Positions 1-64,000 of a stretch of 64,000 nt of DNA are shown here, piece after piece; position 1 is the stretch's first letter, and the number at the start of each line of letters is the position of its first letter. Under the pieces are notes generated by a model, which was not told the DNA's origin, searched no databases, and saw only the letters and a list, made by a program, of their open reading frames with translations. This DNA comes from Paracoccus subflavus (GTDB lineage Bacteria; Pseudomonadota; Alphaproteobacteria; Rhodobacterales; Rhodobacteraceae): NCBI RefSeq assembly GCF_004310345.1, contig NZ_SISK01000004.1, positions 62,001-126,000 of the forward strand, read 5' to 3'. The translations under genes and the position numbers were made by a program.

Positions 1-1
1 G

Positions 2-1666
2 ACCTTCAAGTCCGTCGCCCCGGCGGCGATCTACGAGGAAGGCGACCTGATCAAGCGGACCATCCGCGATCTCTACAATGCCGAGATCGACGAGGTTCTG
101 GTCGAGGGCGAGCGCGGCTATCGCACCGCCAAGGACTTCATGAAGATGATCATGCCGACCCACAGCCGGGCGGTGCAGCAGTACAAGGACCAGATGCCGC
201 TGTTCGCGCGCTATCAGGTCGAAAGCTATCTGGCCGGGATGTTCAATCCGACCGTGCAGTTGAAGTCGGGCGGTTACATCGTCATCGGCGTGACCGAGGC
301 GTTGGTGGCCATCGACGTGAACTCGGGTCGGGCCACCAAGGAAGGCTCGATCGAGGAAACCGCGCTCAAGACCAATCTTGAGGCCGCCGACGAGGTGGCG
401 CGCCAGTTGCGCCTGCGCGACCTGGCCGGGCTGATCGTCATCGACTTCATCGACATGGAGGAACGGCGCAACAACGCCGCGGTCGAGAAGCGGATGAAGG
501 ACAGGCTGAAATCCGACCGCGCGCGGATTCAGATGGGCCGCATCTCGGGCTTTGGCCTGATGGAGATGTCGCGCCAGCGGCTGCGTCCGGGGATGCTGGA
601 ATCGACCACCCAGCCCTGCGCGCATTGCCACGGCACCGGCCTGATCCGGTCCGACGACAGCCTGGCACTGACCATCCTGCGCGCCATCGAGGACGAGGGC
701 ACCCGCAAGCGGTCGCGCGAGGTTCTGGTCAAGGCGCCGGTTGCGGTTGCCAACTTCCTGATCAACCAGAAGCGCGAGCATATCGCGGGGATCGAGGCGC
801 GCTATGGTTTGTCGATCCGGCTCGAGGCCGATCCGGCCCTGATCTCGCCCGATTTTGCGATCGACAAGTTCAAGACCGCCACCCGCAACGTTCCCGAGGC
901 CGGCGCTTCGGTCCTGTCCGTCGATGCCGACCTGATGGCCCAGATCGACGATGAGGACGAGGACATGATCGAGGAAGCGGTTTCCCCCGACGAGGACGAG
1001 GAAACCGCCGAGACACTGGCCGCCGAGGATGAGAATGGCGACGGCCCATCGCGCCGCCGTCGCCGCCGCCGCCGCAGGAAGGGAGGCGACCGGTCCCAGG
1101 ACGAGGCCGCCGATGCGGGCGATGGTTCAGACGATGCCGGCGAGGATGCCGAGGCAGCGGATGCGGACGACGCCATGGATGCCGAGGGGAATGGCCGCCG
1201 CCGCCGCCGCTCGCGCCGCCGGCGCAATGGCGACCTGCCTCCGGCCGAAGGATTGCCCGAGGTCGTCGATCTCGAGGAACCCCCCCACCAGGCCGTCGAG
1301 GGCCTGCCCGGCCTGAATGCGCGGCCCGAAACGGCATGGGAGTCCGGGGCATCGGCGGAAGAGGGCGAGATCGTTCCCGTGACGGAACTCGCCGTCGAAC
1401 CGCAGCCGGCCAAGGAACAGCCAATGCACGCGGACATCGTGTCCCAGCCGGTGCAGCCAGACACGACGGCCATTGCCGAGGCGGTTCTGCTTGACGCCAC
1501 CACGGCCAGCGCGGGGGATCAATCCCCTGATCCGGTCGCAGAACCGGCACAGTCGGCCGAATCCAAATCGGCCGGGCCTGCCGCGCCCCTCGACCGCGAG
1601 CCTGAAATGGCCGAGGCCGATGCCGACCGCCCCAAACGCCGCGGCTGGTGGTCGGGCAACCGCTGA
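2..1666 (+). CDS. rne: Ribonuclease E/G, C-terminal part (5' end outside window)
   Basis: Endoribonuclease that starts mRNA decay and processes rRNA precursors; the C-terminal tail normally scaffolds the degradosome. The frame is open to the left edge, so the S1 domain and gene start lie outside. About 554 residues are visible. The catalytic Mg-binding aspartates are seen in AIDVNSGR (bases 299-322) and in LIVIDFID (about 431-454), and the zinc-link CAHC near bases 617-628 that holds the dimer together. After the catalytic part the protein becomes low complexity: acidic DEDEE stretches and two arginine tracts (bases about 1050-1080 and 1195-1222), typical of the disordered RNA-binding tail of alphaproteobacterial RNase E. 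It ends with an aromatic-basic tip (RRGWWSGNR). Identification is firm; the tail is too variable to assign partner-binding sites. Confidence 0.95.
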   Translation, partial: TFKSVAPAAIYEEGDLIKRTIRDLYNAEIDEVLVEGERGYRTAKDFMKMIMPTHSRAVQQYKDQMPLFARYQVESYLAGMFNPTVQLKSGGYIVIGVTEALVAIDVNSGRATKEGSIEETALKTNLEAADEVARQLRLRDLAGLIVIDFIDMEERRNNAAVEKRMKDRLKSDRARIQMGRISGFGLMEMSRQRLRPGMLESTTQPCAHCHGTGLIRSDDSLALTILRAIEDEGTRKRSREVLVKAPVAVANFLINQKREHIAGIEARYGLSIRLEADPALISPDFAIDKFKTATRNVPEAGASVLSVDADLMAQIDDEDEDMIEEAVSPDEDEETAETLAAEDENGDGPSRRRRRRRRRKGGDRSQDEAADAGDGSDDAGEDAEAADADDAMDAEGNGRRRRRSRRRRNGDLPPAEGLPEVVDLEEPPHQAVEGLPGLNARPETAWESGASAEEGEIVPVTELAVEPQPAKEQPMHADIVSQPVQPDTTAIAEAVLLDATTASAGDQSPDPVAEPAQSAESKSAGPAAPLDREPEMAEADADRPKRRGWWSGNR

Positions 1667-1674
1667 ACCCGTGA

Positions 1675-1699
1675 CGGGGCGCAGGATGACTGCGCCCCG
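1675..1699 (+). terminator. Perfect 10-bp hairpin after rne
   Basis: CGGGGCGCAG and CTGCGCCCCG flank the 5-base loop GATGA, 8 bases after the rne stop codon. There is no T-run after it, so it may be a 3' stabilising or Rho-assisted structure and not a simple intrinsic terminator. Confidence 0.45.
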
Positions 1700-1761
1700 C
1701 ACACAAAGGCGTGACGCCATGCCCTATGGCCCGTGGCGTCCCAGCGGATAAGGTGCCGGTC

Positions 1762-2505
1762 ATGCTGGGAATCGAGCTTGCCACCGCCGCCTTTCTGCCC
1801 GCCGCCCTGATTGCGCTGCTGGCGGGCATCCTGTCCTTTCTGTCGCCCTGCGTGCTGCCTATCGTGCCGCCCTATCTGGCCTATATGACCGGGGTCGGGG
1901 TGAACGGGCTGCAGGCGCGGGAACGCAGCGCGGTCTTGCCGGCCCTTTTCTTCGTGCTGGGCCTGTCCACAGTCTTTCTGGTGATGGGCTTTGCGGCCTC
2001 TGCCCTGGGTCGGACATTCCTGCAATACCAGGGCATCCTGTCCCAGATCGCCGGCGGGTTCGTGATCGTCATGGGCCTGCATTTCCTGCGGGTGATCCGA
2101 ATTCCTTTTCTGGATCACGAGGCCCGCATCGACGCGGGCGCCCAGGACGGCGGCGCCTTTGGCGCCTATCTGCTGGGCCTGGCCTTTGCCTTTGGCTGGA
2201 CGCCCTGCATCGGTCCGCAACTGGGCATGATCCTGTCGCTGGCGGCCACCGGGGGCGAAATGACCCGAGGCACTGCCCTGCTTGCGGTCTATGCCTTTGG
2301 ACTGGGAATTCCCTTCCTGCTGGCGGCGATCTTCATCAACCGGGCCATCGGGCTGATGAACCGCGTCAAGCCCTGGCTGCACATCATCGAACGCGTGATG
2401 GGCGTGTTGCTGGTCATCGTCGGCGTCATGCTGATCACCGGAGCGTTCTCGGCCTTTTCCTATTGGCTGCTGGAAACATTTCCGGGGCTGGCTAGCCTAG
2501 GCTAG
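1762..2505 (+). CDS. ccdA: Cytochrome c biogenesis protein CcdA (DsbD-type thiol transporter)
   Basis: Polytopic inner-membrane protein that passes reducing equivalents from cytoplasmic thioredoxin to periplasmic thiol proteins, needed for cytochrome c maturation. 247 residues, the usual size for CcdA, with about six hydrophobic segments. The two transported-electron cysteines sit in the family contexts SFLSPCVLP (first helix) and GWTPCIGP (mid protein). The ATG at 1762 was chosen because the protein then starts directly with a membrane segment and an AAGG lies about 8 bases upstream; an in-frame ATG 51 bases earlier would add an atypical polar leader. Co-directional with rne. Its last 9 bases overlap the 3' end of the convergent chromate transporter gene. 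Confidence 0.93.
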   Translation: MLGIELATAAFLPAALIALLAGILSFLSPCVLPIVPPYLAYMTGVGVNGLQARERSAVLPALFFVLGLSTVFLVMGFAASALGRTFLQYQGILSQIAGGFVIVMGLHFLRVIRIPFLDHEARIDAGAQDGGAFGAYLLGLAFAFGWTPCIGPQLGMILSLAATGGEMTRGTALLAVYAFGLGIPFLLAAIFINRAIGLMNRVKPWLHIIERVMGVLLVIVGVMLITGAFSAFSYWLLETFPGLASLG

Positions 2506-3663
2506 GGACAGGATCATTCCACCCGCGGCGCCCGTGGCGACCACCTCCCAAGCCGGCCTGTTCCAGCGCGCCAGCATCAGAAACAGGATTACCGCAAGGG
2601 CGAAATCGGCCCTGCGGGAAACCCCTGCGGTCATCACCGGGTCGTAAAAGGCGATGGTCAGGATACCCACCACGGCGGCATTCGCCCCCGCCAGCAGGTG
2701 CCGCGCCCAGGGCCGGGCGGAAATCGCCGCCCAGAAGGGCAGGGCCGCCGCCATCAGCAGGAATCCGGGCAGGAAGATCATCACCAGCCCGATCGCCGCG
2801 CCCGGCAAGCCTGCCGCGACCTGTCCCAGCCAGCCCGCCAGCGTGAACAGCGGCCCCGGCATGGCCTGTGCGGCACCATAGCCGGCCAGGATGCTGGCCT
2901 CGGGAACCAGTCCTTGCGATCCCGCGGCAAGCAGGGGCAGCACCACATGGCCGCCGCCGAACACCAGGGCGCCTGCGCGATAGAACAGGTCGGCCAGCCG
3001 CCAGCCTGTCCCGGCACCCGCCAGCAGCGGCAATCCGACCAGCAGCAGCGCAAAAACCGCCAGACAGGCGACCGCCCCGCGTCGTGACGGCCCGCGCAGC
3101 GTCTGACCCTGCGGGCCGGGCGCTCCGACCCCCAGAGCCAGTCCGGCAAGGCCGCCCCCGGTGATCACCGCAACCTGCGCCCCCGCCGTCATCGGCATCA
3201 GCGATAGTGCGGCCAGCGCCGTCAGGGCGATTGCCGCGCGCGGCCCGTCCGGCGCCAGACTGCGCGCCATGCCCAGCACGGCATGGGCAACCACCGCCGC
3301 CGCGGTGACCTTCAGTCCTGCGATCAGCCCCCCCGGCAGGCCCGTATCGGGCGGGGCGGTGCCCAGGATGGCGGCCAGCCCCACCATCAGCGCCGCCGAG
3401 GGCAGGGTAAAGCAGACCACCGCGACCAGCGCCCCCGGCAGCCCGCCGCGCTGCCAGCCCAGCGCGAACCCGGCCTGCGAAGAGGCCGGGCCGGGCAGGA
3501 ACTGGCTCAGCGCAAGGATCTGGGCGAATGTCTCGTCGCCGACCCAGCGGCGCCTGACCACCAGTTCCTGCCGGAAATAGCCCAGATGGGCGATGGGTCC
3601 GCCAAAGCTGGTCAGGCCCAGCTTGAGAAAGGTCCAGGCGATGTCGCCAAGAATGCGGTTCAT
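2497..3663 (-). CDS. chrA: Chromate transporter family protein (ChrA)
   Basis: Membrane protein of the CHR family, which exports chromate in characterised members; substrate here is not proven. 388 residues, a full-length two-domain ChrA made of two homologous halves. The N-terminal half shows the family signatures FGGPIAHLGYF and QFLPGPASSQ; the second half repeats them as FGGGHVVLPLL and AQAMPGPLFTLAGWLG. The start at 3663 places the conserved WTFLKLGLTSFGGP near the N terminus and has AGGA 9 bases upstream; longer in-frame starts add an unrelated basic leader. It stands between the rne-ccdA pair and ftsW, where many relatives instead carry murD/mraY, so it may mark a rearrangement point. 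GC content looks like that of the neighbours. Confidence 0.88.
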   Translation of the reverse strand: MNRILGDIAWTFLKLGLTSFGGPIAHLGYFRQELVVRRRWVGDETFAQILALSQFLPGPASSQAGFALGWQRGGLPGALVAVVCFTLPSAALMVGLAAILGTAPPDTGLPGGLIAGLKVTAAAVVAHAVLGMARSLAPDGPRAAIALTALAALSLMPMTAGAQVAVITGGGLAGLALGVGAPGPQGQTLRGPSRRGAVACLAVFALLLVGLPLLAGAGTGWRLADLFYRAGALVFGGGHVVLPLLAAGSQGLVPEASILAGYGAAQAMPGPLFTLAGWLGQVAAGLPGAAIGLVMIFLPGFLLMAAALPFWAAISARPWARHLLAGANAAVVGILTIAFYDPVMTAGVSRRADFALAVILFLMLARWNRPAWEVVATGAAGGMILSLA

Positions 3664-3836
3664 TTGCGCGATCCTGAAACGTTTGTGTGACCCCGGCATG
3701 ACAGCGCCCGGCCTGCACCGCAGCGTGACCCGAAAAGCCGCGCAATCCCAGTAGCAACGGGCGGTTTTTCGCGCTATGCTGATCGGCAGACCCGGACAAA
3801 CCGGGCATGACAAGAGGCAGTGACGGCGGTATTCCC

Positions 3837-5000
3837 ATGACCGAGATGGTCTTTGGCACGGCGCCCATACGGGCGGGCGACCCGATTCTTCCGCGCTGGT
3901 GGCGCACTCTGGACAAATGGTCGCTGGCCTGCGTGATGGGGCTGTTCGCGGTCGGCATCCTGCTGGGACTGGCGGCCTCGGTGCCGCTGGCGGAAAAGAA
4001 CGGCCTGCCGCGCTTTTATTACGTCCAGCGTCAGGCGGTGTTCGGCGGTCTGGCCCTGGTCACCATGCTGGTGATCTCGACCCTGCCGCCGCGCCAGATC
4101 CGGCGGATCGGGGTGCTGGGCTTTGCGGCGGCATTCGTGCTGCTGCTGCTGCTGCCCTTTATCGGGCAGGATTATGGCAAGGGCGCGACGCGCTGGCTGT
4201 CCATCGCGGGCATCTCGCTGCAGCCGTCGGAGTTCCTCAAGCCCGGTTTTGTGGCCATCTGCGCCTGGTTCATGGCCTCCGCGCAAGCGGTGGGGGGCCC
4301 TGCGGGCAAGACATATTCCTTTGTGGTGGCCGTCGTGGTGGTGGTCCTGCTGGCGTTGCAGCCGGATTTCGGACAGGCCTCGCTGGTGCTGTTTGCCTGG
4401 CTGGTGATGTTCTTCGTGGCCGGGGCGCCGATGCTGTTTCTGATGATCGTGACGGGGATGGCGCTGGGCGCGGGTGCCTTTGCCTATGGGGCGTCCGAAC
4501 ACTTTGCCCGCCGGATCAACGGGTTCCTGTCGCCCGACATCGACCCGCGCACCCAGATCGGCTATGCCACCAAGGCCATCCAGGACGGCGGCTTCTTTGG
4601 CGTCGGCGTGGGCGAGGGGTCGGTGAAATGGTCGCTGCCCGATGCGCACACCGACTTCATCATTGCCGTCGCGGCCGAGGAATACGGCACCGTCATGGTG
4701 CTGCTGGTGATCGCGCTTTACTGCACCATCGTCGTGCGGTCGCTGCTGCGGCTGCTGCGTGAACGCGATCCGTTCACACGCATCGCGGGGGCGGGGCTGG
4801 CCTGCGCCTTTGGCGTGCAGGCGCTGATCAACATGGGCGTGGCGGTGCGCCTGTTGCCTGCCAAGGGCATGACGCTGCCCTTTGTCAGCTATGGCGGCTC
4901 GTCGGTCATCGCCTCGGGCATCGCTGCGGGGATGCTGCTGGCCCTGACCCGCACACGGCCCCAGGGCGAACTGGCCGACATCCTGCGCAGGGGCCGCTGA
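3837..5000 (+). CDS. ftsW: Peptidoglycan glycosyltransferase FtsW (SEDS family)
   Basis: Division-specific polymerase that joins lipid II into glycan strands at the septum, working with a class B penicillin-binding protein. 387 residues, around ten membrane segments, with SEDS signatures [21 protein letters not shown] in the first half and [19 protein letters not shown] near the C terminus. ATG 3837 gives the MTEM start common in the family; an in-frame ATG 30 bases upstream lacks a ribosome site. The stop overlaps the murG start by one base (TGATG), so the two are probably translationally coupled. First gene of the division cluster in this window; the gene upstream is the oppositely oriented chrA, so its promoter should lie within 3664-3836. 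Confidence 0.95.
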
Positions 5001-6097
5001 TGGCCGTTTCCGCGCAGGCACCCTTGGCCCTGATCGCCGCCGGAGGCACCGGCGGGCACATGTTCCCCGCGCAGGCCCTGGCCGAACTGCTGCTGTCCGA
5101 GGGCTGGCGTGTCCGTCTGTCCACCGACGACCGGGGTGCGCGCTATGCGGGCGATTTCCCCGACGCGGTCGAACGCAGCGTCGTGCGGTCGGCCACCATC
5201 GCGCGCGGCGGGCTGGTGGGCACGCTGACTGCGCCGCTGAAGATCGGCCTGGGCGTTCTGGCCGCGCGGGCCTCGTTCCGCAGGAACCGCCCCTCGGTGG
5301 TGATCGGCTTTGGCGGCTATCCGACCATTCCGGCCATGGCTGCGGCGGTCACGCTGGGCCTGCCGCGCATGATCCATGAACAGAACGGCGTCATGGGCCG
5401 GGTGAACCGCCTGTTCGCCCCCCGCGTGCAGCGGATCGCCTGCGGCACCTGGCCCACGGATCTGCCGGCGGGCGTTACAGGGCTGCACACCGGAAACCCG
5501 GTGCGCCAGGCGGTGCTTGACCATGCCGCCACCCCCTATGCCCCGCCGGGTGAGGGGCCGCTGCACCTGCTGGTGATCGGCGGGAGCCAGGGCGCGCGGG
5601 TCCTGTCCGACGTGGTGCCCGCCGCCATCGCCGCGCTGCCAGCCGACATGCGCCCGCGCCTGCGCGTCAGCCACCAGGCCCGGGCCGAGGATCACGACCG
5701 TGTCGCCGCCGCCTATGCCGATGCCGGGATCGCGGCCGAGGTGCAGCCGTTCTTCGCCGACGTTCCCGAACGGCTGGCCAGGGCGCATCTGGTCATCAGC
5801 CGGTCGGGCGCCTCGTCGCTGGCCGACATCACCGTGATCGGACGTCCCGCCATCCTGATCCCCTACGCCGCGGCCGCAGGCGATCACCAGACCGCCAATG
5901 CACAGGCCCTTGCCGAAGTCGGAGCGGCGCTGATCCATCCCGAATCGGTGCTTGACGCGCCCGGCCTGACGCGAGACATCCGCGCGATCCTCAATGACCC
6001 TGCCCGCGCCAGCCAGATGGCGGCGGCGGCCCTTTTCCTTGCCCGCCCGGATGCGGCGCGGCGCCTGTACGACCTTGTCACGGAGATAGCCCGATGA
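5000..6097 (+). CDS. murG: MurG, undecaprenyldiphospho-muramoylpentapeptide GlcNAc transferase
   Basis: Adds GlcNAc from UDP-GlcNAc to lipid I on the inner face of the membrane, giving lipid II. 365 residues with the glycine-rich GGTGGH (residues 15-20) that contacts the lipid-linked substrate, [13 protein letters not shown] in the N-terminal domain, and the second-domain signatures [11 protein letters not shown] and [23 protein letters not shown] around the UDP-GlcNAc site. GT28 fold, peripheral membrane. The start overlaps the ftsW stop by one base and its own stop overlaps murC by four (ATGA). Confidence 0.97.
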
Positions 6098-7521
6098 ACG
6101 CCGCCACCAAACTGCCGCACGAACTGGGGCCGATCCACTTTATCGGCATCGGCGGCATCGGCATGTCGGGCATCGCCGAGGTGCTGCTGACGCTCGGCTA
6201 TGAGGTTCAGGGCAGCGACGCCAGGAAATCCAAGATCACCGACCGTCTGGAAACCCTGGGGGCGCGCGTGTTCGAGGGCCAGCGGGCCGAGAATCTTGGA
6301 CAGGCGGGCGTCGTGGTCATGTCCACCGCGATCAAGAAGGGCAACCCCGAGCTTGAGGAGGCGCGGCGCCGCGGCCTGCCCGTGGTCCGCCGGGCCGAGA
6401 TGCTGGCCGAACTGATGCGGATGAAATCCAACATCGCCATCGCCGGCACCCACGGCAAGACCACGACCACGACCATGGTCGCGACCCTGCTGGACGCTGG
6501 CGGGCTGGACCCGACCGTCATCAACGGCGGCGTGATCCATGCCTATGGGTCCAACGCACGGGCGGGCGCCGGGGAATGGATGGTGGTCGAGGCCGACGAA
6601 TCCGACGGCAGCTTCAACCGCCTGCCCGCCGACATCGCCATCGTGACCAACATCGACCCCGAGCATATGGAGCATTGGGGCAGCTTCGACGCGCTGCGCC
6701 AGGGGTTCCTGAACTTCGCCTCGGGCATTCCGTTCTACGGGCTGGCCGTCTGCTGCACCGACCACCCCGAGGTTCAGGCCCTTGTGGGCAAGCTGACCGA
6801 CCGGCGCGTGGTCACCTTCGGCTTCAATGCCCAGGCCGACGTGCGCGCCATGAACCTGCGTTACGAGAACGGCATCGCGCATTTCGACATTGCCTTGCAG
6901 GGCGAAGGCCCGACCGAGACCGGCGATCTGGAAATGATCGAGGGCTGCACCCTGCCGATGCCGGGCGACCACAACGTGTCGAACTGCCTGGCGGCCGTTG
7001 CCGTCGCCCGGCATCTGGGCATCAAGAAGGCCGAAATCCGCGAGGCCCTGGCGAAATTCGGCGGGGTCGGGCGGCGCTTTACCCGCGTGGGCGACGTGGG
7101 CGGCGTCACCATCATCGACGACTACGGCCACCACCCGGTCGAAATCGCCGCCGTGCTGAAGGCCGCGCGCCAGGCCACAAAAGGCCGCGTGATCGCCGTC
7201 CACCAGCCGCACCGCTTTACCCGCCTGTCCAGTCTGTTCGACGATTTCTGCACCTGCTTCAACGAGGCCGACGTGGTCGCCATCGCCGAAGTCTATGCGG
7301 CGGGCGAAGACCCGATTCCCGGCGCCACCCGTGACGATCTGGTGGCGGGCCTGATCGCCCATGGCCACCGCCACGCCCGGGCGATCCTGGACGAGAACGA
7401 CCTTGAACGTCTGGTCCGCGAACAGGCTCGGCCCGGCGACATGGTGGTCTGCCTGGGGGCGGGCACCATTTCCACCTGGGCCAACGGCCTGCCGGAACGG
7501 CTGCAGGGGCGGGCCGCGTGA
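6094..7521 (+). CDS. murC: MurC, UDP-N-acetylmuramate--L-alanine ligase
   Basis: ATP-dependent cytoplasmic ligase that adds the first amino acid of the peptidoglycan stem peptide. 475 residues, normal length. The N-terminal Rossmann signature [15 protein letters not shown] binds the UDP sugar; the ATP loop GTHGKTTTT is at residues 118-126; EADESDGSF and [12 protein letters not shown] are the central-domain metal and ATP contacts; [10 protein letters not shown] marks the C-terminal amino-acid binding domain. ATGA overlaps on both sides, with murG and with the following small membrane protein gene. Confidence 0.97.
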
Positions 7522-7775
7522 CGGCCGATCTTGTCATAACGGCGGCCATCGGCCTGGGATGGCTAGCGCTGGCCCTGTTGCAGCCCCGGTTGCATCCCCG
7601 GCAGCGGGCGCGGGCCTTCTGGGCGCTTGTGGGGGTGGGCATTCCGTTGCTGGGCTGGCTGACCCTGACCGGGGGCCCGATCGCCGGCGTGACGGGTCTG
7701 GCCCTGGGCATCGCCATGTTGCTGCGCGCCCCGCGCCGCCGGGATGTCAAGCGCCCCGCCCCGCCACTGGACTGA
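7518..7775 (+). CDS. Small membrane protein, DUF2484-like
   Basis: 85 residues starting at a GTG inside the murC stop (GTGA overlap). Three hydrophobic segments (about residues 3-20, 32-50 and 52-67) are followed by a basic tail, RAPRRRDVK, so it is an integral membrane protein with the tail probably cytoplasmic. I recognise it as the DUF2484 type found between murC and murB in Rhodobacteraceae; no function is established. Position inside the cell wall operon and tight coupling to murC suggest an envelope role, which is inference only. Confidence 0.65.
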
Positions 7776-7869
7776 CCGGCGGCCGATTTTGATCGGCACG
7801 CGGTGCCAAGGGCCGACGGCATCGGGCCGGCGGTTGACCAGGGCCACCCCGCTGGCTACCACCGTCTCC

Positions 7870-8811
7870 ATGATGACCGACCTTCCCCCCGTTCGCGGCA
7901 CCCTGACCCCCGACCGTCCCCTGGACGCCCTGACATGGCTGCGCGTCGGCGGCCCGGCCGACTGGCTGTTCCAGCCGGCCGACGAGGATGACCTGGCCGA
8001 TTTCCTGCGCGATCTGGACCCTGCGGTTCCGGTCTTTCCGATGGGCGTCGGCAGCAACCTGATCGTGCGCGACGGCGGCATCAGGGGGGTGGTGATCCGG
8101 CTGGGCCGGGGCTTCAACGGAATCACCGTCGATGGCGACCGCGTGACCGCCGGCGCCGCCGCCCTGGATGCCCATGTCGCGCGGCGGGCGGCGGACATGG
8201 GGCTGGACCTGACCTTTCTGCGCACCATCCCTGGCAGCATCGGCGGCGCGGTCCGCATGAACGCCGGCTGCTATGGCGCTTATGTCGCCGATCACCTGAT
8301 CGAGGCGCGGGCCGTTTCGCGCCGGGGTGACCGGATCGTCCTGACCCGCGACGAGTTGCGCTTTGCCTATCGTCATGCCGAGTTGCCCCCAGGATGCATC
8401 GTGACCGAGGCCATCTTTCACGCGATCCCCGGCGATCCCGATGTCTTGCATCGCAGGATGGCCGACCAGCTTGCGCGACGGGACGAGACGCAGCCCACCA
8501 GGGATCGCAGCGCAGGCTCGACGTTCCGCAATCCGGCGGGGTTCAGTTCGACCGGACAGGCCGATGATGTCCACGATCTCAAGGCCTGGTCGCTGATCGA
8601 CCGGGCGGGCCTGCGGGGCCACAGTTGGGGCGGAGCGCAGATGTCGGAAAAGCATCCGAACTTTCTGCTGAACACGGGCGGCGCCACGGCGGCCGAACTC
8701 GAGGCCCTGGGCGAACTGGTGCGTCGCCGCGTGCTGGAGGACAGCGGCCACGACCTGCAATGGGAGGTGATCCGGATAGGAGATCCACAGCCGGGCTCAA
8801 CCACGGATTGA
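7870..8811 (+). CDS. murB: MurB, UDP-N-acetylenolpyruvoylglucosamine reductase
   Basis: FAD enzyme that uses NADPH to reduce UDP-GlcNAc-enolpyruvate to UDP-MurNAc. 313 residues. FAD-binding [13 protein letters not shown] (about 58-70) and [15 protein letters not shown] (122-136); the proton-donor serine is S217 in GSTFRNP. The compact C-terminal part fits the type II form (no extra loop). The start at ATG ATG 7870/7873 begins just before the conserved [20 protein letters not shown]; no clear Shine-Dalgarno precedes it. The gene is separated from the DUF2484 gene by 94 bases, the only real gap in the run from ftsW to murB. Confidence 0.95.
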
Positions 8812-8966
8812 CAGGCGATTCAGCCAACAATCTTTGGCAGATAACCAGAATTGCTCTTTTGCGATTTGCGCGCATCCGCTATCCTTGACAGGCAAGCGCA
8901 GGATCGGGGCCAACCCGGCCGCGCGGGGCAGGACAATCCCGGACCAACCGGGGCGAAAGGCAAAAC

Positions 8967-9902
8967 GTGGCGGGCAGGTCGAGCAGGACAGCCCATACCG
9001 TAGCCGTTCTGATGGGCGGACCCTCGGCCGAGCGAGAGGTGTCGCTGTCGTCGGGACGCGAATGCGCGAATGCGCTGCGGATGGCGGGCTATGAGGTGAT
9101 CGAGGTCGAACTGGGCCCGGATCGCGGCGGCGATCTGGTGGCACGCCTGGCCGCCTTGCGCGCCGATGTCGTCTTCAACGCGCTGCATGGCCGATGGGGC
9201 GAGGATGGCTGCGTCCAGGGCATCCTGGAATGGCTCGACCTGCCCTATACCCATTCCGGCGTCCTGGCCTCGGCCCTGGCGATGGACAAGACCCGGGCCA
9301 AGGACGCGCTGCGTGGGGCGGGGCTGCCGGTGGTGGACAGCGTCATCGCCTGCGCGGCCGAAGTCCGCGCCCGCCATGTCCTGCCGCCACCCTATGTGGT
9401 CAAGCCGAACGACGAAGGCTCGTCGGTGGGCGTCTATATCGTCCATGACGGCGCCAACCAGCCGCCGCAGTTGGCCCCGACCATGCCGGCGCATGTGATG
9501 GTCGAAACCTATGCGCCCGGGCGCGAACTGACCACCGCCGTGATGGGCGACCGCGCCCTGGGCGTGACCGAGATCGTGACCGAGGGCTGGTACGACTATG
9601 CCGCCAAGTATTCGGTCGGGGGCTCGCGTCATGTGATCCCGGCGGACATTCCCACGGACATCACGGCCGCCTGCCTGGACCATGCGCTGCGTGCCCATCA
9701 GGCGCTTGGCTGCCGTGGGCTGTCGCGCACCGATTTCCGCTGGGATGACGCGCGCGGCCTGGACGGGCTGATCATCCTCGAGGTGAACACCCAGCCCGGC
9801 ATGACGCCGACGTCGCTGGCCCCCGAACAGGCCGCCCATGCCGGGATCGACTTTCCGGCATTGATGCGGTGGATGATAGAGGACGCGCTGTGCCGGACGT
9901 GA
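8967..9902 (+). CDS. ddl: D-alanine--D-alanine ligase
   Basis: ATP-grasp enzyme making the D-Ala-D-Ala dipeptide for the peptidoglycan stem. 311 residues. Seen are the N-terminal [15 protein letters not shown], the ATP-grasp [26 protein letters not shown] and the metal-binding [15 protein letters not shown]. Start codon is GTG at 8967 with AAAGG about 8 bases upstream. The 155-base gap before it contains a perfect TTGACA at 8885-8890 but no convincing -10 element at the right distance, so I do not call a promoter. Its 3' end overlaps ftsQ. Confidence 0.96.
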
Positions 9903-10834
9903 TCGACCACCGCCCGAACCGCCCCTCTCTGCCCGAGCGGATCAAGCGCGATCCGGCCCCCACGCGACTGCAATACCGGCTGGAACGCATGTGGCTGCGG
10001 CCGATCTGGCGGCAGGCCGTGCGGGTGGGCGTGCCGTCCTTTCTGATCGCCCTGACCGCCGGGCTTTGGCTGGCCGACGAGGATCGCCGCGCAACGCTGA
10101 CCGGCGGCGTCCGGCAGGTGATGGACAAGGTGCAAAGCCGCGAGGAGTTTCTGGTTCGCACCATGACGGTCGAGGGCGCCTCTCCGGTCGTGGACAAGGC
10201 GCTGCGGGCGATGCTGCCGGTGGAGTTGCCGGCCTCCAGCTTTGACATCGACCTGACGGCCTTGCGGTTGCAGGTGATGCAGCTTGACGTGATCGAATCC
10301 ATCGACCTGCGCATCAAACCGGGCGGCATCCTGTCGGCGGTGGTCAAGGAACGCGAGCCCGCGATCCTGTGGCGCCATGCGCGCGGCATCGACATTCTTG
10401 ACCGGTCTGGCCACCGCGTCGCATCGGTCACGGCACGCGACGTGCGCGCGGATCTGCCGCTGATCGCGGGCGACGGGGCCGACCTGGCCGTCACCGAGGC
10501 CCTGGCCCTGATTGATGCCGCCGGGCCGATCCTGCCCCGCGTGCGCGGACTGGTCCGCCGGGGGGAACGCCGCTGGGATCTGGAACTGGATCACGGGCAG
10601 CGGATCATGCTGCCGGCGGACGGCGCCGTGATCGCCCTGCAGGCGGCGATGGCGCTGGAACGGTCGCAGGACATGCTGGGCCGCGACATCGTGGCGGTGG
10701 ATTTGCGCAATCCGTCCCGCCCGGTGCTGCGGTTGGGGATCGAAGCGCGCAACACGCTGCGTCAGGCGCGGGGCCAGCCGCTGCTGGGACCGGACGGCAG
10801 GATCATTCAGGACGAAGAAAAGACGGAGGGTTGA
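9890..10834 (+). CDS. ftsQ: Cell division protein FtsQ
   Basis: Bitopic divisome protein with a short cytoplasmic head, one membrane segment (about residues 38-54) and a periplasmic POTRA domain that binds FtsB/FtsL. About 314 residues. The body fits alphaproteobacterial Fts[17 protein letters not shown] opens the POTRA domain, and [30 protein letters not shown] follows in separate strands. The GTG at 9890 was chosen because GAGGA lies 7 bases before it; another GTG at 9869 in the same frame is possible and would add 7 residues. It overlaps ddl by 13 bases and ends 3 bases before ftsA. Confidence 0.9.
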
Positions 10835-10837
10835 GGG

Positions 10838-12175
10838 ATGGCGGAACTGTACCAGACGCAGCGCGCGATGCGGAACATCCGCCGCGCCGCCCTGCAACGC
10901 GGCGTGATCGGCATCCTCGACATCGGCACCTCCAAGATCGCCTGTCTGGTGCTGCGTTTCGACGGGACGGGCACCTTTCGGGAAACGGACGGCGTCGGCC
11001 CCATGGCGGGACAGGCGAATTTCCGGGTGATCGGCGCGGCCTCGACACGCTCTCGCGGGATGCGCCGGGGCGAGATCGAGGTGATGGCCGAAACCGAACG
11101 GGCAATCCGCACGGTCGTGGCCGCGGCGCAAAAGATTGCCGGCGTGCGGGTCGATCACGTCATCGCCTGCCTGTCGGGGGGCCGTCCCGCATCCTATGGC
11201 CTGGCCGGGGACATCACGTTGGAGGCGGGGCGGGTTCACGATCACGATGTGGCGCGCGTTCTGGCAGCCTGCGACGCGCCCGATTTCGGCCGGGGACGCG
11301 AGGTGCTGCACGCCCAGCCGGTGAACTTTGCCGTGGACAACCGCAGCAGCCTGGGCGATCCGCGCGACCATGTCGGCAACAGGCTGTCCTGCGACATGCA
11401 TGTGCTGACGGTGGACGGCGACGTGATCGGCAATCTGATCCAGTGCATCCGCCGCTGCGACCTGGAACTGGCCGGGATCGCCTCGGCCGCCTATGCCTCG
11501 GCCCGTGCCTCGCTGGTCGAGGACGAACAGGAACTGGGTGCGGCCTGCATCGACCTGGGCGGCGGTGGAACGGGCGTGTCGATCTTTGTCAAGAAGCACA
11601 TGATCTTTGCCGACGCCGTGCGGATCGGCGGGCACCTGATCACGCAGGACATCGCGCAGGGACTGCGGGTGCCGCTGCCGGTGGCCGAGCGGCTGAAGAC
11701 GCTCAGCGGCGGGGTCGAGGCCACCGGGCGCGACGATCGCGAGATGCTGGATCTGGGCGGCGCCGAGGCGTCCGGCTGGGACGGAGAACGCCGCTCTGTA
11801 AGCCGCGCGGACCTGATCGGGATTATGCGGCCAAGGGTCGAGGAAATTCTAGAGAATGCCCGTCAAGTTCTTGATGCGGCAGGGTTTGACCAGATGCCCA
11901 GTCAACAGATCGTGTTAACGGGTGGGGGCAGCCAGATCCCCGGCCTGGATGGTCTGGCTGCGCGCATCCTAGGGCCGACAATCCGCTGCGGCCGACCCCT
12001 GCGGATCGACGGGCTGGCCCACCAGTTCACCGATCCGGGCTTTGCCAGCGCGGTGGGTTTAGCGCTGTTCGCGGCACATCCCCAGGATGAATGGTGGGAC
12101 TTCGAAATGCCCGCCGACAGTTATCCGACCCGCAGCCTGCGACGCGCGTATCGGTGGTTCAGGAACAACTGGTGA
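10838..12175 (+). CDS. ftsA: Cell division protein FtsA
   Basis: Actin-like ATPase that tethers FtsZ filaments to the membrane and recruits the divisome. 445 residues. Phosphate-1 loop GILDIGTSKIACLV near residue 25, SHS2-type 1C domain around 90-190, IDLGGGGTGVSIFV as the phosphate-2 loop, and TGGGSQIPGLDGLAARILG as the adenosine motif. The C-terminal RSLRRAYRWFRNNW is a basic aromatic amphipathic stretch fitting the membrane-targeting helix. A GGAGGG followed by GAGGG sits just before the ATG. The next gene, ftsZ, is 213 bases away. Confidence 0.96.
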   Translation: MAELYQTQRAMRNIRRAALQRGVIGILDIGTSKIACLVLRFDGTGTFRETDGVGPMAGQANFRVIGAASTRSRGMRRGEIEVMAETERAIRTVVAAAQKIAGVRVDHVIACLSGGRPASYGLAGDITLEAGRVHDHDVARVLAACDAPDFGRGREVLHAQPVNFAVDNRSSLGDPRDHVGNRLSCDMHVLTVDGDVIGNLIQCIRRCDLELAGIASAAYASARASLVEDEQELGAACIDLGGGGTGVSIFVKKHMIFADAVRIGGHLITQDIAQGLRVPLPVAERLKTLSGGVEATGRDDREMLDLGGAEASGWDGERRSVSRADLIGIMRPRVEEILENARQVLDAAGFDQMPSQQIVLTGGGSQIPGLDGLAARILGPTIRCGRPLRIDGLAHQFTDPGFASAVGLALFAAHPQDEWWDFEMPADSYPTRSLRRAYRWFRNNW

Positions 12176-12287
12176 TCGCCGTTTGGTTGCACAGGACTGC
12201 CCGTGCCGCCTGCAGCGGCATGGGCAGAATATCGCCGAAAACGGATGCAGATGCTGCCAGATTTTGCGGTTTTTGCGTGTTTTTCGG

Positions 12288-12316
12288 GTGACGCAAGACG
12301 GACCCCCGGCTAGGAT
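12288..12316 (+). promoter_or_regulatory. Possible ftsZ promoter
   Basis: GTGACG (12288-12293) and TAGGAT (12311-12316) are separated by 17 bases in the 213-base ftsA-ftsZ gap. The -35 element is a weak match, so this is only a candidate, supported by the known habit of ftsZ having its own promoters. Confidence 0.3.
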
Positions 12317-12388
12317 CGGGGGGCGAAACGAGGGATTCGACGGGCGGCAGGTCATGACCCGATCGACACAGCAAAAACAGGCGGAATC

Positions 12389-13987
12389 ATGAACCTCAAT
12401 CTGATGATGAACGACGAAGACGAACTCAAGCCGCGCATCACCGTGTTCGGTGTCGGCGGCGCGGGCGGCAACGCGGTCAACAACATGATCGAGAAAAAGC
12501 TCGACGGGGTCGAGTTCGTCGTGGCCAATACCGACGCGCAGGCGCTTGCCGGATCGCGCGCGACCAGCCGCATCCAGATGGGCCCCAAGGTGACCGAGGG
12601 CCTGGGCGCGGGCGCCAAGCCCGCCATCGGCGCCAAGGCCGCCGAGGAAACGATCGAGGATATCGTCGATCACCTGATGGGCGCGCACATGTGCTTCATC
12701 ACCGCGGGCATGGGCGGCGGCACCGGCACCGGCGCCGCGCCCATCATCGCCCAGGCTGCGCGCGAAATGGGCATCCTGACCGTCGGTGTCGTGACCAAGC
12801 CCTTTCAGTTCGAGGGCACCAAGCGCATGCGTCAGGCCGACGAGGGGATCGAGGCGCTGCACAAGGTCGTGGACACGCTGCTGATCATCCCCAACCAGAA
12901 CCTGTTCCGCATCGCCAACGAAAAGACCACCTTCACCGAAGCCTTCGCCATGGCCGACGACGTGCTGTACCAGGGCGTCAAGGGCGTGACCGACCTGATG
13001 GTCAAGCCGGGCCTCATCAACCTCGACTTCGCCGACGTCCGCTCGGTCATGGACGAGATGGGCAAGGCCATGATGGGCACCGGAGAGGCTTCGGGCGAAA
13101 ATCGCGCCCAAGAGGCCGCCGAACGCGCCATCGCCAACCCGCTGCTGGACGAGGTCAGCCTGAACGGCGCCAAGGGCGTGCTGATCAACATCACCGGCGG
13201 TTACGACATGACCCTGTTCGAGCTGGACGAGGCCGCGAACGTCATCCGCGACAAGGTGGACAGCGACGCCAACATCATCGTCGGCTCGACCCTGGACCCC
13301 GACATGGACGGGTCGATCCGCGTGTCGGTGGTGGCCACCGGCATCGATGCCGCGGCAGCCATGGCCGAGGTTCCGGCCCCCCGCCGCAGCATGGCCGAAC
13401 CGCTGACCCAGAACCCCACGCTGGCGCAAAAGCCCGAACCTGCCGTCCCGCAGGCCGACGACCTGCCGCCCCGCCGCGTCGCGGCGCCCCTGGCCGAAAC
13501 CCGTCCCGCGCCTGCGCCTGCGGCCCCGGCTGCCCGGACCGAGGACGACATGCCCGCCCCGGCCTATCAGCGCCGCGAACCGGCCCAGCCGATGATGCTG
13601 AACGTCAAGGACGACGCGGGCTTCATCGCGCCGCGTGCACCGCAGGGCACCGCGCCGCGCGGTCAGGCGTCGCCCGAAACGCTGGAGCGGCTGCGCCGCG
13701 CCGTCGAACACAAGGGCGAACGCCAGCAAGCGGCGGCGCAGCAGTCCGAGCCTGCCCGCAACCAGGGCCGCATGGCGGGACTTGGCCGGATGCTTGAACG
13801 GATGGCCGGTCACACGGATACCGCCGCCGCCCCCAAGCCGCCGGCGTCGTCCATCGCCGAACGCGTGAACGAACGTGTCGCCGTTCGCGCCCGTCAGCAG
13901 GAAACCGACTTCGACGATCTGGCCAGCCCCGATGCGGCCGGTGACAGTGTCGAAATTCCCGCCTTCCTGCGCCGTCAGGCGAACTGA
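12389..13987 (+). CDS. ftsZ: Cell division protein FtsZ
   Basis: Tubulin-like GTPase that forms the Z-ring. 532 residues, long because of an extended linker. Tubulin signature [10 protein letters not shown] at residues 109-118; T7 catalytic loop NLDFAD at 211-216. The GTPase core ends near 320; then comes an Ala/Pro-rich linker of about 190 residues and the conserved C-terminal peptide [11 protein letters not shown] that binds FtsA and other partners. AGGCGG lies about 5 bases before the ATG. The start overlaps the stop of a 12-codon ORF that begins at 12354 (see findings). A strong intrinsic terminator follows. Confidence 0.98.
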
Positions 13988-14013
13988 AGCCGGTCACGAA
14001 ACCAGCATCAAAA

Positions 14014-14038
14014 GGGCCGCCCTGCGCGGCCCTTTTTT
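14014..14038 (+). terminator. Intrinsic terminator of ftsZ
   Basis: GGGCCGC, loop CCTGC, GCGGCCC, then six T, 26 bases after the ftsZ stop codon. This closes the ftsW-ftsZ transcription block and separates it from lpxC. Confidence 0.9.
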
Positions 14039-14111
14039 GCTGCCGTAAAGGCAGGCGCATTCCCCTGCAACAATCCGCCCGCGATTGTTTCACACCGTCA
14101 CAAATCGTTAA

Positions 14112-14140
14112 TTGAACGCCCGGCGCCCCAGGACTAGGTG
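14112..14140 (+). promoter_or_regulatory. Possible lpxC promoter
   Basis: TTGAAC (14112-14117), a 17-base spacer and TAGGTG (14135-14140), lying after the ftsZ terminator and 52 bases before the lpxC start. Fair sigma-70 fit; not otherwise supported. Confidence 0.4.
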
Positions 14141-14192
14141 ATGCGTTGAACCGTCAAATGTTTATGTCGGACAGTATCTCGGGCAGGGTGCC

Positions 14193-15122
14193 ATGCAGGC
14201 GACAGTTGGTAAATCAGTGGTGTTTCAAGGGGTGGGACTGCACAGCGGCGCCCCGGCCCGGCTTGATATTCATCCCGCCCCGGCAGGGCACGGCATCGTC
14301 TTTCGCCGGGTCGACCTGACCCCCGCCGTGGACATTCCGGCACGGTGGGACAATGTGCTGCCGTCACGCCTGTGCACGCTGCTGAGCGATGGCAAGGGCG
14401 CGACGCTCTCGACGGTCGAACATGTCATGGCAGCCCTGGCCGGGACGGGCATTCACAACGCGCTTGTGACCGTCGACGGCCCCGAGGTCCCGATCCTCGA
14501 TGGATCGGCCGCCCCCTTTGTGCGGGGCATCCTGCGCGCGGGGATCGTGCATCAGTCCGCCCCCCTGCGCGCCATCCGGGTTCTGCGCCCCGTCGAGGTG
14601 CGCGAGGCCGAGGCCTTTGCCCGGCTGGCGCCCGCCGACCATCTGGAAATCGACTTTCAGATCGACTTTGCCGACCAGGCAATCGGGCATCAGGAAAAGC
14701 GGCTGGACATGGCCAATGGTGCATTCCTGCGCGAACTGGCCGACAGCCGCACCTTTTGCCGACAGGCCGACGTGGACACCATGCGCCGCAACGGTCTGGC
14801 CCTGGGGGGCACCTATCTGAATGCCGTGGTCGTGGACGGCGCGCGCGTGCTGTCTCCCGGCGGGCTTCGCCATGCCGACGAGGCGGTGCGCCACAAGATG
14901 CTGGACGCCACCGGCGATCTGGCGCTGGCCGGGGCACCGCTGCTGGCGCGCTATACCGGGCACCGGGCGGGCCATGCCCTGACCAACCGCCTGTTGCGCG
15001 CGCTGTTCGCCGACCCGGCGAACTGGCGGTGGGAAACCTGCTCTCGCGCCCTCGAGAACCGCCTTCCGGGTGCGGGCGTCGCAGCCTATGACCTGGCGGA
15101 AACGGCCTGGGTCGCCGCCTGA
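14193..15122 (+). CDS. lpxC: LpxC, UDP-3-O-acyl-N-acetylglucosamine deacetylase
   Basis: Zinc hydrolase catalysing the committed step of lipid A synthesis in the cytoplasm. 309 residues. Zinc ligands are visible as H77 in STVEHVMAAL, and H234 and D238 in HKMLDATGDL; the catalytic histidine is H261 in GHRAGHALTN. The N-terminal VVFQGVGLHSG is the usual opening. It lies between its own probable promoter and bamD, as in other Rhodobacteraceae, so a cell envelope block continues across the ftsZ terminator. Confidence 0.96.
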   Translation: MQATVGKSVVFQGVGLHSGAPARLDIHPAPAGHGIVFRRVDLTPAVDIPARWDNVLPSRLCTLLSDGKGATLSTVEHVMAALAGTGIHNALVTVDGPEVPILDGSAAPFVRGILRAGIVHQSAPLRAIRVLRPVEVREAEAFARLAPADHLEIDFQIDFADQAIGHQEKRLDMANGAFLRELADSRTFCRQADVDTMRRNGLALGGTYLNAVVVDGARVLSPGGLRHADEAVRHKMLDATGDLALAGAPLLARYTGHRAGHALTNRLLRALFADPANWRWETCSRALENRLPGAGVAAYDLAETAWVAA

Positions 15123-15277
15123 TCCGCGCGCCTGGGGCAATGTCGGATCATGGCGCGGGACGCGCGGGGAATTGCATGGATTGCCATTTTGCGCCCCCCG
15201 ATGTTCTGTGCTAGAGCGTCCGGGCAGCCCGTCCCCTTGGGTCCGGCTGCAAGGAAGAAATCTTGGGCAGGGTGAAG

Positions 15278-16126
15278 ATGGCGCGCTCGAAATTCTCGGC
15301 CTCCGTGATGGCGGCGGTCCTGGCGGGTCTGGTGCTGACGGGGTGCGGGCGCGGCGGCGGCAATGCCGAACGGCAGAACCTCGACCGTTTTACCGCCGAG
15401 GAAATCTACAAGCGCGGCGAGTTCGAGCTGGAAAACAGCCGCCGCCCCGAGGACGCGGTGTTCTATTTCTCCGAGGTCGAGCGTCTTTATCCCTATTCCG
15501 AATGGGCCAAGCGCGCGCTGATCATGCAGGCCTATTCCAACCACCGGGCCGAGAACTATGAGGAAGCGCGCAGCGCCGCCCAGCGGTTCATCGACACCTA
15601 TCCCGGCGACGAGGACGCGGCCTATGCGCAGTATCTGCTGGCCCTGTCATACTATGATCAGATCGACGAGATCGGGCGCGACCAGGGCCTGACCTTTCAG
15701 GCGTTGCAAGGCCTGCGGTCCGTGATCGAGGAATATCCCGACAGTGAATACGCCCGCAGCGCGATCCTGAAATTCGACCTGGCCTTCGACCATCTGGCCG
15801 CCAAGGAGATGGAGATCGGGCGCTATTACCTCAAGCGCGGGCATTACGCGGCCTCCATCAACCGTTTCCGCGTCGTGGTCGAGGAATTCCAGACCACCAG
15901 CCAGACGCCCGAGGCGCTGCTGCGGCTGGTCGAGGCCTATCTGGCCCTGGGCCTGACGGACGAGGCGCAGACGGCGGGGGCGATCCTGGGCTACAACTTC
16001 CGGTCCTCGCCCTTTTACGAGGACGCCTATCGCCAGCTTCGCGGGCGCGGGCTGTCGGCCGAGGCGCGCGGCGACAACTGGCTGGCCAATGTGTATCGCC
16101 AGATGATCCAGGGGCGGTGGCTGTGA
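15278..16126 (+). CDS. bamD: Outer membrane assembly lipoprotein BamD
   Basis: Lipoprotein of the BAM complex, which inserts beta-barrel proteins into the outer membrane. 282 residues from the ATG at 15278, which has AGGG 6 bases upstream and gives a clean signal: basic N end, hydrophobic core, and lipobox LTGC. In-frame GTG and TTG codons slightly upstream (15272, 15263) are less likely. The mature part is built of tetratricopeptide-like helices (FELENSRRPEDAVFYFSEVERLYPYS, split over two helices; AYAQYLLALSYYDQI). Followed after 28 bases by recN. Confidence 0.94.
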   Translation: MARSKFSASVMAAVLAGLVLTGCGRGGGNAERQNLDRFTAEEIYKRGEFELENSRRPEDAVFYFSEVERLYPYSEWAKRALIMQAYSNHRAENYEEARSAAQRFIDTYPGDEDAAYAQYLLALSYYDQIDEIGRDQGLTFQALQGLRSVIEEYPDSEYARSAILKFDLAFDHLAAKEMEIGRYYLKRGHYAASINRFRVVVEEFQTTSQTPEALLRLVEAYLALGLTDEAQTAGAILGYNFRSSPFYEDAYRQLRGRGLSAEARGDNWLANVYRQMIQGRWL

Positions 16127-16154
16127 TCACCCCCTGTGCCGGGTAACGGTCGCC

Positions 16155-17801
16155 ATGCTGCGATCGCTGGATATCCGCGACATGCTGCTGATCGATCGGT
16201 TGGAACTGACCTTCGGTCCGGGCCTGAACGTGCTGACCGGGGAAACCGGGGCCGGCAAGTCGATTCTGCTGGACTGTCTTGGGTTCGTGCTGGGATGGCG
16301 CGGCCGGGCCGATCTGGTCCGCCAGGGGGCGCAACAGGGCGAGGTGACGGCCGTATTCGACCTGCCGGCCGCCCATCCCGCCCGCGCCGTGCTGGCCGAT
16401 GCGGGGATCGAACTTGACGACGACGACCTGATCCTGCGGCGGGTCAATGGCGGCGATGGCCGCAAGACCGGCTATGTCAACGACCGGCGCGTTTCGGGCG
16501 AGGTGCTGCGACAGTTGTCCGAGACGCTGGTCGAACTGCATGGCCAGCACGACGACCGTGGCCTGCTGAACCCGCGCGGGCATCGTGCGCTGCTGGATGC
16601 CTTTGGCGCGATCGACCTTGGCCCGCTGCGCGCCGCCTGGTCCGCCCGACGCACCGCCCGCCGCGACCTTGACGAGGCCGAGGCCCGCCTGGCCGCTGCC
16701 CGCGCCGAAGAGGATTTCTTGCGCCACGCGGTCGCCGAACTGGACCAACTGTCCCCCGAGGCCGGCGAGGAGGCGGTGCTGGATACCCGCCGCCGCGCCA
16801 TGCAAGGCGCCATCCGCATCCGCGAGGATGTGGCCCGCGCGCTGAAGATGCTGGGCGGCGACGGGGCAGAGGGCGCGATGCTGGACGCGACCCGCTGGCT
16901 GGAGGGCGCCGCCGACCGGGCCGAGGGACGGTTGGACGAACCACTGGCGGCCCTGTCCCGCGCCATGGTCGAGCTGGGCGAAGCCCATCGCGGGGTCGAG
17001 GATGCCTTGTCCGCGCTCGATGTGGACCCCTCCCGGCTTGAGGCGACCGAAGAGCGGCTGTTCGCCCTGCGCGCGCTTGCCCGCAAGCACAATGTCCTGG
17101 CCGACGACTTGGCCGGACTGGCCGACGACCTGCGTGCCCGCCTGGGCCGGATCGACGCGGGCGAGGCGCAGATCGCCGCCCTGCGCAAGCAGGTAGAGGC
17201 GTCCGAGGCGGCTTATGATGCGGCCGCCGCCGCCGTCACGGCCGCGCGGACCAATGCCGCGGCGGCCCTGGACCGTGCCGTGACCGCCGAACTGGCACCG
17301 CTCAAGATGGAGCGGGCGGTGTTCCAGACGCTTGTCACGCCCGGCGAGCCGGGGCCGGACGGACGCGATGACGTGGCCTTTACCGTCGCCACCAATCCCG
17401 GCACCCCTTCGGGGGCCTTGGACAAGATCGCCTCGGGCGGGGAACTGTCGCGGTTCCTGCTGGCGCTCAAGGTCTGTCTGGCGCGGGGCAACGATGCGCT
17501 TGTGCTGATCTTCGACGAAATCGACCGGGGCGTGGGCGGGGCCACGGCCGATGCGGTGGGGCGGCGGCTGAAACGGCTGTCCGAGGATGCGCAGGTTCTG
17601 GTCGTGACCCATTCGCCCCAGGTCGCGGCCCTGGGGGCCAATCATTTCCGTGTCGCGAAATCCGTGCAGGATGACATGACCACATCGACCGTGACCGCGC
17701 TCGACCCCGGACAGCGGGTCGATGAGATCGCCCGGATGCTGTCGGGCGACCGCATCACCGAGGCCGCGACCGGCGCCGCGCGCGCCCTGCTGGGGGGCTG
17801 A
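16155..17801 (+). CDS. recN: DNA repair protein RecN
   Basis: SMC-like ATPase acting in double-strand break repair. 548 residues. Walker A GETGAGKS at residues 29-36 near the N terminus; long Ala/Glu/Arg-rich coiled-coil arms in the middle (about 155-370); ABC signature SGGELSRFLLALK and Walker B LVLIFDEIDRGVGG near the C terminus; the His switch is in VTHSPQVAALG. Relatives often carry ligA next; here a convergent aminotransferase gene ends 18 bases after recN. Confidence 0.96.
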   Translation: MLRSLDIRDMLLIDRLELTFGPGLNVLTGETGAGKSILLDCLGFVLGWRGRADLVRQGAQQGEVTAVFDLPAAHPARAVLADAGIELDDDDLILRRVNGGDGRKTGYVNDRRVSGEVLRQLSETLVELHGQHDDRGLLNPRGHRALLDAFGAIDLGPLRAAWSARRTARRDLDEAEARLAAARAEEDFLRHAVAELDQLSPEAGEEAVLDTRRRAMQGAIRIREDVARALKMLGGDGAEGAMLDATRWLEGAADRAEGRLDEPLAALSRAMVELGEAHRGVEDALSALDVDPSRLEATEERLFALRALARKHNVLADDLAGLADDLRARLGRIDAGEAQIAALRKQVEASEAAYDAAAAAVTAARTNAAAALDRAVTAELAPLKMERAVFQTLVTPGEPGPDGRDDVAFTVATNPGTPSGALDKIASGGELSRFLLALKVCLARGNDALVLIFDEIDRGVGGATADAVGRRLKRLSEDAQVLVVTHSPQVAALGANHFRVAKSVQDDMTTSTVTALDPGQRVDEIARMLSGDRITEAATGAARALLGG

Positions 17802-17819
17802 CAGGCGACCCGGCGCCGT

Positions 17820-18950
17820 TCAGGCCGGGATCACCTTGTCCAGAACCGTCCGCAGCCGCGCCACCGTGCCGTCCACGTCCTTCAGCTTGTCCAGTCCGAA
17901 CAGGCCCAGCCGAAAGGTCGAGAACCCGTCGCCCTCGTTCACCGCAAGCGGCACCCCTGCGGCGATCTGCATTCCCTGGGACGCGAACTTCTTGCCGTTC
18001 TTGATGTCGGGATCGTCGGTATAGCTGACCACGACGCCGGGCGCGGCGAATCCCGGCGCCGCGACCGACCGGATGCCCCGTTCGGCCAGCATGTTTCGCA
18101 CCGCCCGGCCCAGCCGCCATTGCGCATCCCGCGCGGCATCGAACCCCATCTGGCGCGTTTCCTCCATCGCGTCGCGCAGGACCATCAGGGCGTCGGTCGG
18201 CATGGTGGCGTGATAGGCATGGCCGCCATCTTCGTACGCCGCCATGATCGCGCGCCATTTCTTCAGATCCAGGGCGAAACTGTTGCTGTCGGTCTGGGCC
18301 AGCCGTTCCGCCGCGCGTTCCGACAGCATCACCAGACCGGCCGCCGGGGATGCCGACCAGCCCTTTTGCGGGGCCGAGATCAGCACGTCCACCCCTGTCG
18401 CCACCATGTCCACCCACACCGTTCCCGATGCGATGCAGTCCAGCACCATCAGCGCGCCGACCTCGTGCGCGGCATCCGACAGCGCCCGGATGTAATCGTC
18501 GGGCAGAATCAGCCCGGCCGAGGTTTCGACATGGGGGGCAAAGACCGCCTCGGGACGGGCGTCGCGGATTTTCGCCACCACCTCGTCGATGGGCGGGGGC
18601 GCATAGGCGGGCTGCGGTTCGTTTCCGGCGGGGCGGGCCATCACCACGGTCGTGTCGCGCGCAAATCCGCCCATGTCGAAGATCTGGCTCCAGCGATAGC
18701 TGAACCAGCCGTTCCGGACGATCAGCGCATGACCGGTGCCGAACTGGCGCGCGACCGATTCCATCGCATAGGTGCCGCCGCCCGGCACGATGGCCACCTG
18801 GGACGCGCCATAAACCTCGCGCAGGCTGGCCGACAGGTCGCGCATCACCTGTCCGAACCGTTGCGACATGTGGTTCAGCGACCGGTCGGTGAACACGACC
18901 GAGAATTCGTCCAGACCATTCGGGTCGATATGGGGGTGAAGATGGGGCAT
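17820..18950 (-). CDS. Class V aminotransferase (alanine/serine--glyoxylate type)
   Basis: PLP enzyme of the subgroup containing serine-glyoxylate, alanine-glyoxylate and 2-aminoethylphosphonate aminotransferases. 376 residues. The PLP lysine is K196 in SAPQKGWSASP; VPGGGTYAMESV near the N terminus binds the phosphate; DCIASG carries the ring-stacking aspartate. ATG 18950 has AGGAGA close upstream. Transcribed divergently from the Puu-like operon with a 143-base shared control region, so it may take an amino donor from the same pathway (inference). Exact substrate cannot be read from sequence. Confidence 0.85.
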   Translation of the reverse strand: MPHLHPHIDPNGLDEFSVVFTDRSLNHMSQRFGQVMRDLSASLREVYGASQVAIVPGGGTYAMESVARQFGTGHALIVRNGWFSYRWSQIFDMGGFARDTTVVMARPAGNEPQPAYAPPPIDEVVAKIRDARPEAVFAPHVETSAGLILPDDYIRALSDAAHEVGALMVLDCIASGTVWVDMVATGVDVLISAPQKGWSASPAAGLVMLSERAAERLAQTDSNSFALDLKKWRAIMAAYEDGGHAYHATMPTDALMVLRDAMEETRQMGFDAARDAQWRLGRAVRNMLAERGIRSVAAPGFAAPGVVVSYTDDPDIKNGKKFASQGMQIAAGVPLAVNEGDGFSTFRLGLFGLDKLKDVDGTVARLRTVLDKVIPA

Positions 18951-19093
18951 CGCAGTCTCCTGTCCAGTCGTGCGCAGCCTAACCGTCCCCGCGCCCCGCG
19001 GCCAGACCGCCAAAGGCCGCAGGCGCGCGCCCCCTTGCGGCCCCCCCGTCCGGGCGACTACCTTCATGGCAACAGCAACATCGCAGGTTTTTC

Positions 19094-19792
19094 ATGCGCA
19101 TCGGCATCCTTCAATGCGGCCAGGCGCCCGTCGAACTGAGGCAGGACATGGGCGATTATCCCGACATGTTCGTCCGGCTTCTGGACGGGCGGGGGTTCGA
19201 TTTCCGCACCTGGCATGTCGAGGCGATGGAGTTTCCCGCATCCGTCCACGACGCCGACGGCTGGCTGCTGACCGGATCGCGCCATGGCGCCTATGAGGAT
19301 CACGATTTCATCCCCCCGCTGGAACGGTTCATCCGCGACGCCTATGGCGCGGGCGTGCCCCTGGTCGGCATCTGTTTTGGCCACCAGATCATCGCGCAGG
19401 CGCTTGGCGGCACCGTCGTCAAGCATCCGGGCGGCTGGGCGGTGGGCACGCAGGACTACGATTTCGGGGACGAAGCGGTGCGTCTGAACGCCTGGCACCA
19501 GGATCAGGTCGTGGTCTTGCCCCCCGACGCACAGGTCGCGGGGCGCAGCGAATTTTGCGAAAATGCCGCCCTGGTCTATGGCGACCGGGCCTACAGCGTG
19601 CAGGCGCATCCCGAGTTCACGGATGATTTCATCCAGGGGCTGATGGACAAGCGCGCGCCCGGCGTGGTGCCGCAACCTTTGCTGGACCAGGCGGCGGATC
19701 GGATGGGCGAACCGAAAGCATCGGACGCCATCGCCGACCGGATCGAGGCCTTCTTCAGGCAACCCCGCGCTGTCGCCAAAGGTGCCGCATGA
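19094..19792 (+). CDS. Class I glutamine amidotransferase-like hydrolase
   Basis: GATase-1 fold hydrolase of 232 residues. Catalytic triad visible: C94 in VGICFGHQ, H172 and E174 in QAHPEF. It lacks an attached synthase domain, so it acts alone. Next to a glutamine synthetase-like ligase and an FAD amine oxidase, the likely job is removal of the gamma-glutamyl group from a glutamylated intermediate, as PuuD does for gamma-Glu-GABA, although PuuD itself belongs to another GATase-1 branch. Its stop overlaps the next start (ATGA). Confidence 0.8.
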   Translation: MRIGILQCGQAPVELRQDMGDYPDMFVRLLDGRGFDFRTWHVEAMEFPASVHDADGWLLTGSRHGAYEDHDFIPPLERFIRDAYGAGVPLVGICFGHQIIAQALGGTVVKHPGGWAVGTQDYDFGDEAVRLNAWHQDQVVVLPPDAQVAGRSEFCENAALVYGDRAYSVQAHPEFTDDFIQGLMDKRAPGVVPQPLLDQAADRMGEPKASDAIADRIEAFFRQPRAVAKGAA

Positions 19793-21147
19793 GCGACTGG
19801 ATCGAAAGGCTTCCCCAGGCGGCCCGCGATTTCGTGGCCGGCCGGCGCCTGGACGAGGTTGAATGCATCCTGGCCGACATCGCGGGCGTCGCGCGCGGCA
19901 AGGCCATGCCCGCGTCTAAATTCGCGCGGCAGGAGAGATTCTATCTGCCGAATTCGATCTTTCTCCAGACGATCACGGGCGAATGGGCGGACAATCCTGC
20001 GGGGGCGTTCACCGAACCCGACATGATCCTGACCCCCGATTTCAGCACCGCGACCGCCGCGCCCTGGACCGCCGACTGGACCTTGCAGGTCATCCACGAC
20101 GCCTATGATCAGCAGGGCAAGCCCGTGCCCATCGCGCCGCGCAACGTGTTGAAACGGGTTGTCGGCCTGTATCGCGAACGCGGCTGGACGCCGGTCGTGG
20201 CACCCGAGATGGAGTTCTTCCTGGTCGCCCGCAACATCGACCCCAACCAGCCGATCATTCCGCCGATGGGCCGCACGGGGCGGCGGGCGGCGGCCAAGCA
20301 GGCCTATTCGATGAGCGCGGTCGACGAATACGGCAAGGTCATCGACGACATCTATGATTTCGCCGAGGCCCAAGGGTTCGAGATCGACGGCATCCTGCAG
20401 GAAGGCGGTGCGGGACAGGTGGAAATCAACCTCAACCACGGCGATCCGGTGGCCCTGGCTGACGAGATCTTCTACTTCAAGCGCCTGATCCGCGAGGCCG
20501 CGCTGCGCCACGACTGTTTCGCGACCTTCATGGCCAAGCCGATCGAGGGCGAGCCCGGCAGCGCCATGCACCTGCACCATTCCATCATCGACAGGGCGAC
20601 CGGGCGGAACATCTTTTCGGATGAAAAAGGAGCCGAGACACCGGCCTTCCTGCACTTCATCGCCGGGATGCAGAAGCACCTGCCTGCGGCCATCGCGCTG
20701 TTGGCGCCCTATGTGAACAGCTATCGCCGATACGTCCCCGACTTTGCAGCGCCGATCAATCTGGAATGGGGCCGCGACAACCGCACGACCGGCCTGCGGG
20801 TTCCGATCTCGTCGCCCGAAGCGCGGCGGGTCGAAAACCGGCTGGCCGGGATGGACTGCAACCCCTATCTGGGAATCGCCGCAAGCCTTGCCTGCGGATA
20901 CCTGGGTCTGATCGAAGGCGAGAACCCGCGCGGCGAATGCCTGGGCGACGCCTATATGTCGTCGCAGGACGAACTGCCCTACAACCTGGGCGATGCGCTG
21001 GACATCATGGCCGACAGCACGCCCATGCGCGGCGTTCTGGGCGAGGATTTCACCGCCGTCTATGAGTCCGTCAAGCGCAATGAATACAAGGAATTCCTTC
21101 AGGTCATCAGCCCCTGGGAACGCGAACACCTGCTGCTGAACGTATGA
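19789..21147 (+). CDS. Glutamine synthetase family ligase (gamma-glutamylputrescine synthetase-like)
   Basis: ATP-dependent ligase of the GS type III/GlnT-PuuA branch, 452 residues. N-terminal beta-grasp part around 20-110; catalytic part has PEMEFFL (metal-binding glutamates), GAGQVEINLNHGDP and MAKPIEGEPGSAMHLHHS (ATP and metal contacts), and INLEWGRDNRTTGLRVP. It lacks the adenylylated tyrosine segment of housekeeping GlnA, which is encoded separately at 39 kb. Sits between an amidotransferase and an amine oxidase with 4-base overlaps, the arrangement of the polyamine gamma-glutamylation pathway. Acceptor amine is not determined. Confidence 0.85.
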   Translation: MSDWIERLPQAARDFVAGRRLDEVECILADIAGVARGKAMPASKFARQERFYLPNSIFLQTITGEWADNPAGAFTEPDMILTPDFSTATAAPWTADWTLQVIHDAYDQQGKPVPIAPRNVLKRVVGLYRERGWTPVVAPEMEFFLVARNIDPNQPIIPPMGRTGRRAAAKQAYSMSAVDEYGKVIDDIYDFAEAQGFEIDGILQEGGAGQVEINLNHGDPVALADEIFYFKRLIREAALRHDCFATFMAKPIEGEPGSAMHLHHSIIDRATGRNIFSDEKGAETPAFLHFIAGMQKHLPAAIALLAPYVNSYRRYVPDFAAPINLEWGRDNRTTGLRVPISSPEARRVENRLAGMDCNPYLGIAASLACGYLGLIEGENPRGECLGDAYMSSQDELPYNLGDALDIMADSTPMRGVLGEDFTAVYESVKRNEYKEFLQVISPWEREHLLLNV

Positions 21148-22451
21148 AGCTGCTTTATGCCAACGACCGGCGCGGAGAATATCCGCCCAGCGTCTATGCC
21201 GATACCTGTGCGGCTCTGGACCGTTTCGTCCCCCTCAAGGGGGAAACGCGGGCCGATGTGGCCGTGATCGGCGCGGGATATACAGGCCTCTCCGCCGCCC
21301 TGCATCTGGCGCGGGCGGGGCGTGATGTGGTGCTGGTCGATGCGCATCGGGTGGGCTTTGGCGCATCGGGGCGCAACGGCGGGCAGATCGGGTCTGGCCA
21401 GCGGCAGGAGGTGGACTGGCTGGAACGCCACTATGGCCGCGACACCGCCCGCCGCCTGTGGAACCTGGCCGAGGAGGCCAAGGCGCTGACCCGCGCGCTT
21501 GCTGCCGAATCGGGCGTGCCGGTCCGCGACGGGGTGGCCCATGCCTGTCGGACCGGGGCCGAGGTCGAACACAGCGCCCGGATGGCCGCGCATCTGGCGG
21601 CGCATTACGGCTATGACAAGGTGCAGCCCCTGGACCGCGATGCCTTGGCGGCGCATCTGGGCAGCGATGCCTATGCTGGCGGCGACGTGGACCGGGGCGC
21701 AGGGCATGTGCAGCCGCTGGCCCTGGCGATCGGCATGGCGCGGCTGGCGGTTGCGGCGGGGGCGCGCATCCATGAAGGCACGCATGTTCATCGGATCGAC
21801 CACGGCACGGCTACCGGCAAGACCCGTGTGCTGTGCGACACCGGCAGGATCCTGTGCGATCACGTCATCCTGGCGGGCAACGGCTATCAGGGCCGGCTGG
21901 ACGCGCGGGTCGCGGCGCGGGTCATGCCGATCAACAACTATATCGTCGCGACCGAACCTTTGGGCGACCGCTTCCCCGAAATCCTGCCGCAGCATACCGC
22001 CGCCGCCGACACCAAGTTCGTGGTGAACTACTGGCGGCTGGACGACGACCGGAGGTTGATCTTTGGCGGGGGCGAAACCGTCAGCTATCGGTTCCCCCGG
22101 GACATCGCGGCCCTGGTCCGTCCGCACCTGCTGTCGGTCTATCCGCAACTGCGCGACGTGGCGATCACCCATGCCTGGGGCGGCACGCTGGCGATCACCA
22201 TGAACCGGATGCCCCATTTCGCGCGGCCCGCGCCCAACTGCCTGTCGGCCGGCGGCTATTCCGGGCATGGGGTCGCGCTGGCGACGCTGACGGGCCGGCT
22301 GATGGCGGATGCGGTGGCGGGACAGTCGGACGGGTTCGACACCATGGCCGCGATTCCCACGCGGCCCTTTCCGGGCGGTTCCATGCTGCGCGGCCCGCTG
22401 TTGGTGGCGGGCATGGCCTGGTACGGGCTGCGCGACAGACTGGGGTTCTAA
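21144..22451 (+). CDS. FAD-dependent amine oxidoreductase (PuuB-like, DAO family)
   Basis: 435 residues, D-amino-acid-oxidase fold. FAD Rossmann signature VAVIGAGYTGLSAALHLARAG followed by the acidic VDA, then GFGASGRNGGQIGSGQ, where flavin contacts are conserved in gamma-glutamylputrescine oxidase. C-terminal GYSGHGVALATLTGRLMADAV closes the flavin site. Predicted to oxidise the glutamylated amine to an aldehyde, releasing ammonia and peroxide. Overlaps the ligase gene by 4 bases. Ends 13 bases from the convergent terB-like gene. Confidence 0.83.
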   Translation: MKLLYANDRRGEYPPSVYADTCAALDRFVPLKGETRADVAVIGAGYTGLSAALHLARAGRDVVLVDAHRVGFGASGRNGGQIGSGQRQEVDWLERHYGRDTARRLWNLAEEAKALTRALAAESGVPVRDGVAHACRTGAEVEHSARMAAHLAAHYGYDKVQPLDRDALAAHLGSDAYAGGDVDRGAGHVQPLALAIGMARLAVAAGARIHEGTHVHRIDHGTATGKTRVLCDTGRILCDHVILAGNGYQGRLDARVAARVMPINNYIVATEPLGDRFPEILPQHTAAADTKFVVNYWRLDDDRRLIFGGGETVSYRFPRDIAALVRPHLLSVYPQLRDVAITHAWGGTLAITMNRMPHFARPAPNCLSAGGYSGHGVALATLTGRLMADAVAGQSDGFDTMAAIPTRPFPGGSMLRGPLLVAGMAWYGLRDRLGF

Positions 22452-22464
22452 CCGGCAGGGGTTT

Positions 22465-22911
22465 CTAGCGCGCGGCGGCAATCCGCTGCCGCTGGAGGGC
22501 GGAATCGCGATCCGTCACCCCCAACAGACCGGAGACCAGTCGGATGGTGCTTTCTTCGTCCTTGTCGCGATGGTTGTCGCTCAGGGCGACCTGCCACATG
22601 GCATGGATGATCGCTGCCCGATCCTCGGGCGAGACGCGATCCTTGATCAGCCGCGTAAAGCGCACGGTGTCGGGCGCCTCGGCCTCGATCATCTCGGCCA
22701 CCGACCGGCGCTCGGCGGCATCGGCAAGGTCAATCCCGTGCATCCGCGCCAGAACGTCGTCAATCCGGCCCTTTTCGGCGGCATTGTAATGATCATCGGC
22801 GCGCGCCACCCGCACCAGCAGGGCGGCTATCGCAACCTCGGCATCCTCCGGAGCCAATGGCATTGGCTCGGCATCATCCGAGAAAAGACGAGAGAGAAGA
22901 TTGCGGAACAT
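22465..22911 (-). CDS. TerB-family protein
   Basis: 148 residues, all alpha, with the TerB/TerB-like acidic metal-binding pattern RADDHYNAAEKGRID and a second HRDKDEESTIRLV helix. TerB-like proteins are small cytoplasmic helical bundles, some linked to tellurite resistance and envelope stress; single copies in alphaproteobacteria have no defined job. No ribosome site precedes the ATG, and a promoter lies so close that the transcript may be leaderless. A DUF475/TerC-like membrane protein occurs elsewhere in the window but not next to it. Confidence 0.75.
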   Translation of the reverse strand: MFRNLLSRLFSDDAEPMPLAPEDAEVAIAALLVRVARADDHYNAAEKGRIDDVLARMHGIDLADAAERRSVAEMIEAEAPDTVRFTRLIKDRVSPEDRAAIIHAMWQVALSDNHRDKDEESTIRLVSGLLGVTDRDSALQRQRIAAAR

Positions 22912-22917
22912 GCAACC

Positions 22918-22945
22918 AGTGTAGCCTTTCGGTCGCAGTGTTCAA
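22918..22945 (-). promoter_or_regulatory. Promoter of the terB-like gene, probably leaderless
   Basis: On the minus strand TTGAAC (22945-22940) and TACACT (22923-22918) are 16 bases apart. Only 6 bases separate the -10 element from the start codon, so transcription would begin at or next to the A of the ATG. Confidence 0.5.
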
Positions 22946-23010
22946 GGAAGAAGGGCCAAACTGCTTTTTATTAAACCCGTCTTGTCAGACCCGTCGCGGC
23001 CGGCCATCGG

Positions 23011-23916
23011 TCAATAGACCTGCGGGACATACAGGTCGCGCGACAGCACGTCGCGTTCGTAATCGGGGTTGAAGACCCGATCGGGCAGGGTGATGTCGTC
23101 GTGAGGAACCTCGTCATAGGGGATCAAGCTCAGCAGGTGGCTCATGCAGTTCAGCCGGGCGCGCTTCTTGTCGTTGGCCGGCACGATGTGCCAGGGCGCC
23201 TCGGGGATGTTGGTGCGCTCCAGCATGTCCTCCTTGGCCTTGGTATAGGCTTCCCAGCGGATGCGGGATTGCAGGTCCATGGGCGACAGCTTCCACTGCT
23301 TCAGGGGGTCGTGGATGCGCATCAGGAACCGCAACTGCTGTTCCTCGTCGGTGATCGAGAACCAGTATTTCACCAGCGTGATCCCCGACCGGACCAGCAT
23401 TCGTTCAAATTCGGGAACGTCCTGGAAGAACTGCTCGACCTCGTCCTCGGTGGCGAAACCCATGACGCGCTCGACGCCGGCGCGGTTGTACCAACTGCGG
23501 TCGAACAGCACGATCTCGCCCCCGGCGGGCAGGTGTGGAACATAGCGCTGAAAATACCACTGGGATTTTTCGCGGTCTGACGGTGCCGGCAGCGCGACGG
23601 TGCGCACGACGCGGGGGTTCAGCCGCTGGGTGATGCGCTTGATCGCGCCGCCCTTGCCCGCTGAATCGCGGCCCTCGAAGATCACGACGACCTTTTTTCC
23701 GGTATGGGCGACCCAGTCCTGCAGCTTGATCAATTCGGTCTGCAGGCGCAGCAATTCGCGGAAATACAGGCGGCGGTCCATCTGGTCGGGCCGCTTTTCG
23801 CGATAGATGCGCCGGATCTCCTCGGACAGAAACGCGTCCTCGAGTTCGTTCTCGTATTCCTCGTCCAGGGTATCCAGAAGCTCGGCTTCCAGCCAGTCCT
23901 TGGGTTCCTGCGTCAT
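23011..23916 (-). CDS. ppk2: Polyphosphate kinase 2
   Basis: Transfers phosphate between polyphosphate and nucleotides. 301 residues, single-domain PPK2. Walker A EGRDSAGKGGAIKRI starts at residue 81; FDRSWYNRAGVERVMGF contains the Walker B aspartate and lid residues; the C-terminal WHIVPANDKKRARLN is conserved. ATG 23916 has GGAG 7 bases upstream; a longer in-frame start adds an atypical basic leader. Stands 86 bases downstream of the antiporter operon on the same strand. Nucleotide preference (GDP or ADP) cannot be told safely from sequence. Confidence 0.92.
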   Translation of the reverse strand: MTQEPKDWLEAELLDTLDEEYENELEDAFLSEEIRRIYREKRPDQMDRRLYFRELLRLQTELIKLQDWVAHTGKKVVVIFEGRDSAGKGGAIKRITQRLNPRVVRTVALPAPSDREKSQWYFQRYVPHLPAGGEIVLFDRSWYNRAGVERVMGFATEDEVEQFFQDVPEFERMLVRSGITLVKYWFSITDEEQQLRFLMRIHDPLKQWKLSPMDLQSRIRWEAYTKAKEDMLERTNIPEAPWHIVPANDKKRARLNCMSHLLSLIPYDEVPHDDITLPDRVFNPDYERDVLSRDLYVPQVY

Positions 23917-24002
23917 GGTCTGCTCCGGCTGCGGTGGGGTCCGTCTAGGACGGAAATGTAACGGATTTGCAGCAACCAAGGCCGTGCTGCCGGTCCATCG
24001 GC

Positions 24003-24422
24003 CTAGGTTTCTGACCGGCCGTGATTCGGGCCGCGATCTGGACCGCGATCCGGGCCATGATCCGGGCTGGGGTCAGGCTCGGGCATTTCCGGCATGGCCT
24101 TGCCGCCCTCGGCCCGGTCGCGTTCCAGCGCGGCGCGTCCCAGCATCATCAGCGTGACCGGCGTGGTCAGCACGATAAATGCGCCGATCACGAATTCATG
24201 GACAACGGCACGTCCGTCGATGAACGTGAACAGCAGGGCCGAGGCGATGATGATCGCGCCCGTGCCCCAGCTTGTCGCCAGGGTCGGGGCATGAAGCCGG
24301 TCATAGAAGCTCTGCAGACGCAGAACGCCCGTCGCACCGATCAGCGTCAGGGTCGATCCCAGCACGACCAGGGCGGCGATGGGAATGGCCAGAGCCAGCG
24401 GAACGTCGGCAAGGGCGGTCAT
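24003..24422 (-). CDS. phaG: Cation/proton antiporter subunit G (PhaG/MnhG)
   Basis: Last subunit gene of the Pha/Mrp antiporter operon. 139 residues, three membrane segments ([22 protein letters not shown] is split between helix and loop and is the subunit's hallmark). The soluble C-terminal tail is unusual: about 30 residues rich in Pro, Asp, Gly and Arg, with the repeated unit [15 protein letters not shown], encoded by near-direct repeats of the bases GATCCGGGC. Start ATG overlaps the phaF stop by 4 bases. Confidence 0.9.
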
Positions 24423-24700
24423 TCGATCACCTCGCCGCGGGACAGGAACTTGGCCAGCGCGACCGAGGTCACAAAGCCCATGATGGCGATCACGGTCGCC
24501 GCCTCGAAGAAGAAGGCCGTGCCCAGCCGCATCCCCGTGACCAGCAGCAGCAGCATGATCGCCACATACAGCGCATCCAGCGCCAGGACGCGGTCCTGCG
24601 CGCGGGGACCCCACAGGATGCGCAGACCCAGAAGCACGCCGGCCAGGGCCAGTGCGACCTGCGCATAGGCAAGGGCGATGATCAGGATCGTCGCGCTCAT
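24419..24700 (-). CDS. phaF: Cation/proton antiporter subunit F (PhaF/MnhF)
   Basis: 93-residue subunit with three membrane helices and the conserved [16 protein letters not shown] loop of MrpF, in which the aspartates are thought to matter for ion transfer. Overlaps phaE and phaG by 4 bases each, so all three are coupled. Part of a seven-domain inner-membrane complex exchanging Na+ or K+ for protons. Confidence 0.92.
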
Positions 24701-25182
24701 TCAAAGATCTCCATCAGCATGGGTTCGTAGATGTCGCAGATGATATGGCGGTAATGCCCGGCCTCGGCGCCATTGAAGATGTGAACGGTCAGGATGCCAC
24801 TGTCCGACCCGTATTCCACCCAGGCGGTTCCGGGGGTCGCCGTCAGGATTATCGCCAGCAGCGCCAGAGCGTTGGGATTGGTGATGTTCAGGCGGACCCG
24901 CAGGAACGCCGACTTCCGGCCGCTGCGCCCCTCGGTCAGCAAAAGGCGCGCGACCGTGAGGTTCGACCAGACGATGTCGCTGAACAGCGTCCAGGCCAGC
25001 CGCGGCATGACGTCCCAGCGGCGCACCCGCGGCCTGGGGGAATGCAGCGCCGAATAGGCCCATCCCGCCACCAGCGACAGGACGGTTCCCAGCAGGAGAT
25101 AGCCCAGTGAAAATCGCGTCAGCATCAGCCACAGCAGGATCAGGAACAGCGACAGGACGGGGTGGGGAAACAGCCGGGTCAC
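24697..25182 (-). CDS. phaE: Cation/proton antiporter subunit E (PhaE/MnhE)
   Basis: 161 residues from a GTG start that overlaps the phaD stop (GTGA). Two N-terminal membrane segments, then the soluble domain with [25 protein letters not shown], the family hallmark, and [28 protein letters not shown] at the C-terminal end in separate elements. Expected size for MrpE. Role in complex stability and activity is known from Mrp systems; substrate ion is set by the whole complex. Confidence 0.9.
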
Positions 25183-26822
25183 GGTTGGTCCCCCTCGGTC
25201 GCGGCGGCGGGGCGATCGACCGCCCGCGGGGTTGCAAAGACACCATAGGAATAGGCGGTCGTGTCGTGCAGCGCCCGGGCCGTCCCCAAGGCATAGCGCA
25301 GCACGGCATCCGCCTGAAGGCTGGTCAGGCCAAGCACTGCCAGCAGTCCGATGATCGGCGCCATTTCCAGGGCCAGGACACGGGGCAAGGCGATGTCGCC
25401 GGACCAGAAGGTCTGGATGCCGATGCGCAGCAGCCCGATCAGCGTGGCGAAACCCGACAGGATCAGCAGGGCCACGAAACCCCAGGCCAGGCCCGAAGGC
25501 AGCGCGGACTGGCCGATCAATCCCTGGATCATCGCCACCTTGCCGATGAAGCCCGGCAAGGGCGGCAGTCCCGCCAGCATCACCACCAGCAGCACGAAGC
25601 TGATGCCCAGGACCGTCATGGCGGCTGGAATGCCCATGGCCGTGTCCGGCACCTCGGTCAGATCCAGATCGTCGATGCCATAGGCATCGGCCGTCAGCGC
25701 CAGCATGGCGGCGATTCCGCCGTCCTCGCGATTCATGGGTTCGATCAGCAGGAACAGCGCACCGGTCGCCAGAACGGAGACCAGCATGTAATAGAGCGCC
25801 CCGGCCAGCATCGCCGGGCCTCCGCCTGCCAGCGCGAACCCCGTGACGCCCAGCACCGTCCCCGACGAGATGATCACCGAATGCGCGGCCATCCGCCCCA
25901 GGGCCTGCGCGGCCAGGATACCCAGCAGCCCGAACAGGATGGTGGCCATGCCCAAGGCGATCAGCACGCCTGCCCCGAATCCCGCCGACGGGCCGCCCGC
26001 CTCGCCGAACAGCAGCATGGACAGCCGCAGGATCGCATAGACGCCGACCTTGGTCATGATCGCGAACATCGCGCCCACCGGCGCGGCGGCGGCCATATAG
26101 GCGGTGGGCAGCCAGAAGGACAGGGGCCAACTGCCCGCCTTGACCAGAAAGGCCATGGCCAGGATCGCGATGCCCGCATGCAGCAGGGGCCGATCCTCGG
26201 ACGGCAGGGCGGCGATCAGGTTCGCCAGATGCCCCATGTTCAGCGTGCCCGTGACGCCATAGATCAGCGCCACGCCGATCAGGAACAGCAGCGACGCGGC
26301 CAGGTTGACCGCGATATAATGCATTCCCGCACGCACCCGAAGCTGACCCGATCCGTGCAGCAGCAGCCCATAGGACGCGGCCAGCAGGATTTCGAAGAAC
26401 ACGAACAGGTTGAAGATGTCGCCGGTCAGGAACGCGCCGTTCAGCCCGACCAGCAAAAACTGGAACAGCGAATAATAGTGCGGCCCCTGCCTGCCCCATC
26501 CCGCGCGCGCATAGACCAGCGACGGGATCGCCAGCACCGCCGTCAGCACCAGCATCATCGCGGCCAGCCGGTCCAGAACCAGCACGATGCCATAGGGCGC
26601 GCGCCAGTCGCCCAGCAGATAGAAGCTGATATCCTGGTTGGCGGCAAAGTCGCCACTGGCCTTGGCGCGGACCACCAGCTCGATCGCGACCAGCAGTTGC
26701 GCCACCACCGACAGGATGCTGAGCCAGAACTTTCCGCCGCGCTGCCGGTCGTCGTAAAGCAGCATCATCGCCCCCGCGACGAACGGGATCAGGATCGGGG
26801 CGATGATCATGTGCTGGGGCAT
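25179..26822 (-). CDS. phaD: Cation/proton antiporter subunit D (PhaD/MnhD)
   Basis: 547-residue relative of complex I subunits NuoL/M/N and a core ion-translocating unit. About 14 membrane helices. Proton-path signatures include FFEILLAASYGLLL (transmembrane glutamate), FLVKAGSWPLSFWLPTAYMAAAAPVGA (the lysine in helix 7), and the broken-helix HSVIISSG. The ATG at 26822 begins directly before a membrane helix. One-base overlap with phaC. Confidence 0.94.
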   Translation of the reverse strand: MPQHMIIAPILIPFVAGAMMLLYDDRQRGGKFWLSILSVVAQLLVAIELVVRAKASGDFAANQDISFYLLGDWRAPYGIVLVLDRLAAMMLVLTAVLAIPSLVYARAGWGRQGPHYYSLFQFLLVGLNGAFLTGDIFNLFVFFEILLAASYGLLLHGSGQLRVRAGMHYIAVNLAASLLFLIGVALIYGVTGTLNMGHLANLIAALPSEDRPLLHAGIAILAMAFLVKAGSWPLSFWLPTAYMAAAAPVGAMFAIMTKVGVYAILRLSMLLFGEAGGPSAGFGAGVLIALGMATILFGLLGILAAQALGRMAAHSVIISSGTVLGVTGFALAGGGPAMLAGALYYMLVSVLATGALFLLIEPMNREDGGIAAMLALTADAYGIDDLDLTEVPDTAMGIPAAMTVLGISFVLLVVMLAGLPPLPGFIGKVAMIQGLIGQSALPSGLAWGFVALLILSGFATLIGLLRIGIQTFWSGDIALPRVLALEMAPIIGLLAVLGLTSLQADAVLRYALGTARALHDTTAYSYGVFATPRAVDRPAAATEGDQP

Positions 26823-27166
26823 CACCGGCTGCGTTCCTTTCCGTCGACATGGTCGGTGCCCGTCAGCCCGCGCGACGCCAGCAGCACCACCAGAAACAGC
26901 GCCGTGGTGGCAAAGCTGATGACGATCGCCGTCAGCACCAGCGCCTGCGGCAGCGGATCGGCATACAGCGTGGGATCGACAAAGCCCCCCTTGGGCATGA
27001 TCGGCGGCGCCCCCGGCGTCAGGCGTCCCATCGAGAAGATGAACATATTGACCGCATAGGACAGCAGGCACAGCCCGACGATGACCTGAAAGCTGCGCGG
27101 CCGCAGCACCAGCCAGATGCCCGAAGCGGACAGCACGCCGATGGCAAGGGAAAGGATGATTTCCAT
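26822..27166 (-). CDS. phaC: Cation/proton antiporter subunit C (PhaC/MnhC)
   Basis: 114-residue NuoK homologue with three membrane helices. Visible are RSFQVIVGLCLLSYAVNMFIFSMGR and DPLPQALVLTAIVISFATTAL, the latter with the conserved PLPQALVLTAIVI stretch of MrpC. Lies between the fused AB subunit and D with single-base overlaps (TGATG) on both sides. Confidence 0.94.
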   Translation of the reverse strand: MEIILSLAIGVLSASGIWLVLRPRSFQVIVGLCLLSYAVNMFIFSMGRLTPGAPPIMPKGGFVDPTLYADPLPQALVLTAIVISFATTALFLVVLLASRGLTGTDHVDGKERSR

Positions 27167-30060
27167 CAGGATGCCTCTTTCCGAAGGTCCGCCGCGTCCT
27201 CCAGATCCTGTTCGCGAATCCGGCCGGCGCGCAGCGACTGGTGCGCCACCGCGACCAGCATCAGCACCACCGCGCCCACCACCGTCGCAAAGACGCCGAT
27301 GTCGAACAGCAGGGCGGTAGCGGCCGGAACCTCTCCGATCAGGGGGATGTCGATGTATCGGGCGTGGGCCGTCAGGAAAGGATAGCCAAAGACCCAGGCC
27401 CCCATGCCCACCGCCACAGCGCCAAGCAGGCCGAACCCCATCCAGCGGATCGGCAGAACGGTGATGCGCGATTCCACCCAGCGGACATTCGTGCCGATAT
27501 ACTGGATCAGAAAGGCGATGGCCAATGTCACCCCCGCTGCGAATCCGCCGCCCGGAAGGTCGTGGCCGCGAAAGAAGAAATAAGCCGACACCACGATCAG
27601 CAGCGGGAACATCCAGATCATGATGACGGACGGCACGTGCAGATAATCGTCCAGCGACGGGCTGTCGACGCGCATCTGCTGATAGGGCGGGGCGATGCTT
27701 TCGGGGGCGGGGCGGAACCGGCGCAGCAGCGCATAGACCGTCAGCCCGACGATGGCCAGAACGGCGATCTCGCCAAAGGTATCGAAGGCGCGGAAATCCA
27801 CGAGGATCACGTTGACGGTGTTCGTGCCCCCGCCTTCGTAATAGGCGTTGCCCAGAAACCAGTCGCCCACGTTGCTGATCAGGGGCCGCGTCATGACTGC
27901 AAAGGCCACGGCCGCCATGCCAAGCCCGCCGATGGCGGCAATCACAAGGTCCCGGCCTCGGCGGACCTTGGCGGGCAAAAGGGTATCCTCGACGATCTCG
28001 GACCGGCGCTTGGGCAACCAGCGCAGGCCCAGCAGCAGCAGAACCGTCGTCACCACCTCGACCAGAAGCTGCGTCACTGCAAGATCGGGCGACGAGAACC
28101 AGGCATAGGTCAGGCAGGTCACGGCCCCCGCCCCGCCCAGAAGCACAAGCGCGGCAAAGCGGTGATACTTGGCCTGCCAGGCCGCGCCGATGGCGCACAG
28201 CCCGCCCACCACCCACAAGAGGCCAAAGGCCAGGTTGGGCGCGTGCAGGCGAAGGTCGGGGGCAAAGCTCAGCACCCCCCATAGCGATGCCATGGCCGCG
28301 CCGATGGCCGCCAGAACCAGCAGGCGCATCTGCGGCTGAAGCGATTCGGTGGCCAGCCAGCGCAGCGCCAGCCGCGGCAGGCGCCAGGTCAGGCGGAACA
28401 GGATCGTTTCATAGACGCGCTGCCCGCGAATGCGGTGGATCAGGGGCGGACCCTCTGGCCCGCGGGCGATGGCCCCGGCGCCCAAGGCATAGATCAGGGC
28501 GCCTGTGCCAAGCGCGATCACCGACAGCATCAGGGGTGCATTGACCCCATGCCAGATTGCGATCGTGTAATAGGGCATGTCGGCGCCAACCACCGACCGC
28601 GCGGCGCTGTTGATGACCGGCCCCAGCGTCAGGGCCGGAAACATGCCCACCAGCAGGCAGATAAAGACCAGCAGTTCCACCGGACGGCGCATCCAGGCGG
28701 CCGGCTCGTGCGGGGTTTTGGGCAGAGACGTGGATCGGGGACCAAAGAAGACGGTGGCAATGAAGCGCAGCGAATAGGCAACCGACAGGGCGCTGGCCGT
28801 CACCGCAAGATAGGGCAGGGCATTGTCCAGCCAGGTGCCGTTGTGCCAGTCCACCGATTCGGCCAGAAACATTTCCTTGGACAGGAACCCGTTCAGCAGC
28901 GGCACCCCCGCCATGGCCGCCGCCGCGACGATGGCCAGCGTGGCGGTGAAGGGCATGGGCCGGAACAGCCCGCCCAGGCGCCGCATGTCCCGCGTGCCGG
29001 TTTCGTGGTCCACGATCCCTGCGGCCATGAACAGCGATGCCTTGAAGACCGCGTGGTTGCAGATGTGAAAGATCGCCGCCAGGATCGCGCCGGGACTGCC
29101 CAGACCCGCCAGGGTCACGATCAGGCCCAGATGGCTGATGGTGGAATAAGCTAGCAGCCCTTTCAGATCGTGGCGATAAAGCGCAATCACCGCGCCCAGC
29201 AGCAGCGTGACCACGCCCGCCCCGGTGACGGCAAAGAACCACGCCTCGGTTCCGCCCAGCACCGGACTGAAGCGGATCAGCAGGAACACCCCTGCCTTGA
29301 CCATGGTGGCGGAATGTAGGAAGGCCGACACCGGCGTCGGTGCGGCCATGGCGCCGGGCAGCCAGAAATGGAACGGGAACTGCGCCGACTTGGTAAAGGC
29401 CGCCAGCAGGAACAGCGTCAGGATCGGGCCATACAGCGGGTGGCCGCGCACCGCGTCGCCCGACCGCAGGATCGTGCCCAGGTCATGGCTGCCCGCGGCA
29501 TAGCCCAGCATCAGCATCGCGACCAGCAGGCACAGCCCGCCCAAGGCAGTCACGGTCAGCGCGGTCCGCGCCCCGTCGCGCGCCGCCGCGCCGCCATGCC
29601 AGAACCCGATCAGCAGGAACGACATGATCGAGGTCATTTCCCAGAACACGACCATGACCAGCACGTTGCCCGACAGCAGGATCCCCTGCATCGCGCCGGT
29701 GAAGGCCATCATCAGCGCCAGGAACCGGGGCAGCGAATCCGAGTGCGCCATGTAATAGTGGGCATAGATCACCACCAGCACGCCGATTGACAGGACCAGC
29801 GCAGCGAACAGCCAGGCAAATCCGTCCAGCCGCAGCGCAAGGTCCAGGCCAACCGACGGCACCCAGTCAAGCCGTGCATCCAGAACCTCGCCCGACTGGA
29901 TGGCGGACAGGAATCCCGCCAGAACGCCAAGGCCCGCGATCAGCGATACGACCGAAAACGCCGTGGCGGTGCGGCGCGCGTCATGGGCCAGGGTGGACAG
30001 GATCAGCGCGGTCGCAAAGGGCAGGAAAGCCAGCACCAGGAACAGATTGTGTTCGGCCAT
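27166..30060 (-). CDS. phaAB: Fused cation/proton antiporter subunit A+B (PhaAB)
   Basis: 964 residues. Residues 1 to about 780 are MrpA: a NuoL-like core (FWEMTSIMSFLLIGFWHGG, FTKSAQFPFHFWLPGAMAAPTPVSAFLHSATMVKAG) followed by the NuoJ/L-like C-terminal part. The final 170 residues, from about 800 on, are MrpB: FRGHDLPGGGFAAGVTLAIAFLIQYIG. This A-B fusion is the pattern of the Sinorhizobium pha (K+/H+, pH adaptation) antiporter and other group 2 Mrp systems, in contrast to the separate A and B of Staphylococcus and Bacillus. ATG 30060 begins the usual short head before the first helix. First gene of a six-gene operon with overlapping reading frames. Confidence 0.94.
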   Translation of the reverse strand: MAEHNLFLVLAFLPFATALILSTLAHDARRTATAFSVVSLIAGLGVLAGFLSAIQSGEVLDARLDWVPSVGLDLALRLDGFAWLFAALVLSIGVLVVIYAHYYMAHSDSLPRFLALMMAFTGAMQGILLSGNVLVMVVFWEMTSIMSFLLIGFWHGGAAARDGARTALTVTALGGLCLLVAMLMLGYAAGSHDLGTILRSGDAVRGHPLYGPILTLFLLAAFTKSAQFPFHFWLPGAMAAPTPVSAFLHSATMVKAGVFLLIRFSPVLGGTEAWFFAVTGAGVVTLLLGAVIALYRHDLKGLLAYSTISHLGLIVTLAGLGSPGAILAAIFHICNHAVFKASLFMAAGIVDHETGTRDMRRLGGLFRPMPFTATLAIVAAAAMAGVPLLNGFLSKEMFLAESVDWHNGTWLDNALPYLAVTASALSVAYSLRFIATVFFGPRSTSLPKTPHEPAAWMRRPVELLVFICLLVGMFPALTLGPVINSAARSVVGADMPYYTIAIWHGVNAPLMLSVIALGTGALIYALGAGAIARGPEGPPLIHRIRGQRVYETILFRLTWRLPRLALRWLATESLQPQMRLLVLAAIGAAMASLWGVLSFAPDLRLHAPNLAFGLLWVVGGLCAIGAAWQAKYHRFAALVLLGGAGAVTCLTYAWFSSPDLAVTQLLVEVVTTVLLLLGLRWLPKRRSEIVEDTLLPAKVRRGRDLVIAAIGGLGMAAVAFAVMTRPLISNVGDWFLGNAYYEGGGTNTVNVILVDFRAFDTFGEIAVLAIVGLTVYALLRRFRPAPESIAPPYQQMRVDSPSLDDYLHVPSVIMIWMFPLLIVVSAYFFFRGHDLPGGGFAAGVTLAIAFLIQYIGTNVRWVESRITVLPIRWMGFGLLGAVAVGMGAWVFGYPFLTAHARYIDIPLIGEVPAATALLFDIGVFATVVGAVVLMLVAVAHQSLRAGRIREQDLEDAADLRKEAS

Positions 30061-30121
30061 GCGTGCCCCGCCCTTTCCCAAGCTGCTGCGCCCTGTGTCC
30101 CGAACATGCCTGTGCCGGGCC

Positions 30122-30180
30122 TTGTTTCGCAAACAACCGGAAACAGGTAGGACCAGCCATTCGGGAGCCTTACCCGAATG
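30122..30180. promoter_or_regulatory. Two inverted repeats upstream of the antiporter operon
   Basis: TTGTTT-CGC-AAACAA (30122-30136) is a short dyad about 62 bases before the phaAB start; CATTCGGG-N7-CCCGAATG (30158-30180) is a perfect 8-bp inverted repeat. They lie in the 210-base gap between phaAB and the end of the reductase gene. Neither is followed by a T-run, so operators or RNA structure fit better than an intrinsic terminator. The remainder of the gap shows nothing I can name. Confidence 0.4.
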
Positions 30181-30270
30181 CCTTTCGCCCTGTCCGAGTT
30201 CAAGGCCGCATCGCCGGAAAAGGCCCGGTCCGGCCCCAACTTTCCCGTTATCGGATTGAACGGCGGATCG

Positions 30271-31347
30271 TCAGACCTCGACCTCGATGCGTCCCATGGG
30301 GTGCGAACAGCAGGCCAGGATATAACCCTCGGCGATGTCCTCGTCGCTGATGCCGCCGTTGTGGACCATGTGCACCTCGCCCGAGACCTTTCTGATCTTG
30401 CAGGTGCCGCACAGGCCAAAGGTGCAGCCGGACGGGATGTTCAGCCCCGACCGTTTCGCCACCGCCAGCACGGTGTCGGTTTCTGCGCAGGGGGCGGTGA
30501 CGCCGCTGCCGGCAAAGACGATCTGCGCCCTGGCGCCCTCCTCGGGGGCGATATCGTCGATGACGGGGGCATCGGCCTCGGTCTTGATGGGGGCGCCGAA
30601 GCTTTCCTGATGGTAATGGTCCATGTCATAGCCCAGCGACACCAGCATGTCGCGCACCGACTGCATGAACGGTTCCGGCCCGCAGCAGAACACCTCGCGC
30701 TCCAGGTAATCGGGGGCCATCAGACCCAGCATGATCTGGTTCAGCCGTCCCAGATAGCCGGTCCAGGCGGTGAAGGGGTCGTTTTCCTCGACCGTGAATC
30801 GCAGTTGCAGGCCGGGCACCCGGTCGGCGAACTGTTCCAGCCTGCGCCGGAAGATGATCTCGGACGGCGCGCGGGCGGCGTGCACGAACACGATGTCCGG
30901 CATCTCGCCCGAATCCCAGGCCCAGGTGGTCATCGACATCATCGGCGTGACACCGGACCCGGCCGAGATGAACAGATGCTTTTTGGCGGGATGGCGGTGG
31001 CTGGAAAAGATCCCGGACGGGCCATAGGCCTTGATCCGCATTCCCGGACGCAAATGGTCCAGCATCCAGCGGGTCGCCAGCGACGTGCGCTGCGCCTTGA
31101 CCGTGACCGAGATCGACAGCGGCCGCGACGGGCTGGAACTGATCGTATAGGTGCGCTGGACATTGCCGCCCGGCAGCGGCAGGTCCAGCGTGACGAACTG
31201 TCCCGGCTGGTAATCGAACCACGCCCCCGACGGCGCCCGGAAGGTGAAGGTGGCGGCGTCCGCGGTTTCGGGAACCACCATCGCGCATTCCAGCGGTTCG
31301 TCGTCGGACCACGGCTCGGCGGTCCAGTTCAGGCGTGGCTTCGTCAT
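30271..31347 (-). CDS. gbcB: Ferredoxin-NAD(P) reductase component of the Rieske oxygenase (GbcB-like)
   Basis: 358-residue electron donor: FAD domain (RTYTISSSPSRPLSI), NAD domain (FISAGSGVTPMMSM, CCGPEPFM) and a C-terminal plant-type 2Fe-2S domain with CTFGLCGTC and a final CC (LACCSHPMG). This domain order matches the reductase partners of glycine-betaine and carnitine oxygenases. The start is 8 bases after the oxygenase stop codon, so the pair is an operon. ATG 31347 opens the usual length; an in-frame GTG 12 bases earlier would overlap the oxygenase. Confidence 0.87.
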   Translation of the reverse strand: MTKPRLNWTAEPWSDDEPLECAMVVPETADAATFTFRAPSGAWFDYQPGQFVTLDLPLPGGNVQRTYTISSSPSRPLSISVTVKAQRTSLATRWMLDHLRPGMRIKAYGPSGIFSSHRHPAKKHLFISAGSGVTPMMSMTTWAWDSGEMPDIVFVHAARAPSEIIFRRRLEQFADRVPGLQLRFTVEENDPFTAWTGYLGRLNQIMLGLMAPDYLEREVFCCGPEPFMQSVRDMLVSLGYDMDHYHQESFGAPIKTEADAPVIDDIAPEEGARAQIVFAGSGVTAPCAETDTVLAVAKRSGLNIPSGCTFGLCGTCKIRKVSGEVHMVHNGGISDEDIAEGYILACCSHPMGRIEVEV

Positions 31348-31355
31348 TGGCCCCG

Positions 31356-32588
31356 TTACTCCGCCGCGACGCTTGTCGGGGTCAGCCGGCGGGCCATCAG
31401 GCCGCAATACCAGTCGATCAGATGGATCACCCCGGCCTCGTGCGCGGGCGAATAGGGGCCGGGCTGATAGGCCGGCGACAGGATGCCCTTCTGGTTTTCC
31501 TCGACCACCCGGCGATCCTCGTCGTTGGTGTTCAGCCACACCTCGGTCAGGGACTTGAGGTCGTAATCCTTGCCCTCAACCGCGTCCTTGTGGACCAGCC
31601 ACTTGGTCGTGACCTCGGTTTCGGTTGGGCTGATCGGCAGGATGCGGAAGACGATGGCGTGGTCTGGCAGGAAGTGGTTCCAGGACGACGGGAAGTGATA
31701 GAACATCAGGCTGCCCGCGTCATTCCACGGGATCGAGCCCATGCGCTGCGAGACCGCCGCCTTGCCCGACATGGTGAAGCTTTCCTGATTGTCCATCAGC
31801 GGCACGCGGGCCATGCGCCATTGCATGTCGGGCGTGTTCACGAAGCGTGCCGGCAGATTGGCGGCGTCGCAGCGCGCCCAGTGGTCCAGAATCTCGGGGC
31901 TGGCCGAGTTCGGCCCCTCCATCACCGTCATCAGCGGATCGTCCGAATAGGTGCGGCACAGCGAGGGGTGCGAGCCGCTGCAGTGATAGCATTCGCGGTT
32001 GTTTTCCATCACCAGCTTCCAGTTGCCCTTCTCGACGATGGTCGAGGAAAAGGCCACCTTGCTGTCGGCCAGTCCCGACGGCAGGACATAGCGCGTCAGG
32101 TTCGCGGCCAGATCGTTGATGGCGGGCGGGATCTGCGCCAGGCAGATAAAGACCATCCCGCCCAGATCGACGCAGTGGACAGTCTTCAGCCCGTATTTGC
32201 TGGCGTCGAACCCGTCGCCCATGTCGCGCGCATACAGCAGCTTGCCGTCCAGGTCGTAGGTCCACTGGTGATAGGGGCAGACCAGCCTGGGATTGGACCC
32301 GTTGGTCTTGGCGCACAGCCGCTGGCCGCGATGGCGGCAGACATTGTGGAACGCCCGCACCCGCCCGTCGCCGCCGCGCACCACGATCACGGGATAGGCG
32401 CCGACGTTCAGCGTCACGAAATTGCCGGTCTTGGGAATCTCGCATGAGGGCAGGGCGAAAAGCCATTCGCGATACCAGATCTGTTCCAGGTCGTCCTGGA
32501 ATGCCTGCTGCCCGCAATACAACTCGCGGGGCAGGGAAAAGCCGGGGATGCGTTCTGCGATCAGGCTGGCGGTCGAGAGGGTGTTCAT
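31356..32588 (-). CDS. gbcA: Rieske oxygenase alpha subunit, glycine-betaine demethylase type (GbcA-like)
   Basis: 410 residues. Rieske 2Fe-2S ligands C84, H86, C104 and H107 (CRH and CPYH, 17 residues between the pairs). Mononuclear iron ligands H202 and H207 in ECYHCSGSH. The residue bridging the two metal centres is glutamate E199 where many ring hydroxylases have aspartate, which is the pattern of oxygenases acting on quaternary amines. I assign glycine-betaine monooxygenase, giving dimethylglycine and formaldehyde; stachydrine or carnitine oxygenase are alternatives. ATG 32588 chosen; a second in-frame ATG 12 bases upstream is possible. A palindromic site overlaps its predicted -10 element. 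Confidence 0.82.
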   Translation of the reverse strand: MNTLSTASLIAERIPGFSLPRELYCGQQAFQDDLEQIWYREWLFALPSCEIPKTGNFVTLNVGAYPVIVVRGGDGRVRAFHNVCRHRGQRLCAKTNGSNPRLVCPYHQWTYDLDGKLLYARDMGDGFDASKYGLKTVHCVDLGGMVFICLAQIPPAINDLAANLTRYVLPSGLADSKVAFSSTIVEKGNWKLVMENNRECYHCSGSHPSLCRTYSDDPLMTVMEGPNSASPEILDHWARCDAANLPARFVNTPDMQWRMARVPLMDNQESFTMSGKAAVSQRMGSIPWNDAGSLMFYHFPSSWNHFLPDHAIVFRILPISPTETEVTTKWLVHKDAVEGKDYDLKSLTEVWLNTNDEDRRVVEENQKGILSPAYQPGPYSPAHEAGVIHLIDWYCGLMARRLTPTSVAAE

Positions 32589-32624
32589 GTCTGGACCCAT
32601 GGAGGTGCTGGCTGCTATGCCCGC

Positions 32625-32666
32625 AGAATAGCGACAGCCGGTCGCGATTGTGGCCGAATTGCGACA
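32625..32666 (-). promoter_or_regulatory. Operator with three half-sites in front of gbcA
   Basis: On the plus strand GAATAGCGACA (32626-32636) and GAATTGCGACA (32656-32666) are direct repeats 30 bases apart, and GTCGCGATT (32641-32649) is the inverse of the first, forming AATAGCGAC-N5-GTCGCGATT. The minus-strand -10-like TATTCT (32630-32625) lies in the first half-site; no good -35 exists, as expected for an activator-dependent promoter. Confidence 0.5.
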
Positions 32667-32731
32667 TCGCGCGGCGCGAAAAAGACATGCCGCCTTGCGG
32701 GATCGTCCGTCGGATCTGCCGTGGCAAAAAG

Positions 32732-32740
32732 TTTTCCACA
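32732..32740 (+). promoter_or_regulatory. DnaA-box-like 9-mer
   Basis: TTTTCCACA fits the relaxed DnaA box TTWTNCACA and lies 63 bases upstream of the first NrdR box. DnaA control of nrd genes is known in E. coli; a single relaxed match is weak evidence. Confidence 0.25.
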
Positions 32741-32794
32741 GCAAATTTGCTTCTTGCTCTGGAAATGTGACACATGCTCTGGAACCAGTCTGCC

Positions 32795-32841
32795 GATCCA
32801 TATATTGTTGCTGTGGTCGCGCCGCTGACCAGATAATGTGA
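32795..32841 (+). promoter_or_regulatory. nrd promoter with two NrdR-type boxes
   Basis: Box 1 (32795-32810) has core CCATATATTGTT and box 2 (32826-32841) core CCAGATAATGTG, against the NrdR consensus ACACWATATATWGTGT. Their starts are exactly 31 bases apart, the three-turn spacing known for NrdR pairs. Between and over them lie TTGCTG (32808-32813) and GATAAT (32832-32837) with an 18-base spacer, so bound repressor would cover the promoter. Confidence 0.7.
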
Positions 32842-33071
32842 ATGAACAGCTTGTGGTTGTTCTGCAACAACGGAAAAGAGCGTGTGATCCTTCGGGTTCC
32901 AAGCCGTTTGCAAGCCCCTGGCTGGCGCGGCAATCTGACCCGGACCGCAAAGGGCCGAAGCGGCCGTGACATCGAAAACGACACCGGCCAGCGGGTCCGG
33001 GACACCAGGCTTGCGATGATCGCGGGCCCGATCCCTGACGCATGCCGCCCGGCAACAATGAGGAGCAGGAC
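32842..33071 (+). other. Leader of the nrdHIEF transcript, with an open frame of 77 codons
   Basis: About 230 bases between the predicted nrd transcription start and nrdH. An ATG at 32842, at or next to the predicted start site, opens a frame that runs the whole leader and stops in an ATGA overlap with nrdH. The peptide is Arg-rich, with no recognisable domain and third-position GC of about 74 percent, lower than that usual for the real genes here. No cobalamin riboswitch core was seen. Together with the 250 bases before it this completes the 483-base gbcA-nrdH gap. Confidence 0.3.
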
Positions 33072-33293
33072 ATGACCATCATCGTGTATTCCAAACCCGC
33101 CTGCGTGCAGTGCACCGCCACGACCCGCGCCCTTGATGCGCGCGGCCTGTCCTATGATGTGATCGACCTGACCGAGGACGATCAGGCGATGGAACGGGTG
33201 ACGGCGCTGGGCTATCGCCAGGCCCCTGTGGTCATCGCGGGGGACGCGCATTGGGCAGGGTTCCGGCCCGACATGATCGGCCAGTTGGCCTGA
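33072..33293 (+). CDS. nrdH: NrdH, glutaredoxin-like electron donor
   Basis: 73-residue thioredoxin-fold redoxin that reduces class Ib ribonucleotide reductase. Active site CVQC at residues 11-14, as in the C-V/M-Q-C signature of NrdH, and WAGFRPDMI near the C terminus, the conserved loop of the family. AGGAG lies 7 bases before the ATG. First gene of nrdHIEF; 7 bases separate it from nrdI. Confidence 0.95.
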   Translation: MTIIVYSKPACVQCTATTRALDARGLSYDVIDLTEDDQAMERVTALGYRQAPVVIAGDAHWAGFRPDMIGQLA

Positions 33294-33300
33294 CCGGCGC

Positions 33301-33714
33301 ATGGCGGGTGTGGTCTTCTTCTCCTCGGCCTCGGGCAACACCGCGCGGTTTGTCGCGCGTCTTGGCCTGCCCGCGCTGCGGATTCCGATCCGGCCTGCCG
33401 AACCGATGCCGGCCATCGAGGCGCCTTTCGTGCTGATCTGCCCGACCTATTCGGACGGGCAGGGGCGGGGCGCGGTGCCAAAGCAGGTGATCCGGTTCCT
33501 GAACGATCCCCGCCGACGCGACCTGCTGCAAGGTGTGATCGGCGCGGGCAACCGCAATTTCGGCGCGACCTTTGCGCTGTCGGCCCGTGTCATCGCCGAC
33601 AAATGCACTGTGCCTGTCCTGTGGCGATTCGAACTGGCGGGGACCGACACCGATATTCAAAAGGTCCGTGCGGGCCTGCAACACTTCCGGGGGATGGAAT
33701 GCTTGACGGTTTGA
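33301..33714 (+). CDS. nrdI: NrdI, flavodoxin-like activator of class Ib RNR
   Basis: Flavoprotein that supplies the oxidant for assembling the manganese-tyrosyl radical in NrdF. 137 residues. FMN loop [13 protein letters not shown] at the N end, [16 protein letters not shown] and [12 protein letters not shown] as the further flavin contacts. Its last 16 bases overlap the nrdE start in another frame, which suggests coupled translation. Presence of nrdI argues that the Mn form of the radical cofactor is used in vivo. Confidence 0.94.
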
Positions 33715-35822
33715 AACCGGAACTGGACTATCACGCGCTGAACGCGATGCTGAACCTGTATGATGCCGACGGCCGCATCCGGTTCGACGCCGACCGCATG
33801 GCCGCCCGGCAGTATTTCCTGCAGCACGTGAACCAGAACACGGTGTTCTTCCACAATCTGGACGAAAAGCTGCGCTATCTGGTGGACGAGGGCTATTACG
33901 AGCCCGAGGTGCTGGACCAGTATTCCAAGAATTTCCAGCGGGCCATCTGGGATGCCGCCTATGCCCGCAAGTTCCGGTTTCCGACTTTCCTGGGCGCGTT
34001 CAAGTATTACACCAGCTATACTCTGAAGACCCGCGACGGCCAGCGTTACCTGGAACGCTACGAGGACCGGATGGTCATGGTCGCGCTGACGCTGGCGCGG
34101 GGCGACGAGGCGCTGGCCATGCGTTTCATGGAGGAAATGCTGTCGGGCCGTTTTCAGCCCGCGACCCCCACCTTTCTGAACGCGGGCAAGAAGTCGCGGG
34201 GCGAGCTGATCTCGTGCTTCCTGCTGCGGATCGAGGACAACATGGAGTCCATCGGCCGATCCATCAATTCCGCGTTGCAACTGTCGAAACGCGGCGGCGG
34301 GGTGGCGCTGATGCTGACGAACCTGCGCGAGGCGGGCGCCCCCATCAAGGGGATCGAGAACCAGTCCTCGGGCGTGATCCCGGTCATGAAGCTGCTGGAA
34401 GACAGCTTTTCCTATGCCAACCAGTTGGGCGCGCGGCAGGGCGCCGGGGCGGTCTATCTGAACGCCCATCACCCCGACATCATGCGCTTCCTCGACACCA
34501 AGCGCGAGAATGCGGACGAGAAGATCCGCATCAAGACGCTGAGCCTGGGCGTGGTGATCCCCGACATCACCTTCGAACTGGCCAAGAAGAACGCCGACAT
34601 GTATCTGTTTTCGCCCCATGACGTGCAAAAGGTTTATGGGGTGCCGTTTTCGGACATTTCGGTCACCGAGAAATACGCCGAGATGGTGGACGACAAACGC
34701 ATCAAGAAGCGCAAGATCAACGCCCGCGAATTCTTCCAGACCATCGCGGAAATCCAGTTCGAATCCGGCTATCCCTACATCATGTTCGAGGACACGGTGA
34801 ACCGCGCCAACCCGGTGCACGGGCGCATCACCATGTCGAACCTGTGCAGCGAAATCCTGCAGGTGAACGAGGCATCCGAGTTCAACGAGGATCTGAGCTA
34901 TTCCCGCCTGGGCACTGATATTTCATGCAATCTGGGTTCGCTAAACATCGCGGCGACCATGGACGGCCCGGATTTCGGCGCCACCATCGAGGCCGCGATC
35001 CGCGCGCTGACCGCCGTGTCGGAAATGTCGGCCATCGACGCCGTGCCGTCGATCCGTCGCGGCAACGACGAGGCCCATGCCGTGGGCCTGGGCCAGATGA
35101 ACCTGCACGGGTTCCTGGCGCGCGAGAGGATCCATTACGGGTCGCCCGCAGGAGTCGAGTTCACCTCGGTCTATTTCGCGGCCGTGGCGTTTCATGCGAT
35201 CCGGGCCTCGAAACTGCTGGCGCAGGAGCACGGCCAGACCTTCAAGGATTTCGAGAAATCGAAATACGCCGACGGCACCTTTTTCGACAAATACATCGAC
35301 CGGGACTGGCTGCCCACGCTGCCCGATGTCGCGCGGGTGTTCGATGGCGTGACCCTGCCCACCCGCGACGACTGGGCCGCGCTGAAGGCCGATGTGATGG
35401 CGCACGGGCTGTATAACCGCAATCTTCAGGCGGTGCCGCCGACCGGGTCGATCAGCTATATCAACAACTCGACCAGCTCGATCCACCCGATCGTCAGCAA
35501 GATCGAGATCCGCAAGGAAGGCAAGATCGGCCGGGTCTATTACCCCGCCGCCTTCATGTCGAACGAGAATCTGGAATACTATCGCGACGCCTACGAGATC
35601 GGCCCCGAGGCGATCATCGACACCTATGCCGCCGCGACCGAGCATGTGGACCAGGGCCTGTCGCTGACGCTGTTCTTCCCGGCCGAGGCGACCACCCGCG
35701 ACATCAACCGCGCCCAGATCTATGCCTGGAAGAAGGGTATCAAGACGATCTACTACATCCGCCTGCGGCAGACCGCGCTGGAGGGGACCGAGGTCCAGGG
35801 CTGCGTGTCCTGCACGTTGTAA
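33699..35822 (+). CDS. nrdE: Class Ib ribonucleotide reductase, large subunit NrdE
   Basis: Catalytic subunit that reduces ribonucleoside diphosphates. 707 residues, about the class Ib length and without the N-terminal ATP-cone of class Ia, so dATP inhibition is not expected. Key cysteines in [15 protein letters not shown] and SCNLGSLN; C-terminal redox pair CVSC (C702, C705), reduced by NrdH. Start chosen at ATG 33699, giving [19 protein letters not shown] as the class Ib opening. The start lies inside the nrdI 3' end. Confidence 0.96.
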
Positions 35823-35832
35823 GAACCGCCGC

Positions 35833-38412
<2,580 letters not shown>

Positions 38413-38437
38413 GGTTTCTGCCTTTTTATTAACCTAA

Positions 38438-38905
<468 letters not shown>

Positions 38906-38985
38906 TCACAAGAACAGCCATCCCAACAGGACTTTCGTGCCCGGCGCCATGACGACCGGGCCGCATTCACGAAGAAAGGGAAGAG

Positions 38986-40392
38986 ATGAAAGTCAATGAC
39001 GTCTTGAAGCTGCTCAAGGACGAGGAGGTCTCTTATGTGGACGTCCGCTTTACCGATCCCAAGGGCAAGCTTCAGCATGTGACACTGGATGTGGATCTGA
39101 TCGACGAGGACTTCTTCGAGGAAGGCTTCATGTTCGACGGATCGTCCATCGCCGGGTGGAAGTCGATCGACCAGTCCGACATGAAGCTGATGCCCGATCC
39201 CGCCTCGGCCTATATCGACCCGTTCTATGCCGAAAAGACCCTGTGCGTGCACTGCAACGTGGTCGAACCCGACACGGGCGAGGCCTATGCCCGCGATCCG
39301 CGGGGCACCGCCGTCAAGGCCGAGGCCTATCTGAAATCGTCGGGCATCGGCGACGCGGCCTATTTCGGACCCGAGGCCGAGTTCTTCATCTTTGACGACG
39401 TGCGTTATCAGGTCACGCCGCAGAAGGTATCCTACCAGATCGACGCGACCGACGCCGCCTGGAACACCGACACCGAATACGAGATGGGCAACCAGGGCCA
39501 TCGCGCGGGTCACAAGGGCGGCTATTTCCCGGTCAACCCCATCGACGCGGCCCAGGACATCCGCGGCGAGATGCTGTCCACCATGAAGCGGATGGGCATG
39601 AAGGTGGACAAGCACCATCATGAGGTGGCCTCCGCGCAGCACGAACTGGGGCTGATCTTCGGGTCGCTGACCGAACAGGCCGACAACATCCAGAAATACA
39701 AATACGTCATCCACAACGTGGCCCACGCCTATGGCAAGTCGGTGACGTTCATGCCCAAGCCCATGAAGGGCGACAACGGGTCGGGGATGCATGTCAACAT
39801 GTCGATCTGGAAGGACGGCAAGCCGCTGTTCGCGGGCGACAAATATGCCGACCTGAGCCAGGAGGCGCTGTATTTCATCGGCGGCATCCTCAAGCACGCC
39901 AAGGCGCTGAACGCGCTGACCAACCCTTCGACCAACAGCTACAAGCGGCTGATCCCGGGTTTTGAGGCGCCGGTGCTGCGGGCCTATTCCGCCCGCAACC
40001 GGTCGGGCTGCGTGCGGATTCCGTGGACGGAATCACCCAAGGCCAAGCGCGTCGAGGCGCGTTTCCCCGATCCGGCGGCCAACCCCTATCTGGCCTTTGC
40101 CGCGCTGCTGATGGCGGGCCTGGACGGGATCAAGAACCGGATCGATCCAGGCCCCGCGTCGGACAAGGATCTGTACGACCTGCCGCCCGAGGAACTGGCC
40201 GAAATCCCGACCGTCTGCGGTTCGCTGCGCGAGGCGCTGGAAGAACTGGAAAAGGACATGGACTTCCTGCTGGCGGGCGATGTGTTCACCCGCGATCAGT
40301 TGGACGCTTATATCAAGCTGAAATGGGAAGAGGTCTATGCCTATGAGCATACCCCCCATCCCATCGAATACGCGATGTATTATAGCTGCTGA
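38986..40392 (+). CDS. glnA: Glutamine synthetase type I
   Basis: Dodecameric enzyme making glutamine from glutamate, ammonia and ATP; main route of ammonium assimilation. 468 residues. [36 protein letters not shown] and NRSGCVRIP are the substrate and metal motifs. The adenylylation tyrosine is Y397 in [10 protein letters not shown], so activity should be controlled by GlnE. A rho-independent terminator follows the stop codon closely. Confidence 0.98.
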
Positions 40393-40413
40393 CAGCCGGG
40401 GACAGTGATCGGG

Positions 40414-40440
40414 AAAGGCGCCCTGCGGGGCGCCTTTTTT
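40414..40440 (+). terminator. Intrinsic terminator of glnBA
   Basis: AGGCGCCC, loop TGCG, GGGCGCCT, ending in a run of six T. Its position 22 bases after glnA and before the convergent transglutaminase operon separates the two units. Confidence 0.92.
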
Positions 40441-40457
40441 CCTTGCGGCTGCCCTGT

Positions 40458-41336
40458 TCAGTCCTCGGTCGCGATGTCGACGCTGTGGCTGCCTGACTGG
40501 GATCCCGCCAGCCGCATCGACCCCGTGACCGGCGCCACGTCGCCATAGTCGCGGCCATAGCCGATGGTGACGTGATCTGCGCCCACGAAACAGCGGTTCG
40601 TCGGGTCGTATTCGCACCATCCGGCCTCGGCGCCGGTCCAGGCCCGGACCCAGGCGTGCATGGCATCGGCACCCTCCAGCCGGGGCCTCCCGGGGGGCGG
40701 GATCGTGCGCAGAAAGCCCGACACATAGGCCGCCGGAATGCCCAGCGACCGCAGACCCGAGATCATGATCTGCGAGAAATCCTGGCAGACCCCGTGCCGC
40801 CCGGCAAACGAGTCGGCAATGGGGGTGTCCACCTCGGTCGCGCGGGCGTCGAAACGCATGTGGCCGTGGATCGCCCGGCCCAAGGACTCGACCTGCTGGC
40901 GCACGGTCCGGGCCTCGGCGCAGGCGGCGCCGGCAAAGGCCGCGATATCGGCGGCCAGCGGAATGCGCGGCGAGGCGCGCAGGAAATGCAGCGGAGAATG
41001 GGGACCAAGATCAGCGATCTGGTCCAGATCGGCGGCAAGGCTGCGGGCAGCGGCGGACAGGTCCAGTTCGGTTTCCTCGGCCAGCCGCAGCACCCGGCCG
41101 GTCATGTCGAATCGCACCTGCGTCAGGCCGGCCGGCAGGGCCAGTTCCGTCACCTCGTTGCCGAAGAAATCGACAAAGCCGCCCCGTTCCGTGGGCAGCG
41201 GGGTCACGGCGATGCGGGTCTGCTGGACCTCCTGCAGGCCGGGCAGGTCGGCCGGGCTAATGCGCAGCAATTGCCGCCCCGCGCCGGTCGGCCGGGCAAA
41301 GGCATAGCGGATGGACAGGCGCAGGCGATACAGCAT
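40458..41336 (-). CDS. Transglutaminase-like protein (small, end of the ATP-grasp operon)
   Basis: 292 residues. N-terminal beta-sandwich domain common to bacterial transglutaminase-like proteins (YRLRLSIRYAFARPTG), then the papain-like core. Catalytic triad visible: C184 in GVCQDFSQ, H227 in DAMHAWV and D244 in CEYDPTNR. No signal peptide, so cytoplasmic. Third gene of an overlapping operon with the ATP-grasp/alpha-E fusion and the large transglutaminase-DUF2126 protein. In such operons it is predicted to cleave or form amide bonds on a peptide made by the ATP-grasp; none of this has been shown here. Confidence 0.85.
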   Translation of the reverse strand: MLYRLRLSIRYAFARPTGAGRQLLRISPADLPGLQEVQQTRIAVTPLPTERGGFVDFFGNEVTELALPAGLTQVRFDMTGRVLRLAEETELDLSAAARSLAADLDQIADLGPHSPLHFLRASPRIPLAADIAAFAGAACAEARTVRQQVESLGRAIHGHMRFDARATEVDTPIADSFAGRHGVCQDFSQIMISGLRSLGIPAAYVSGFLRTIPPPGRPRLEGADAMHAWVRAWTGAEAGWCEYDPTNRCFVGADHVTIGYGRDYGDVAPVTGSMRLAGSQSGSHSVDIATED

Positions 41337-43726
41337 CAGTGGAAATAGGTCGTGGTCAGGACATCGGACAGGCTGGCAAGGCGGGCACGCAGGTCCCACA
41401 GCGCCTCGGTCGTCAGGGCATCGGGATCGCTGGTGGCAAGATCGGCATGCAGGCGCAAGGCCTGGCGGGCCAGCGGCGACAGGGCGCCGTCGGTATTCGC
41501 GGCGGGCAGCAGGTCCACCTGTTCGCGCAGGCAATCGACCTGATAGCGCAGCGCGCGGGGGTTCATCGGGTCCAGCGCCAGAAGGTCGATTACCGTTGCG
41601 CGCGACGCGTTCAGCACGAAGCGGCGGCGATGGGTCAGAACGCTGTCGCCAACCTCGATCGCCAGATCCAGCGCCCCCTCGGGCGCCTTGGGATCGCACA
41701 GCACCGCCAGCAATGCGGCCATGCTCATGGCGCGTTCGTGCAGCCGGCCGATGGTCAGGAACCGCCAGCCGACAAAGCGATACATGTTTTCATGCACAAG
41801 GCCCGAGATACCCGCCAGCTTGCGCAGCAGCGCGCTGAGCGCGCGGGCCGCGTCGTCGCCGGGCGCCACCTGCGGGGCCATGCGACGGGCGCTGCGGTCG
41901 ATGTCCAGCAGGGCCGACCATGCGTCGGGGGAAAAGCGGTCGCGGACGTTGCCGGCGCTGCCGATGGCGGCGGCCAGATTGTCCAGAAGCCGCCGGGGAA
42001 TGGCCGCGCGCGGATCGATTCCCATCTGCCGGAACAGGGGGTCGAAGCCCGGCAACAGGTCCGATCCGGATTTGCCCGATTCCGCCAGACGGGTGTGATA
42101 GGCCCGCATCAGGCGCACCACGCCTTCGGCCCGTTCGACATAGCGGCCCAGCCAGAACAGATTGTCGGCCGCGCGGGCGGGCAGGCCGCCGGGCAGGGGC
42201 CGGCTGTCGGCGGCGGCCCCCATCGGGCGGGTCATGGTGATGACCGGCACCCGCCCCCGGCCCGGCACCCAGACATCCGCCGCCGCGCCGCCGTCCTGCA
42301 TGGCGATGGCCGAGGCATCCGGTCCCGTCCCGATCCGGGCAAATCCGCCCGGCATGACCGCCCAACCGCCGGGGGTGCGGGCCAGATAGACGCGCAACGT
42401 CATGGGGCGCGGCACCAGGACGCCATCCACGAGGGCGGGGGTCGTGGACAGGGTGACGGTCTCTTGCGCCACAAGATCGCCGCCGCGCGCCGACAGCATC
42501 CGGTTCAGTTCCTCTGGCGTCAGGCTGGATGCACGGGTTAGGTCGTCGCTGGGGTCAAAGGGCAGGCGCGTGGTCAGGGCATCGGCCAGCACCATGCGCC
42601 CCGGCGCGTCGCGCACGGCGGCCCGCGCCGTCGCATTGCCGCACCACCAGGTCGCGATATTGGGCATGGCCAGCGGCCCCCCCGCCAGATCGGGCGCCAG
42701 CTTGGGCAGGAACGCCATCAGCGCGCGGGTTTCCAGAATGCCCGACCCCAGGGCGTTGACCATGGTGACAGAGCCCGCGCGCAGGGCGGCCATCATGCCC
42801 GGCGTGCCGATGCGCGAGGCCGAGTCCAGTTCCAGCGGGTCGGCGAAATGCCCGTCCAGCCGCCGCCAGATCACCTCGACGGGCCGCAATCCCTGCACGG
42901 TGCGCACCATCAGCCGCCCGCCTGCCACGCACAGGTCATCGCCTTCCAGCAGCAGGAAGCCCAGGTATCGGGCAATATAGGCGTGTTCGAAATAGGTCTC
43001 GTTCATCGGGCCGGGAGTGAGGATCGCCACCCGGCTGTCGGGGTCATGGTTCTGTTCCTGCAAGGCATCGCGGAAATCGCGAAAAAATCCTGCCAGGCGA
43101 TGGACGTTCTCGTCGGGAAACAGTTCGGAAAAGGCCCGCGTGGTGGCGACCCGGTTTTCCAGCGCATAGCCCGCCCCCGAAGGCGCCTGCGTCCGGTCGG
43201 CCAGCACCCACCACTTGCCATCCGGGCCGCGCCCCAGTTCGAAGGCGAGGAAATGCAGGAAATGCCCGCCGCGCGGCCGGATGCCCACCATCGGTCGCAA
43301 CCATTCGGGATTGCCCGCGATCAGTGCCGCCGGCAGCCGCCCCGAAGCCACCAGGTCGTTCGGGCCGTAAAGATCGGCGATCAACCGTTCCAGCAGGTCG
43401 GCGCGTTGACGCAGCGCCTGGCCGATGTCCTGCCATTCGTCCTCGGCCAGCAGGACGGGGATATGGCTCAGCGGCCAGGGACGCTCGACCGATTGGCCGG
43501 CGCCGTACTGGCGATAGAACACACCGCTGTCCAGCAGATAGCGGTCGGCGCGCGACAGGTCGCGGGCCAGGCGTTCGTCGTCCAGCCGGTCAAGATGCGC
43601 GACCAGCCGCCCCCACAGCGGTCTGATATTTCCGTCGGGTGCCATCATCTCGTCCGGGACACCGGGCAGGGGGCGATAGCCCGCTGTCCGCGATGTCCGC
43701 ACGGAATGCGCCCGTTCGCCCGCCAT
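41336..43726 (-). CDS. Circularly permuted ATP-grasp / alpha-E domain fusion protein
   Basis: 796 residues. The first 470 or so are the circularly permuted ATP-grasp fold (DSGVFYRQYGAGQSVERPWPLS split by loops; GNPEWLRPMVGIRP; LADRTQAPSGAGYALENR; ILTPGPMNETYFEHAYIARYLGF), predicted peptide-bond-forming ligase. The rest is the all-helical alpha-E domain (LPARAADNLFWLGRYVERAEGVVRLMRAY, HENMYRFVGWRFLTIGRLHERAM), named for its conserved glutamates. In many genomes the two are separate genes; the fusion supports a joint function. TGATG overlaps link it to both neighbours. Confidence 0.85.
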   Translation of the reverse strand: MAGERAHSVRTSRTAGYRPLPGVPDEMMAPDGNIRPLWGRLVAHLDRLDDERLARDLSRADRYLLDSGVFYRQYGAGQSVERPWPLSHIPVLLAEDEWQDIGQALRQRADLLERLIADLYGPNDLVASGRLPAALIAGNPEWLRPMVGIRPRGGHFLHFLAFELGRGPDGKWWVLADRTQAPSGAGYALENRVATTRAFSELFPDENVHRLAGFFRDFRDALQEQNHDPDSRVAILTPGPMNETYFEHAYIARYLGFLLLEGDDLCVAGGRLMVRTVQGLRPVEVIWRRLDGHFADPLELDSASRIGTPGMMAALRAGSVTMVNALGSGILETRALMAFLPKLAPDLAGGPLAMPNIATWWCGNATARAAVRDAPGRMVLADALTTRLPFDPSDDLTRASSLTPEELNRMLSARGGDLVAQETVTLSTTPALVDGVLVPRPMTLRVYLARTPGGWAVMPGGFARIGTGPDASAIAMQDGGAAADVWVPGRGRVPVITMTRPMGAAADSRPLPGGLPARAADNLFWLGRYVERAEGVVRLMRAYHTRLAESGKSGSDLLPGFDPLFRQMGIDPRAAIPRRLLDNLAAAIGSAGNVRDRFSPDAWSALLDIDRSARRMAPQVAPGDDAARALSALLRKLAGISGLVHENMYRFVGWRFLTIGRLHERAMSMAALLAVLCDPKAPEGALDLAIEVGDSVLTHRRRFVLNASRATVIDLLALDPMNPRALRYQVDCLREQVDLLPAANTDGALSPLARQALRLHADLATSDPDALTTEALWDLRARLASLSDVLTTTYFH

Positions 43727-46700
43727 CACACCCCCGGCGCGCGGCGCAGATCCAGCGTCAGCGGGAATTCGCGGTGGATGCGTTCGGCCCTGACCGCATG
43801 GCCATGGCCGGGGCGGTGGCCGTGGGGCGCAAAGCGCGCCAGCCTGCGGGCCTCGGCCTCGTTTCCGTTCACCGGGAAGGTGTCGTAATTGCGCCCGCCG
43901 GGATGGGCGACATGATACACGCAGCCCCCCAATGGGCGGTTCGACCAAGTGTCGAAGATGTCGAATGTCAGCGGCGCATCGACGGGCAGGACCGGGTGCA
44001 TGGCGGACGCGGGCTGCCACGCCTTGAAGCGGATGCCCGCCACGGATTCGCCCCCGCCCGCGTCGGTCAGCGGTGCCGGGCGCCCGTTGCACAGCACCTG
44101 ATATCGCGACGGGTCCGCCGCCGACAGCTTGACCTGCAACCGTTCGATCGAACTGTCGGTGTATCGCACCGTGCCCCCAATGGCGCCAGTTTCGCCCAGG
44201 ACGTGCCAGGGTTCCAGCGCCTGGCGCAGTTCCAGGTGCACCCCCTCGTATTCGACCTCGCCGCAGAAGGGAAACCGGAACTCGGCCTGGGCCTTGAACC
44301 AGTCCTGCTGCATGGGAAAGCCGTGGTCGGTCAGGTCGCGCAGCACATCGCGGAAATCGGCCCAGACGAAATGCGGCAGCATGAAGCGGTCGTGCAGCGC
44401 CGTGCCCCAGCGGGTCAGATCGCCGGTGGCCGGCGTCTTCCAGAACCGCACGATCAGGGCGCGCAGCAGCAGTTGCTGGGCAAGGCTCATCCGCGGGTCG
44501 GGCGGCATCTCGAAGCCGCGGAACTCGACCAGGCCCAGGCGGCCGGTGGGACCGTCGGGGGAATACATCTTGTCGATGCAGATTTCGGCGCGATGCGTGT
44601 TGCCGGTCACGTCGGTCAGGATGTTGCGCAGCAGCCGGTCGGTCAGCCAGGGCAGGGGCGGCGTGCCGCGATCCGGCGAGGGGATCTGCGCCAGCGCGAT
44701 TTCCAGTTCGTACAGCGAATCGTGCCGCGCCTCGTCGATCCGGGGCGCCTGCGAGGTGGGGCCGATGAACAGGCCCGAGAACAGATAGGACAGCGAGGGA
44801 TGCCGGTTCCAGTGCAGGATCAGGCTGGCCAGCAGGTCGGGACGGCGCAGGAACGGACTGTCGTCGGGGGTGGCGCCGCCCACGACCACATGATTGCCCC
44901 CGCCGGTGCCGGTATGCTTGCCGTCGATCATGAACTTTTCCGCGCCAAGCCGCGACTGGCGCGCGTCCTCATAGACGCCCTGGGTGATTGCCACGCAATC
45001 GTCCCAATCGGCAGCGGGGTGGATGTTCACCTCGATCACGCCGGGGTCGGGGGCCACGCGGATCACGTTCAGGCGCGGATCCTGCGGGGGCCCATAGCCC
45101 TCGACATGGACCTTCAGCCCCAGCCGCAGGGCCGCGGCCTCGACCGCGTGCAGCAGGTCCAGGTATTCCTCCAGCGTGGCGACCGGCGGCATGAAGACGC
45201 ACAGCCGCCCGTTCCTGGGTTCGACCGACAGCGCGGTCCGCACCAGCCCCTCCAGTTCGTGGGTGCCTTCGCCTGTCGGATAGGGCTGGCCCTGCTGGCT
45301 GACATCCTGCACCGGACCGGTCTGCACGAAACTGGCCATCGCCTGTGACTTTCGATGCGGGGCCACCGGCGCGGGGTCCGGCAAGGGCGCGCGTTCCGCC
45401 GCCGGATCGGCGGGATTGATATAGGGATAGACCGACGGCGGCAGCCAGGGCAGCGCGTTCAGCGGCAGGCGGTATCCCACCGGGCTGTCGCCGGGGACCA
45501 GGAACACATGGCTCCGCCGCAGCCGCCAGCGTTCGGAATACCATTTCAACCCTGCCTTGGACTGCCAGCTTTGCACCGGCAGCACAAAGCCGGTGGGCGT
45601 GGTCAGGCCGCGGTCGAAGACGGCGGCGATGCGGTGGCGCGCCTCGGGGTCGTCCAGCCTGGAATTTTCGGGCGTGACATTGGCGGGCAGGTTCGCCTCG
45701 CGGACCAGCCATTCGGCGGGATCCTCATAGGCGGGCATGACGTTTTCGTCGGAAACGCCCAGTTCGGCGGCCATCTCGCGCAGCAGTTCCTGCGCCTGCA
45801 GGGGCGTCACGGCGGCATCGTCCGATTCCTGCGCGATCAGGTCGGGGTTCTGCCAGACGGGCTGCCCGTCGCGGCGCCAGTACAGCGAAAAGGTCCAGCG
45901 AGGCAGCGTTTCGCCCGGATACCATTTGCCCTGGCCGTAATGCAGGAAACCGTTTGGGGCGAACCGGTTGCGCAGCTTGCGGATCAGCACGTCGGCGCAA
46001 TGTCGTTTGGTGGGGCCGACCGCATCGGTGTTCCATTCGGCGGATTCGAAATCGTCGATGGATACGAAGGTCGGCTCTCCGCCCATGGTCAGGCGCACGT
46101 CGCCGTCGCGCAGGGCCGCATCGACCTGATGGCCCAGCCGGTTCAGGTCGGTCCAGGCATCGTCGCTGAAGGGCTTGGTGATGCGCGGATGTTCGGCCAC
46201 GCGGCGGACCTGCATGTCGAAGTCGAAATCGACCTCGGCAAAGCTGGCCATGCCGCTGATGGGGGCGCAGGACCGGTAATGGGGCGCGGCGGCCAGCGGG
46301 ATATGGCTTTCCCCGGTCAACAGGCCGGAGGTCGGGTCCAGCCCGATCCAGCCCGCGCCGGGCAGATACACCTCGGCCCAGGCGTGCAGGTCGGTGAAAT
46401 CCTGTTCGGTCCCCGAGGGGCCGTCAAGCGCCTTGAGGTCGGGCTTCAACTGGATCAGGTATCCCGACACGAAGCGCGCGGCAAAGCCCAGGTGGCGCAG
46501 CGCATTGACCAGCAGCCAGCTTGAATCGCGGCAGGACGCGCTGCGCAGGGCCAGCGTTTCCTCGGGCGTCTGCACGCCGGGCTCCATTCGGATGGTATAG
46601 GTGGTCTCGGCCGCGATGCGCGCGTTCAGCGCCACCAAGAAATCGACGGTGCGGGTCGCGGTCCGCGGGATGCTGTCCAGCAGCTTTTGCAGCAGCGGGC

Positions 46701-47070
46701 CGGCCGGTTCGATGGCACGGTAGGGGACCAGTTCCTCGGCCAGTTCGGGGGCATAGTCGAAGGGCCATTCTTCCGCGCTGTCCTCGACGAAAAAATCGAA
46801 CGGGTTATAGACGGTCATGTCCGCGACCAGATCGACCTCGATCTTCAGTTCGCGGACGGGTTCGGGAAAGACGAACCGCGCCAGCCAGTTGCCGAACGGG
46901 TCCTGCTGGTGGTTCACGAAATGGCCTTCGGGCGTGACCTTCAGCGAATGCGAGATGACGCGGGTGCGCGAATGGGGCGCGGGACGCAGCCGGATCACCT
47001 GAGGGCCAAGGACCACCGGACGGTCGTATTTGTAATGCGTCAGGTGATAGATGCTGGCCTTGATCGACAT
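43726..47070 (-). CDS. Large transglutaminase-like protein with DUF2126 domain
   Basis: 1,114 residues. N-terminal transglutaminase-like part with triad C180 (SASCRDSSW), H229 (DLHAWAEV) and D245 (GLDPTSG). From about residue 300 onward comes the DUF2126 part ([50 protein letters not shown], with segments reminiscent of glutamine-synthetase-like amidoligases). No signal peptide. First gene of a three-gene operon; start follows a 102-base gap after cobD on the same strand. The function is unknown; peptide tagging or synthesis is predicted from domain company. Confidence 0.86.
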
Positions 47071-47172
47071 GCGTGCTGCCTCGTTGGTCTTTTTCGCAGA
47101 TTACACAATGTGAATGGCGGCGCGAGAAAGAAAGGGCGCCCGGCGGCAGGGAACCGACAGGACGGACTGTGC

Positions 47173-48138
47173 CTAGGATTTGCGCATCGCGGCGGACAGG
47201 CGGTCCCATTCGGCATGGCTGCCGGGAATCCCCAGGCGCAGCCAGTGGCGGGAATAGGGAAAGCGCCGCGACCAGACATGCCCTGCCGCCAGCCGATCCT
47301 GCGCCGCGGCGGCATCGGGTGTGTCATACAGCCGGAACAGATGCGTGCCCCCCGCCGGCCGCCACCCCGCACCCACGGCCATGCGGTCCAGGCGCAACGC
47401 AGCCTCGGCATGATAGACGACCGTGTCGTCGGTCCAGGCGCGGTCGGCCATGGCCTGTGCGCCCACATGCAGGGCAGGCCCGCTGACCGCCCATGGCCCC
47501 GCCGCAGCCGACAGGCGGTCCAGCAGGTCCGGCACCGCGACGACAAATCCCAGCCGCAGCCCGGCCAGGCCCCAGAACTTTCCGAAACTGCGCAGGATCA
47601 GCGCGTTGTGCGGCAGGGACGGGATCAGCGACAGATCCGGCCGGGCGTCCGCGAAACTTTCGTCGACCACCAGATGGCCGACCGTTCCGGCCAGGCGCGC
47701 CAGCGTTTCGGGCCGCCATTCCCGGCCGTCGGGGTTGTTGGGATTGACCACCACCGCCAGATCGGCACCCGCCATCTCCATGATGCCGGGGCAGTCGGTC
47801 ACCTGCCAGCCGCCCGCCCGCAGACTGGCCGCGTGTTCGTTATAGCTGGGCGCCAAGACGGCGGCGCGCCCGGCGGGCCACAGGCGCGGGATCGCCTGGA
47901 TCGCGGCCGAGGCCCCGGCCATCGGCAACACATGCGATGGCGCGCAGCCGAACCACCCGGCGGCAGCCCGCCGCAACCGGTCCGTGGCCGAGGCCGTCGG
48001 CAGCGACTGCCAGACCTGCGGCGGCAGGGTGCCGAGCGGCCAAGGGCGGCGATTGATCCCGGTCGAGAGGTCGATCCAGTCGCCCGCGCCATACCGCGCC
48101 GCCGCCCTGTCGATGTCGCCGCCATGATCGCGCGCCAT
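47173..48138 (-). CDS. cobD: Threonine-phosphate decarboxylase (cobalamin pathway)
   Basis: PLP enzyme of fold type I making aminopropanol phosphate for the cobalamin loop (called CobC in the aerobic pathway nomenclature). 321 residues. HGGD at the N terminus is the family opening; PSYNEH, VNPNNPDGR and the PLP lysine K187 in SFGKFWGLAGLRLG follow. Histidinol-phosphate aminotransferase is the close alternative, but the HGGDI opening and short length favour CobD. No other cobalamin gene lies in the window. Confidence 0.82.
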   Translation of the reverse strand: MARDHGGDIDRAAARYGAGDWIDLSTGINRRPWPLGTLPPQVWQSLPTASATDRLRRAAAGWFGCAPSHVLPMAGASAAIQAIPRLWPAGRAAVLAPSYNEHAASLRAGGWQVTDCPGIMEMAGADLAVVVNPNNPDGREWRPETLARLAGTVGHLVVDESFADARPDLSLIPSLPHNALILRSFGKFWGLAGLRLGFVVAVPDLLDRLSAAAGPWAVSGPALHVGAQAMADRAWTDDTVVYHAEAALRLDRMAVGAGWRPAGGTHLFRLYDTPDAAAAQDRLAAGHVWSRRFPYSRHWLRLGIPGSHAEWDRLSAAMRKS

Positions 48139-48345
48139 AAAACCGTTGTTCCCTGGCCAGTGCCGTCTGTGGGCTTAGCGCGCGCGCATGTTTTCCACAA
48201 TCTTTTCGGGAATTTCGCTTTACAGACGTGCAAATCGCCCCCACGGTGCTGGGCAGGGACAGACGGGCCGACGGGTTCCGCTTGTGATCTGAACAACAAG
48301 GGGCAGCGGCATCGTATCGCGTCCCATCCGAGGCAGGATGCAACG

Positions 48346-48849
48346 ATGGCAAGAACGGAAGCAGTTTTTCCGCACGACGGCATTCACCCCATCGACATCG
48401 TCGAGGCGGTGGCAGCCCATCACGACTGGGATTTCGACCGGTTGGCCGACGACCAGATCGCCATGACGATCCAGGGGCAATGGCGCAGTTATTCGCTGAC
48501 CCTCGCGTGGTCCGCGCAAGAGGCTGTGTTGCGGCTGATCTGTTCGTTCGAACTGGACCCGCCTGCCGACCGGCTGCCCCTGATCTATGAAACCCTGAAC
48601 CTGGCGAACGATCAGGTCTGGGACGGCGGTTTTGCCTTCTGGTCGCGCCAGCGGCTGATGGTCTGGCGCTATGGTCTGGTCCTGGCCGGGGATGCGGTGG
48701 CCTCGACGGAACAGGTGGACCGGATGATCGCGAATGCGCTGATTTCCTCGGAACGCTTCTATCCCTCGTTCCAGCTTGTCGCCTGGGGCAATACCGGTCC
48801 CGCCGCCGCACTGGACATCGCCATGGGCGAGGCCTACGGACGGGCATAA
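48346..48849 (+). CDS. YbjN domain-containing protein
   Basis: 167 residues with the YbjN fold (type III secretion chaperone-like): FDRLADDQIAMTIQGQWRSYSL near the N terminus and NDQVWDGGFAFWSRQRLMVWRYGLV in the middle. Function not established; E. coli YbjN is linked to stress and motility regulation. ATG 48346 preceded by AGGCAGGA. Next to proC in this orientation in relatives, from memory. The 207-base divergent gap toward cobD holds a TTTTCCACA 9-mer at 48191-48199 and nothing else I can name. Confidence 0.75.
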   Translation: MARTEAVFPHDGIHPIDIVEAVAAHHDWDFDRLADDQIAMTIQGQWRSYSLTLAWSAQEAVLRLICSFELDPPADRLPLIYETLNLANDQVWDGGFAFWSRQRLMVWRYGLVLAGDAVASTEQVDRMIANALISSERFYPSFQLVAWGNTGPAAALDIAMGEAYGRA

Positions 48850-48883
48850 GGGGCGTTTGCGCCCTGCGGCGACGGGGGGACGG

Positions 48884-49699
48884 ATGGCCGATTTCGACGA
48901 TATCAACGAACGCGGGCTGGTGCTGGTCGGATGTGGCCGTATGGGCGGCGCGATGCTTCGCGGCTGGCTGGCGCGCGGGCTGGAACCCGGCGCCGTCACC
49001 GTGATCGACCCCCGCCTTGCGCCCGAATGGCAGAACAAGGGCCTGCGCGTGAATGCGGCGCTGCCCCAGCGACCGGCGGTTCTGGTGCTGGCGGTCAAGC
49101 CGCAGATGATGGCCGATGCGCTGGGCGGCGTCCCGACACTGGCGGACACGCTGGTCCTGTCGGTCGCGGCCGGCACCACCATCGCCACCTTCGAGGCAGC
49201 CTTTCCCGGTGCCCCCATCGTGCGCGTCATGCCCAATACCCCCGCCGCCATCGGCCAGGGCATCAGCGCCCTTATCGGCAACGGCCATGCGACGCCCGCC
49301 CATCTGGATCTGGCCGAAACGCTGATGGGCGCCGTGGGCCGCGTCGTCCGTCTGGACCACGAGGATCAGATGGATGCCGTCACCGCGCTGTCGGGCAGCG
49401 GCCCGGCCTATGTCTTTCACCTGATCGAGGCGATGGCCAGGGCGGGCGAGGCACAGGGCCTGCCCGCCCCCCTGTCGCTGGACCTGGCGCGGATGACCGT
49501 GGCGGGGGCGGGGGCGCTTGCCGTCCATGCCGACGAGGACCCGGCGATCCTGCGCGAAAACGTCACCTCGCCGGGCGGCACCACCGCCGCGGGTCTGGCC
49601 GTGCTGATGGACCCCGACACCGGCCTGCCGCCGCTGATGGCGCGCACGGTGGCCGCCGCCGCCGAACGCGGGCGCGAGCTGGGACGGGCGGCGCAATGA
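48884..49699 (+). CDS. proC: Pyrroline-5-carboxylate reductase
   Basis: Final step of proline synthesis, NAD(P)H dependent. 271 residues. Rossmann loop VLVGCGRMGGAMLRGWL at the N end, VKPQ after the fourth strand, MPNTPAAIGQG, ALSGSGPAYVFHLIEAM at the dimer and substrate region, and ENVTSPGGTTAAGLAVL as the C-terminal signature. GGGGGGACGG before the ATG provides a ribosome site. Its stop overlaps the next gene by 4 bases (ATGA). Confidence 0.95.
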   Translation: MADFDDINERGLVLVGCGRMGGAMLRGWLARGLEPGAVTVIDPRLAPEWQNKGLRVNAALPQRPAVLVLAVKPQMMADALGGVPTLADTLVLSVAAGTTIATFEAAFPGAPIVRVMPNTPAAIGQGISALIGNGHATPAHLDLAETLMGAVGRVVRLDHEDQMDAVTALSGSGPAYVFHLIEAMARAGEAQGLPAPLSLDLARMTVAGAGALAVHADEDPAILRENVTSPGGTTAAGLAVLMDPDTGLPPLMARTVAAAAERGRELGRAAQ

Positions 49700-50028
49700 C
49701 CATCAGCTTTGACGATTTCCAGAAAGTCGATATCCGCGTCGCCACCATCACCCGCGCCGAACCCTTCCCCGAGGCGCGAAAGCCCGCGATCAAGCTGTGG
49801 CTGGACCTGGGCGATCTGGGGGAACGCAAGTCATCGGCCCAGATCACGCGGCATTACCGGCCTGACGACCTGATCGGCACGCAGGTGCTGTGCGTCGTCA
49901 ATTTTCCGCCCCGCCAGATCGGCCCGGTCCGGTCCGAGGTTCTGGTGCTGGGCGTCCCCGACCCCGAGGGCGAGGTCGTGCTGATCCGCCCCGACCAGTC
50001 TGTTCCCAACGGCGGAAGGATGTTCTGA
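49696..50028 (+). CDS. csaA: tRNA-binding domain protein, CsaA-like
   Basis: 110-residue OB-fold protein (EMAP/Trbp111 type). FQKVDIRVATITRAEPFPEARKPAIKLWLDLG is split over two strands; KSSAQITRHY, VNFPPRQIGPVRSEVLVLG and PNGGRMF close the barrel, all family hallmarks. Stand-alone proteins of this type bind tRNA or act as secretion-related chaperones. Coupled to proC by ATGA and to the dehydrogenase by TGATG. Confidence 0.88.
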   Translation: MTISFDDFQKVDIRVATITRAEPFPEARKPAIKLWLDLGDLGERKSSAQITRHYRPDDLIGTQVLCVVNFPPRQIGPVRSEVLVLGVPDPEGEVVLIRPDQSVPNGGRMF

Positions 50029-50975
50029 TGCGCGTGCTTGTCACCCGTCCCATGACCGAACGCGCCACCCGGGCCATCCGTGACCGGTTCGACGCGACGT
50101 TCCGCGACAATACGCCCTTGACGGAATCCGAGGCTGCGCAGGCCCTGCGCGACCATGATGCCATCATCCCCACGCTGGGCGACGCCTTTACCGCCACCTC
50201 CTTTGCAGGCCAGCCGCGCTGCCGGATTCTGGCGAATTTCGGGGCGGGCTATAACCATATCGACGTCAAGGCCGCGTCGGCGGCAGGCATCGTCGTCACC
50301 AATACCCCCGATGTCGTGACCGACGCCACCGCCGACATCGCGCTGACCCTGATCCTGATGACGGTGCGCCGCGCAAGCGAGGGCGAACGGCTGCTGCGGG
50401 CCGGCGAATGGCCCGGCTGGAACCCCACGCAGCTTTTGGGCGGCGATGTCAGCGGGCGGACGGTGGGCATCGTCGGCATGGGCCGGATCGGCCGGGCCAT
50501 CGCCCGTCGCTGCCATTTGGGGTTCGGGATGGACGTGGTATTCTTCAATCGCAGCCCGGTCGCGGATCTGGATTTCCCGGCCCGCCAGATGTCCAGCCTG
50601 CACGAGATGCTGTCACAGGCCGATGTGGCGGTCCTGGCCGTGCCGGGCGGCGCGGCCACCCGCCATCTGATCGGCGCGGCGGAACTGTCCGCCCTGGGCG
50701 CGCGGGGCTATCTGGTCAACATCGCCCGCGGCGATGTCGTGGACGAGGCCGCCTTGATCCGGGCGCTGACCGAAGGCAGGATCGCGGGCGCGGGGCTGGA
50801 TGTCTATGAACGCGAGCCGGTCGTCCCGCAGGCCCTTCTGGATGCCCCGAACGCGACGCTTCTGCCCCATCTGGGAACCGCGACCGACGATGTGCGCACC
50901 GCCATGGGCCTGCGCGCCCTGGGCAACCTGATCGCCTTTGCCGAGGGGCGCGCGCCTCACGATCGGGTGAATTGA
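50028..50975 (+). CDS. D-isomer-specific 2-hydroxyacid dehydrogenase (glyoxylate reductase-like)
   Basis: NAD(P)H enzyme reducing 2-keto acids such as glyoxylate or hydroxypyruvate. 315 residues. NAD loop GIVGMGRIGRAIARR at about 144; catalytic Arg in NIARGDVVDE, Glu in DVYEREP and His in LLPHLGTAT. FGAGYNHIDVKAA and TPDVVTDATADIALTL fit glyoxylate/hydroxypyruvate reductases. Third gene of a tight proC-csaA set. Substrate not determined by sequence. Confidence 0.88.
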   Translation: MRVLVTRPMTERATRAIRDRFDATFRDNTPLTESEAAQALRDHDAIIPTLGDAFTATSFAGQPRCRILANFGAGYNHIDVKAASAAGIVVTNTPDVVTDATADIALTLILMTVRRASEGERLLRAGEWPGWNPTQLLGGDVSGRTVGIVGMGRIGRAIARRCHLGFGMDVVFFNRSPVADLDFPARQMSSLHEMLSQADVAVLAVPGGAATRHLIGAAELSALGARGYLVNIARGDVVDEAALIRALTEGRIAGAGLDVYEREPVVPQALLDAPNATLLPHLGTATDDVRTAMGLRALGNLIAFAEGRAPHDRVN

Positions 50976-50987
50976 CCGGCGCGGCCT

Positions 50988-51013
50988 GGAACCCTGCATG
51001 ACCTTCGCAGGTT
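50988..51013 (+). promoter_or_regulatory. EcfG-type general stress promoter of csbD
   Basis: GGAAC (50988-50992), 17 bases, GGTT (51010-51013), 36 bases before the csbD start. This matches the alphaproteobacterial EcfG/RpoE2 pattern GGAAC-N16/17-CGTT except for one base of the -10. Confidence 0.6.
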
Positions 51014-51049
51014 GTCCCGGCGTACAGCAGCTTCGAAAGGAAGATTTGC

Positions 51050-51253
51050 ATGAACTGGGATGTCATTCAGGGCAAGTGGAAGCAGGTCAAGGGTTCGGTC
51101 AAGGAAAAGTGGGGCGATCTCACCGATGACGAACTGGACCAGATCGACGGCAACAAGGACAAGCTGTCGGGCAAGCTTCAGGAAAAATACGGCTGGGCCA
51201 AGGACGATGCAGATCGTCAGATCGACGATCATTTCCGCGACCGCACCTACTGA
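51050..51253 (+). CDS. csbD: CsbD-family stress protein
   Basis: 67-residue, highly charged protein with the family layout: [22 protein letters not shown], then [23 protein letters not shown]. CsbD proteins are among the most strongly induced general stress proteins, of unknown biochemical role. AAAGGAAG lies before the ATG. Flanked by an EcfG-type promoter and a strong terminator, so a single-gene unit. Confidence 0.93.
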
Positions 51254-51275
51254 GGCGGTCACCGATTGCAGCAAA

Positions 51276-51301
51276 AGGGTGCCGGTTCCGGCACCCTTTT
51301 T
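51276..51301 (+). terminator. Intrinsic terminator of csbD
   Basis: GGGTGCCGG and CCGGCACCC form a near-perfect hairpin closed by TT, followed by five T. It isolates csbD from corA. Confidence 0.92.
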
Positions 51302-51355
51302 CTTTGGACGCCGCCGCATTACCAAGGGCTTCACAAATCCCGGCGGGGCGACGTC

Positions 51356-52321
51356 ATGATGTATTCCTATATTGTCCGCGACGGGCGCATCCTGCGCCAG
51401 GACAAGGGCGCCCCCTTGTCCGATGCGATCTGGATCGACCTGATTGCGCCCGACAAGCCGGAAACCCAGAGGCTGCGCGATCTTGGGGTCGATGTTCCCA
51501 CGCTTGCCGACATGGAAGAGATCGAGATCTCGAACCGGCTGTATCGAGAGGCGGGGTCCGATTACATGACGGCGGTGCTGCTGGGCGAACGCGGCGACGG
51601 AACCCGGGCCGCCATGCCTGTCAGCTTCATTCTGTCGGCGCAGCGGCTGGTCACGGTGCGCCATCATTCTCCACGCCCCTTTCTGACCTTTCCCGAACGC
51701 GGCGAACGATCCACCCTGGGCTGCGGGACGCCCCATCGCCTGTTTCTTGGTCTGGTCGAGGAGATCATTGCCCGTCTGGCCGACATCCTGGAAGGGTCTG
51801 GCCGGGTTATGGACGACACCACCCAGATGATCTTTGAAACCCAGACCGCTGGGCGCGGCCAGGGGGACCGTCTGCATACGGCCCTGCGTCAGGTCGGCCG
51901 CGAGGCCGAGATCATGGCACGCGTCAGGCTGTGCCTGCTGACCGTCGAACGGATGCTGGCATTCCATATGGCCACGGTGGACGAACAGCCCGAATCCGGC
52001 CGTCTGCGCCCGGTCGTCAAGGGCCAGTTGCGCGATGTCCAGGCGCTGGAGGTTCATGCCGATTTCCTGGGATCGCGGGTCAGTCTGGCGGTGGATACCA
52101 CCCTGGGGATGATCAATCTGGAACAGAACAGCACCGTGCGCATCCTGTCGGTGGTTGCCGCGCTGTTTTTGCCGCCGACACTGATCGCCAGCATCTATGG
52201 CATGAACTTTCAGGCGATGCCCGAACTGGATCAACCCTGGGGCTATCCCCTGGCTCTGGGCCTGATGGCCGGGACAGCAGGTGTGACCTGGTTGCTGCTG
52301 CGCTGGAAACGCTGGCTTTAG
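51356..52321 (+). CDS. corA: CorA-family magnesium/cobalt channel
   Basis: 321 residues. Cytoplasmic funnel domain with long helices, then two membrane segments at the C end separated by the periplasmic signature YGMN (in SIYGMNFQAMPELDQPWGYP). Basic C-terminal tail RWKRW on the cytoplasmic side is usual. Mg2+ uptake in well studied members; zinc-exporting ZntB relatives share the fold. ATGATG at 51356/51359 leaves the start uncertain by one residue. Confidence 0.9.
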   Translation: MMYSYIVRDGRILRQDKGAPLSDAIWIDLIAPDKPETQRLRDLGVDVPTLADMEEIEISNRLYREAGSDYMTAVLLGERGDGTRAAMPVSFILSAQRLVTVRHHSPRPFLTFPERGERSTLGCGTPHRLFLGLVEEIIARLADILEGSGRVMDDTTQMIFETQTAGRGQGDRLHTALRQVGREAEIMARVRLCLLTVERMLAFHMATVDEQPESGRLRPVVKGQLRDVQALEVHADFLGSRVSLAVDTTLGMINLEQNSTVRILSVVAALFLPPTLIASIYGMNFQAMPELDQPWGYPLALGLMAGTAGVTWLLLRWKRWL

Positions 52322-52400
52322 AAGCCGGGCAGGGGGCCAAAGCCTCTTGTCGCCTTGGGACCATGGGCCTATTGGTCAATCCCCGAACAGGGAGAAATTC

Positions 52401-53459
52401 ATGCGCTCGTCTCTTTCCTATCTGCGTTGGCCGCTGATCGTCACCTTTGTGGGGATCGTTCTTGCGGGATGGCTGGGCTATCGGTTCACGGGCTCGATGT
52501 CCGGGCTGATGTCGTTCCTGATGATCGCCGTGGTGCTGGCGATCCTGGAAATCTCGTTGTCCTTCGACAACGCCATCGTGAACGCCAACAAGCTGAAGGA
52601 GATGACGCCTGCCTGGCAGCGCCGGTTCCTGACCTGGGGCATCCTGATCGCCGTCTTCGGAATGCGGATCGTGTTTCCGTTGCTGATCGTGGTGATCGCC
52701 GCCAGGATCGGACCCTGGGCCGCGATCCAGCTGGCGGCCACCGATCCCGATGAATATTCCCGCCTGATCCGCGAGGCGCATCTGCCGATCGCGGCCTTTG
52801 GCGGCGCATTCCTCATGCTGGTGGCTCTGTCGTTCTTTTTCGACCAGTCCAAGGACGTGGACTGGATCGACCGGATCGAACGGGCCCTGCGCGCCTGCGG
52901 ATCGGTGCGCGGGATGGAGGTGGGCTTTGTGCTGGGCATCATCCTGTTCTTTGTCTGGCTGCTGCCTGTCGAGGACGAACAGGTCTTCATGTTCAGCGCC
53001 ATGTGGGGGATCGTGACCTTTCTGGCGGTGGACGCCCTGGGCCATGTCCTGGACCGCTGGGGCCAGGCGCAGGAGGCCGCGCGTGGCACCGCGCAGATCG
53101 GCCTGGGCGGGTTCCTGTATCTCGAGGTGCTGGATGCCTCGTTCAGCTTCGACGGAGTGATCGGCGCCTTTGCGCTGACGCAAAATCTGTTCCTGATCGC
53201 CATCGGCCTGGGCATCGGTGCGATGTATGTGCGATCAATGACGGTGATGCTGGTCGAACGCGGAACTCTGGCCGAATTTCGCTATCTCGAACACGGGGCC
53301 TTCTGGTCGATCCTGATCCTGTCGATCATCATGTTCGGCCAGACCATGTGGCACCTGCCCGAGGTCGTGACCGGCCTGCTGGGCGCAGCCTTCATCGCCA
53401 CGGCCTTTGTGAATTCGATCATGTGGAACCGCCGGCACAAGGGGCGCATGGCGGATTAG
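52401..53459 (+). CDS. DUF475 (TerC-like) integral membrane protein
   Basis: 352 residues, about nine membrane segments. LEISLSFDNAIVNANKL (early) and LEVLDASFSFDGVIGAFALT (late) carry the paired acidic residues of the TerC/DUF475 superfamily, likely a metal site. GGGAG lies 7 bases before the ATG. TerC-like proteins are tied to metal (Mn2+) export and tellurite resistance; this branch has no assigned substrate. Follows corA by 79 bases; a repeat element lies downstream. Confidence 0.85.
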   Translation: MRSSLSYLRWPLIVTFVGIVLAGWLGYRFTGSMSGLMSFLMIAVVLAILEISLSFDNAIVNANKLKEMTPAWQRRFLTWGILIAVFGMRIVFPLLIVVIAARIGPWAAIQLAATDPDEYSRLIREAHLPIAAFGGAFLMLVALSFFFDQSKDVDWIDRIERALRACGSVRGMEVGFVLGIILFFVWLLPVEDEQVFMFSAMWGIVTFLAVDALGHVLDRWGQAQEAARGTAQIGLGGFLYLEVLDASFSFDGVIGAFALTQNLFLIAIGLGIGAMYVRSMTVMLVERGTLAEFRYLEHGAFWSILILSIIMFGQTMWHLPEVVTGLLGAAFIATAFVNSIMWNRRHKGRMAD

Positions 53460-53464
53460 CCGAT

Positions 53465-53506
53465 GCCGGGGGCGGTCTGCCCCCGAACCCCCGAGGATTC
53501 GCCAAG
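53465..53506. repeat. Intergenic palindromic repeat, diverged copy 2
   Basis: GCCGGGGGCGGTCTGCCCCCG, a 7-bp hairpin (CGGGGGC/GCCCCCG), followed by AACCCCCGAGGATTCGCCAAG. Shares layout with the copy between nrdE and nrdF: hairpin, CCCCC block, GGAT, CCAA. Lies between the ends of DUF475 and the convergent inhibitor gene. Confidence 0.5.
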
Positions 53507-53530
53507 GCGATGACCGCCCTGTCCCGACTG

Positions 53531-53812
53531 CTACATCTGGTCGATCAGGTCCAGCATGTCGGGGGGAATCTGCTGTTCCTTCAGGGTGAAACTGTGGCTT
53601 TGCCGATCTTCGGTCACGGTGATGCGATAGGTCATGCGGTCCGCGTCCGGGCCGCAAGGCTGGCTGGCAAGGCGGGCAAGCTCGACCGGCTCGAAGGCGT
53701 CGCTCAGTTCCTGGCGCATCTGCTCTGGCTGATCGGCCAGATCGATGGTCTTGTGCAGGCTGGCGGCAGGGATGCCGCCGAACCCGCCCTGCGCCGCGAT
53801 TTCAATGATCAT
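53531..53812 (-). CDS. Emfourin-like inhibitor of protealysin-type peptidase
   Basis: 93 residues, no signal peptide and no cysteine pair (one Cys). Sequence opens with a strand, MIIEIAAQGGFGGI, and ends with a beta-rich TYRITVTEDRQSHSFTLKEQQIPP, the pattern of emfourin, the protein inhibitor encoded next to protealysin-like M4 peptidases. It lies 35 bases downstream of the peptidase gene on the same strand, so the two are cotranscribed. Assignment rests on the neighbour and on length and fold pattern. Confidence 0.75.
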   Translation of the reverse strand: MIIEIAAQGGFGGIPAASLHKTIDLADQPEQMRQELSDAFEPVELARLASQPCGPDADRMTYRITVTEDRQSHSFTLKEQQIPPDMLDLIDQM

Positions 53813-53847
53813 GGCGATGATCCCCCGCTGATGGGGGGAATCTAGTC

Positions 53848-54948
53848 CTAGATCGCGATTCCGACAAGTTTCCAGGCGCGGCGCAGCATCACCGTCTCGA
53901 TGCTGCCCCGACCGGCCAGTTCGATGGCCGAATCCATGGTCTGATCGGCCCAGTCCGAAAAGCTGGCCATCGGGTTGTTCAGCGTCTGCAATGCCCGGTA
54001 CCAGATGCGCCCCGGCAGTTCCCAGGACCGACCGCCCAGATAGCTGCAGAACAGATAGAAGGCATGGTTGGGAATGCCCGAATTGATGTGAACCCCGCCA
54101 TTGTCATCCGTCGTGGTCACGAAATGGTCCATGTGCCAGGGCTGCGGATCCTGCCCCAGCATACTGTCGGAATAGGCGGTGCCCGGGGCCTTCATGCTGC
54201 GCAGCGCGGTCCCGTTGATTCCGGGACCCAGAATGCCGCGGCCGATCAGCCAGTCCGCCTTGTGGATTTCCTGTCCCAGTGCACGTTGCTGCGACAAGGC
54301 CCCGAAGACATCGGCGATGCTTTCGTTCAGCGCACCGGACTGGTTCTCATAGATCAGCCCGCCCGAGAACTGGATGACGCCATGGGCCATCTCGTGTCCG
54401 ATGACCGACAGTTCCAGGAAGGTGCGGAAGACCTTGCCGTCGCCGGTGCCATAGGCCATCTGTTCGCCGTTCCAGAAGGCGTTGTTGTAGTCGCGCCGGT
54501 GATGCACCGTGGCCGTCAGGGGCATCCCTTCGCCATCCAGCGAATTGCGGCCGTATTCCTCGGCGAACAGGGAAAACACCTGACCGGCGGCGTCATAGGC
54601 GGTGTCGGCGTCGGGGATGCCGGTCGGGCCCTCGCCTTCGGACCGGACCAGCCGGCCCGGCAGGGCGGCGCGATGCTGGCCGTCGTGGATGCGCCGGTCG
54701 GGGCAGCACAGACCTTCGGCCGGGGAAACGGCGGTCGCGGCAAAGGCGCCGCTCAGCGGCTGGGCGGGGGGCAGCCCCGCCCGGGTTAGTTCGGCCCGTT
54801 CGTCGCGCAGCTTTTCGGTCTGCTTCAACAGCGTACGGGCCATGTCGGCGATCTTCGGCTCGCCGCGCAGGACCAGCACCCGCAGCATATAGGGCGGCAC
54901 GATGCAGGCGATCGGATGGTGGCGCGAACCGCAAAGCGAAAGGCACAT
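53848..54948 (-). CDS. Protealysin-like M4 metallopeptidase
   Basis: 366 residues. Zinc site HEMAH with H185, E186 and H189, third ligand E209 in GALNESIADVFG, catalytic histidine in GGVHINSG. The N-terminal 50-residue propeptide has CIVPPYMLRVLV, the PPxxL motif of protealysin-type precursors; there is no signal peptide, as in that group, so the enzyme is probably made as a cytoplasmic proenzyme. DYNNAFWNGEQMAYGTGDG is the family calcium/zinc region. Cotranscribed with the emfourin-like gene. Protealysins have been tied to cleavage of actin and host invasion in Serratia, which should not be carried over here. Confidence 0.9.
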   Translation of the reverse strand: MCLSLCGSRHHPIACIVPPYMLRVLVLRGEPKIADMARTLLKQTEKLRDERAELTRAGLPPAQPLSGAFAATAVSPAEGLCCPDRRIHDGQHRAALPGRLVRSEGEGPTGIPDADTAYDAAGQVFSLFAEEYGRNSLDGEGMPLTATVHHRRDYNNAFWNGEQMAYGTGDGKVFRTFLELSVIGHEMAHGVIQFSGGLIYENQSGALNESIADVFGALSQQRALGQEIHKADWLIGRGILGPGINGTALRSMKAPGTAYSDSMLGQDPQPWHMDHFVTTTDDNGGVHINSGIPNHAFYLFCSYLGGRSWELPGRIWYRALQTLNNPMASFSDWADQTMDSAIELAGRGSIETVMLRRAWKLVGIAI

Positions 54949-54978
54949 GAGGCGAATCCCCTTCTGGAAACTCGCCTC

Positions 54979-55007
54979 AGTCTAGCATGGGTCGAACGTG
55001 AACAAAA
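54979..55007 (-). promoter_or_regulatory. Possible promoter of the peptidase-inhibitor pair
   Basis: Minus strand TTTTGT (55007-55002), 17 bases, TAGACT (54984-54979), about 30 bases before the peptidase start. Good -10, weak -35. Confidence 0.4.
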
Positions 55008-55030
55008 CAGGAACAATTAGCCGGGGGCGA

Positions 55031-56020
55031 TCAGCCTTGCGCCCCCCGCAGGCGCGCCATCAGCGGCAGGACCGTCGCCTGGAGCATGGGGTTGATGATC
55101 TTTTGCACGATGGGGATCAGGATCAGCCCCAGGACCAGCCCGAAGATGCCGTCGAAAAATGCCGTCACCAGCCAGCCGACCAGACCGGGCGCCTGCGGCA
55201 CCGCATGGGCGGCGGCCTCGGCCTGGTGATGGACCCAGTCATAGGGGCCGGGCCATCCCATCTCGGCCAGGCCGTGCAGGATGATCTGCCCGCCGACCCA
55301 GATCATCGCGGCGGTGCCGACAACGGTCAGCACCTTCATGAAGCCCGGCATCACCTTGACGATGCCTCGCCCGATGGCGGCGGTCAGGCCCCGCCGTTCG
55401 GTCGCCAGATGCACGCCCACGTCGTCAGCCTTGACGATCAGCGCCACGAAGCCATAGACCGCGACCGTGATGCCGACCGACACCACCGTCAGGATCAGGG
55501 CCTTCATCCAGATCGTTTCGTCGCCCGGAATGGTGGACAGGGCAAGGACCATGATCTCGGCCGACAGGATGAAGTCGGTCTTGACGGCGCCCGCCACCCG
55601 CGATTCCTCCAGCGCAGCGCCGTCGCTTTCGGGATGGATATGCTTCTCGCTGTCGTGGGTATGGCCGAAGCCAAGGGCATGGGCGACCTTTTCGGCCCCC
55701 TCGTAGCACAGATAGGCGCCCCCCAGCATCAGAAGGGGGGCGATGGCCCAGGGCGCAAAGACCGACAGCAGCAGGGCCACCGGCAGCAGGATCACCATCT
55801 TGTTGAACAGCGACCCGCGCGCGATCTTCCAGACGATGGGCAGTTCGCGGCTGGCATCAAAGCCCTGGACGTATTTCGGCGTCACCGCCGCATCGTCGAT
55901 CACCGCGCCCGCCGCCTTGGCCCCGGCCTTGACGGCCTGGCCGGTGACATCGTCGATGGACGCCGCCGCGATCTTGGAGATGGACGCCACGTCGTCCAGA
56001 AGTGCCAAAAGTCCGCTCAT
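55031..56020 (-). CDS. DUF808 membrane protein (YedI-like)
   Basis: 329 residues. SGLLALLDDVASISK at the N end and DDAAVTPKYVQGFDASRELPIVWKIARGSLFNK in blocks are DUF808 hallmarks, then about seven membrane segments. A histidine-rich cytoplasmic or periplasmic loop GFGHTHDSEKHIH might bind metal. Function unknown. GAGGAACGG precedes the ATG. Stands alone between the peptidase and the transporter genes. Confidence 0.87.
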   Translation of the reverse strand: MSGLLALLDDVASISKIAAASIDDVTGQAVKAGAKAAGAVIDDAAVTPKYVQGFDASRELPIVWKIARGSLFNKMVILLPVALLLSVFAPWAIAPLLMLGGAYLCYEGAEKVAHALGFGHTHDSEKHIHPESDGAALEESRVAGAVKTDFILSAEIMVLALSTIPGDETIWMKALILTVVSVGITVAVYGFVALIVKADDVGVHLATERRGLTAAIGRGIVKVMPGFMKVLTVVGTAAMIWVGGQIILHGLAEMGWPGPYDWVHHQAEAAAHAVPQAPGLVGWLVTAFFDGIFGLVLGLILIPIVQKIINPMLQATVLPLMARLRGAQG

Positions 56021-56117
56021 CCGTTCCTCATGAATAGGGCGGTTTTCAAGGCCCGCCGATCAGGCGCGATCCCCGCAGGGTACGCGCCTGACACAAGCCG
56101 CTGGGGGCCGCCCGGGT

Positions 56118-57080
56118 TCAATCCATGGTAACATTCGCATCGCGGACCACGGGTTCCCATTTCGCCATCTCGGCCTGGACATGGGCCGCCAGTTCCTCGG
56201 GGCCGGACGCGACGATGGTGGCCGAGAATTCGGCCATGCGTTCGGCCACGGCGGGATCGGCCATGGCGGTCCGGGCCGCGACGGCAAGGGCCTCGATCGC
56301 CTCGGGCGGGGTGCCGGCGGGGGCGAACAGCGCGTTCCAGGTATAGGTCTCGTAGCCCGGCAGGGTTTCAGCGATGGTCGGAATGTCCGGGAAGCTGGGC
56401 GCCCGTTCGGCGGTCGTCACGCCAAGCGCCCGCAGCTTGCCGCTGCTGATATGGCCAGAGGCCGAGGGCAGGTTGTCGAAGATGATCGGCACCTGGTTGC
56501 CCAGAACGTCCGTCAGCGCCGGACCGGAACCCTTGTAGGGGATATGGTCGATCTCGACCCCGGCCATGGACTTGAACAGTTCCCCTGACAGGTGCAGCGG
56601 CGTGCCGTTGCCCGACGAGGCATAGGCCAGCGGCTGTTCCTTGGCCAGGTCGATCAGTTCCTGGACCGTGTTGACCGGCAGTTCGGGGTTCACCGCCAGC
56701 ACGTTCGGGACCAGCACCAGCAGCGAGATGGGGGCGAAATCGGCCACCGGGTCATAGGGCTTCTGCGTCAGGATCAGCGGGTTCAGCGCATGGGTCGCGA
56801 CCGTTGCCATCAGGATCGTGTAACCGTCGGCGTCCGCCTGGGCCACCTGCTGCGCGCCCAGCGAACCGCCCGCGCCGCCGACGTTCTGGACAACGATCTG
56901 CTGTCCCAGTTCTTGGCTCATCCGTTCGGCGACGATGCGGCCCACCACGTCGGTGGATCCCCCGGCGGCGAAGGGAACGACCAGGGTGATCTGGCGTTCG
57001 GGAAACTGCGCTGCGGCGGTTCCTGCAAGGCCAAGGGCAAGGGCCGACCCCAGCAGGATGCGGCGGGTGATTGCGGTCAT
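56118..57080 (-). CDS. tctC: Tripartite tricarboxylate transporter binding protein (TctC), first copy
   Basis: 320-residue periplasmic solute receptor with a cleavable signal (RRILLGSALALGLAGTAAA). PERQITLVVPFAAGGSTDVVGRI and NVGGAGGSLGA are TctC/Bug family hallmarks; PYKGSGPALTDVLGNQV contacts the ligand carboxylates. GGGAGGAA precedes the ATG. Lies after tctA on the same strand; ligand unknown, expected to be a carboxylic acid. Confidence 0.92.
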   Translation of the reverse strand: MTAITRRILLGSALALGLAGTAAAQFPERQITLVVPFAAGGSTDVVGRIVAERMSQELGQQIVVQNVGGAGGSLGAQQVAQADADGYTILMATVATHALNPLILTQKPYDPVADFAPISLLVLVPNVLAVNPELPVNTVQELIDLAKEQPLAYASSGNGTPLHLSGELFKSMAGVEIDHIPYKGSGPALTDVLGNQVPIIFDNLPSASGHISSGKLRALGVTTAERAPSFPDIPTIAETLPGYETYTWNALFAPAGTPPEAIEALAVAARTAMADPAVAERMAEFSATIVASGPEELAAHVQAEMAKWEPVVRDANVTMD

Positions 57081-57110
57081 TCTAATTCCTCCCGTAAGTG
57101 AAAAGGCGTG

Positions 57111-58619
57111 TCATGCGTCGCTTTCGGTGAACACCTCGTCGCGGCGCTTGCGGATCTGGGGCAGGAACACCAGCACCAGGATCGCCAGCGACAGCACCAG
57201 CAGGGTGGCGCTGATCGGGCGCGTCACGAAGGTCGTGGGATCGCCGCGCGACAGGATCATGGCGCGGCGCAGGTTTTCCTCCAGCAGCGGACCCAGGACG
57301 AAGCCCAGCAGCAGCGGCGCGGGTTCGCAGCGCAGCTTGGACAGGACATAGCCCAGCAGGCCGAACCCGGCCACGGCGAACAGGTCGTAGGTGTTCGAGT
57401 TGACCGAATAGACCCCGATCGAACACATCGCCATGATGATCGGAAACAGAACGTAATAGGGCACTGTCAGCAGTTTCACCCACAGCCCGATCAAGGGCAG
57501 GTTCAGCACCACCAGCATCAGGTTGCCGATCCACATCGACGCGATGATGCCCCAGAACAGTTCGGGCTGTTCGCTGACCACGTTCGGACCCGGCACGATG
57601 CCCTGGATGATCATCGCCCCGATCATCAGCGCCATCACCGGGTTGGCGGGGATGCCCAGCGTCAGCAAGGGGATGAAGCTGGTCTGCGCGCCGGCATTGT
57701 TGGCGGATTCGGGGCCGGCGACACCGGCAAGCGCACCCTTGCCGAACTCCTCGGGGTGTTTCGACAGCTTCTTTTCGACGGTATAGCTGGCAAAGCTGGC
57801 CAGGATCGCGCCGCCGCCCGGCAGGATGCCCAGCACGGACCCGATGCCGGTGCCGCGCAGAATCGGAGCGACCATCTGGCGGAATTCGTCACGGTTCGGA
57901 AACAGGCGGCTGATGTTCTTGGTCATCACCTGCCGGTCGTGCTCATTCTCCAGGTTGCGCAGGATCTCGGCGATGCCGAAGACGCCCACGGCGACGGCCA
58001 CGAAGTTCAGGCCATCGGCGAACTGCGTGATGCCCATCGTAAAGCGCGGCGCGCCGGTATAGACATCGGTGCCGACCATGCCCAGCAGCAGGCCCAGCAC
58101 TACCATGGCCAGAGCCTTCAGCACCGATCCGTGCGCAAGCGCCACCGACATCACCAAGCCCATGACCATCAGGCTGAAATATTCGGCCGCACCGAATTTC
58201 AGCGCCACGGCGGTCAGCGGCGGGGCAAACAGGGCCACCAGAAAGGTCGCCACGCTGCCCGCGAAGAACGAGCCCAGGGCAGCGGTCGCCAGCGCCGTTC
58301 CCGCACGCCCCTGGCGCGCCATCTGATAGCCGTCGATGGCTGTGACGGCGGAACTGCTTTCGCCGGGCATGTTGATCAGGATCGCCGTGGTCGATCCGCC
58401 GTATTGCGCCCCGTAATAGATGCCGGCCAGCATGATCAGCGACGACACCGGCTCCAACTGAAAGGTGATCGGCAGCAGCATGGCGATGGTCGCCGTGGCC
58501 CCGATGCCGGGCAGCACGCCGATCAGCGTGCCCAGCAGCACCCCGATCAGGCAAAAGCCGAGGTTGGTCAGCGACGAGGCGACGCCGAAGCCCAGGGCCA
58601 GGTTTGACAGCAATTCCAT
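57111..58619 (-). CDS. tctA: Tripartite tricarboxylate transporter, large membrane subunit TctA
   Basis: 502 residues and about 12 membrane segments. GVLPGIGATATIAMLLPITF and GILPGGGAILASFASYTVEKK carry the repeated proline-glycine substrate loops; YGGSTTAILINMPGESSSAVTAIDGYQMARQGRAG appears in adjoining blocks and is typical for TctA. Follows tctB by 9 bases. Works with TctB and a periplasmic receptor as a secondary carrier. Confidence 0.95.
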   Translation of the reverse strand: MELLSNLALGFGVASSLTNLGFCLIGVLLGTLIGVLPGIGATATIAMLLPITFQLEPVSSLIMLAGIYYGAQYGGSTTAILINMPGESSSAVTAIDGYQMARQGRAGTALATAALGSFFAGSVATFLVALFAPPLTAVALKFGAAEYFSLMVMGLVMSVALAHGSVLKALAMVVLGLLLGMVGTDVYTGAPRFTMGITQFADGLNFVAVAVGVFGIAEILRNLENEHDRQVMTKNISRLFPNRDEFRQMVAPILRGTGIGSVLGILPGGGAILASFASYTVEKKLSKHPEEFGKGALAGVAGPESANNAGAQTSFIPLLTLGIPANPVMALMIGAMIIQGIVPGPNVVSEQPELFWGIIASMWIGNLMLVVLNLPLIGLWVKLLTVPYYVLFPIIMAMCSIGVYSVNSNTYDLFAVAGFGLLGYVLSKLRCEPAPLLLGFVLGPLLEENLRRAMILSRGDPTTFVTRPISATLLVLSLAILVLVFLPQIRKRRDEVFTESDA

Positions 58620-58628
58620 GGCGGCCCC

Positions 58629-59093
58629 TTACAGCGGCAGCCAGGGGCCAAAGCGCCGGAACGGCAGCCCCAGGCCATAGCTGAAGATCAGCGTGGACAT
58701 GATCGTGACGACCACCGACAGCACCAGGGCGGCCAGCGGCCGCATCCGCAGGGACGCCTGCGATGCGATCAGCGTGGTGACGAACAGCGCGGGCACGAAG
58801 CCCAGGCCCCGCACGGTCAGGCCGAAGAAGATCGGGGCGGGCAGGATGAACAGGATGCCCCGCCAGGCGATGCGGCCCATCGGCTCGTCATCGGGACGGC
58901 CAAAGGCCTTGAACAGGATCACCGCGCCCAGGATGAACAGCAGCCCCGACAGGACCATCGGAAAATAGCCCGGCCCCATCCGGGTCGAGGTTCCCATGTC
59001 CAGTCCCAGGCCCTGCCAGGCGAAAAAGCCCGCGATGGCCATGAACAGCAGCCCCGCGGCGATATCGGTGCCGTCCTTCGGTTTCGTGGACAT
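58629..59093 (-). CDS. tctB: Tripartite tricarboxylate transporter, small membrane subunit TctB
   Basis: 154 residues, four hydrophobic segments. ARMGPGYFPMVLSGLLFILGAVI-like stretch (seen as TRMGPGYFPMVLSG) is the TctB hallmark. Lies between the second binding protein gene and tctA, giving the order tctC2-tctB-tctA-tctC1 in transcription direction. Confidence 0.9.
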   Translation of the reverse strand: MSTKPKDGTDIAAGLLFMAIAGFFAWQGLGLDMGTSTRMGPGYFPMVLSGLLFILGAVILFKAFGRPDDEPMGRIAWRGILFILPAPIFFGLTVRGLGFVPALFVTTLIASQASLRMRPLAALVLSVVVTIMSTLIFSYGLGLPFRRFGPWLPL

Positions 59094-59160
59094 GGTGCCT
59101 CCGGCTTGTCGAAACGCCCCGCCGCGTCATGGCGGCGGGGCTGTGGCCCGATACGGGTAT

Positions 59161-60135
59161 TCAGTCGGCGTAAACGCCCGCAGCCTCGATCACCGGCTTC
59201 CAGCGGGCGATTTCAGATTCCAGCTTGGCCTTCAGGGCCTCGGGGGTGGCATCCTCGGCAGGCGAGGGGGCGGTGCCCAGGTCGGCCATGGCCTTGGCGA
59301 CCCCCTCGTCGGCAAGCGCCTTTTGCAAGGATTCCGACAGGCGCTGATTGACTTCGGCGGGCGTGCCCTTGGGGGTATAGATGCCGTGCCAGATGCCGAA
59401 CTGCATCGCCTCCAGCCCGGATTCGGCGGCTGTCGGCAGGTCGGGGAACAGGTCCAGCCGTTCCGGGGTGGTCACGGCATAGGCCTTGATGGTGCCCGCC
59501 TTGATCTGCTGGGTGGTGTTGGTGGTCTGGTCGCACATGATGTCGACCTGTCCGCCCAGCAGGTCGGTCATCGCCGGGCCGGTGCCCTTGTAGGGAACCG
59601 TGACCAGCGGCACCTCGAGCGCCTGCATCAGCAGCATCCCGCACAAGTGGCTGGCCGCGCCGATCCCGGCATTCGCCAAGGTCAGGGAATCGGCATTGGC
59701 CTTGACGTATTCGACAAAGGCCGGGAAATCGTCGGGCTCGAAATCCTGGCGGGCGGTGACGACCATCGGCACCTCGGTCACAAGGCCCACATATTCAAAG
59801 GCGTCCAGCGTTTCATAGGCCAGGTTGCGATACAGCGTTTCCGAGGTTGCCATGCCGATATGGTGCAGCAGCACGGTGTATCCGTCGGGCTCGGCCTTGG
59901 CGACATTGCCCGCGCCCAGGGTGCCGCCCGCGCCGCCGACGTTCTCGATCACGATCTGCTGGCCCAGATCGGCCGACATGCGTTCGGCCACCAGCCGTGC
60001 CACCGTGTCGGTCGGCCCGCCTGCCGCGAAGGGTACCACCATGGTGATCTGGCGTTCGGGATAGTCCTGCGCAAAGGCCGGCGCGGTCAGGATCGTGGCG
60101 GCCAGAAGGCCCGCCGTCATCTTCGATAGGGTCAT
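59161..60135 (-). CDS. tctC: Tripartite tricarboxylate transporter binding protein (TctC), second copy
   Basis: 324 residues with signal (LLAATILTAPAFA). PERQITMVVPFAAGGPTDTVARLVAERM, ENVGGAGGTLGAGNV and PYKGTGPAMTDLLGGQV are again family hallmarks. It differs from the first copy over most of the ligand region (IGMATSETLYRNLAYETLD here), so a different ligand is likely. GGGAGGAC precedes the ATG. First gene of the operon. Confidence 0.92.
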   Translation of the reverse strand: MTLSKMTAGLLAATILTAPAFAQDYPERQITMVVPFAAGGPTDTVARLVAERMSADLGQQIVIENVGGAGGTLGAGNVAKAEPDGYTVLLHHIGMATSETLYRNLAYETLDAFEYVGLVTEVPMVVTARQDFEPDDFPAFVEYVKANADSLTLANAGIGAASHLCGMLLMQALEVPLVTVPYKGTGPAMTDLLGGQVDIMCDQTTNTTQQIKAGTIKAYAVTTPERLDLFPDLPTAAESGLEAMQFGIWHGIYTPKGTPAEVNQRLSESLQKALADEGVAKAMADLGTAPSPAEDATPEALKAKLESEIARWKPVIEAAGVYAD

Positions 60136-60181
60136 GTGTCCTCCCAGACATCGTGTGCGGCGCGGCTGACGGCGCCGTCAT

Positions 60182-60203
60182 GCTGGCGCCAGATTGCGCC
60201 AGC
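60182..60203. promoter_or_regulatory. Perfect 8-bp inverted repeat upstream of the tct operon
   Basis: GCTGGCGC-N6-GCGCCAGC, 46 bases before the first tctC start and after the MacB-like gene. With no T-run it may be an operator; a weak terminator of macB is the alternative. The rest of the 148-base gap shows nothing recognisable. Confidence 0.35.
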
Positions 60204-60283
60204 TTTGCAGCGGGACACAACGCATTTCTTTCAAAAGCGTTTATGGCGGCGGACACTTTTTTTCGGTTTTCGGCCCGGAAGGA

Positions 60284-62230
60284 TCACCCCTTGGACAGGG
60301 CCGCCACGGGGTCCAGACGGGACGCGTTGCGCGCGGGCAGAAAGCCGAAGGTGATCCCGATCAGCGTCGAACTGACAAGCGCAGCGATCATGGCGCGGGG
60401 CGACTGGATCATGGAAAAGCTGGTGCTGAGCCGGTCGAACAGCACCTGAAAGCCCAGCGCGACGGCGATGCCCAGGATGCCGCCGATCAGGCAGACCAGC
60501 ATGGCCTCGATCAGGAACTGTTGCAGGATGTCGCCGCGCCGCGCCCCCACGGCCATGCGCAGGCCGATTTCCGACACCCGTTCGGTCACCGACACCAGCA
60601 TGATGTTCATCACCCCGATGCCCCCCACCACCAGCGAGATCACCGCGATGGCCGAGATCAGCAGCGTCAGGGCCCCGGTGGTGCTGGTGATGGTCTGCCG
60701 GATCTGGTCGGTGTTGACGATGAAGAAATCCTGGGTGCCGTGACGTTGCGTCAGGAACCCCGTCACCGCCGCCTGCGCGGCCCCCATGTCGGCATCGTCG
60801 GCAATGCGCAGGGTCAGGCTGGACAGCGTTCGCGTGCCCAGATAGCGGGCCTGCACCGTCGTATAGGGCGCATACATCCGCAGGGTCTGGCTTGCTCCGG
60901 GTCCGCGGGACGAGATGTCCGCCACGCCCACCACGCGCAGCATGGCGTTGCCTGCATAGATCACCTGCCCCACCCCGCCGTCGGGATGGCCTGGAAACAG
61001 GCTGTCGCGGCTGTTGGTGTCGATCACCACCTCTTGCGCCATGCGGTCGATGGCCGTCTGGTCGAATCCGCGTCCCGCGACGATGCTGGACCCGGTAACG
61101 GTGAAATAATCCGCCCCCACGCCGCTGATCTGGGCGTTGGCCTCGGCCGCGCCGTATCGCACGACCGCCGCCGTGGCGGTGCCGGGCGTGGCCGCCGCCA
61201 CAAAGGGCAGCCGGGCCAGGGCCTCGGCATCGGACGCAACCAGCGTGCGGATGCGGCCCGACCGCATGTCGCCAAAGTCGCGGCCCGGAAACACCTCGAG
61301 CGTGTTGGTCCCCAGACTGGCGATATTGGCCAGCACCCGCTGGCGCGAACCCTCGCCAAGCGCCACCACCGACACCACGGACGCAATGCCGATGATGATG
61401 CCCAGCATGGTCAGGAAACTGCGCAGCTTGTGGGCGCGCATCGACACGACGGCCATGCGCGCCGCTTCGAAAAAGGCCGAGCCGGGCAGGGCGCGGGTGG
61501 ACCCTGCCGCCATCGGGCGGGGCGCGGGCGGGGCATCGGTCTGGTTGCGGCGATCGGCGATGATACGACCGTCGCTGATCTCGATCACGCGGCGGGCACG
61601 GGCGGCGACCTTGGGGTCGTGGGTGACGATGATGATGGTGCGGCCGTCGGCATTCAGCTCGTCCAGGATGGACAGCACCTCGTCGCCGCTGCGGCTGTCC
61701 AGCGCGCCGGTGGGTTCGTCGGCCAGGATGATGCCTGCGTCGTTCATCAGCGCGCGGGCGATCGACACGCGCTGCTGCTGGCCCCCCGACAGGGCGGCGG
61801 GACGGTGATCCAGCCGCGTGCCAAGACCCAGCCGGTCCAGCAGTTGCGCGGCCCGTGCGCGCCGGGCCGACACGGGTTCGCCCCTGTAGACGGCGGGGAT
61901 TTCCACATTGCCAAGCGCGCTCAGGTCCGGCAGCAGGTGGTATCGCTGAAAGATGAAGCCGAACCGTTCCCGCCGCAGCGCGGCCAGGTCCGCGCTGTCC
62001 AGCCCGCCAATGTCGCGCCCGGCCAGCAGATAGGTTCCGCTGCTGGGGCGGTCCAGACAGCCCAGGATGTTCATCAGCGTTGTCTTGCCCGATCCCGAGG
62101 CGCCCATGATCGCCACGTATTCGCCGGGCATGACCGTCAGGTCCACGTCGCGCAGCACGGTCAGTTCGCCGTCGCCAGACCGATAGCTGCGCCCGATCCC
62201 CGACAGGCGGATGGCTGGCCGGTCGTCCAT
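60284..62230 (-). CDS. macB: MacB-type ABC transporter (ATPase-permease)
   Basis: 648 residues. N-terminal ATPase: Walker A GASGSGKTTLMN at about 41, signature LSGGQQQRVSIARAL, Walker B IILADEPTGALD. Then a membrane segment (LRSFLTMLGIIIGIASVVSVVALGEGS), a periplasmic MacB domain, and three membrane segments (ISAIAVISLVVGGIGVMNIMLVSVTERVSEIGLRMAVGARRGDILQQFLIEA in blocks). Exports macrolides, toxins or peptides via TolC in known members. ATG starts 3 bases after the adaptor stop codon. Confidence 0.93.
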   Translation of the reverse strand: MDDRPAIRLSGIGRSYRSGDGELTVLRDVDLTVMPGEYVAIMGASGSGKTTLMNILGCLDRPSSGTYLLAGRDIGGLDSADLAALRRERFGFIFQRYHLLPDLSALGNVEIPAVYRGEPVSARRARAAQLLDRLGLGTRLDHRPAALSGGQQQRVSIARALMNDAGIILADEPTGALDSRSGDEVLSILDELNADGRTIIIVTHDPKVAARARRVIEISDGRIIADRRNQTDAPPAPRPMAAGSTRALPGSAFFEAARMAVVSMRAHKLRSFLTMLGIIIGIASVVSVVALGEGSRQRVLANIASLGTNTLEVFPGRDFGDMRSGRIRTLVASDAEALARLPFVAAATPGTATAAVVRYGAAEANAQISGVGADYFTVTGSSIVAGRGFDQTAIDRMAQEVVIDTNSRDSLFPGHPDGGVGQVIYAGNAMLRVVGVADISSRGPGASQTLRMYAPYTTVQARYLGTRTLSSLTLRIADDADMGAAQAAVTGFLTQRHGTQDFFIVNTDQIRQTITSTTGALTLLISAIAVISLVVGGIGVMNIMLVSVTERVSEIGLRMAVGARRGDILQQFLIEAMLVCLIGGILGIAVALGFQVLFDRLSTSFSMIQSPRAMIAALVSSTLIGITFGFLPARNASRLDPVAALSKG

Positions 62231-62233
62231 GGA

Positions 62234-63439
62234 TCAGCCCCGCATCCCGCGCGCCAGCGGGCTGCGGCCGGAGGGGCCGGCAGGCGCGTCCGCCGTGCCG
62301 GTGACGACGGTTTCGCCTTCGGCCAGGCCTTCGGTGATCTCGGCAATGACCTTGTCGTTCAGCCCGACGCTGACCACCCGTTCGGACAGCGTGCCGTCGC
62401 TGCCCTGCACCTGCAGGCGATAGCGCCCGTCATCCTGCGGATCGCCAAGTGCCATGGATGGTACCGTCAGCACGTCCTGCGCGGCGCCCATGACGATATG
62501 CACCTCGGCCGTCATATAGGTGCGCAGGTGGCCGTCCGGGTTGGGGACGGTAAAGCGGCCGTTGTAATAGACCGCCCCGGACGACGATGCAGAGGCCGGG
62601 GACGTGCCGCCGATGCTGGAATCGTTGACGATGCTGTCGGGGGCGGGGGCCACCGATTCCAGAACCGCGTCATGGCGTCGGTCGGGCGCGCCCAGCACGG
62701 TGAACCAGACCGGCTGGCCCGGCTGGACCCGGCCGATGTCGGCCTCAGAGATCTGGGCATGAACCTCCATCCGCGTGAGGTCGCCCAGGACCGCGATGGT
62801 GGGGGCCGACTGCGCGGCGTTCACCGTCTGGCCCTGCTGGGCGGTGATCGCCAGAACCGTGCCGTCGCCGGGGGCGGTGATCCGAGTATAGGCCAGATTT
62901 GCCTGCGCCGTCCGGATCGCGATCCGGGCCTGATCGATCTGCGCGTCAAGCGCCGCGATCTGCGCCTGGGCCACGGCCACGTTCGACACCGCGGTGTCGT
63001 ATTCGGCCTGCAAGGTCAGGTTGCTGGTTTGCAGCCGTTCCAGGCGGGCCAGCGTCCGCTGCGCCAGATCCAGGGTCGATTCCCGCTCGCGCCGCTGCGC
63101 CTCGGCCACGGCCAGATCGGATTCCGCGGCCCGCAGGGCATTTTGCTGGTTGACCGAATCGATCTCGGCAATCAGGTCGCCCCGCCGGACGGTCTGGCCC
63201 AGTTCGACGGCGATGCGGGTGATCCGCCCGGATGCCTGCGCCCCCACCGCAACCAGATTGCGCGGCTTGAGGGTGCCTTGGGCCAGCACCGTCACCTCGA
63301 TATCGGCGCGGGCGACGGGCGAGGTCAGGATCTGCGCGCCGCTGTCGGATGTCTGGCCCACGCCGATCGCCGCCGCCCCCGCCGCCAGCAGCCCGCCGGC
63401 GGCCAGTCCTATCAACCCCAACCGAAATGCGCGCCGCAT
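62234..63439 (-). CDS. macA: Periplasmic adaptor protein, MacA/HlyD type
   Basis: 401 residues. One N-terminal membrane anchor (RLGLIGLAAGGLLAAGAAAIG), then the lipoyl half-motif VLAQGTLKPRNLVAVGAQASGRI, two long coiled-coil helices (QQNALRAAESDLAVAEAQRRERESTLDL in parts), lipoyl second half ITAPGDGTVLAI and beta-barrel domain. Works with MacB and an outer membrane TolC-type channel. Directly upstream of macB on the same strand. Confidence 0.92.
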   Translation of the reverse strand: MRRAFRLGLIGLAAGGLLAAGAAAIGVGQTSDSGAQILTSPVARADIEVTVLAQGTLKPRNLVAVGAQASGRITRIAVELGQTVRRGDLIAEIDSVNQQNALRAAESDLAVAEAQRRERESTLDLAQRTLARLERLQTSNLTLQAEYDTAVSNVAVAQAQIAALDAQIDQARIAIRTAQANLAYTRITAPGDGTVLAITAQQGQTVNAAQSAPTIAVLGDLTRMEVHAQISEADIGRVQPGQPVWFTVLGAPDRRHDAVLESVAPAPDSIVNDSSIGGTSPASASSSGAVYYNGRFTVPNPDGHLRTYMTAEVHIVMGAAQDVLTVPSMALGDPQDDGRYRLQVQGSDGTLSERVVSVGLNDKVIAEITEGLAEGETVVTGTADAPAGPSGRSPLARGMRG

Positions 63440-63572
63440 GAAACCGCCTTATCCCGCCGTCCGTATCCGGCCGTCCGTATCCGAAAGATAAGAGGGATTC
63501 GATCAAATCCAATGGCCCAGTGCCTTGCCGGCACATCACACCCTGATGCACGATCGCCTGTGTCAGCCGATG

Positions 63573-64000
63573 TCACTGTATCCCCCGCACCGCCGGATAG
63601 GCGGCACGGAAGGCCTGATGGGCCGCGTCAAAGGCGTCGCGCAGCGCGGCGTCGGGGGCGATCTCGTCAATCACGCCCGGCGCAGTCATCACGTCGGCGA
63701 TGCTGCCCGACCCGGCTGCCACCATGCCCAGCCGCGCCGCGCCCAGCGCCGCGCCGAATTCCCCATCGGCTGGCAGGGTCAGGGTCGCATCCAGCGTGGT
63801 GGCAATCACCTGCAGCCAGTATCGCGACCGCGCTCCGCCGCCGATGGCCATGATCCGGTCCAGCCGCGCACCGGTGGCCCGCAGCGCCTGGTGGCTGTCA
63901 CGCAGGCCAAGGGCCACCCCCTCCAGCACGGCGCGCACCATGTCGTCGCGTGTCGTGTCGGACCCCAGCCCCGTGAAGGCACCCCGGATCACCGCATCGT
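63573..64000 (-). CDS. FGGY-family carbohydrate kinase, C-terminal end (start outside window)
   Basis: About 142 codons remain; the frame is open at the right edge. AIGGGARSRYWLQVIATTLD is the adenosine-binding signature of FGGY kinases and EFGAALGAARLGMVAAG the following helix, closest to xylulokinase (XylB). ATP-dependent sugar phosphorylation is expected; the sugar cannot be told. Nothing recognisable fills the 133-base gap to the adaptor gene. Confidence 0.8.
   Translation of the reverse strand, partial: DAVIRGAFTGLGSDTTRDDMVRAVLEGVALGLRDSHQALRATGARLDRIMAIGGGARSRYWLQVIATTLDATLTLPADGEFGAALGAARLGMVAAGSGSIADVMTAPGVIDEIAPDAALRDAFDAAHQAFRAAYPAVRGIQ

Follow-up and report, generated by a model that had tools for sequence, protein, structure and literature searches.

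The gbcA promoter of Paracoccus subflavus carries several copies of a short motif with no regulator gene beside them, which raises the question of which copies form an operator and which protein would read it. Within the window, the 64,000-nucleotide stretch of DNA analysed here, the controlled gene gbcA occupies 31356–32588 on the minus strand; its product, the oxygenase subunit of glycine betaine monooxygenase, was named from NCBIfam GbcA and the Pfam Rieske and Ring_hydroxyl_A domains, with an NCBIfam GbcA score (511.2 bits) that lies below the cut-off of 670. The reductase subunit gene gbcB (30271–31347, minus strand), named from its position and by eye, begins 8 bases past gbcA when its start is set by eye, and the two genes are probably co-transcribed. 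Among the best 80 of 594 matches, the closest named GbcA proteins (92–94% identity) come from P. fontiphilus, P. lichenicola, P. aerius, P. haematequi and Paracoccus sp. WLY502. An nrdH-like gene, named by eye, diverges from gbcA and starts at 33072; upstream of it lie an A+T-rich stretch, CCATATATTGTT, at 32798–32809 and an inverted repeat, GAACA-N9-TGTTC, at 32844–32862, elements that might be NrdR- or LexA-type sites. No structured RNA leader reached the gathering threshold in window positions 30000–35000.

Two direct half-sites upstream of gbcA

An initial annotation had described an operator of three half-sites in this promoter, composed of a minus-strand direct repeat at 30-bp spacing with an inverted copy between. 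The repeat is exact: TGTCGCNATTC stands at 32666–32656 and again at 32636–32626, and because this 11-mer has 11 copies in the 3.18-Mb genome versus one for the backward pattern, an exact pair at 30-bp distance is unusual for DNA of this composition. The inverted copy, GGTCGCGATTG at 32640–32650 on the plus strand, is also present, but it carries two mismatches and is at chance level by itself, since the window holds 78 matches at two mismatches versus 67 expected.

Conservation was assessed in 62 gbcA promoters of Paracoccus, each from a different genome among the 101 searched and each belonging to a GbcA at least 71% identical to that of the window; Paracoccus gbcA paralogues of at most 58% identity were left out. 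Promoters were anchored on NGTCG[CT]WWW at −145 to −60 from the gbcA start, and a distal half-site was counted where at least 8 of 10 positions matched [TG]GTC[TC][GC]WWW[TC] exactly 20 or 21 bp upstream of the anchor. The anchored proximal half-site was present in 56/62 promoters (mean 1.1, maximum 6 in 200 sets of dinucleotide shuffles) and the distal half-site in 55/62 (mean 0.02, maximum 1 in as many sets), and a chance origin of the whole feature was ruled out by this comparison. GTCGG variants were seen by eye in four of the six unanchored promoters (L126, L127, L188, L202, L212 and L215), and two of the 62 promoters, L126 and L127, showed no such operator.

In the window, the proximal half-site consists of TGTCGCAATTC followed by GGCCA (32651–32666, core 32666–32656, minus strand); it has a core of the TGTCGC/GGTCGC type and is the upstream copy of the initial annotation. 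The distal half-site, TGTCTTTTTC (32678–32687, minus strand), is a direct repeat 21 bp upstream, in degenerate form: with the proximal-site matrix it scores 5.1, versus 10.2 for the copy at +30. Removal of 8 near-copies left 48 non-redundant rows, in which information peaked at −22 to −10 (ATGTCTGTTTCCG), at −1 to +9 (ATGTCGCAATT) and at +35 to +41 (TTAATTT, −10-like), with 0.04 to 0.44 bits in each of columns +21 to +32. Because the anchor fixes columns +1 to +8, independent evidence comes from the distal and −10 blocks only. The best offset of the proximal-site matrix after 0 was −21 (mean 1.8), followed by +32 (−9.2), and the composite pattern TGTCNNWWTYN{9,11}NGTCGSWWW matched the genome once, at the gbcA operator, with one match for its backward control. 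Judged by conservation, the upstream copy is a true and strongly conserved operator half, and its predicted true partner is TGTCTTTTTC, 21 bp upstream.

The predicted −10, TATTCT at 32625–32630 on the minus strand, begins 36 bases past the start of the proximal half-site and aligns with the conserved block at +36 to +41; as the initial annotation had noted, it falls inside the second copy of the repeat, reading from 32630 to 32625. A transcription start is expected near 32618, relative to which both half-sites would span approximately −69 to −32. The −35 had been called poor, and a sigma-70 consensus scan of 32560–33080 indeed returned no site.

We consider it likely that the gbcAB operator comprises the two direct half-sites 21 bp apart, bound by a GATase-1-like AraC activator that is likely the protein P0002 described below. 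A dimer of such an activator, which joins a DJ-1/PfpI ligand domain to an AraC helix-turn-helix (HTH), would occupy both half-sites across their spacing of 21 bp, or two helical turns; loaded with a betaine catabolite (betaine or dimethylglycine), it would cover the position where the −35 is missing and recruit RNA polymerase (class II activation), and gbcAB would be made when glycine betaine is due for demethylation. The data show directly which sequence elements are present, how far they are conserved, which proteins are candidates and how these co-occur with gbcA, and we infer binding, ligand, transcription start, activation and the choice among three regulators.

Operators of this kind are already known for CdhR, ArgR and GbdR, and by its sequence the Paracoccus gbcAB promoter is a further instance. 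The CdhR study gives half-sites of GGTCGC as direct repeats with a 15-bp spacer and terms them very similar to GbdR, SouR and ArgR sites (PMC5806209). At caiX of P. aeruginosa, the CdhR operator resembles that of Paracoccus in its direct repeats, GGTCGC and 21-bp period, but its distal half at the caiX-cdhR site is GCCGC (PMC5806209) where Paracoccus has TGTC[TC]G[TA][TA]TC; CdhR is described as acting on carnitine genes by class I activation, whereas the Paracoccus proximal half-site would sit at the −35 place and be class II. The ArgR ARG box of P. aeruginosa and P. alloputida, described as two tandem copies of TGTCGCN6GNAA separated by 5 bp, likewise combines the TGTCGC core with a period of 16+5 = 21 bp (PMC10963909). 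It serves the arginine regulon, its second repeat is generally the less conserved (PMC10963909) where in Paracoccus the distal one is, and its box ends in GNAA where that of Paracoccus ends in a KNC[CG][AG]-like sequence. In P. aeruginosa, gbcA, gbcB, dgcAB and soxBDAG require GbdR, induced by glycine betaine and dimethylglycine, and SouR (sarcosine) (PMC12093977). GbdR operators share with Paracoccus the function of the target gene and the DJ-1/PfpI plus AraC HTH subfamily, and the likeness of the GbdR sites themselves follows the CdhR paper's description of sites very similar to those of CdhR (PMC5806209). Conservation and likeness to published operators together support the earlier reading of an activator-like gbcA regulatory site of AraC (GbdR-like) type.

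Candidate regulators and related sites in the genome

A profile search of the genome with HTH_18 (E ≤ 0.001) returned six proteins, two each on contigs C11 and C24 and one each on C18 and C23. The window lies on C20, which agrees with the initial statement that no regulator gene is near; other regulator families were looked for by eye only, in the open reading frame (ORF) list of 24–42 kb. Three proteins in the genome, none of them in the window, join DJ-1/PfpI to HTH_18, as expected if the controller is encoded elsewhere: P0002, GbdR-like (C11, ~463354–464388, plus strand); P0003, a second GbdR-like protein (C24, ~130104–131111, minus strand); and P0004, SouR-like (C24, ~128977–130107, plus strand). 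Against NCBIfam GbdR (NF052371) they score 365.5, 334.8 and 181.5 bits, respectively, none reaching the cut-off of 480; P0002 is therefore termed GbdR-like and not GbdR, a difference from the P. aeruginosa protein. Solved structures gave 34 matches to P0002, each covering one of its two domains.

Co-occurrence was scored in 41 hand-picked Paracoccus genomes, 21 gbcA-positive (including that of the window) and 20 gbcA-negative (GbcA matches absent or at best ~1e-30). P0002-type proteins (E ≤ 1e-60) were found in 21/21 gbcA-positive versus 3/20 gbcA-negative genomes (Fisher p 7.5e-9, uncorrected for relatedness), which links P0002 to betaine catabolism through its co-occurrence with gbcA in the chosen Paracoccus genomes; for P0004-type proteins (E ≤ 1e-40) the counts were 16/21 versus 7/20 (p 0.012). 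Four of the 21 gbcA-positive genomes (G054, G056, G076 and G099) have only 67–71% matches to P0002, which may be P0003-type, and two others, G038 and G046, contain one P0002-type match, lack a P0004-type match and retain both half-sites (L103 and L108). The P0002 gene itself adjoins a DAHP synthase-like ORF (by eye) and not betaine genes, and its upstream region showed one GTCGC and no repeat.

A genome search for the motif near other betaine genes had been proposed at the outset. Similar repeats precede a second sarcosine-oxidase (sox) operon and P0003; looser pair searches ran close to their controls (8 versus 4, 6 versus 6 and 7 versus 3 matches), so only sites found again in relatives were given weight. 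Of the seven matches of the last search, three fell inside ORFs and one in an intergenic position; the other three preceded the second sox operon, P0003 and an ORF that looks fumarase-like by eye. A genome-wide regulon built from these looser patterns was dropped, its matches being near control level.

The repeat before the second sox operon (C23:69516–69541, looser pair pattern) recurs in type-2 sox promoters, 9/13 of which have [TG]GTCGCAW with a second half at +20 (TGCCGCA in five, a variant in four); three more have TGACGCA followed by CGTCGCA 22 bp on, and one has none by this test. Upstream of P0003, TGTCGCAATTG is followed 22 bp on by TGCCGCAATCC (C24:131182–131209, minus strand, in L129), from ~99 bases before the P0003 start, possibly for self-control or control by P0002; 22-bp TG[CA]CGCAA ... 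TG[TC]CGCG repeats recur in four of eight close P0003 relatives (L149, L151, L152 and L153), less firmly than the sites of the second sox operon. Type-1 soxBDAG is likewise preceded by a repeat (C24:104834–104860, minus strand, in L145; relatives L224–L238 and L250), and a 22-bp direct repeat of TG[AG]CGC was found in 15/17 type-1 sox promoters, the window's genome included. P0004 stands back to back with type-1 sox in relatives (for example on G071 C1) and ~24 kb from it in the window's genome, and looks like the sarcosine regulator SouR.

The operator could be unchanged and yet be read by SouR-like P0004 or by the second GbdR-like protein, P0003, a possibility we regard as real if somewhat unlikely. 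P0004-type genes (52–65% identity) flank gbcAB-soxBDAG in other genera, in 5 of the best 80 of 594 loci (L042, L057, L066, L090 and L091), so that P0004 could be the gbcA regulator; moreover, L042, L054 and L057 carry 21-bp (N/G/T)GTCGC repeats before gbcA, in L042 and L057 with a P0004-type neighbour. However, 5/21 chosen gbcA-positive genomes are without a P0004-type match, G038 and G046 among them with the operator intact, and the type-1 sox promoters that P0004 adjoins in relatives have the different half-site TG[AG]CGC. P0003 shares the recognition-helix residues of P0002, but second P0003-like copies are absent from some gbcA-positive genomes. On a search that covered HTH_18 by profile and other families by eye, it is very improbable that the site is bound by another regulator family, such as the GntR or LysR type: GntR had been named as an option at the outset and the AraC-type assignment is itself read from sequence, but direct half-sites with a TGTCGC core at 20/21 bp are published for GATase-1-like AraC proteins, and genes for such proteins track gbcA across the chosen genomes. 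The GbdR-like P0002 on C11 appears most likely to be the gbcAB regulator.

A possible third half-site in the core promoter

The second direct copy, TGTCGCTATTC (32626–32636, minus strand), overlaps the −10 and could be an auxiliary third half-site. We think it unlikely that the two direct copies 30 bp apart and the inverted copy together make up a single operator of three half-sites, one of them covering the −10. Both exact 11-mers are there, two of the genome's 11, the +30 copy reaches 10.2 bits with the proximal-site matrix, and GTCGC[AT] is over-represented at +11 to +52 across promoters, occurring in the 48 rows 9 times versus 0.9 in mononucleotide shuffles (0/500 as high), with L104 and L112 sharing a GTCGC at +30. 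Yet NGTCGC at +29 to +31 occurs in only 3/48 non-redundant promoters (the window, L104 and L112) and an inverted GCGAC at +20 to +22 in 1/48, the window itself; the 30-bp spacing departs from the 21 bp of GATase-1-like AraC activator operators; the layout omits the conserved distal half-site, which lies outside the interval assigned to it; and the shuffle statistics ignore kinship. Of the layout first proposed, with conservation at gbcA orthologues as its own test, the upstream copy stands and the downstream and inverted copies do not.

The window's clade comprises 11 species with support 100/100 in the gbcA tree, and an exact direct GTCGC occurs in the core promoter of seven: at +22 in five (L103 and L105–L108), whereas the other two, L098 (the window) and L104, have it at +30 and lack an exact +22 copy. 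In the remaining four (L099–L102) no exact core-promoter GTCGC was found. Seven of the nine GTCGC[AT] rows belong to L098, L103–L108 and L112, the other two being L191 and L199. Inverted copies at +11 to +52 numbered 3 versus 1.1 (46/500 shuffles as high), and −120 to −22 showed no clear excess of GTCGC[AT] in the 48 rows (5 versus 2.8; 90/500 shuffles). On the gbcA tree, with unlabelled rows excluded, there are three changes per label, two of them forced by well-supported branches. Since the shuffles ignore relatedness, this evidence is only suggestive of a putative third direct half-site in the core promoter, mainly limited to the window's clade.

A speculative reading, and one we doubt, is that the clade's third direct half-site acts as a self-limiting brake, placed in most cases at +22 and formed anew over the −10, at +30, in P. 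subflavus and one relative. If so, a little regulator would fill the two upstream half-sites and activate, much or ligand-free regulator would also fill the promoter half-site and shut out polymerase, and site turnover would have produced a small natural series of brakes.

Control of betaine demethylation across lineages

The 80 named loci, the best 80 of 594, were assessed visually and stand outside the footprint count. Of the 33 loci examined with Rfam from these 80, 28 have a cobalamin riboswitch (RF00174) immediately upstream of gbcA, for example L056 (7670–7873), L045 (7670–7873), L034 (7728–7927), L024 (7746–7921) and L028 (5541–5734); the hits in L033 and L068 only just clear the threshold (31.8 and 32.0 versus 31.5 bits). 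A crude signature had flagged 28 of the 80, and Rfam detected the riboswitch in 28/28 flagged and 0/5 unflagged loci. This pattern suggests that vitamin B12 may switch off the betaine demethylase in many Rhodobacterales, perhaps favouring a B12-dependent route. In L042 (Mameliella), a locus with a P0004-type regulator, an ORF at 10428–11984 that is MttB-type (trimethylamine methyltransferase-like) by eye adjoins gbcB. Among papers that mention both the cobalamin riboswitch and glycine betaine, none concerned gbcA by its title. A search covering mainly non-subscription literature found no Paracoccus work on gbcA or glycine betaine monooxygenase and, for Paracoccus together with GbdR, one paper, by its title on a Neorhizobium genome.

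Collectively, the motif first picked out by eye pointed to the right protein family and the wrong partner half-site, and its analysis yields a predicted, genus-wide Paracoccus operator for the demethylation of glycine betaine and names three candidate regulators. The comparison suggests that lineages have exchanged one mode of control of the first demethylation step for another, with an operator in Paracoccus and a cobalamin riboswitch in other genera, and the predicted operator would extend the GbdR/SouR logic of Pseudomonas to an alphaproteobacterial genus.
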